Shown here in pieces: positions 1-28,077 of a stretch of 28,077 nucleotides of DNA. The translations under genes and the position numbers were made by a program. Under the pieces are notes generated by a model, which had not been told where the DNA came from, did no database searches, and worked only from the letters and a program-made list of their open reading frames with translations. Position 1 is the first letter of the stretch; each line of letters begins with the position of its first letter. The stretch is from a virus. The stretch lies in IMG/VR virus record IMGVR_UViG_3300009158_000160, positions 1 to 28,077 of that record. One strand, written 5' to 3'.

Positions 1-276
1 CTGAAAGGCCGTGCTCACCACACTTAACCCCAGCCCTTCCACAGCCAGAGCCATCACCCACGCTACCCAGGCAGGCCAGCCTAATAAGCTCACAGCGTTG
101 TGCCAGACCATATAGGCCGGGCTCACGGGTGCCAACCATGGCACGGTCGCTGCCACATTGTCAATCAGCGTTTGCTCGCTCACCTGAATCACATGCCGCC
201 AGGATTTCATTCCGCGTTCAAACCAATCTTCCTTGTTGCCCAAATTATTCCCGTTATCAATAGTTATCGATGCCAT
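1..276 (-). CDS. Membrane protein, 3' end outside the window
   Basis: This reading frame stays open for 92 codons to the left edge, so only the N-terminal part is present. The start ATG is preceded by TGGAGG, although the spacing of three bases is short. The first 30 residues are polar (Asn- and Asp-rich), and from about residue 50 the chain is hydrophobic, with runs such as WPAWVAWVMALAVEGLGLSV that should form one or two membrane helices. It is the last visible gene of a minus-strand cassette encoding a zinc-ribbon protein, a lipoprotein-like protein and another membrane protein, so it probably acts with them at the cell envelope. I do not recognise the family. Function unknown; that it is a real coding region is fairly sure from the hydrophobic pattern, the Shine-Dalgarno sequence and the position. 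Confidence 0.65.
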   Translation of the reverse strand, partial: MASITIDNGNNLGNKEDWFERGMKSWRHVIQVSEQTLIDNVAATVPWLAPVSPAYMVWHNAVSLLGWPAWVAWVMALAVEGLGLSVVSTAFQ

Positions 277-290
277 AATCCTCCAAATTT

Positions 291-326
291 CGTGCGCGCG
301 TGCGTGCATGCGTGCATGCGCGCGCG
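291..326. other. Alternating pyrimidine-purine tract (possible Z-DNA or cruciform)
   Basis: Thirty-six consecutive bases alternate strictly between pyrimidine and purine, mostly CG and TG/CA steps, with GTGCATGC repeated. It fills most of the 56-bp gap between two minus-strand genes. Such tracts are the classic sequence for left-handed Z-DNA under negative supercoiling, and this one is nearly self-complementary. No protein-coding role is apparent. Its function, if any, is inference. Confidence 0.7.
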
Positions 327-332
327 AAAAGG

Positions 333-1052
333 CTATTCCTGTGGGTCCAACCCATCCATCGGGGGAGGGGGGGTGATGTTGGGATGTGATGCTAGGTCGC
401 GCATGCATGCCCGCCCTGCCCGGGTTAACTGGTACCCCTGCTGCGGTGATTTCGGATTTGCTAACTCCAAAATTCCACGCTTCAGCATCTCGCTACGAAT
501 ATCCCGGAACTGAGCCTGGCTAAAGATCTTCCCAGCGCCAATCCAGTAACGCTCGGCGAAAGGAATGCCGTTTAGCAATCCGGCGGCCAAAATTGCCATG
601 GATTCTTCATCCACCGGAAAGCGGGCCGTAGTGACTGAGACGTAGCCCCCCTCGCTAATTTCGTGAAGGTTGATTTTTATAGTTCGTACGCTTTCGCCTG
701 GCATGCCTTTGCCATCGCCAATAACGCCGTCTTTGTTCAAGTCAATGCCGGTTAGTTTTTCAATGTTGGTGAGGCTGAACCAGTGCATCTGATTAATGAT
801 CCAAGTGATTGCCTGGATGAGTGCCCATACACCAGCGGCCCAGTACCAGGCATCCGTAACCCGGTTTTTGAGTAGGATGACCAAAACCGGTATCGCAATC
901 ACCAAACCGGTGATGGTCGCTTGTAACAAAGGTACGCCTGCACCGGCATTGGCACTGTGCAAATATTCCTGGGCAGAGATTGTCTTGGAATGATCTGGTC
1001 CACTACCGCCACCGTTGGTGATGGTGCGTTCCACGTACTTTTCAGTTGTCAT
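333..1052 (-). CDS. Two-helix membrane protein with EF-hand-like loop and possible C-terminal winged helix
   Basis: 239 residues from an ATG with a good GGAGG nine bases upstream; the start overlaps the previous gene by 11 bases. Residues about 43-61 and 67-86 are hydrophobic and look like two membrane helices with a short turn between them. Residues 104-113 (DLNKDGVIGD) match the Asp-x-Asn-x-Asp-Gly-x-Ile pattern of a calcium-binding EF-hand or dockerin loop. Residues about 178-215 are polar and helix-rich with a QLTRAG stretch, resembling a small winged-helix domain, and the tail is proline-rich. This suggests a membrane-anchored protein with a cytoplasmic sensing or DNA-binding tail. I do not recognise a named family. 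It shares an operon with a lipoprotein-like protein upstream and a further membrane protein downstream. Confidence 0.75.
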   Translation of the reverse strand: MTTEKYVERTITNGGGSGPDHSKTISAQEYLHSANAGAGVPLLQATITGLVIAIPVLVILLKNRVTDAWYWAAGVWALIQAITWIINQMHWFSLTNIEKLTGIDLNKDGVIGDGKGMPGESVRTIKINLHEISEGGYVSVTTARFPVDEESMAILAAGLLNGIPFAERYWIGAGKIFSQAQFRDIRSEMLKRGILELANPKSPQQGYQLTRAGRACMRDLASHPNITPPPPMDGLDPQE

Positions 1053-1710
1053 ATTCGTAATCCTCCGTTGGGTTAGGTCTCTCACCCTCCCCATCAAAAA
1101 TAGTGATTGGATTTGTCCCTACCAGCGCCACCCCTGCTGGGTCCGTTTTGTGCATAGCCGCATTGTGCGAAACGATGCCCGAGAGCCGCACCGCTCCAGA
1201 GGTAGCTATCATTTGTCGGTCTGCATCATTACGCGTATCCAGTTTCAGAGTCATGCCCGTATTTGGATCTGTAAGGGAAATCATGCCATGTCCTTCGTAT
1301 TTGATCAGCGGGTATTGGCCAGTGGCTGCATCTAGCCCAATTAGGCTGGCACGCAAAGCCGCAGCGTTCACGGCTACCCGACTGCGGCCAACAAAGTAAA
1401 ATCCTAGGCCAAACCCTCCGCCCAGCAGAGCCAGGCATATAGCCGCGGTTGCAAAAACCATTGACCACCGGATAAAATCTTGCAGGCTACGCACCCATTG
1501 CGCAGAGACCTGTTCTCGCTCGGCCAGTTTCAAACCAAAATCCTGGGCATTCTGCTGACGTTGTTGCTGCTGATCGGCCGCATCCTGCTCTGCCAAAAGC
1601 CTGGTTGCATCCGCATCCGCTTGGTTGCGTGGGTCAGGCGCGCAAGTGGCCAGGCAAACTGCCAGCAAACCCACCACCATCAAGTTCTGGATGATCTTCG
1701 TCTTCCTCAC
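1042..1710 (-). CDS. Lipoprotein-like membrane protein with coiled coil
   Basis: I chose a GTG start because it overlaps the preceding gene's stop as GTGA, the coupling style used throughout this phage; this gives 222 residues. The N-terminus has Arg/Lys residues, a hydrophobic stretch and LATC (Cys23), resembling a lipoprotein signal, although Thr before the Cys is not standard. Residues about 30-75 are rich in Gln, Ala, Asp and Glu and should form a coiled coil. Residues about 82-107 are a strong membrane segment with a glycine run. The remaining C-terminal domain has no motif I recognise. Together these suggest an envelope protein with a signal or anchor, a coiled coil and a second anchor. 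A lysis (spanin-like) role was considered but the position in the early cassette does not favour it. Confidence 0.75.
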   Translation of the reverse strand: MRKTKIIQNLMVVGLLAVCLATCAPDPRNQADADATRLLAEQDAADQQQQRQQNAQDFGLKLAEREQVSAQWVRSLQDFIRWSMVFATAAICLALLGGGFGLGFYFVGRSRVAVNAAALRASLIGLDAATGQYPLIKYEGHGMISLTDPNTGMTLKLDTRNDADRQMIATSGAVRLSGIVSHNAAMHKTDPAGVALVGTNPITIFDGEGERPNPTEDYEYDN

Positions 1711-1952
1711 GATAGCCGCTCCAGTTGGTCCGAATGTTTGAAATCGCATACCAGGCATGTGAAAACATTCCAGTTCGATAAAAAGATGAGCAGGTGTGGT
1801 TGCACCTGGTGACATGCAGGGCAAAGCTCTTCCATCAGCACCGGCGGCATTTCACCGTTGCGCACCTGGTCTAAGTCTCCAAACCAGGCAATCACATGCT
1901 TCTGGGGCAGCGCTTCTCTGATCATCTCGGCAAATTGCACGTGTGCTTCCAT
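1707..1952 (-). CDS. Small zinc-ribbon protein
   Basis: 81 residues. An AAAGGAGG sequence sits seven bases before the ATG, and the ATG overlaps the previous stop as TAATG. The C-terminal half contains CPAC and, 18 residues later, CLVC: a CxxC-x18-CxxC zinc-ribbon arrangement. Such small domains commonly bind nucleic acid or another protein, but nothing shows which here. Its stop overlaps the next gene's GTG, so expression is probably coupled to the lipoprotein-like protein that follows. No assigned family. Confidence 0.75.
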   Translation of the reverse strand: MEAHVQFAEMIREALPQKHVIAWFGDLDQVRNGEMPPVLMEELCPACHQVQPHLLIFLSNWNVFTCLVCDFKHSDQLERLS

Positions 1953-2104
1953 TAGCGAGCCTCCTTTATAAATTGCACCAGCGTGGCAGCGATGGCGCGC
2001 ATACTGGCACGGTTGCGTTTGCGGTTTCGTTTTCCGCCCCGAGTCTGATACTCTTTGTAAGCCAGGCGCCAGGCGTGTTTTACAAAAGGAATGCGTGTGT
2101 CCAC
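1952..2104 (-). CDS. Small basic protein (50 aa)
   Basis: A GTG start with a strong GGAGG seven bases upstream gives 50 residues. A longer in-frame reading exists, but it would start inside the iteron region and lacks a ribosome site. The protein is very basic, with a run of Arg, Lys and Asn in its middle (GKRNRKRNR) and a short amphipathic C-terminal helix, which suggests nucleic-acid binding. It is the first gene after the iteron region and overlaps the next gene as TAATG. Function unknown. Confidence 0.6.
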   Translation of the reverse strand: MDTRIPFVKHAWRLAYKEYQTRGGKRNRKRNRASMRAIAATLVQFIKEAR

Positions 2105-2475
2105 CTTATTTCCTCCCAAAATGAACTTGATGAAGGTTCCAATGAACTTGGATGTAGAATGCAAGTTCATTAAGAACCATCAAAAAGCAGCCAGATTCGA
2201 GCTCTGCTCCGTCATTATTCTTGCATCGCAATTTTGCGCAATTCGTACCCCTTCCTTCATTAATGTTCATTTGCTTCATTAAGAAGGTGGCATGTGGGGT
2301 CTCTTTTGGGCTTAATGAACTGAATGAACATCGATGAACTTGTTTCAGAGCCCTAAAAGCATAATTAATTTGTCGATTCATGCCTTTAACTGGCCTTTTG
2401 CTGAAACAATGCAAATTAATGCCCCGATGTAGCAAATCAAGTTCATTAACTACATTTGGTTCATTAAGCAAAGTT
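2105..2475. repeat. Iteron-like repeat region, candidate replication origin
   Basis: This 371-bp stretch has no convincing gene, is AT-rich, and carries about ten copies of GTTCATTAA or AATGAACTTG in both orientations. AATGAACTTG occurs at 2120-2129 and 2141-2150, and its complement at 2162-2171, each step exactly 21 bp (two helical turns). Further copies lie at 2256-2263, 2265-2271, 2275-2283, 2311-2320, 2323-2329, 2333-2342, 2439-2449 and 2459-2467. A 9-bp inverted repeat TTGTTTCAG/CTGAAACAA sits at 2340-2348 and 2401-2409. The region lies directly behind the primase and P-loop ATPase genes. Phage and plasmid origins often have such iterons next to initiator genes, so an origin is the leading reading; an operator cluster for the downstream cassette is the alternative. 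Confidence 0.6.
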
Positions 2476-4398
2476 TTAGAATGAATACTGGTTGTCATCT
2501 GCCATCTCCGCATATCGTTCCATATCCATCTGATTGCTGGCTTTTTCAACTACCGGTTGCCTGGCTGCCAGGCCATACTTGATGCGCAGCACTTCCAGGC
2601 GTTCTTGCGCAGCGGATGGCTCGGTGGATGATTCGAGTATCACGATGTATCCGGTACCCAGGCGCTTGGTGGGCAGGCGCAGATCTTTGCGGGCAATATC
2701 TCCGATTGTTTTGGAGGATATGCCGCCTACGCCCTTCTTTTTCCCCTTGCCAGGGGCCGGTTGTTCTTCCTCTTCTTTGTCATCCTCTTTCAACAAACTC
2801 TTGGGGTCTTTGGTTTTGCCCGTGTTCATTTCATCCATTAGCAGGTTGGCCACCTTGCCCAGGTCTGGGTAACGCACATAGCGTATGTGTCCAAAGTCGC
2901 TTGTTTCGGCCTCGTGCACAAAACCCAGCTCAACAAAGCGCTTTTCTTCCAACACTGCCAGGATGGCTTCCAGGATGCGCGCTTCAAAGCTGGCGGCTTT
3001 ATCGCGCAGTTGTTCTTCATATAGCGCCAGAACCACCTTCGTTACGTTCTCCAGGGCGGTCGGATCATCCTTCACTAAAAACTTGATCGGCACCGTCACC
3101 TGGTTGGTACGGGTGCTGACACGCTCATCTTCCAGCTCTTCGGGAATCTGCACATCGGGCTGCCAGTGCTGCAGGCGCCAGCGCATATCCAGGTTGCGGA
3201 TCCGCTGGGCGGCTTCGCGCCATTCTTCATTTAGCCGCCGCGGAATTCCTCTGGCTTTCAGTTCGGCAATGTCTTTTTCGTAGCAGTCAAAGGTCACACA
3301 GCGGCTTTCAGTAGCAGGGTCGCCAAACTTGCCATACATGGTGATCAGCTTGGGCCCATATACGTTGTGCACGATCGGTTCAAAGACCGTCAGCCCATCT
3401 GCGGTTTTTACAGCGCTCATCGTCAAAATATTGGCCTGCTCTTTCATGGCGCTCACATTCAGCATGACAATGCGTTCGTCAAACTGGTCCGAGATATCCA
3501 TTTCATCCAGGAAGATCGTGCCTTTGTAAATTGAGGCAATATATTTGAGGGAGGCAGTCGAACTGATTCCGGTGGAGCGGATCAGCCGGTAACACAGGTA
3601 ACCGGTGCGCAGCATAATGGCGCTTTTGCCGGTGTCTTTATCTCCACGGGCACGTAAAAACGGCAGTTCGCCAAAGGCGTCATACACCCAGGTAAACAGG
3701 CTGTAAAATGCCGCCATTTTGTACATCAGCGGGTTATCCAGGAGAAACGAGCGGCGATAAAATGATTCGTGTATGCTGAGCAACTCGGCGGTGTCTTTCA
3801 GCTCGCCCAAGCCACTGGGGAACGTCACCACCCCGGCGCGTACAATTGCATCCACCTTGGGAACCAGGCGTTTGCCGTTGATATCCAGGTAACGCGCCTG
3901 GCCAATCTTTCCGTCTGGGTCTCGGTAGCAGAGCTCGGCTTCCTGTGCTTTTTCATCCCAGAGATAATCCACCAGCCAGCCTCGTCCGTTATCATCATTC
4001 TCCAGCGGGTACCAACCACCAAATGTGGATTCTTCCGGCAGGTCCGATTTTCGGCCGCTGCCTTTGGCTTGTTTTTTCGCACCGGTGAGCGCTGCCTGAA
4101 AATCTCGGCTGGTCATGCGCAGCTTGCGCGCCAGGCGCGTTTTGTATTTGCCCAGGGTCTTTTCATCAAGCGAGGCTGCCAGGCTGATGGCCTGATCTAA
4201 CGCTTCTTCATACTCGCTGGAGAGCGGCTCATCACCACGCGGTGCCAGCGCACCTGCCAGCTCTGCCATGTGTTCCACCAGCGGTGTGGCCAGTGTCATC
4301 ATGGCCAGCACCAGCGAGCGTTGGATCTCTGGCTGCACGCCGTCCGCCTGCCATTTCTTTACCAGGTCATTGGCGTCCACCTTTTGGTCAGTCGCCAT
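2476..4398 (-). CDS. Phage replication P-loop ATPase (helicase-like)
   Basis: 640 residues. A Walker A motif GDKDTGKS (residues 252-259) and a Walker B motif TIFLDE (294-299) show a P-loop ATPase, of the kind that works as the replicative helicase partner of phage primases (D5/DUF927-like proteins). The N-terminal 200 residues are helical and then beta-rich with no recognised motif. A low-complexity linker of acidic then Lys/Gly residues (DDKEEEEQPAPGKGKKKG) separates the ATPase from a C-terminal region of about 90 residues that reads like a winged helix (SSKTIGDIARKDLRL). The start overlaps the primase gene by 11 bases and has GAGG six bases upstream. Expected role: unwinding or loading at the phage origin, together with the primase and the iterons just downstream. 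The exact helicase superfamily is not settled from motifs alone. Confidence 0.8.
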   Translation of the reverse strand: MATDQKVDANDLVKKWQADGVQPEIQRSLVLAMMTLATPLVEHMAELAGALAPRGDEPLSSEYEEALDQAISLAASLDEKTLGKYKTRLARKLRMTSRDFQAALTGAKKQAKGSGRKSDLPEESTFGGWYPLENDDNGRGWLVDYLWDEKAQEAELCYRDPDGKIGQARYLDINGKRLVPKVDAIVRAGVVTFPSGLGELKDTAELLSIHESFYRRSFLLDNPLMYKMAAFYSLFTWVYDAFGELPFLRARGDKDTGKSAIMLRTGYLCYRLIRSTGISSTASLKYIASIYKGTIFLDEMDISDQFDERIVMLNVSAMKEQANILTMSAVKTADGLTVFEPIVHNVYGPKLITMYGKFGDPATESRCVTFDCYEKDIAELKARGIPRRLNEEWREAAQRIRNLDMRWRLQHWQPDVQIPEELEDERVSTRTNQVTVPIKFLVKDDPTALENVTKVVLALYEEQLRDKAASFEARILEAILAVLEEKRFVELGFVHEAETSDFGHIRYVRYPDLGKVANLLMDEMNTGKTKDPKSLLKEDDKEEEEQPAPGKGKKKGVGGISSKTIGDIARKDLRLPTKRLGTGYIVILESSTEPSAAQERLEVLRIKYGLAARQPVVEKASNQMDMERYAEMADDNQYSF

Positions 4399-5599
4399 CT
4401 GCCACCTCGATTAATTCATCATCAGCAGCAGCTCCTGCCAGGTTCATCTCCTGGTTTTCCCATTTCAACAGTCTGGTCATAGGTCCAAAGGTGGCACCCA
4501 CGGTGGCAAGAGCTTCGCGGCCTGCCTTGTCGTTATCGAGCGCCACATATTTCAGCGCTACTTTATCCAGCAGCTTGCCCAGGTCCTTATTGGCAGCCAC
4601 ACCGCACAAGGCTACCGAGGCAATTCCAAGTTGACCCAGGCTGATTGCATCGCCAGGACCTTCCACGACCACCACTTTATCGGCATTGCGGTGAAACTCA
4701 TGGTTGAAGTAAAACTGCCGGTCCCCGACCAGCACCCCGGGAAGGTTGTAACTCTTGGGCTTGGACCGGCCGATTAGGCGCACCTGCTCGGGATGCTCTT
4801 TCAGCATGGACCAGCCAAACGGCACCGAATCCAGGCGGCTGGCCCATTCCAGGCGCCGCCCGCTGAAATACATTACCCTGCCCCTCCAGATGTGCGGGTA
4901 AACCAGGCAGGGCATGCTGGCCAGGCCCCAAATGCGGTCATCCTCTATCCAGTCCGGCGATCCATCCATAATTCCCTGGGATGTCAGCCAGGCGCCCACA
5001 TTGCCGCGCATGCCCACCAGTGAGACAGTAGCAGCATCGCGCAGGTTCACTTCGTGCATGGATAATTCGCCCACCAACTCGTTGACTGCCTCAAAGGTGC
5101 CACCGCTGAAGCCCAGTCGGGCAGCGCGCATGGTTTCTTCGGTCCAACCGCGCGATTGGGCATATTCCAAAGCAGCAGGAGTGGCGAATAACTGGCGCTC
5201 AAACCACCCGCAGGCAATCTCAAAGACCTGTGCCCGGCTCTTCTGGTTTTTCGCGGTTTCGGTGTTGTCGTCGCGCTTCCACTCTGGCACCTTCACCGAA
5301 TAAAGCTCTGCCAGCCAGAGAGCCGCCTGCCAAAAATCCGGTTTCCCCCCATGTTTCTGCAGCCAGGTAAAGACATCGCCGGTTTCATATTGGTGCCCGT
5401 CAGATCCGCCCTTGGCAAACCAGGTGTACTGGCCCCAATCGGGGTCCACAACCAGGCTATCCGGATGGATGCATTTGACAAAGCGGCCACTACGCCGGGT
5501 ATCAAAGCGATATTCGCTGGTCTTCTGGATGACTTCCACCAGATCTACCTTGTCCTTCAGCGTCTCGATAAACTTTTCCAATTCGCGTCGATTATCCAT
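4388..5599 (-). CDS. DnaG-like primase (TOPRIM) with degenerate zinc site
   Basis: 403 residues. The TOPRIM signature is clear: EGPGD at 313-317 and DND at 355-357 supply the metal-binding acidic residues of DnaG-type primases. The N-terminus aligns by pattern with the CHC2 zinc domain, but where family members have Cys-x2-His and later Cys-x2-Cys, this protein shows KCIHPD (Cys43, His45) and WFAKGG (60-65), so most zinc ligands are missing. It probably makes RNA primers for phage replication, with origin or template recognition altered or passed to a partner. An AAGGA site precedes the ATG. It is the first gene after a 333-bp repeat-rich gap and overlaps the ATPase gene, so the two are co-translated. 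Confidence 0.85.
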   Translation of the reverse strand: MDNRRELEKFIETLKDKVDLVEVIQKTSEYRFDTRRSGRFVKCIHPDSLVVDPDWGQYTWFAKGGSDGHQYETGDVFTWLQKHGGKPDFWQAALWLAELYSVKVPEWKRDDNTETAKNQKSRAQVFEIACGWFERQLFATPAALEYAQSRGWTEETMRAARLGFSGGTFEAVNELVGELSMHEVNLRDAATVSLVGMRGNVGAWLTSQGIMDGSPDWIEDDRIWGLASMPCLVYPHIWRGRVMYFSGRRLEWASRLDSVPFGWSMLKEHPEQVRLIGRSKPKSYNLPGVLVGDRQFYFNHEFHRNADKVVVVEGPGDAISLGQLGIASVALCGVAANKDLGKLLDKVALKYVALDNDKAGREALATVGATFGPMTRLLKWENQEMNLAGAAADDELIEVADGD

Positions 5600-5691
5600 A
5601 AACGTTTCCTTAAAATTGCTAAATTTTTGAGCGGCACTCGCCGGGCCACCCTGGGCAATCCGATTGAAAGGTGGGGTGCCGTTCGATCATG

Positions 5692-5797
5692 ATGTTATGC
5701 GTCCAAAAAAAGCGCGCCTAATGTTGTTTTTTGAGCATCAAACAGCCTGTTTGTTGCCAAAGTTGGACGCATAACATTAGTTCTACGTCCAACTTTG
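5692..5797. repeat. Nested inverted repeats in the gap upstream of the primase operon
   Basis: The 333-bp gap from 5600 to 5932 has no convincing gene. Within it, ATGTTATGCGTCCAA (5692-5706) is repeated perfectly inverted at 5763-5777, CAAAGTTGGACG (5758-5769) is repeated inverted as CGTCCAACTTTG (5786-5797), and between them lies the palindrome CAAACAG-C-CTGTTTG (5739-5753). The shared core is GGACG/CGTCC, three copies. The likely job is binding of a regulator, the replication proteins or a recombinase upstream of the primase. No clear sigma-70 promoter is visible in the gap. Confidence 0.65.
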
Positions 5798-5932
5798 CCC
5801 GGCGCCGAAGCGTTTTTCCCAGGGTGCGCGCCCCTGCGCCAGCACGCAAGCAAAAGTGAACTTGCCGATTCTTACTACTACTGGTATCGATGACACCCGG
5901 CGCAGGGTACAGGCTGGTACACATGGGCGGCC

Positions 5933-6214
5933 TCAGTCCCAACGGTGCGCCTGGCCATCGCGCCAGTACTTGCCCAGGCTGTGGTGCAGGATGGCCAGGC
6001 GCTGCATAACCTGGCTCAACCGTTCGGCTGCTGGCTGCAACACAGGCTTTGTTTCTGCAGCAGTGCGGCTGGCTTGCTCCAGGCGCATGGCAATCTCTTC
6101 CATATCCAACATGGCACGGTATATATTTGCCAGGGCATCTTCAACCGGATCTCTGCGCGCCTTGGCTCCTTCGCACAGATCCCCCAATGGATTGTTACTG
6201 TATCGCCCTGGCAT
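5933..6214 (-). CDS. Hypothetical protein (93 aa), early operon
   Basis: The start was set at an internal ATG with AAGGAGAGGG just upstream, rather than at a longer reading that would overlap the preceding gene. The resulting 93 residues are mostly helical, with heptad-like Leu/Ala spacing (DMEEIAMRLEQ and AERLSQVMQRLAIL), consistent with a coiled-coil or four-helix accessory protein. No catalytic motif is seen. It is the last gene before the inverted-repeat gap and the primase, so a role in replication or regulation is possible but not shown. Confidence 0.6.
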   Translation of the reverse strand: MPGRYSNNPLGDLCEGAKARRDPVEDALANIYRAMLDMEEIAMRLEQASRTAAETKPVLQPAAERLSQVMQRLAILHHSLGKYWRDGQAHRWD

Positions 6215-6225
6215 AATCCCTCTCC

Positions 6226-6918
6226 TTATTCTTCGGCGTACATACGGCCAGCCAGGCCCTGGATGGCGCATGCATGATAGTGCTCCGCCCACCAGGCACA
6301 CTGCGTGCGCAGGCACCGGCCGATGGAGTTTTCTCCCATGTGCAGCAAGGGGCAGAAGAGTGCAGGCTCTTCCACAACTGGCTTGGGTTCCCTGGCCTTG
6401 CGGTTGCGCTCATCCGCCTGGGCCTGCGCGATATCTTTGTTGTTGCCTATTTCCAGTGCGTCAATCAAAACGCCATCAAAATTGGAATATCCCGGGCCAA
6501 CCCGAATGTCTACCACCCACTCTTCCGAATCATGATCTTGGACCGGTTCATAATGGCAAACCAGGAATGGCAAGTTGTATCGTCTGTTATCTTCTTCGAT
6601 CCAAATATCTGTAACCGCGCATTCGTCAGACATTTCCACGCGCACAATCGCTAAAATAGGAGCGGCTGTGGGTATGGATACCAGGAGCGCTGCGTGTTCA
6701 TGTTTGTTGCTATTGGTAAAGTAATCCTGCCACCCATGCCAGGATATGCACTCAGCTACTCCAGCAGGGAATATGGCTTTTGCAAGCTCAACTATCCTGT
6801 CGCTGTTAGCAATATCCAGATCTAATGCCACCTTCTCTTTTGTTTCTAATTCCTCTTTCCTCCTGCGCATACGCTGATCTGCGACGCTAAGCAATTGTGC
6901 CAATTCGTTACTCATCAT
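6226..6918 (-). CDS. Hypothetical protein with C-terminal cysteine cluster (CAWW type)
   Basis: 230 residues from an ATG with AAGGAG six bases upstream. The N-terminal 30 residues are charged and helical; residues about 40-150 form a mixed domain with a hydrophobic core and many acidic residues. The last 45 residues carry a Cys pattern FCPL, GRCLRTQCAWW and HACAI (four Cys plus His). I know this type of C-terminal motif from many uncharacterised phage and prophage proteins, where it presumably binds zinc or an iron-sulfur cluster. The metal and function are unknown. It lies in the early operon between the frameshifted small gene and the 93-residue gene. Confidence 0.7.
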   Translation of the reverse strand: MMSNELAQLLSVADQRMRRRKEELETKEKVALDLDIANSDRIVELAKAIFPAGVAECISWHGWQDYFTNSNKHEHAALLVSIPTAAPILAIVRVEMSDECAVTDIWIEEDNRRYNLPFLVCHYEPVQDHDSEEWVVDIRVGPGYSNFDGVLIDALEIGNNKDIAQAQADERNRKAREPKPVVEEPALFCPLLHMGENSIGRCLRTQCAWWAEHYHACAIQGLAGRMYAEE

Positions 6919-6933
6919 GTTCTGCTCCTTGTC

Positions 6934-7235
6934 CTAATACTGATTGGCTAAATTATTCAACTCACTGCGATAAGAGTTTTCTTGTAGTTCAACCTCTTCC
7001 CAGGCATCTTGGTCAATCAATTCTTCAATTTGATTGCGCACCAGCTCAGCCAGCATGGCAGGCTCCACAGCATCCAGCTCCCAAGAAGACTCTCCATCTT
7101 CCTTTCCAAAATAAAGACCAGGTCTTTTGTCACTTCGCGGATGCGCAGACCGTGCGCATCCATGTACTGCTGTAAATCTTCCAACGGCACACTGATACTC
7201 TTGCCCTCCGCGGGCAAAGGCAGTGTGGGCTTCAT
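6934..7235 (-). CDS. Small acidic protein, probably interrupted by a one-base frameshift
   Basis: Two overlapping frames together look like one gene of about 98 residues. From the ATG at 7235, coupled as ATGA to the stop of the 31-codon gene, the first 45 codons look normal (KSISVPLEDLQQYMDAHGLR). That frame then turns into an implausible Trp/Cys-rich tail. The frame one base back reads ESSWELDAVEPAMLAELV and ELIDQDAWEEVELQENSYRS to a stop at 6934, which looks genuine but has no sensible N-terminus. The switch would fall near 7101-7115, at a four-base T run on the coding strand. It may be an inactivating mutation, an assembly error or an unusual programmed shift; no classical slippery heptamer is visible. 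Family unknown. Confidence 0.5.
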
Positions 7236-7327
7236 AGCGCAAACCCGAGAAAGAAACCTACCAAAATGCCCAGCATGATCACCAGGCCCACGGTCAAAAT
7301 AAAATCGCGCAGAGATGCAGATTGCAT
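7232..7327 (-). CDS. 31-residue single-helix membrane peptide
   Basis: An ATG with GGAAGG six bases upstream opens a 31-codon frame. The first eight residues are polar, followed by about 23 hydrophobic residues (ILTVGLVIMLGILVGFFLGF), a perfect single membrane helix with glycines. Its stop overlaps the next ATG as ATGA, and it starts two bases after the 40-codon gene's stop. The ribosome site, coupling and hydrophobicity together argue that it is real. A holin-like or regulatory small membrane protein is possible; function unknown. Confidence 0.6.
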   Translation of the reverse strand: MQSASLRDFILTVGLVIMLGILVGFFLGFAL

Positions 7328-7329
7328 GG

Positions 7330-7452
7330 CTAACCTTCCTTGCCGCGCATTATGCGGAAAGCTGGCCGCTTGTTGCCTTGAGATTTTGTCCATCGCCCGG
7401 CGGTGATCACATCCAGGACCTTATCCATCAAAATCAAAAATAGCTCCACCAT
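7330..7452 (-). CDS. 40-residue peptide coupled to the recombinase gene
   Basis: The ATG overlaps the recombinase stop as TGATG and has GGAGG seven bases upstream, inside the recombinase's last codons. The product has a hydrophobic N-terminal helix (VELFLILMDKVLDVI) and a basic C-terminal half (KSQGNKRPAFRIMRGKEG). It could be a recombination directionality factor or accessory peptide by position, but it has no recognisable motif, so that is speculation. Confidence 0.5.
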   Translation of the reverse strand: MVELFLILMDKVLDVITAGRWTKSQGNKRPAFRIMRGKEG

Positions 7453-8348
7453 CACAGCACCTCCGCCAGCTTCTCAAGATCTGCGTAATGCGGCAGGGTG
7501 TAACGGCGTGTCACTTCCAGGCTGCTGTGGCCCAAAAAGGCTGCCACCTCTGGCAGGCTGGCCCCGCCCTTTATCAGTTGGTGCCCGGCCGTGTGGCGCA
7601 GCTGGTGAGGGGTTACATGCCCAATCTGCGCATCGCTGGCCAAACCTGCCACCAGCTTCTGTATCCCGCGCTCCTGGAGGGGCTCTCCAAACTTGCCAAT
7701 AAAGACAGTCTCACCTTGGGCAGGTCGCACAGCCAGCCAGGCACGCAGCGCCTGGGCGGCCTCGTAACCGAGCGGAATCACCCGGTCTTTGTTGCCCTTG
7801 GTGTTGACCACTTCAATCCGGCCGGTGCGTTCACCCAGCAGCACATCCCGCAGGCGCAGGCGGGCCACTTCTCCTTCGCGCATGCCAGCCTGCCACAGGC
7901 ACGCCACCACAGCGGCATCACGCAGTGCTTTGCGCCTGGCAGCCGGTGTCCTGGCTGTGCGCACCTGCTCATTCACAGTCAAGCGTAGGCGTTTGTGTTC
8001 TGGCTTGGCCAGGCTGCGCGGGGCCAGCTTCTGGGCTTCGGCGCGTGTCAGGGTATCGCTCGGGTCATAGTCCACTTGCTTGGTGCTTTGCAGCCAGCTG
8101 GCAAAGACTGCCAGGCTGGCCACCGAGCGGTTCCAGGTGGCTGCCTTCAGCTGCAGCTCATCGCGGCAATAGCGTTGGTACTCGCGCAGATCCGCGCGGT
8201 TATACATGCTGAGCGCCCAGGCCTGGGCATACTCGCCTTCGCTCCAGCGCACAAAGCGCGCCAGGTCATTGCAATAGGCTTCCACTGTGCGCTCTGCGCG
8301 ACCCTGCTCACGTAGATGGTTGGCAAACTTATTCAGCATCGCGTTCAT
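7452..8348 (-). CDS. Tyrosine recombinase (XerC/D-like integrase)
   Basis: 298 residues, the usual length for Xer-type recombinases. An N-terminal SAM-like DNA-binding domain (about 1-95) is followed by the catalytic domain with the complete active site: Arg157 (AGMREGE), Lys184 (TKGNKDR), His248 and Arg251 (HQLRH), His274 (LGHSS) and the nucleophile Tyr283 (RRYTLP). It should catalyse site-specific strand exchange through a 3'-phosphotyrosine link. It is embedded in the early minus-strand operon, coupled as ATGA to the gene before and TGATG to the gene after, so it would be made in the lytic or early phase. Possible jobs are excision, multimer resolution or integration. A separate serine recombinase lies in the lysogeny block. 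Confidence 0.92.
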   Translation of the reverse strand: MNAMLNKFANHLREQGRAERTVEAYCNDLARFVRWSEGEYAQAWALSMYNRADLREYQRYCRDELQLKAATWNRSVASLAVFASWLQSTKQVDYDPSDTLTRAEAQKLAPRSLAKPEHKRLRLTVNEQVRTARTPAARRKALRDAAVVACLWQAGMREGEVARLRLRDVLLGERTGRIEVVNTKGNKDRVIPLGYEAAQALRAWLAVRPAQGETVFIGKFGEPLQERGIQKLVAGLASDAQIGHVTPHQLRHTAGHQLIKGGASLPEVAAFLGHSSLEVTRRYTLPHYADLEKLAEVL

Positions 8349-8695
8349 TTCGTCAGCTCCAACCCAAAGGCCTTACGCAAAATATCGAGCTGCTTTTGGC
8401 TCCAGGCGGTGTGATACCCATCTGGCATGCGGCGCATGCTCATGCAAAAATTACGGCAAGCCGTGCCCACATGCTGGGGCGGCAGGTTATTTATGCCCGT
8501 CAGCGGAATGAGGTCCTGCAGGGATGCGATCCAATAAGCCCGGCCGTTCTCGTCTGCGCCGCTTGTGGGGTGGGCGCTGCTCCACATGATTAGCGCTCTG
8601 ACAATCGCTTTGTGTGTTTCGTAAGAGGGGATTGTTACCTTCGGCGCCTCGTCCTCCAGCGCCGCCAAAACTGATGATTCCAAGATCCTTGCCAT
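8345..8695 (-). CDS. Hypothetical protein (116 aa) preceding the recombinase
   Basis: The start was chosen at an internal ATG with AAGGAGAG seven bases upstream. The product is 116 residues, mixed helical, with a C-terminal WSQKQLDILRKAFG segment that resembles a small helix-turn-helix. Its stop overlaps the recombinase ATG as ATGA, so the two are translated together. A DNA-binding accessory role is plausible but unproven; family not recognised. Confidence 0.65.
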   Translation of the reverse strand: MARILESSVLAALEDEAPKVTIPSYETHKAIVRALIMWSSAHPTSGADENGRAYWIASLQDLIPLTGINNLPPQHVGTACRNFCMSMRRMPDGYHTAWSQKQLDILRKAFGLELTK

Positions 8696-8936
8696 TTTCG
8701 TGCTCTCCTTCCAGTAGAGTTCCACTTGCATCGGTCAACTGCCCGCGGCAGTCCTGTGCTATGCTGTTTTTATAGGGCTGATCAATCTCGCTTTTTTTCT
8801 CTCCTTCTGCCATCTCGAGCTGTGCTTTGCGCATGTACTCACTGATGATCCCCATGGCATATTCCCAGGCCGCCCGCTGTTCAGCGGGTAGCGCTACGAA
8901 CTGCCTCTCGAGGTTCATCGTGAGCTTGCGTGCCAT
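8487..8936 (-). CDS. Hypothetical protein (149 aa) whose 3' half overlaps the next gene
   Basis: The N-terminal 60 residues look genuine: basic and helical, with NLERQFVALPAEQRAAWEYA and an amphipathic EYMRKAQLEMAEGEKK segment. From about residue 82 the frame runs through the next gene in a different phase for 209 bases and becomes Gly/Arg/Pro-rich, like a shadow frame. The ATG lies a few bases past the previous gene's stop, with a weak ribosome site, suggesting coupling. Either the true stop was lost by mutation, giving an extended tail, or the overlap is real. The gene is likely; its C-terminus is doubtful. Confidence 0.5.
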   Translation of the reverse strand: MARKLTMNLERQFVALPAEQRAAWEYAMGIISEYMRKAQLEMAEGEKKSEIDQPYKNSIAQDCRGQLTDASGTLLEGEHENGKDLGIISFGGAGGRGAEGNNPLLRNTQSDCQSANHVEQRPPHKRRRRERPGLLDRIPAGPHSADGHK

Positions 8937-8940
8937 TGCA

Positions 8941-9240
8941 TCAGGCCTGGCTTTCAACCTGGGGAACCAGCTTCACAGCCGCCAGCTTGCTGTACTCGGC
9001 ATCGATCAATTTGCGCAGCAAAGCCATCTGCCCATCCTCGCCCAGCTCATAAGCCTGGCAGAGCGCGCTCACGCGCTGGCTGATCTCGTCGTCGCTGGCA
9101 TTCAACAGCTTCCAGGTATCCAACATCTCAGCCACGATTTCATACACTTTGCGCTGGCGCATGGCCGCCAGCACATCAATTTCCCGCTTGGTGGCAGGCC
9201 GCGCGCTTACCTTTGCGAAGTCATACTTCTTGTCTTCCAT
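8941..9240 (-). CDS. First gene of the early operon, hypothetical (99 aa)
   Basis: 99 residues from an ATG with a perfect AAAGGAG, directly downstream of the early promoter. The protein is helical and charged, with MRQRKVYEIVAEMLDTWKLL in the middle. Its place as the first gene of the early operon, opposite the repressor, is where Cro-like, excisionase or early regulatory proteins sit, but I see no clear helix-turn-helix. Function unknown. Confidence 0.7.
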   Translation of the reverse strand: MEDKKYDFAKVSARPATKREIDVLAAMRQRKVYEIVAEMLDTWKLLNASDDEISQRVSALCQAYELGEDGQMALLRKLIDAEYSKLAAVKLVPQVESQA

Positions 9241-9291
9241 CTGATCTCCTTTGTATATCGTAATAACCTAAATGTTTAATGTAGTATACAA

Positions 9292-9319
9292 AGTATAAGC
9301 AAATTGTACAATTTGTCAA
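9292..9319 (-). promoter_or_regulatory. Early-operon sigma-70 promoter
   Basis: On the minus strand, TTGACA (9319-9314) and TATACT (9297-9292) are separated by 16 bases: a consensus -35 and a five-of-six -10. The start of transcription should be near 9285, giving a short leader to the 99-residue gene. It lies in the divergent gap facing the repressor gene and is the best promoter in the window. Confidence 0.8.
9300..9315. promoter_or_regulatory. Palindromic operator in the early promoter spacer
   Basis: CAAATTGTACAATTTG is a perfect 16-bp palindrome filling the spacer of the early promoter and touching its -35 box. A dimeric helix-turn-helix repressor bound here would block RNA polymerase. 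The repressor gene 50 bp away is the obvious candidate binder. A second, looser inverted repeat CTTTGTATA/TATACAAAG (9249-9257 and 9285-9293) flanks the predicted start site. Confidence 0.7.
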
Positions 9320-9366
9320 GTGTATTAAACAGAATAAGTAATGAGTTATTCGGAGAAGATACGATA

Positions 9367-9747
9367 ATGTTGACTATGATAGACAATTTGTTTAGTTTCC
9401 TGAACTGGTTAAATCAACTAATGGCCGAGAAAAACATTACTCAGGCCGATATTGCGCGTACTGAATTTGTCACCAGGGGAGCGGTAAGCGCTTTATTCTC
9501 AAATCGGATCAAATCTGTAGGCGTGGATATGTGCCGGGCAATCTCCGCGGCCACGGGTGTCCCCCTCAAGATCGTCTATGAAAAAGCCGGGCTTCTGCCA
9601 CCCAGCGCGGAAGATCCAGATCAGGCTGAAATAGATTCGTTGCTTTCCCAGCTAGAGCCGGACCTCAGGCAGCAGGCCAAAGACTACCTGTACATGTTGG
9701 GAGAAAAACAGGCCAAACGTCGCCGCCTTTCATCCTCGCCCCGCTAA
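9367..9747 (+). CDS. Cro/CI-family phage repressor (short, no protease domain)
   Basis: The start was placed at the ATG after GGAGAAGAT, giving 126 residues. Residues about 19-75 form an XRE-type helix-turn-helix (NITQADIARTEFVTRGAVSA, then a VGVDMCRAISAATG helix and the IVYEKAGLLPP tail typical of this family). The C-terminal 50 residues are helical and end in a basic patch (KQAKRRRL). There is no LexA/CI-like serine protease domain, so RecA-driven self-cleavage is unlikely and induction must use another route. It should bind the palindrome in the divergent early promoter and keep the prophage silent. Confidence 0.85.
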   Translation: MLTMIDNLFSFLNWLNQLMAEKNITQADIARTEFVTRGAVSALFSNRIKSVGVDMCRAISAATGVPLKIVYEKAGLLPPSAEDPDQAEIDSLLSQLEPDLRQQAKDYLYMLGEKQAKRRRLSSSPR

Positions 9748-9749
9748 AT

Positions 9750-10049
9750 ATGCGTCTTGACCCCGATTTGCTGTTCTTATTCAAAATCTATTTGCGCTGC
9801 CTGTTGGTCTACCAAATGCTGCGCAAGGGATTTTTTGCTTTAACGCCCCATCTACAATTTTCAGCCCCCACCCATGAGCGCACACCGGTCGTGCTGGCGC
9901 GCGTCCTGGTAGGTATGACGGTGGTCCTCACCGCCGCGCTCTCCAGCATCCACACCCAGCCCGGCCTGCTCCTCACCATCCCTGCCTACGCCCTCTACAC
10001 CAGCCTCGTTCTGGTCATCCGCCAGCAAAAGTTGAATGCCATGGCATAA
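9750..10049 (+). CDS. Small two-helix membrane protein next to the repressor
   Basis: 99 residues, starting two bases after the repressor stop with no own ribosome site, so probably translated by coupling. Residues about 48-66 (VLARVLVGMTVVLTAAL) and 72-90 (LLTIPAYALYTSLVLVI) are clear membrane helices; the N-terminus (LLFLFKIYLRCLLVYQML) is also hydrophobic. Proteins in this position in temperate phages can be superinfection-exclusion factors made in the lysogen. That role is inference from location; no family is recognised. Confidence 0.6.
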   Translation: MRLDPDLLFLFKIYLRCLLVYQMLRKGFFALTPHLQFSAPTHERTPVVLARVLVGMTVVLTAALSSIHTQPGLLLTIPAYALYTSLVLVIRQQKLNAMA

Positions 10050-10075
10050 AAAAAGCCCACCTGGTGAAGGTGGGC
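10048..10075 (-). terminator. Terminator-like hairpin facing the repressor operon
   Basis: GCCCACC (10055-10061) pairs with GGTGGGC (10069-10075) across a 7-base loop. The U-tract lies only in the minus direction (seven As on the plus strand at 10048-10054), and it begins in the stop codon of the membrane-protein gene. It would stop antisense transcripts coming from the kinase region rather than the plus-strand operon. Confidence 0.6.
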
Positions 10076-10139
10076 AAATAGAATAAGAAAATGCTGACTT
10101 CATAATTAGAAATCCTAATATCAGAGAGTGTTTTATTCC

Positions 10140-10940
10140 ATGAATATACCTGCCATTCCAATTATCACACCGGTTTCTGTCGGAAAGGCTAAAAGCAGCG
10201 GACGCACACGTCCACTTGAAATGCAATGCCAATCCGAAGCAGGCATACAAGCTTATATTGTCAAACTTTGGAATACCAACGAACTTGGCTTAGGTGTTCA
10301 CAGCTTAGCCCGTGAAATCTACGGCTCACTCTTGGCAAACTACTTCGATCTATTAACCCCTAAAATTGCCCTGGTTAATATTGAAACTGATTTTTTTATG
10401 AGCCAGACAGATCCAGAGATCCATGAACGTTTGAGAATCAGTCCAGGGTTAAGTTTTGGCAGTCTTTACATCCATAAAGCGCCCATTTTCAACCAACCAT
10501 TGCCTTCGAATAAAATCTCTGAAGCAACCAAAATTTATTGTTTTGACATGCTGATTGGAAATGTTGATCGCAATGATTCGAAACCAAACATGTTACAAAA
10601 TTCGGAGGGATTTATCTTGATCGATCACGAAAAAGCTTTCCCTTACTCCAGGCCGACCATGTTATTGGGCGGCTATCCCAGCCCGTGGCAATTCATTACT
10701 GAAAACTGGTCCCGCCAACATGTTTTTTATCCTTACATCAAAGGTAAAGCCCACCTTCTCGACATCGAAGAGTTTGTGGCAATACTCGGTACTCTGTCAG
10801 AAGAAATTTTTGCTACAATTGAAATGCAGATACCCAGCGAATGGATTACCCCCGACTTGTACCCATTGAAAACTTACCTTGCAAATACTCGGGATAATGC
10901 GCAGTTGTTCAAGAGAAGCTTGCAGGAGCTATTAGCATGA
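10140..10940 (+). CDS. HipA-like kinase family protein
   Basis: 266 residues from the ATG; a GTG 12 bases upstream is an alternative start. The kinase-like signature is visible: a possible ATP-binding Lys42 (YIVKLWN), a conserved Glu59 (AREIYGSL), the catalytic loop GNVDRNDSKPN with Asp143 and Asn150, and the metal-binding Asp162 in LIDHEKAF. This matches the HipA_2-type single-chain kinases, shorter than full HipA (about 440 residues) and lacking its N-terminal lobe. It would phosphorylate an unknown protein target. Its stop overlaps the DUF3037-like gene as ATGA, and the pair is AT-richer than its neighbours, so it is probably cargo. There is no HipB-like antitoxin next to it. Confidence 0.75.
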   Translation: MNIPAIPIITPVSVGKAKSSGRTRPLEMQCQSEAGIQAYIVKLWNTNELGLGVHSLAREIYGSLLANYFDLLTPKIALVNIETDFFMSQTDPEIHERLRISPGLSFGSLYIHKAPIFNQPLPSNKISEATKIYCFDMLIGNVDRNDSKPNMLQNSEGFILIDHEKAFPYSRPTMLLGGYPSPWQFITENWSRQHVFYPYIKGKAHLLDIEEFVAILGTLSEEIFATIEMQIPSEWITPDLYPLKTYLANTRDNAQLFKRSLQELLA

Positions 10941-11812
10941 CCACAAAATCCCAATTCCAATTTAGTGTTCTACACTATATTCACGATTCGTTTACCGGAG
11001 AATTCCTGAACATTGGTCTGGCGTTCTATTCAGCATCCCCAGTTTTCTTTCATGCCAGATTTTTGCACAAGTATGCTCGCCTAACCGCCACCTTCCCAGA
11101 TGCAGATAGCGAATTGTTACGAAGTTACATCAGTCGCATGCAATCTAAAGCTGATGAATTGAGTGAGAATATCAACGATCAACAGATTTCATTCATTTCG
11201 CCCCCGCCTGTCCAGATCGAAGAACTGCTTGTCCAGATTTTGCCGGTGGACGATTCCGCTATTCAGTTTGGAAAAGCACAAGGTGGATTAACCGACAATC
11301 TGGAAAAAACCTTTGAAGATCTCTATCTCCGCCTGGTGGAAACTTACTTGCCGCACAATCAGACTTCCTCACGTGATGAAGCCCAGATCTGGATGGTTTT
11401 TAGCAAACATTTGAAAAACCAAAACGTCATCAGCCGCTTAAGGCCCACTATCATACATGCGCCTAAAGCTGACGTCGAATTCAAACACGCCTGGAAAAAC
11501 GGGCATTGGAAAGCCATGCAGCCGGTTTCCTTTGACTTATTACACGCTGGCAGTATTAAAGATAAAGCTTTTCAATACCTTGGAACCAATGTTGTTCTAG
11601 GAGATAGCAAAGATTTTGGAAAACTTTACTATTTGCTTGGGAAGCCTCGCCGCAACGACAGCAATCTACTAATGGCCTATAACAAAGCCAAAGATCTATT
11701 GGGTACTGGCTCTACTGCCAAGAAAATCGAGCTGATCGAAGAAGATGGCGCGGAAGATTTTGCCCGCTTTGTCAGTCCTCAAATAGAAAAAGATACCTCG
11801 CACGAAGAATAA
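10937..11812 (+). CDS. DUF3037-like protein, partner of the HipA-like kinase
   Basis: 291 residues. The N-terminus (FQFSVLHYIHDSFTGEFLNI-GLAF) has the pattern I know from DUF3037 proteins: a short beta strand, then Gly-Glu-Phe-x-Asn-x-Gly. The rest is helical with a second alpha-beta region (residues about 180-250) and no catalytic motif I can name. It overlaps the kinase gene by four bases and is followed by a terminator, so the two form a closed two-gene unit. DUF3037 genes are often found beside HipA-like genes, so it may be the antitoxin, regulator or substrate of the kinase. That partnership is inference; the family's molecular role is not established as far as I know. Confidence 0.7.
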   Translation: MTTKSQFQFSVLHYIHDSFTGEFLNIGLAFYSASPVFFHARFLHKYARLTATFPDADSELLRSYISRMQSKADELSENINDQQISFISPPPVQIEELLVQILPVDDSAIQFGKAQGGLTDNLEKTFEDLYLRLVETYLPHNQTSSRDEAQIWMVFSKHLKNQNVISRLRPTIIHAPKADVEFKHAWKNGHWKAMQPVSFDLLHAGSIKDKAFQYLGTNVVLGDSKDFGKLYYLLGKPRRNDSNLLMAYNKAKDLLGTGSTAKKIELIEEDGAEDFARFVSPQIEKDTSHEE

Positions 11813-11849
11813 GCGCTCATGGCTTACAAAATAAGGCAAACGTATCGCC

Positions 11850-11880
11850 AGCGTCAGGCTAAATCCTTGACGCTTTTTTT
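11850..11880 (+). terminator. Rho-independent terminator after the HipA-like/DUF3037 pair
   Basis: AGCGTCAGG pairs with CCTTGACGCT (one bulged T) across a 6-base loop, followed by seven Ts. It closes the two-gene cargo unit and lies only 18 bases before the serine recombinase ATG. Confidence 0.8.
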
Positions 11881-11898
11881 ATAGATGGATTTGAAATA

Positions 11899-13536
11899 AT
11901 GGCCCCCTTCAAACTCAACCCACCCCCCGTAGACCTATTGCCTGGTTCCCAAATCTACGCCTATTTGCGCGACTCAGGCCACGAAACCCAGGAACTATCC
12001 ACCCAGCAGCAAAAGAACAGCCTGAGCGAATGGGCCAGCCAATACGGCCTGGTCATCGCCCGCTTCTATATCGACGAAGCCCGGCGCGGATCTACCACCG
12101 GCCGTGACCAGCTCCAGGAGCTCATGCACGATCTGCGCCATGCGGCACCGGTCAAGGCCGTCGTCGTCTGGTCTTACAATCGCTTCAGCCGCGGCCTGGA
12201 TGATCCCGTTCTTTACCGCGCCGAAGTGCGCACCCTTGGCTATACTTTCCACAGCCTCACAGACGACGTGCCCGAAGGACCCATCGGGCGCATCGTAGAA
12301 GCGGTCATCGATTACAAAAATTACCAGTACCTCAAAGACCTCTCCATCGATATCCGTCGCGGCCAGCGCGAGCTGGTGCAGCAATATGGCTGCATCCCTG
12401 GCACACCGCCCGCGGGCTTCAAGCGCACACCGGTCACCCTTGGCCAGCGCCGTGATGGCACCCCACACATTGCCCATCGTTGGGCACCCGACCCAGCCGC
12501 AGCGCCCCTGGTGCTCAAAGCCTTCCAAATGCGCGCGGCCGGTGCGCCGCTGCTGGATATCATGCACGCCACCGGTATCTATAATAGTCTGAGCAGTTTT
12601 GTTTCATTCTGGCCTAACAAGCTGTATATCGGCATCCTGGAATTCTCCGACCTGGTCATTGAAAATTATTGCGAGCCCATCGTGCCCATCGAATTGTGGA
12701 ACGCGGTCCAGGAGGTTCAGGTGCGTTTTAAGAAGTCACAGCATGTCAACAGCGATAAGGACCACCCCAGGCGGGCTCACAGCCGTTATCTGCTCTCCGG
12801 CCTGCTGCATTGCGCCAGGTGTGACGCGCCGGTCAACGGCAATACATCCACCAGCCGGGGCAAGCGTGCCACAGATACCTATGCCTGTGCCAACCTGCGC
12901 AAGCACACCTGCTCTGCCAGGCGCATTCCCAGGGAACAGTTGGAATCAGCCGTATTTGATGCGATTGCCACCCACATCCTGGATCCGGATATCGCCAGCG
13001 CGCGCCAGGAGCTGGATGCCCAGACGTATGCAGCCGATCAGAGCGCGAATGCCGATCAGCGCAAACAATCCAACCAACGCCTGGCGAAGCTGCGCGCGCA
13101 GATCCGCAACATTACCGCGGCCATCAAAGCCCATGGCCATTCGAATGCCCTGCTGAGCGCGCTGGTGGACCTCGAGCACCAGGAAACTGTGCTGCAGGCA
13201 GAGCTGGCCCAATCCGCGCGCATTCCGCTTAGCCTGCCCCGCCTCAGCCCGTCCGAGCTGGCCGACCAGGCCGCCATCGCCATCAAATTGCTGCAGAACG
13301 GCACCCAGGAAGAAAAGCGCGCTGTGCTGCGTGGTCTTATTTACAGAATAAAGGTCGAAAACATCGATAAGCAAATCAAAGGAATTGTCTTTTTCTACTC
13401 CCCCACCGGCATAAATACAGAACATCCTCCCCCAAATACAGTGTCAATAGTTCGCCTTCCACCTGGGGCACCTCGCTATATACACAATATTGATTTTTTC
13501 GTCTCGTTCAAGAAAAAGACCCGCTTACCAAAATAA
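11899..13536 (+). CDS. Large serine recombinase (phage integrase type)
   Basis: 545 residues, the length of large serine integrases. The N-terminal resolvase domain (about 17-155) has YLRDSG with nucleophile Ser26, the TTGRDQ segment and NRFSRGL with the catalytic arginines (Arg95, Arg98). A recombinase domain follows (about 165-290), then a zinc ribbon with CARC and two later Cys (about 313-350), then a long coiled coil (about 370-440) of the kind that governs synapsis in integrases. It should integrate the phage at an attB by 2-bp staggered cuts. The gene shows normal codon use and ends inside the shared terminator hairpin. The ribosome site is weak. It lies in the lysogeny block with the repressor, but phage genes flank it on both sides. 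Confidence 0.92.
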   Translation: MAPFKLNPPPVDLLPGSQIYAYLRDSGHETQELSTQQQKNSLSEWASQYGLVIARFYIDEARRGSTTGRDQLQELMHDLRHAAPVKAVVVWSYNRFSRGLDDPVLYRAEVRTLGYTFHSLTDDVPEGPIGRIVEAVIDYKNYQYLKDLSIDIRRGQRELVQQYGCIPGTPPAGFKRTPVTLGQRRDGTPHIAHRWAPDPAAAPLVLKAFQMRAAGAPLLDIMHATGIYNSLSSFVSFWPNKLYIGILEFSDLVIENYCEPIVPIELWNAVQEVQVRFKKSQHVNSDKDHPRRAHSRYLLSGLLHCARCDAPVNGNTSTSRGKRATDTYACANLRKHTCSARRIPREQLESAVFDAIATHILDPDIASARQELDAQTYAADQSANADQRKQSNQRLAKLRAQIRNITAAIKAHGHSNALLSALVDLEHQETVLQAELAQSARIPLSLPRLSPSELADQAAIAIKLLQNGTQEEKRAVLRGLIYRIKVENIDKQIKGIVFFYSPTGINTEHPPPNTVSIVRLPPGAPRYIHNIDFFVSFKKKTRLPK

Positions 13537-13548
13537 GCGGGTCTTTTT
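13513..13548. terminator. Bidirectional terminator between recombinase and tail operon
   Basis: A perfect 15-bp inverted repeat (13513-13527 and 13534-13548; AAGACCCGCTTA core) with a 6-base loop has T-tracts in both directions. The plus-strand recombinase stop TAA is at 13534-13536, inside the hairpin, and the minus-strand gene's stop starts at its edge, so it ends both converging operons in about 40 bases. Confidence 0.9.
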
Positions 13549-13739
13549 TACTTAACTTTTCCTGCCTCGTCTATGACACCTAACAATATCCCAAGGCAGG
13601 TAACGAATTTGTTTTGATCAGCCGCCTTCATCTGGCTGACCGTTTGACCCTTGAGTGAAATCAAGGTATCGCGCACAAATATTCTAGCCTGCTTTTTTTT
13701 CTCTCCATCTTCCTTTTTGGTTGTCAATTTATTTACCAT
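13548..13739 (-). CDS. Last gene of the tail operon, hypothetical (63 aa)
   Basis: 63 residues, very Lys-rich at the N-terminus (TTKKEDGEKKKQAR) and then helical with a mildly hydrophobic C-terminal helix (FVTCLGILLGVI). Its ATG overlaps the previous stop as TAATG. Position at the end of the tail operon would fit a fibre accessory or lysis-related protein, but the hydrophobic segment is short and I see no holin pattern. Function unknown. Confidence 0.6.
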   Translation of the reverse strand: MVNKLTTKKEDGEKKKQARIFVRDTLISLKGQTVSQMKAADQNKFVTCLGILLGVIDEAGKVK

Positions 13740-14068
13740 TATGGTTTCTCCGGCCAGATAACAGAATCGGGCGTAGTGTACAACTGGGGTATATCTCGCA
13801 ATGCTTGACGGTATGTCTGCCAGGCTATGCGTTCGTCAAACGTCAATATAGTGTCCAACAACTGGGTCCAATCACACGCGGATAGAAGCTGATCACGTTC
13901 AATCCGGATATCCTCCCAGGTTGGCGGATTGATTATTTTTAAATAAAGATTCCATTCTGCAGGGGTAAGTGACCTCTCAAACTGCGCAATCACTTCTCCA
14001 GTTATGTCGCTAACGATTGCGCTTACGCAGGGCAGCCCAGCTTGAATTAAAAGTTGTTTGTAATCCAT
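13739..14068 (-). CDS. Tail-fibre assembly chaperone-like protein
   Basis: The start was set at the ATG overlapping the fibre stop as TGATG, giving 109 residues. The C-terminal half matches the phage tail assembly chaperone pattern (Phage_tail_APC type): WEDIRIERDQLLSACDWTQL, then YRQALRDIPQ and a closing VIWPEKP. Such proteins sit directly after the tail fibre gene and help it fold, trimerise or attach. The order here, fibre then this gene, fits that role exactly. Confidence 0.8.
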   Translation of the reverse strand: MDYKQLLIQAGLPCVSAIVSDITGEVIAQFERSLTPAEWNLYLKIINPPTWEDIRIERDQLLSACDWTQLLDTILTFDERIAWQTYRQALRDIPQLYTTPDSVIWPEKP

Positions 14069-15387
14069 CAATACCACCTGTAAACAGCCTGAAATGATGC
14101 GCGTTTTGTTCCGGAGGCTGTCCATGCACCGCCGCCGCCGGTTGAATATAGATTAGCCACCGAACCTCCCCCCAAAATCAGTCCTAACGATGATTCAATG
14201 TTTGCTGAGTTGTTTGTCGCATAGGTAGGTTTGAAATATGCGCGGCTGATACCCGATGCATTAACAGGTAAGGATACAGTGAAATCAGTTGTATTAGATG
14301 TTCCTGCCGTAACTTCATAATGGTTTATGTATATTAAATTTCCAATTATTTTGAATTGACTACCAACGGTGGTAGGATCTGCAGAAAATCCTGTATAGAT
14401 TGCCGTATACCCAAACCAACCGGGCCAGCCGCGCGGGGAATCGAAATAGGAAATGCATGGTGATGATATTGCTCCAGCAGCCAGAGTGTAGTTATTGTTA
14501 ACGACAATAGTCACGGTGGTTTTGTCAGTTACGGCACTATACGATGATGACGCAACAATAGCATACTTGACGGTCGAATTTGTAAATTTAAGCCGCGTAC
14601 CCTTGGTGTATACCGAAGAATAATCCATCGGTATCGTAAAGGCATTTGCGCTTAGATAAGTCCAGGTTACTTGAGCATCAATCCATCCATCAAACGCATA
14701 TAGGGGGAAATACGAAGGAGCTACTGCGTCTGAGATTTTGGGTACCGTGTATAGCCAGATCTCGTCAGCGTTAGCTGACAAAATACTATTACCGGATTGA
14801 GGCGCCCAAAAACTCATACCCGCTGCTTTTGTCCCTGCCTCATTGATTGCATTTATGCTTATTGAACCGTCTGGATAAGACGGAACGCCGTTCGCATACA
14901 TATCCAGATATGTACGCGCCTCACTCGAAAATGCGTCAATTGTTACTGGATATGATATCCCATTATCCGGTGTCCATTTGATGGTGGACAGACTGCTCGA
15001 TCCAACAGCTGGCAAATCCAACGTAACACCCTCGCTATCCAATATTACTCCCCCCGCCCCCGCGTAAAATTTACCATCAGCGGCAGAGATACCAGCTTGC
15101 ACGACACCATTATTCATCCCCACTAAATTCCATTCATCGCCTGTGCCCGCCGGATCCACACCGGGTGACATCATGGCTACGCCAGTAAATGGATCTGTGC
15201 TGCTGTTAGGATCACCAGTACCGGCGATGAAAGCGCCGCTGCGCATAATGCCCAGGTTATCGCCTAATTCATCAATCGCGCCCACCTCCACTCCACGCGC
15301 TTCGAGCGCACGGATACGGTTCTCAAGCGCAGCCAATCGACTCAAAAAATTACCTTCCACCGCCAATTTGTCCAGTTCGATGCCCAT
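14068..15387 (-). CDS. Tail fibre or tip protein (probable receptor-binding)
   Basis: 439 residues from an ATG with AGGAGG upstream. A short N-terminal coiled coil (LSRLAALENRIRALEAR, about 15-31) could trimerise the fibre. The rest is Ser-, Thr-, Gly- and Asn-rich beta sequence typical of fibre and receptor-binding domains, with a Gly-rich C-terminus (LYSTGGGGAWTASG). It sits after the tail hub and before the fibre-assembly protein. It probably contacts the host surface. No peptidase or hydrolase motif was recognised. Confidence 0.75.
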   Translation of the reverse strand: MGIELDKLAVEGNFLSRLAALENRIRALEARGVEVGAIDELGDNLGIMRSGAFIAGTGDPNSSTDPFTGVAMMSPGVDPAGTGDEWNLVGMNNGVVQAGISAADGKFYAGAGGVILDSEGVTLDLPAVGSSSLSTIKWTPDNGISYPVTIDAFSSEARTYLDMYANGVPSYPDGSISINAINEAGTKAAGMSFWAPQSGNSILSANADEIWLYTVPKISDAVAPSYFPLYAFDGWIDAQVTWTYLSANAFTIPMDYSSVYTKGTRLKFTNSTVKYAIVASSSYSAVTDKTTVTIVVNNNYTLAAGAISSPCISYFDSPRGWPGWFGYTAIYTGFSADPTTVGSQFKIIGNLIYINHYEVTAGTSNTTDFTVSLPVNASGISRAYFKPTYATNNSANIESSLGLILGGGSVANLYSTGGGGAWTASGTKRASFQAVYRWY

Positions 15388-15395
15388 TTAGCCTC

Positions 15396-16406
15396 CTATA
15401 AATCACCTTCGCCAACAATTCGCAGCGTTTCACCATCATATTCCATGCCAATCGCGCGTATTTCGCGCACAATGCCATAATCGCCACCGCTAAAGCCGAC
15501 AGAGTGCAGGCGGCAATCGAAGCGGTTTCCCAGGCGCATAAAATTCCAGACATCATTCACGTTGGCGACATTGACATCCATCGAAATGCGGGGATAGCTC
15601 ATATCCTTCAAATAGTTAGTGGTATTAGATTTCAATGTGCCGTCCATCGTTGTGCCTGAAAACTGCAGCAAACCCTGACGCAGACCATACAAGCCAATGG
15701 AAATATCATCTTTTCGTATCGCCTGCGGCCGCGTTGACCAGTTCACCCCTTCGCCATATCCCAGGACATCATTGACAATCTCACCCTGTTCTGTCATCGG
15801 GCGCTGACTTAGCTTGAGGTGTACCGACTCTATTAACTCCAACGGCAACTTCTTGCCCGCTTTTACCAGGCAATTTGCCAGAAATACCATACGCCCATTG
15901 TTTAATAGACTAGGCTCCACATACCATTCCATTTTTGCTAGTTGTACGATCCGTGTTGCCTCTTTCAATAGCGTGTCATTCAGCGTTTCCGTCCGTGGCT
16001 TACCACCCTCAAACACATTACCAATAACGAGTGGCAAATTACCAACACTATTTGCCTGCCTGATAATGTTTGAGAATATGGCGCCACATGTACCGGTGAT
16101 GGATTTCCCTGGCGTACCCCTGCGATAATCCAATAATTTTTCGCCACCCCAGGCGTTCACTTTCACCTGGCCATTGCCCCATTCACGTGGCGTATCGATC
16201 ACTCCGCCCCAGGCTGGCAAATAGTCATCCAGCACCAAAACCAGGTTTCCAAAGCGCAGCAAATCCTCACGGCACTTTGGATCACTGGTCGATAAGCTAA
16301 AGCTGAGTTGGCCTGGCGCGTTCAGCAGCCAATTGCAAGTATATTGTGCGTTTATCTCACCCAACGGGATGCCCTTACGATCAAAAACCCTGATCATGGA
16401 AGTCAT
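15396..16406 (-). CDS. Tail hub / tail-associated baseplate protein
   Basis: 336 residues; the ATG overlaps the previous stop as ATGA. The sequence has the look of the siphovirus hub proteins (Gp37-like, gp27-related): an N-terminal IRVFDRKGIPLGEI strand pair, a WLLNAPGQLSFSL segment, a central GEKLLDYRRG region and a C-terminal RAIGMEYDGETLRIVGEGDL strand. It follows the distal tail protein, where Tal or hub proteins belong. It should form the trimeric cap of the tail tube and connect to the fibre. The free C-terminal lysozyme or peptidase domain found in some homologues is absent. Confidence 0.75.
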   Translation of the reverse strand: MTSMIRVFDRKGIPLGEINAQYTCNWLLNAPGQLSFSLSTSDPKCREDLLRFGNLVLVLDDYLPAWGGVIDTPREWGNGQVKVNAWGGEKLLDYRRGTPGKSITGTCGAIFSNIIRQANSVGNLPLVIGNVFEGGKPRTETLNDTLLKEATRIVQLAKMEWYVEPSLLNNGRMVFLANCLVKAGKKLPLELIESVHLKLSQRPMTEQGEIVNDVLGYGEGVNWSTRPQAIRKDDISIGLYGLRQGLLQFSGTTMDGTLKSNTTNYLKDMSYPRISMDVNVANVNDVWNFMRLGNRFDCRLHSVGFSGGDYGIVREIRAIGMEYDGETLRIVGEGDL

Positions 16407-18301
16407 AGCCGCTTATCCTTCCAGGATATGTTTAGGCTTATTTGGCCAATAGACCCTGTTACCTTGAGCGTGTTGCTGCCTGGCATCAACCGCAGCCAGT
16501 ATGGGCTGTTATTGAGTCTTAAATTGCCAAATTTATTGACCTGGCCGCTGTTGGCTGTGCGATTCTCACAATCAACTGTCAGTGTATCGGTCGTGAAGGG
16601 ATAAACGACCTGCACCCAGTCATCGTTGGTTGTATTCTCAATTGTCAGATCCACCCACATGTTAGAGATTTCGGTGCCCATCGCCACGCTGGGAATACCG
16701 GCCGAAGTCAAAGCTAGGGTTACATCGCGTACTTCAAAATTAGCGCGCACACCGTTTGAGTTGATTTTTCCATCGAAGACAAACTGTACATCCGTGGCAT
16801 CTCCGGCACTAACTGAACTGCGCGTCCAGGATGTCCAGGTAGAAACGCTGGCCGGGCTGGATTCATTCCATAAGCTGGTCCAAACGTTCTTTACCAGGTT
16901 CTGCAGACTGGCAATGGCAGGAAAGGTTGTACCACCGCGATATTTATAGCCGTTGGACGAAACGGTTGAAATACCGCCCGGCACATTTATTGACCAGGTG
17001 ATCTTTCCGGACCCGGCCTTAAGGATGCTGCCATCATAATAGGTATTGATTTCCGCACCCATGGCCTCATACGGCGAAATATCCGTACCGGCGTTGCCAG
17101 TGCGAATGTCGGAGGCTTTTCCGGCTGATCGTTCTATGTTGTACTCCCAGGCTCCGGCGCGCTGCGTATCAAACTCTGCGAATGTTGCGTACACCCAGGA
17201 TGCATTGGTGGATGTACTCAAATCGATGATGGGCATCTGGGTGCCATCTGTTTCGGGCGCGATGGCAGTGGAATCGCCGTACATTATTTTAATGTCATGT
17301 TCCACCCAATAAATATTCGCATTCGCACTGTGAGCAGCCATGCTAGTGCCGTTTACCGCGCGGGTGATCCCCGTAAATGACAATTTTGTCAGGTTGATGT
17401 TGTTATACGCGAACATCTCGCTGTCAATCATAACCAAGCCGTGTTTCGGCATCCTTGCAAGCTTTTGTTTGTTATTGGTCTTTGTCGTGGTTGGCGTATC
17501 CTGCAAATAGATTGCAGTTAACGAACCACTTGATGCGATAGCCGTTTTAAGTGTTGGCTTAATCGATCCTTTCAGGTCAATTCCGATCCAGACCTTTGTA
17601 GTGGCTGTGTTAATGCCGCTTACCCAGCGATCTACCTCAACACCATCAACAAATACGCGCAGGTCATTGCCAGATGATAACATTTTTCCTGCTGTAACCA
17701 ACGCAGCGGTATTCCATCCGCCGTTTGTAATTTCCAGCGGGTAATTGATAAAGGTTTTCGGCACACGGTTGTAAATTTTCAAATGGCGCAGATAGAGATA
17801 CCCATTCCCTGTCACGGCACTTATATTTATGATAGGTTCTACATAACGCTCGCTCGAAACCGATACCACTTTTGTTTGCTCGGATGCAGTAATTGACCAG
17901 GAAGAACTGCTGCCAACGCCATCATCCACCCAGGCCATATCTGCGGTGGATAACGTTATTTTGACTGCGTTGGAGCCAAGCGCAACCATGCTTTCAGGTA
18001 TCACCATCATGGCCCAATACTTTCCGTCTTCGGACCCTAAAAGTTTTACGGGATGCAGTGTGATGGTATCGAACCAGCTCTTTAACTGATCCAGACTGCC
18101 GGTACCGCCACGTATTGCGATCAGGATAGTGAATCGCACTTCGCCCAAGGTTTTACTTGTGAAAACTGGCCAGGCAGCGCTGCGCTGCACATAATTCGCC
18201 TTTGTGGTTGCCATGAGTGGGCTATCAGCAGGGATGATAGCCTCGTAATTTGTTTTATTATTGATGGCGTGGCCATCATAGCTGTATAAGTTCATAGACA
18301 T
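16403..18301 (-). CDS. Distal tail protein (Dit-like), enlarged
   Basis: 632 residues, with GAGG five bases before the ATG. The N-terminal 150 residues (KTLGEVRFTILIAIRGGTGS) and the C-terminal 120 residues (a CENRTANSGQVNKFGNLRLN segment and LMPGSNTLKVTG) match the two halves of Dit-type distal tail proteins, with about 350 extra residues between them. That insert is beta-rich with many Trp, Ser and Thr, like the carbohydrate-binding insertions of evolved Dit proteins. It lies between the tape measure and the hub, where Dit belongs. It should form the hexameric ring at the tail tip. Confidence 0.8.
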   Translation of the reverse strand: MSMNLYSYDGHAINNKTNYEAIIPADSPLMATTKANYVQRSAAWPVFTSKTLGEVRFTILIAIRGGTGSLDQLKSWFDTITLHPVKLLGSEDGKYWAMMVIPESMVALGSNAVKITLSTADMAWVDDGVGSSSSWSITASEQTKVVSVSSERYVEPIINISAVTGNGYLYLRHLKIYNRVPKTFINYPLEITNGGWNTAALVTAGKMLSSGNDLRVFVDGVEVDRWVSGINTATTKVWIGIDLKGSIKPTLKTAIASSGSLTAIYLQDTPTTTKTNNKQKLARMPKHGLVMIDSEMFAYNNINLTKLSFTGITRAVNGTSMAAHSANANIYWVEHDIKIMYGDSTAIAPETDGTQMPIIDLSTSTNASWVYATFAEFDTQRAGAWEYNIERSAGKASDIRTGNAGTDISPYEAMGAEINTYYDGSILKAGSGKITWSINVPGGISTVSSNGYKYRGGTTFPAIASLQNLVKNVWTSLWNESSPASVSTWTSWTRSSVSAGDATDVQFVFDGKINSNGVRANFEVRDVTLALTSAGIPSVAMGTEISNMWVDLTIENTTNDDWVQVVYPFTTDTLTVDCENRTANSGQVNKFGNLRLNNSPYWLRLMPGSNTLKVTGSIGQISLNISWKDKRL

Positions 18302-18308
18302 ACTTACC

Positions 18309-21056
18309 TCACATCAGACTGGCTAGCAATGCGCTGCCAAACGTGCTGCCATCCTGACCAAGATTGACAACGCCATAATTGTTGAACTGCATATTTTTTG
18401 CCTGAGAGCTGGCCTGGCTGGTTGTCATGCTGGTGTAATTACCATCAAATAAACCGGCATGCCATGTTTCTGGTGCAACTGGAGAATATGCCTCCGGGCT
18501 GGCGTGGGGTACTATCGGGGGAGGGGTCTTATTCCCATTGGTAAAGGACGAACTGATTGTTAATGTTGCTGGAAGATTAGCAATGCTATTGACCAACGAT
18601 TGCACCCAATCTGCGGCTTCGCCGAAAGCCTTATTGAATGAGGCTAGATCCACTTTCGACAAACTATTATTAATCCGCGAAATTTCTTCATCAAATTTCT
18701 TACCCCAATTAGACAACTCAGTCGTGATCGAATCTGTTGCGGACGGTAATTTTTCTGTTGCAAATGCATCCACAGTGCTAGAAGCTTCTATAATTTTGTC
18801 AATCGTGGGTTGTAGTACAGTTGGGTCTTTCCACGTGTTAAGAAAATCGGACCAATTCACCTTTCCATCGGCCGCATCTGCGCTTAAAGCAGCCAAAGCT
18901 TCAGCTGCTTTATTGGCTGGGATTACACCTTTTTGCAGTGCATCGCTAAGCAGAGGTAGGTTTTGGGCCAGTGCGATGGATTTGCCATCCATGAGCCCAT
19001 ATTTAATTCCTAAATCCTCTATGGCTGTGCCCAGAGCTGCAGGGTCGTTGGCTCCATCCCTAATGGCTTGAGTCAAATCGCCGATTAATATTTTTGCCAT
19101 TTCCGCATTTCTGACGCCCTTGAGGGATTCTGCCAAAGCCCACATTTCGGCAGTCTGCTCAGAAGTTGCCTGGGCAGCATCGCGCGCTGCATTTGCCAGT
19201 GCCACTTTGTCTTCCAGAGCTGCTCGTTCCGCTTCGCTCATTTCTAATGTGCCATTCTTGGCGGCCAACATGGCGGTTGTATATTCTTGCTCCGAGATAA
19301 TCCCCATTGCCAGCGCATCCGAATATAGACCGACCTCATTGATAAGCGTGGTTTGTTCCTGGGTGGTCAGGCCAAGCGCAATGCCGAGATTCTCTGTCAT
19401 TATTTTTGCCTGGTTAGTACTATAACCGGCGTTGGAAAGTGACTCGTTCAGCACCCCAAGGATATCCGATGCCTCCATAGTTGTTTTTACTACCTGCTTT
19501 TCTGTATTCCATAGATCTAACCATGCTTTAGCCTGGGCATCAATTCCGCTAGTGCCTTTTTCAATATTTTGGTTCAGCGTGAACTGCGCTTCACTCAATA
19601 TTTTGACACCATCCACGTAAGATTTTATTTTCCCATGCCCCGTTTGTATCATAGTGTACAGACGGCCTTCAGCATCTTCCATGTACCCAGCGGTGTTCGC
19701 TGCCTCAATAACTGATGATTTATATTCGTCATAATTTGTGCTCACGTTGCCGAGTACATTGATTGTCTCGCGCAGACCATTGTCGATCAACCCCTGTTGG
19801 TCCACAAACATGCGTGTGTACCAGGGCGTTTGTTCCAATGTCGTGTTGATAGATTGAACCCCGTTTGCGTATTGTTGCAGCACTGCCCGGGCACCTCCTC
19901 CGGACTGGGCAACGCTATTTAACCCATTTGCCCAGGCTGAAATATTATTTTCCATACCTGCTTTTTGTGTTTTAGCAATTTGCTCGTTCCAGGCAATCCA
20001 AATGGCCACAACACTACCGACTGCTATTAGAACACCGGTTAAACCAATTGCAATTGGCGTTAAGCCTGCAGCACCAAGCGCTGTGGGCAAACTTAACCCG
20101 GCGCTCCACGCTGCCCAACCGGCAGCCAGCCCTTCAAAAACAGTAATAAGTACGCCGCCAATTGAGACAATTCCACCAATAACAGAAATGACAGGCCCTG
20201 CCACTGCAGCGACCAGACCGAGCCCCACAATAAATTTTTGGGTCTCTGGATCAAGATCGGCAAATGAGTTAACCAAATCCCGCAGACCCGTTATGGCGTC
20301 TTTTACGATTGGTAAAAATGTAGTCGCGATATCTCCAGATGCCCTGGTAATCTCATCTTGCAAGTTACTCAATGCCCCTCCTGCTGTTTGCGACTGCTTG
20401 GCCATTAATCCGCCGAAATCACTTTTCATACCAGCCAATAGGTAATCTAGTGCTTCGCTTGCCGGGACGAGACCCTGTTCTGTCATTTTCATTACTTCGG
20501 CAGTACTGATCCCCATCGCGTCTGCCAGATATTGCCAGGCCGGGATGCCTGCTTCAGTCAGCTGCATCATTTCCTGCGCGCTGACCTTGCCCTTGGCACT
20601 CATTTGCCCAATCGCCAGAGTTACACGGTTAATGCCTTCGCTACCCAGACCAAGACCCGACACGGTATCTCCAATCGTGGTGAGCATTGGAATAATTTTT
20701 TCGCTGGCAAATCCAAATGCCAGCATGCGCTTACTGGCATCTACTAATTCCGGAAACTGGAACGGAGTCGACGCTGCAAAATCTTGCAAATCATTCAAAA
20801 ATGATCCCGCAGCCTGAGCGGAACCGAGCAAAGTCTCAAATGCAATTCGGTTTTGTTCCGCTGCCATCCCTATTTTGAGCATGGCTCCTCCGGCCAGCAA
20901 GGCCGGTGCTGTTATTACTGCAGTCATCTTACCGCCGACAGACATCATCGAATTGCCAAAGCTAACCAGGTCATTATTCGAGTCTTTCAAACCTTTTTTT
21001 AATCCACCCATATCAGCGCCAATTGAAACAAATAAACGCGCAGCTTCAATCGCCAT
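18309..21056 (-). CDS. Tail tape measure protein
   Basis: The start was set at an internal ATG with GGAAGG eight bases upstream (915 residues) instead of a longer reading beginning 63 bases earlier in an AT-rich gap. The N-terminal 250 residues match tape measure proteins (FVSIGADMGGLKKGLKD, then an AFETLLGSAQAA segment and a conserved TPFQFPELVDASKRMLAFG motif). A Gly/Ala/Val-rich hydrophobic region at about 270-370 is probably membrane-active and helps DNA entry. The rest is long helical sequence. The gene's length sets the tail length, which at about 915 residues suggests a tail near 135 nm by the usual 1.5 angstrom per residue rule. Confidence 0.93.
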   Translation of the reverse strand: MAIEAARLFVSIGADMGGLKKGLKDSNNDLVSFGNSMMSVGGKMTAVITAPALLAGGAMLKIGMAAEQNRIAFETLLGSAQAAGSFLNDLQDFAASTPFQFPELVDASKRMLAFGFASEKIIPMLTTIGDTVSGLGLGSEGINRVTLAIGQMSAKGKVSAQEMMQLTEAGIPAWQYLADAMGISTAEVMKMTEQGLVPASEALDYLLAGMKSDFGGLMAKQSQTAGGALSNLQDEITRASGDIATTFLPIVKDAITGLRDLVNSFADLDPETQKFIVGLGLVAAVAGPVISVIGGIVSIGGVLITVFEGLAAGWAAWSAGLSLPTALGAAGLTPIAIGLTGVLIAVGSVVAIWIAWNEQIAKTQKAGMENNISAWANGLNSVAQSGGGARAVLQQYANGVQSINTTLEQTPWYTRMFVDQQGLIDNGLRETINVLGNVSTNYDEYKSSVIEAANTAGYMEDAEGRLYTMIQTGHGKIKSYVDGVKILSEAQFTLNQNIEKGTSGIDAQAKAWLDLWNTEKQVVKTTMEASDILGVLNESLSNAGYSTNQAKIMTENLGIALGLTTQEQTTLINEVGLYSDALAMGIISEQEYTTAMLAAKNGTLEMSEAERAALEDKVALANAARDAAQATSEQTAEMWALAESLKGVRNAEMAKILIGDLTQAIRDGANDPAALGTAIEDLGIKYGLMDGKSIALAQNLPLLSDALQKGVIPANKAAEALAALSADAADGKVNWSDFLNTWKDPTVLQPTIDKIIEASSTVDAFATEKLPSATDSITTELSNWGKKFDEEISRINNSLSKVDLASFNKAFGEAADWVQSLVNSIANLPATLTISSSFTNGNKTPPPIVPHASPEAYSPVAPETWHAGLFDGNYTSMTTSQASSQAKNMQFNNYGVVNLGQDGSTFGSALLASLM

Positions 21057-21089
21057 AATCTCAACCTTCCAACGTGCTAAAATAAATAT

Positions 21090-21224
21090 ATGGATAAAGG
21101 AAACTTTCAGAAACCACAAAAAAAATCTGTTTTTACGGAATGGTATTCACTTGGCTGCCAGCTCTGGATTATTTTTATTGTCATCATTGCCATCGCCTGG
21201 TGGGTGGGTTCTTGGGTCCATTAA
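21090..21224 (+). CDS. Possible antisense 44-residue membrane peptide (doubtful)
   Basis: On the plus strand, in the 164-bp gap between the tail chaperone and the tape measure, an ATG opens 44 codons: a charged N-terminus (MDKGNFQKPQKKSVFTEW) and a clean hydrophobic helix (LWIIFIVIIAIAWWVG). There is no ribosome site, but TAAAAT lies six bases before the ATG, as in a leaderless transcript. It is codon-aligned antisense to a short hydrophilic minus frame, so its hydrophobicity could be a mirror effect. Confidence 0.25.
   Translation: MDKGNFQKPQKKSVFTEWYSLGCQLWIIFIVIIAIAWWVGSWVH
21147..21221 (-). CDS. Possible 24-residue peptide after the chaperone frame (doubtful)
   Basis: The stop of the T frame overlaps an ATG as TAATG, the coupling style of this phage, opening 24 codons rich in Asn, Asp and Pro (MDPRTHPPGDGNDDNKNNPE). 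It is opposite the doubtful plus-strand membrane peptide, and at most one of the two is likely to matter. Confidence 0.2.
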   Translation of the reverse strand: MDPRTHPPGDGNDDNKNNPELAAK

Positions 21225-21424
21225 GAATTAATCCTTTGGTTTCCAGCCCGTTTTTCCGTATCCAGTTCTATTGCCAGGCTGGCCAGATCCAGCCACCATA
21301 TTGGTTGTTGCGCAAGTTCCCAGGGGGCTATTCCCATCCACTTTGCCGTTTTTACCAGCATAAGCGCTTCCAATAACTCCGGATCTGGCGGGTCAAATAA
21401 CTCTGGCGCGCTGGCCCAACGCAT
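21221..21424 (-). CDS. Tail assembly chaperone T domain, made as G-T frameshift fusion
   Basis: 67 codons from an ATG overlapping the G stop as TAATG, but probably expressed mainly as the C-terminal part of a -1 frameshift product (about 165 residues) from the A8 site upstream. The sequence (KTAKWMGIAPWELAQQPIWW) is typical of the T parts of siphovirus chaperones, which have a conserved Pro-Trp/Ser-Glu-Leu motif. In lambda the G-T fusion binds the tape measure and recruits tail tube subunits. Independent start from the ATG is possible but has no good ribosome site. Confidence 0.75.
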   Translation of the reverse strand: MRWASAPELFDPPDPELLEALMLVKTAKWMGIAPWELAQQPIWWLDLASLAIELDTEKRAGNQRINS

Positions 21425-21717
21425 TAGGCTTTTTTTTGATCTGACCCAATTCGCATATCCTGCACAATCGCCTGTAAGATCACATCCAGCAGCTGGACTG
21501 GCATCTGCGGAATAATTTCTGCTGGTTCCAACGGATTACCATTTTCTCCCAAGATATCCCAGGCCACGACAACCCGGCGAATCTGTTCATAAAGATCTGG
21601 CTTATCGTTCAAGAACCCAGGTGTTACCGCGTTTGCCAGGTAATCAATATGCAGGGTTTCGTCCTGGTAATTGACATCAACACTTTTTACTTTCTTCTGC
21701 AGATCAGATAATTTCAT
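21424..21717 (-). CDS. Tail assembly chaperone G
   Basis: The start was set at the ATG with AAGGAT seven bases upstream (97 residues), not at an earlier one lying in the hairpin region. The protein begins MKLSDLQKKVKSVDVNYQDE and is acidic and helical at the C-terminus (VQLLDVILQAIVQDM), like the small chaperones between tail tube and tape measure genes. Gene order, size and the slippery site near its 3' end make the assignment strong. It coats the tape measure during tail assembly and is absent from the finished virion. Confidence 0.8.
   Translation of the reverse strand: MKLSDLQKKVKSVDVNYQDETLHIDYLANAVTPGFLNDKPDLYEQIRRVVVAWDILGENGNPLEPAEIIPQMPVQLLDVILQAIVQDMRIGSDQKKA
21430..21437 (-). promoter_or_regulatory. 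A8 slippery site for -1 programmed frameshift
   Basis: On the minus strand the end of the G gene reads CAA AAA AAA GCC TAA, so an A-AAA-AAA heptamer sits in the correct phase four codons before the stop. A -1 slip continues as AGC CTA ATG into the T frame with no stop. This is the classical G/G-T arrangement. Confidence 0.8.
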
Positions 21718-21741
21718 GGGGCATATCCTTATAAGGCATAT

Positions 21742-21788
21742 AGCCATCCTTCCCCAGGCATTGTTGTTTGTGCCAGAGAAGGATGGCT
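21742..21788 (-). other. Long hairpin after the tail tube gene
   Basis: AGCCATCCTTC (21742-21752) pairs perfectly with GAAGGATGGCT (21778-21788), and GGCA/TGCC continues the stem inside. There is no T-tract, so it is more likely a 3'-end stabiliser or attenuator behind the highly expressed tail tube gene than a full terminator. Confidence 0.6.
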
Positions 21789-21795
21789 GGTTTGT

Positions 21796-22767
21796 TTACA
21801 GCGTCGATACATCACAGATGACATCAATGGAGAAAGCTTTTCCCCAGGTGGCGTCATGGATCATGGCCAGGCTGTATTCCAGCATGTAAATGCCGCCATC
21901 ATCGCTAAATTCGCTTACATCCTTCACCTGTCCAGGGAAATCGATCTGGAATGTATATTTGTATGGCGCATCGATCGTTTCGCCTTCACACTTTACGCGC
22001 AGCCACTTGGTGGCTCCCGCACGCATGGTGGCGATTAGCCCAAGACCTACAGTATCGGACGCCAGCTTAAGCTTGGACTCACCGTTGGGTACTGTTTCCA
22101 GAGTAATAGGGTCTTGACCAATCGGCCATGCCAGCCCAACTTTATCGGTCAGATTCCAGGTTAGCCCAAACCCGCGTGTAATAGGGCTGGCAGATCCCAG
22201 TCCGGCCTGGGTATCGGCCATATACAGCTTCACATGCGCCGGTAGCACTGGCCTGGATGCCAGGCTGGTGGGTGTGGCGGTCATTGTGATCCCGGTTTCT
22301 AGTGGCTCTCCAATTGCGGATCCGCCGATGGTCACTTCTGAGCGTGTAAAAGTTAGCTCCAGCCCGCTAACTCGCAAACCCGGACCGCGCCAGGCGCTGT
22401 TCGCATCTCCCTGCTCAATTGTCAGGGTTTTACCGGCATCCTCACCCGAGGTGGACGATTCGAATGTCCATTTATAGGCATCCGTAGCACCCTGCTGCAC
22501 CGGGGTAGGCTGCTCAATCATCGATGACAGCAGGTAAAGCACCTCGTTATACGTCAACTTTCCTTCAATCGCCGCTTCCGACCATTCCTTATTCAACACG
22601 GCAAAACTGGCGTATTTATTACCTGCCGCGCGAAAAGTATCTGCCTCAACCTTTGCGCGCGGCACTATGGAGGTTGCCAAAAGCTTCAACCCCGCGGCTA
22701 CAGGTGTACCAGGAGTCGATTCAACACCTACCTGGATCCCTTGAAAAATGCTGCTCTTTTCACCCAT
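21796..22767 (-). CDS. Major tail (tube) protein
   Basis: 323 residues with AGGAG seven bases before the ATG. Beta-rich sequence starting GEKSSIFQGIQVGVESTPGT is typical of siphovirus tail tube proteins (a Gly-Thr-Pro-rich N-terminal arm), with repeating two-domain Thr/Gly/Ser-rich strands after it. It sits after the connector genes and before the chaperone, exactly where the tube protein belongs. At 323 residues it is longer than many tube proteins, perhaps with an extra Ig-like domain. It should polymerise as hexamer rings around the tape measure. Confidence 0.85.
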   Translation of the reverse strand: MGEKSSIFQGIQVGVESTPGTPVAAGLKLLATSIVPRAKVEADTFRAAGNKYASFAVLNKEWSEAAIEGKLTYNEVLYLLSSMIEQPTPVQQGATDAYKWTFESSTSGEDAGKTLTIEQGDANSAWRGPGLRVSGLELTFTRSEVTIGGSAIGEPLETGITMTATPTSLASRPVLPAHVKLYMADTQAGLGSASPITRGFGLTWNLTDKVGLAWPIGQDPITLETVPNGESKLKLASDTVGLGLIATMRAGATKWLRVKCEGETIDAPYKYTFQIDFPGQVKDVSEFSDDGGIYMLEYSLAMIHDATWGKAFSIDVICDVSTL

Positions 22768-22781
22768 ATTGTTGCTCCTCT

Positions 22782-23198
22782 CTATAAATTACTTTCAAGC
22801 TGTGTCATGCGGCCAATAAAATTGGGTCGCTCGTTATTCAACGCAGGTTCAAAAAATGGCCTGGCGGCCATGCGTGCGTAACCGAACTCCAGCGCTGGGC
22901 CGTATTCCTGGTTGGTAAATACCATCCCAACACTTTGCTCCAACAATTCAAAACCAATGCTGTTTACCAGTGCGCCAGTATCAACCGCGGGACTTTCTCC
23001 TGGCGCACTTGCGCGATGGCTTTTGCCATGGCGCTTGTAATTTCGGCCATGTTTGGGCTGGGCCATATCCACCTTTACAGCCGCAGAGATAGCCATTCCC
23101 GAAGTGGTTACGATTTTGCTCACCGCGGAAGGGAATCGTGCCTGGAGTTCAGGAAAACGGTTGAAGACAAGCTCATAATTGCGCGGGGTGGATGCCAT
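22782..23198 (-). CDS. HK97 gp10-like tail-completion protein
   Basis: 138 residues. The pattern of an N-terminal helix, a region rich in His, Lys and Arg (PKHGRNYKRHGKSHRASAPG), the DTGALVNSI motif and an EYGPALEFGYARMAARPFFE segment is the signature of the HK97 gp10-like family. These proteins act in joining the tail to the head. It sits between the tail terminator-like protein and the tail tube gene, the usual order. Confidence 0.88.
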   Translation of the reverse strand: MASTPRNYELVFNRFPELQARFPSAVSKIVTTSGMAISAAVKVDMAQPKHGRNYKRHGKSHRASAPGESPAVDTGALVNSIGFELLEQSVGMVFTNQEYGPALEFGYARMAARPFFEPALNNERPNFIGRMTQLESNL

Positions 23199-23207
23199 GT
23201 TTCTCTG

Positions 23208-23597
23208 CTAGCCTTCCATTTGATACCTGGCACCCAAATGCCGGTAATACTGGTTATTTTCAACTGTCACATAGGTAATCGGCGCGCGCCTGGCAATCTG
23301 ATAACTTTGTCCGTATCCGCCCAGAAGGACGGCATCAAACCGGTCTGCAGCGGATTGCAGGTTATCCAGGTCCTCTATGCTGCCAACTGCACGCACAACC
23401 AGTTCGTAAACCGTCATCACTACTGCCGCCCCAACCCCCAGTTCATCTCTGGCGGATTGAATGCTGATCACCACAAATGGCAGGATGGCAGCCATTGGCG
23501 CAACATAGCGATACACGCGCCCGGCCACGATCTCCTGCAGCGCAGTATCCGCCAGTAAAGCGCCCTCAACCAGGTCTTCAGCTTCCAGTGGTTTCAT
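23208..23597 (-). CDS. Tail terminator-like protein
   Basis: 129 residues, starting 20 bases inside the previous gene with GGAG seven bases upstream. Alpha/beta sequence beginning with a helix and then RVYRYVAPMAAILPFVVISI, followed by a second strand (TVYELVVRAVGS) and a helix-strand repeat, resembles DUF3168 and related tail-terminator folds. These cap the tail tube at the head side. The position between the connector and the gp10-like protein supports it. Sequence is too divergent for a firm name. Confidence 0.65.
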   Translation of the reverse strand: MKPLEAEDLVEGALLADTALQEIVAGRVYRYVAPMAAILPFVVISIQSARDELGVGAAVVMTVYELVVRAVGSIEDLDNLQSAADRFDAVLLGGYGQSYQIARRAPITYVTVENNQYYRHLGARYQMEG

Positions 23598-23931
23598 CGT
23601 AATACTCCACTTTCATTTGAACGCCTTTAATCGTGCGCTTGGCGCGAAAATACCGGCACTGGCGCATGGCCATGGCATGCGCGCTGTCTGTTTCATACAC
23701 TGCGCCATTGGCGACGAAATTGGCGGCTTTTTCTTCCCAAATATCGGCGGCCGCCGCGTTCAGGTCATAGGTTGGCGTCCATTCGCTATCATCCGGGTCA
23801 TAGCCGGATGAGTCCATCAGGGGATACGTTTCGATATACGTCGCCATGTCCGCGTCGCTATATGGTGAGGTATCCCCGCTTTCGGCTGTCATTCTACGCA
23901 CTCGGATGATTTGTTCTGCAGTCGCTGCCAT
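23578..23931 (-). CDS. Head-tail connector (adaptor) protein
   Basis: 117 residues with AGGTG before the ATG. It begins with a short helix (TAEQIIRVRRMTAES), has an acidic Tyr/Asp-rich middle (YSDADMATYIETY) and a helical region with NAAAADIWEEKAANF, matching gp6-type adaptor proteins that bind under the portal. The gene follows the head genes and precedes the tail terminator-like gene. Confidence 0.7.
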   Translation of the reverse strand: MAATAEQIIRVRRMTAESGDTSPYSDADMATYIETYPLMDSSGYDPDDSEWTPTYDLNAAAADIWEEKAANFVANGAVYETDSAHAMAMRQCRYFRAKRTIKGVQMKVEYYDETTGS

Positions 23932-23952
23932 GATTCACCTGTTTTATTAATC

Positions 23953-23982
23953 CAACCCCAGGACGCTTTAGCCCTGGGGTTG
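23953..23982 (-). other. Hairpin after the decoration protein gene
   Basis: CAACCCCAGG (23953-23962) pairs perfectly with CCTGGGGTTG (23973-23982) across 10 bases, between the head genes and the connector gene. No T-tract follows in either direction. It may stabilise or attenuate the capsid mRNA, so that more head protein than connector protein is made. Confidence 0.6.
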
Positions 23983-24013
23983 CTTGGCCCACGTTACACT
24001 TTGAGCAAGTACA

Positions 24014-24388
24014 TTAGCAACGCACCCACTGGATGTAGGCCTTGCCCACCAGGCCAGCCGCGGCACCGCTGGCCTTGCTGATGGTTAGATATTTGCTGCT
24101 GGTCCACTTCACCACGGCCAGACCGTTCGTGCCCTGGTTTTCAATATTGTCGAAAGTCCCGGCAGCCGTACCAACATCCAGCCCATCAATCAGCGTGTCA
24201 TTGCTGGTCGTCCCGTTGGCTGCTACCCCGGCATCCACCGTGCAAGCGCCGGTGCTTTTCGTGGTCACATCCAGCACGAGCCGGGTCACGATCAGATCCG
24301 CGCCTTCCGGGTTGGCCAGGCTCAATACACCGCCCGCAGTATCCAGGGCGGCCAAATCCACAACATAAGCACCTTTACCTTCAGGCAT
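24014..24388 (-). CDS. Probable head decoration protein
   Basis: 124 residues with a strong AGGAGGTGAGAA before the ATG, directly after the major capsid gene. The sequence is beta-rich, Gly/Ala/Thr/Val-dominated and nearly lysine-free (LIVTRLVLDVTTKSTGACTV), ending in YIQWVRC. Small beta proteins at this place usually decorate or stabilise the capsid. It could alternatively be a head fibre or spike protein. The strong ribosome site suits a protein needed in hundreds of copies. Confidence 0.55.
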   Translation of the reverse strand: MPEGKGAYVVDLAALDTAGGVLSLANPEGADLIVTRLVLDVTTKSTGACTVDAGVAANGTTSNDTLIDGLDVGTAAGTFDNIENQGTNGLAVVKWTSSKYLTISKASGAAAGLVGKAYIQWVRC

Positions 24389-24398
24389 TTCTCACCTC

Positions 24399-25349
24399 CT
24401 AGGCTACAAGCACCGCGAACGGGTAACGGGTGGAGCCGTTGCTGTTCACACGGTTGATAATATTCGGCACGGCAAAACCCAAACGCATGGTCAACTGCAG
24501 GGCAGCCATGCGCTGTTGCATCAGGTTGAAAACGATGGCCCCATTGCGGTCCTGGATAATGCCTTCGGTAAAGACCTCAAAGCTTATATCCTGGCGTACG
24601 GAATATTTGATTTCTTTCCAAGCGCCAGCAATCATCTTGTAGGTCGCATTGGTAATACCGGTAGTCGGGAACCAGCATGGCGAACCACCCAGCATGTAGC
24701 GATCGGCGGCTGCCGGGTCAGTGTTGAAAATTGGCTGCTTGTTCGTATCCACAGTGCCGCGTATCGAGGATTTCATGCTAAGGTTCGAAAGCACGCCATC
24801 AACAGCGAAACCATCTTCTTCGACCTTTGCAAAGACACCGCCCTCTCCCAGGAGAGCCAGGTACAGGTTGGTAAAGCCTGCCAGGCTCACGTTATGACTG
24901 GCCGCAACAGCGGCTGTCACAATCGCGGTGGGCCAGGTGGATGGCTTGTTGGTGCCGTACAACTGAGCGTTATCAATGGCGGCACCTGCCGCAGTGATCA
25001 GTTCCTTCTTTACCTCGTCCCAAATCGGGATCTTGGCATCCGAAATGGTTGTGCGTGGAACGGGTACGATCACTGCCAGTTCTTCGGCGTAAATCGAAAC
25101 ATCCGCCCAGTTGACCTCGGTGGTTTCAGAAAGTCCAGTTTCACCAGGTGGGGTAGTGCTGTTGGGAAAAGAAGCGGAGGCCAGCGCGCTGAGCACCGGC
25201 ATTTTCTGCTCATACGCAGTCATATTGCGCAGGCGATCAGCTTGCCGCATCAAGAATGACTGCTGGGCAACGCCGTTAATCAAATCGTACGAAACTTCAG
25301 GGGGCACGACCGATGCGACATCGCTGCGGCCGATAACATTGTTATACAT
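24399..25349 (-). CDS. Major capsid protein (HK97 fold)
   Basis: 316 residues with AAGGAG eight bases before the ATG. The pattern is typical of HK97-like capsid proteins without a fused scaffold: an N-terminal VVPPEVSYDLINGVAQQSFL arm, then a VPVPRTTISDA strand and IPIWDEVKKELITAAGAAID helix (spine region), then the A-domain with GSPCWFPTTG and a C-terminal MRLGFAVPNIINRV. It is preceded by a separate scaffold gene and followed by a decoration protein gene. It forms the icosahedral shell. Confidence 0.92.
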   Translation of the reverse strand: MYNNVIGRSDVASVVPPEVSYDLINGVAQQSFLMRQADRLRNMTAYEQKMPVLSALASASFPNSTTPPGETGLSETTEVNWADVSIYAEELAVIVPVPRTTISDAKIPIWDEVKKELITAAGAAIDNAQLYGTNKPSTWPTAIVTAAVAASHNVSLAGFTNLYLALLGEGGVFAKVEEDGFAVDGVLSNLSMKSSIRGTVDTNKQPIFNTDPAAADRYMLGGSPCWFPTTGITNATYKMIAGAWKEIKYSVRQDISFEVFTEGIIQDRNGAIVFNLMQQRMAALQLTMRLGFAVPNIINRVNSNGSTRYPFAVLVA

Positions 25350-25362
25350 AACTCAATCTCCT

Positions 25363-25899
25363 TTATCTGAGTTGTCCACGGATGTAATCATCCATATTGG
25401 GCTTTGCATTTGGCTGCGAATTCGTCCCGGACCCACCGTTATTGCTCTGGCTGCTCTTGCCGCCAAACAACTCCGGATAAGTCCGACGCATGGCCTCAAA
25501 ATCTACCGACCCATCTCTTTTGAAAAGATCATCAGTGGTAGCGGCCATATAAGCCAGCTTTAGGTTATTCACCCCGGCGGTGGCTGCGCCTTCATAAAAC
25601 GCGCTTTTGCGATTGCTCTCAGTCACCTGGTTGGCCAGTTCGCTCAGGCGCTTCTCGCTCTCTGAGCCCTTCTCGGCCTTCGAGGCTGCATCCCGCAGAC
25701 TCTTTTCCAGTTCCTTATTGCGATCACGTTCCGCGCTCAGGGCGGTTTTCAGACCGCTGGCATGCGTGTTTAGCAAGCCTTTCACATCATCGCCCTGTTG
25801 TTCCAGCCAGGCATCAAACTGAAGCGGCTGACTTCCCGTCTGCCCGTTCGGATCACCTTGCTGGTTGCTGCTGTTGCCTTGATTATTCTCGTCTGACAT
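25363..25899 (-). CDS. Capsid scaffold protein
   Basis: 178 residues from the ATG with AGGGAG upstream; a longer reading frame would start inside the terminator hairpin and is rejected. The N-terminus is Gln/Asn/Gly-rich and disordered (DENNQGNSSNQQGDPNGQTG), the middle a coiled coil (LSAERDRNKELEKSLRDAAS to SELANQVTESNRK), and the C-terminus a Lys/Arg-bearing tail. This is the architecture of phage scaffolds, which bind the major capsid protein through the C-terminus and are lost before DNA packaging. The gene lies directly before the major capsid gene. Confidence 0.85.
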   Translation of the reverse strand: MSDENNQGNSSNQQGDPNGQTGSQPLQFDAWLEQQGDDVKGLLNTHASGLKTALSAERDRNKELEKSLRDAASKAEKGSESEKRLSELANQVTESNRKSAFYEGAATAGVNNLKLAYMAATTDDLFKRDGSVDFEAMRRTYPELFGGKSSQSNNGGSGTNSQPNAKPNMDDYIRGQLR

Positions 25900-25931
25900 C
25901 TCGTCATCTCCCTGGCATCTCGCCATAAGTA

Positions 25932-25969
25932 AATAAAAAACGCCCTGACACAATCTCTGTGTCAGGGCG
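25932..25969 (-). terminator. Rho-independent terminator between immunity and scaffold genes
   Basis: A perfect 12-bp stem CGCCCTGACACA/TGTGTCAGGGCG (25941-25952, 25958-25969) with a 5-base loop is followed in the minus direction by TTTTTTATT. It ends the MuF-toxin and immunity transcript only about 33 bases before the scaffold ATG. Capsid genes must therefore be reached by readthrough, antitermination or a promoter hidden here. Confidence 0.88.
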
Positions 25970-26095
25970 CTCATCTCCTGGGGTAGTCCCACAAATAGCG
26001 CAGGACTTGCTTGATATATCCTTATTTTACAATAAAACTAATAAATTTAAAAGGACCCAAACAAATAAAAAAAGACCTGGTATCGAGATAATTAA

Positions 26096-26410
26096 TCATT
26101 TATTCTTTTCCAACTTATCCAAAAACGCATCTATTTCTTCGGGATATCTGTAGTTCTTTGCCAATATTTCTGGCTTCAATTTCTTAGTTCTTTTTATCAA
26201 ATCTATGAAAATATTTAATTGCGTTGCAGTCAAATTCTCATAGCTTTTTTCCAAAATAACCAAGATATAGGTATGTAGTAATAAAGCCCAATCCGTACTC
26301 ATCAAATCAAATTGGCGATCTGAAGCGCCCATTTCTAAATCCTCTTCAAAATCATCCAACTCATTTTGTATACTACTCAACAATCCTTCAATGTCTATTA
26401 TCGTATCCAT
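26096..26410 (-). CDS. Second candidate immunity protein (paralogue)
   Basis: 104 residues with AAGGA six bases before the ATG. It is acidic, small and helical. It is clearly related to the protein encoded just before it: the C-terminal 34 residues align without gaps with about 16 identities (common pattern DL-KR-K-LK--IL-K-Y-YP--I). Both genes are AT-rich compared with the capsid genes. Duplicated, diverged immunity genes behind a toxin are typical of polymorphic toxin systems, where extra copies protect against related toxins. Family not recognised; the role is inference from the position behind the MuF-toxin and before a terminator. Confidence 0.7.
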   Translation of the reverse strand: MDTIIDIEGLLSSIQNELDDFEEDLEMGASDRQFDLMSTDWALLLHTYILVILEKSYENLTATQLNIFIDLIKRTKKLKPEILAKNYRYPEEIDAFLDKLEKNK

Positions 26411-26481
26411 AAATCATCCTTAACTTCTTTCAAAATATATTCCTTTTCAAATGTCAATCATTACTCAGTCTAGCCAATATA

Positions 26482-26787
26482 TTAAATATCAACTTTTTCA
26501 ATCACATCCGGGTACTCATAACCCTTCTGTAGAATGTAAGCTTTAAGGATTTTCAACCGCTTTACTAAGTCTCGTAGTTGATTTATTTGGCCTGAATTTA
26601 GTTCGTCCTTGTGCTTAATTAAGGCTTCAATATCTCCTACCATTAAAAAATACCAGTCAAATTTATTGATTTCCCATTCAGCATCAAGAATTTTCTCCCC
26701 ATATTCAATGCGTTCCTCAAACGCTTCTATTTCTGCGCTTGAGGTGCGTAAGCATGAGTCAATATTTATTTTAATTTCCGCAACCAT
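26482..26787 (-). CDS. First candidate immunity protein, overlapping the toxin gene
   Basis: 101 residues. Its ATG lies 22 bases inside the end of the toxin domain gene, with AGAGG just upstream, so it is co-translated with the toxin. It is acidic and helical (AEIEAFEERIEYGEKI, then INKFDWYFLMVGDIEALIKH), with no membrane segment, fitting a cytoplasmic inhibitor that binds the toxin domain. The overlap, AT-richness, size and duplicated neighbour make it the best candidate for the cognate antidote. No named family is recognised. Confidence 0.75.
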   Translation of the reverse strand: MVAEIKINIDSCLRTSSAEIEAFEERIEYGEKILDAEWEINKFDWYFLMVGDIEALIKHKDELNSGQINQLRDLVKRLKILKAYILQKGYEYPDVIEKVDI

Positions 26788-28077
26788 ATAACCTCTTTTA
26801 GACTATTTAAAAACGCTTCTATTTCTTTTTCAATTATATGCCCACTTACCCATTTTTTGCGGCTTAACCGATACACAGTCCCAATAAATTGAACTTCATT
26901 ATTTACAAGGATGCTACCAATAAATAGATATTCTTTTTCGCCAAGCATGCTCGCAGATATTATCGCACCGTGAGGGTCTAAAATTGATTTGCGTAAATAG
27001 CCAACATAGTCATTGTAAGATGTATCTATAGGCCAATACGAGCTTTTACGAACATGGCGAAGATAATGTTCATACCCCGTATGCATCATTTCTCCGCGAT
27101 GCAGTATCTCTCCATTTACCTCAACACCCTCATATTTTTGTTTGACAATAATATTCTTAACTTCATCAAACCCAACTTCTGCGATCTCCCTTTTCAACGA
27201 TTCAATTTCCGCCGGAGTCAAATTCGTATTTCCCCAGGCATACGAACTGACTGGTACTTGGATCGCCACCTGGTTTGTTCCTGCCCCAGATCCAACCCGG
27301 CCGGGTTGGCTTACTCCAGCAACAGCCGCCATCCCAACATTCCCAGCTCCAGAAGCTGCTTTTCCTGCGGTTTTTTGCGCCACCCCACCAGCCCCAACCG
27401 GTTTCCAATAACTTCCCCAGGTATCATCCTGGTGAAACTTTACCAGGTCGCGCACGTCCAGCCCTTTGTTCTGCCACTTCTCAAATACCCCCGGCCCGAG
27501 AATCGATTGCTGCATGGTTTTGCTTTGCTTCAAAAACCACTCTTCCCCGGTCTCCCAGGTGGGCTCATCCTCCCCATCCACGCACGGCACCAGCGTGCAC
27601 CTCCCGTTCGGATGATCCTCCAGCGGCACATCGATCGGATACTTCTTCCCATCTTCCAGCAGGCAGGCAATACACGTCCTTTCGCTCTTCGCCGCCAGGC
27701 GCTTGTAATAATGCACCAGCCCGCTGGCCTCATACGCCATGCGCGTCGAAGTCCGCATCGCCCTCAGTTGCTCTGTCCTGGCAACCCGCAAAGCCCGCTC
27801 ATACCCCAGCGCCAGCCCATCGCGCATGGCCCTGGCCGTCTTGACCGGGTTCCAGCCCTGGGTGATGGCCTGGCCCAGCTTGCTCACAATCCCATCCACA
27901 GCATCGATGCTCAACCCCGCCAGGTACTCCTGCAGGGTGCCGCCATCCGCCGTCATACCGGCCATGATCTCGAAGGTGCGCACCGGCAGGCGATTGAAGC
28001 TCACACCCAGTTGTTTGTCGGCCGCCTGCCAACTATCCACCGCGATCTCCAGCTTGCGCCTGGCGATCAGGTCGGCC
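26766..28077 (-). CDS. MuF-type minor head protein with C-terminal toxin-like domain, 5' end outside the window
   Basis: The frame is open to the right edge (at least 436 residues); residues below are counted from the GTG at 28040. Residues about 1-160 are the Mu gpF (MuF) C-terminal region: a helical segment (RALRVARTEQLRAMRTSTRM), then Cys123-x2-Cys126, EDHPNGRC (His143, Cys148) and Cys153. A Gly/Ala/Val-rich linker (about 215-265) leads to an AT-rich last 150 residues with GYEHYLRHVRKSSYW, a YNDYVGYLRKS helix and a VQFIGTVYRLSRKKWVSGHI strand pair. Alternating helix and strand with His325, His329 and Lys/Arg-rich ends suggest a BECR-type ribonuclease domain like those attached to MuF proteins, but this is inference. 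MuF proteins are injected with the DNA or sit at the portal, so the toxin could be delivered by the virion. Confidence 0.82.
   Translation of the reverse strand, partial: ADLIARRKLEIAVDSWQAADKQLGVSFNRLPVRTFEIMAGMTADGGTLQEYLAGLSIDAVDGIVSKLGQAITQGWNPVKTARAMRDGLALGYERALRVARTEQLRAMRTSTRMAYEASGLVHYYKRLAAKSERTCIACLLEDGKKYPIDVPLEDHPNGRCTLVPCVDGEDEPTWETGEEWFLKQSKTMQQSILGPGVFEKWQNKGLDVRDLVKFHQDDTWGSYWKPVGAGGVAQKTAGKAASGAGNVGMAAVAGVSQPGRVGSGAGTNQVAIQVPVSSYAWGNTNLTPAEIESLKREIAEVGFDEVKNIIVKQKYEGVEVNGEILHRGEMMHTGYEHYLRHVRKSSYWPIDTSYNDYVGYLRKSILDPHGAIISASMLGEKEYLFIGSILVNNEVQFIGTVYRLSRKKWVSGHIIEKEIEAFLNSLKEVIWLRKLK

Follow-up and report, generated by a model that had tools for sequence, protein, structure and literature searches.

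A putative HipAD anti-phage gene pair in the cargo slot of an uncultivated, siphovirus-like phage

The window analysed here, a stretch of 28,077 bases, is a whole virus record, although the record itself is possibly a phage fragment. Searches against Pfam and PHROG revealed an HK97-type capsid gene, a tape measure, tail genes, a primase-like gene and two recombinases, and the phage from which the sequence derives is uncultivated and siphovirus-like. The features that concern us are located in and around its lysogeny region:

7452..8348, minus strand: XerC/D-like tyrosine recombinase of the lysogeny region (Pfam Phage_integrase, E=2.6e-33)
9304..9747, plus strand: Cro/C1-type HTH protein, the phage's own repressor, at the left edge of the cargo slot and outside HipAD (Pfam HTH_3, E=0.0012, sub-threshold; phrog_3 transcriptional repressor, E=3.5e-7)
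10055..10075, minus strand: terminator-like hairpin just 5' of the pair, with its T run reading leftward (sequence scan)
10140..10940, plus strand: HipA_2-family kinase (HipAD kinase / PDC-M66A), putative toxin/effector, ATG start, 266 aa (Pfam, PADLOC, PHROG)
10937..10940, plus strand: ATGA start/stop overlap of the kinase and DUF3037 genes (4 bp; translational coupling), found family-wide (sequence, junction table)
10937..11812, plus strand: DUF3037-family partner (HipAD D / PDC-M66B), putative antitoxin and regulator or sensor, 291 aa (Pfam, PADLOC, PHROG)
11850..11874, plus strand: intrinsic (rho-independent-type) terminator-like hairpin followed by a T run, closing the pair (sequence scan)
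11899..13536, plus strand: large serine integrase, 545 aa, at the right edge of the cargo slot (Pfam Resolvase and Zn_ribbon_recom)

The initial annotation had described a kinase/DUF3037 pair at 10140-11812, overlapping by four bases, lying in the lysogeny block, AT-richer than its neighbours and closed by its own terminator, and the analysis agreed on every one of these points. Both genes are present and share the ATGA at 10937-10940, with an AGGAG Shine-Dalgarno-like motif a few bases 5' of it; they lie between the repressor, which together with a small downstream ORF spans 9304-10049, and the large serine integrase. The hairpin at 11850-11874 reads in the direction of the pair, while the one at 10055-10075 would end antisense transcripts and would not shield the plus strand. 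A consensus scan found no strong promoter-like site ahead of the pair, and overall it returned 9 sites against 5.4 ± 2.3 expected, which was not significant. We infer that the two genes are co-expressed in this phage. Both recombinases, the tyrosine recombinase (7452-8348, minus strand) and the large serine integrase (11899-13536, plus strand), are kept in the phage and in its relatives.

The GC content of the pair was 43.1%, compared with 56.2% for the recombinase-repressor block to its left, 57.8% for the integrase to its right and 50.9% for the whole record, and only 4.5% of the equal-sized windows of this record were as AT-rich. Composition alone is nevertheless no proof of foreign origin, because the pair and the tape-measure gene of the phage itself have equal third-position GC (43-46% and 45%, respectively), and an argument for foreign origin on this ground was dropped. 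A separate, sharp AT-rich dip (30-36% GC), unlike the remainder of the phage, was seen at positions 26001-27000, between a putative Mu-F-like gene and the capsid region.

The kinase matched Pfam HipA_2 with 61.3 bits (cut-off 27; E=1.1e-16), phrog_3162 and, over nearly its full length, the PADLOC model PDC-M66A (E=4.4e-48), which was also matched by all 39 homologous kinases sampled; Pfam HipA_C gave no match to it at E<=0.1. In the alignment, residues K42, E59, N141, D143, R144, N150, D162 and H163 were invariant across 39 homologues, and by analogy with HipA-type kinases we take them to have catalytic roles. The AF2 model (pLDDT 90.6) was that of a compact two-lobed kinase, which corrects the earlier description of it as single-lobed. 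The best PDB match of this model was CtkA (3akk; E 2.5e-4, TM 0.50, 12% identity), and PI4KIIα was also similar. Single-sequence searches of the PDB found no match for either protein, and profile searches against the PDB gave chance-level matches only, such as that of the kinase to actin-fragmin kinase (1cja, E 0.13). Identity between the window pair and the sampled relatives was low, about 22-41%.

The second protein matched Pfam DUF3037 with 55 bits (cut-off 22.6; E=1.2e-14), phrog_5137 and, again over nearly its full length, PADLOC PDC-M66B (E=5.6e-65). Its C-terminal half is conserved family-wide, with a predicted secondary structure of a helix, three strands, a helix and a strand. Residue 195, inside the conserved C-terminal motif, is Q in the window protein and E in 37 of 38 aligned relatives. 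The AF2 model (pLDDT 89.3, pTM 0.60) had no significant match among solved structures; its weak Foldseek matches cluster on PD-(D/E)XK nucleases (Card1, E 0.03; Mus81-Eme1; BspD6I2), none of them significant alone, and a viral DUF1828 protein appeared among the BFVD matches, likewise insignificant alone.

The two families are found together far beyond this phage. In a sample of 55 genome-contig relatives, drawn from bacterial genomes by DUF3037 similarity, the kinase gene lay directly 5' of the DUF3037 gene in 49, and nearly all the junctions had the same NTGA overlap. Two of the six exceptions had short kinase remnants only, and the rest were beside other genes (domain names read by eye from the sequences), for example type I restriction genes in L061, a PIN-like gene in L018 and, in L009, a SIR2-like/ATPase pair. 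Since this sample had been picked by DUF3037 similarity, a separate scan was run on 299 Pseudomonadota genomes, in which each Pfam model was scanned separately. DUF3037 was present in 17 genomes, with an adjacent HipA_2 gene in 16 of them; HipA_2 scored above the Pfam cut-off in 16 of the 299 genomes and was beside DUF3037 in 16/16 (Fisher P about 1e-25, or about 2e-24 without the centre genome G007, one of the 299, which had been found through DUF3037). The HipA_2-DUF3037 pairing is thus close to obligate, and the recurrence that the initial annotation had mentioned, proposing a co-occurrence search, was borne out in both samples.

The kinase and DUF3037 identity matrices of 35 shared loci were strongly correlated (Mantel r 0.88; maximum of 999 permutations 0.22). 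This correlated divergence shows co-inheritance rather than contact, because common descent of the operon suffices to explain it. A tblastn search of 50,697 phage records detected no relatives of the pair, whether the window proteins or a single relative served as queries. Plasmids gave three DUF3037 matches, and in the single annotated record (Hymenobacter) a HipA family kinase was directly upstream with a 4-bp overlap.

Three observations touch on the diversity of the DUF3037 family. Where no HipA kinase is adjacent, DUF3037 genes adjoin a DUF1828-like gene (L061, 6928-8140, plus strand), the PIN-like gene (L018, 7607-8849, plus strand) and the SIR2-like/ATPase pair (L009, 4736-8861, plus strand), a hint that conflict systems may make repeated use of DUF3037 as a partner. 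A test for a link between DUF3037 and the DUF1828-like gene beside it in L061 was negative. A second, shorter DUF3037 form, with open frames of about 130-210 aa, is also paired with HipA_2 in five genomes (G315, G062, G113, G121 and G125); the system therefore has at least two architectures.

Most relatives of the pair were outside phage records and often adjoined restriction-modification genes. The nearest large genes were inspected in 21 genomic neighbourhoods, some of them related so that the counts are not fully independent. Five of these genes were type I methyltransferases, where about 0.06 were expected in the roughly 0.27 Mb examined, given that strong N6_Mtase matches number 24 in about 113 Mb of the same genomes. 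In Paracoccus lutimaris (L036), four plus-strand genes (4497-6062, 6059-7219, 7216-8004 and 8001-8858) occupy, in order, the type I methyltransferase position, the probable specificity-subunit position, the HipA_2 kinase and DUF3037. Because consecutive genes overlap by 4 bp at each junction, HipAD in this bacterium looks like an integral part of a type I restriction operon.

In phages, the site held by the pair was compared through relatives of the serine integrase, 36-62% identical, which were found in five phage records. The slot of L082 and L083, from the repressor module to the integrase, contained a type IV methyl-directed restriction enzyme over two ORFs (33-40% GC) and a 118-aa ORF, with no HipAD. 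The restriction enzyme ORFs (4121-5607, plus strand; 358 and 130 aa) cover successive parts of PADLOC PDLC03663, as either a natural split or a frameshift would produce. The L093 slot (6026-8396, plus strand) carried the gene of an N6_N4 DNA methyltransferase and, after it, that of a DUF3800 protein with a match to PDC-M04A, and we regard these two genes as a candidate phage-borne defence pair. The L084 and L092 slots encoded DUF4236 proteins, which to our knowledge are not known as defence proteins. Past the serine integrase, L092 also has a reverse transcriptase (RVT_1) adjoining a tail-like gene, possibly a diversity-generating retroelement; the loci noted in this record, its slot included, are 1107-2159 (plus strand) and 4156-4932 (minus strand).

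The repressor and its small ORF were present without the pair in L082, L083 and L092. Defence-type cargo occupied the slot in three of five lineages, counting L082 and L083 as one and including the window. Judged by gene content, the slot is a hotspot for cargo and is biased towards defence, and since other cargo, partly of defence type, fills it in related phages, the HipAD pair is exchangeable defence cargo, in keeping with the earlier proposal of prophage cargo. Such turnover supports the idea that fixed cargo sites are where temperate phages exchange defence modules.

The initial annotation knew of no assigned function and offered an anti-phage or toxin-antitoxin role as a hypothesis. The former statement is outdated, as the pair has been published and named (PDC-M66 / DS-6 / HipAD), and the latter matches experiments on homologues (PMC12548924, PMC13092281). 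In the Retron-Sda1 operon, a construct without the HipA kinase no longer defended against phage Bas51 and one without the DUF3037 gene was toxic, whereas the retron parts were dispensable (PMC12548924). The DefensePredictor study found that a HipA kinase/DUF3037 pair, DS-6, renamed HipAD, gives phage defence, which was lost when a predicted catalytic kinase residue of DS-6A was mutated; AlphaFold3 predicted a complex of DS-6 A and B (ipTM 0.76-0.79) and a weaker DNA contact of DS-6B (PMC13092281). That study credits the name HipAD to Brenes & Laub 2025, an E. coli prophage defence paper, in which DS-6/HipAD was reportedly found independently.

We consider it probable that the window pair is a phage-encoded HipAD that acts as an abortive defence of the toxin-antitoxin type, shielding the lysogen, and hence the prophage, from other phages. 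In an uninfected cell, the DUF3037 protein, made by coupled translation at the ATGA overlap, would bind the kinase and keep it inactive. Infection by a competing phage would disturb this complex and free the kinase, which would use ATP (through K42, D143, N150 and D162) and phosphorylate an essential protein of the host or the phage; the analogy with HipA points to translation as the probable target process. Growth would then stop ahead of progeny production, so that phage replication would be aborted. Defence, the kinase requirement and toxicity upon DUF3037 loss have been shown in homologues and would apply here by analogy; the activity of the window pair, its trigger and its substrate are what we infer, as is the binding of DNA by its DUF3037 protein.

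The weak nuclease matches, together with the predicted DNA contact of DS-6B, suggest a DNA-reading role for the DUF3037 protein. A more specific version of this idea, to which we give rather little credence, is that its C-terminal half resembles a PD-(D/E)XK nuclease, perhaps with altered catalysis, and binds nucleic acid; by sensing phage DNA or DNA damage, this domain would release the kinase. The order of predicted helices and strands and the viral DUF1828 match would also fit this reading. If true, HipAD would be a DNA-sensing kinase system, not a simple toxin-antitoxin pair.

Other functions could be imagined for a kinase and its partner at this position. The pair could be an addiction or lysogeny-maintenance module, that is, a toxin-antitoxin system mainly punishing prophage loss with little or no anti-phage effect, as its location between repressor and integrase and the toxin-antitoxin behaviour of a homologue, toxic upon DUF3037 loss (PMC12548924), would allow; however, homologues defend against phage (PMC12548924, PMC13092281). 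Moreover, the occurrence of most relatives outside phage records, often by restriction-modification genes, and the restriction-type cargo that fills the slot instead in related phages make a maintenance role unlikely. Phage kinases modifying host proteins are known, and a phage-encoded kinase might phosphorylate a host factor during lytic growth to the benefit of this phage, as counter-defence or host take-over. We think this very improbable, because the pair lies on the plus strand of the lysogeny region with its own terminator, away from the minus-strand structural genes, and the pair also occurs widely, both in bacterial chromosomes and in defence neighbourhoods.

The least probable arrangement, and one that we would hardly expect, is a canonical HipAB-type toxin-antitoxin system in which the upstream HTH gene (9304-9747) acts as HipB. 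HipB is a Cro/C1-type HTH protein, and a gene of this type does lie 0.4 kb upstream of the kinase, but another ORF and a hairpin separate the two. Besides, the kinase lacks a Pfam HipA_C match, and its conserved partner is DUF3037. The HTH gene was rejected as a HipB because it recurs as the core phage repressor in L082, L083 and L092, which are without the kinase and its partner; no HipB-like gene adjoins the kinase, and the absence of a HipB-type antitoxin noted previously therefore stands. A HipAD-type abortive defence remains our preferred explanation.

The closest known systems share both components with the window pair. In HipAD/DS-6, as here, a HipA-like kinase with conserved catalytic residues is combined with a DUF3037 protein and no HipB. 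DS-6B is described as carrying DUF1829 (PMC13092281), which Pfam found neither in the window protein nor in 37 relatives scanned, the comparison being one of descriptions; in addition, the window pair belongs to an uncultivated, siphovirus-like phage and has no close relative in the phage records searched. Retron-Sda1 has the same two families adjacent, and its pair is a stand-alone defence with the kinase as toxin and DUF3037 as neutraliser. It also has retron parts, whereas no reverse transcriptase beside the window pair was matched among the proteins scanned with Pfam and PHROG, the neighbours with matches being recombinases, the repressor and tail genes.

More distant systems are alike mainly in principle. 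E. coli HipAB resembles the window pair, by analogy, in having a kinase toxin neutralised by a cognate partner, but the window kinase is compact (266 aa) and without HipA_C, its partner is DUF3037 and not an HTH HipB, and the toxin gene comes first. CtkA of H. pylori (PDB 3akk/3akl) is the best solved-structure match to the kinase model, yet it is only 12% identical.

The central hypothesis is already published; what is new is chiefly the phage lineage and the slot in which it carries cargo. HipAD had been known from bacterial chromosomes and from work on E. coli prophages, and it is now placed in a distant environmental phage; the alignments narrow down the HipAD residues worth testing. PADLOC PDC-M66 (phage defence candidate M66) is defined by the two models that both window proteins match, and no difference from it was detectable. 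On the evidence of sequence, the window pair is a real, intact and distant member of the known anti-phage system HipAD/PDC-M66/DS-6.
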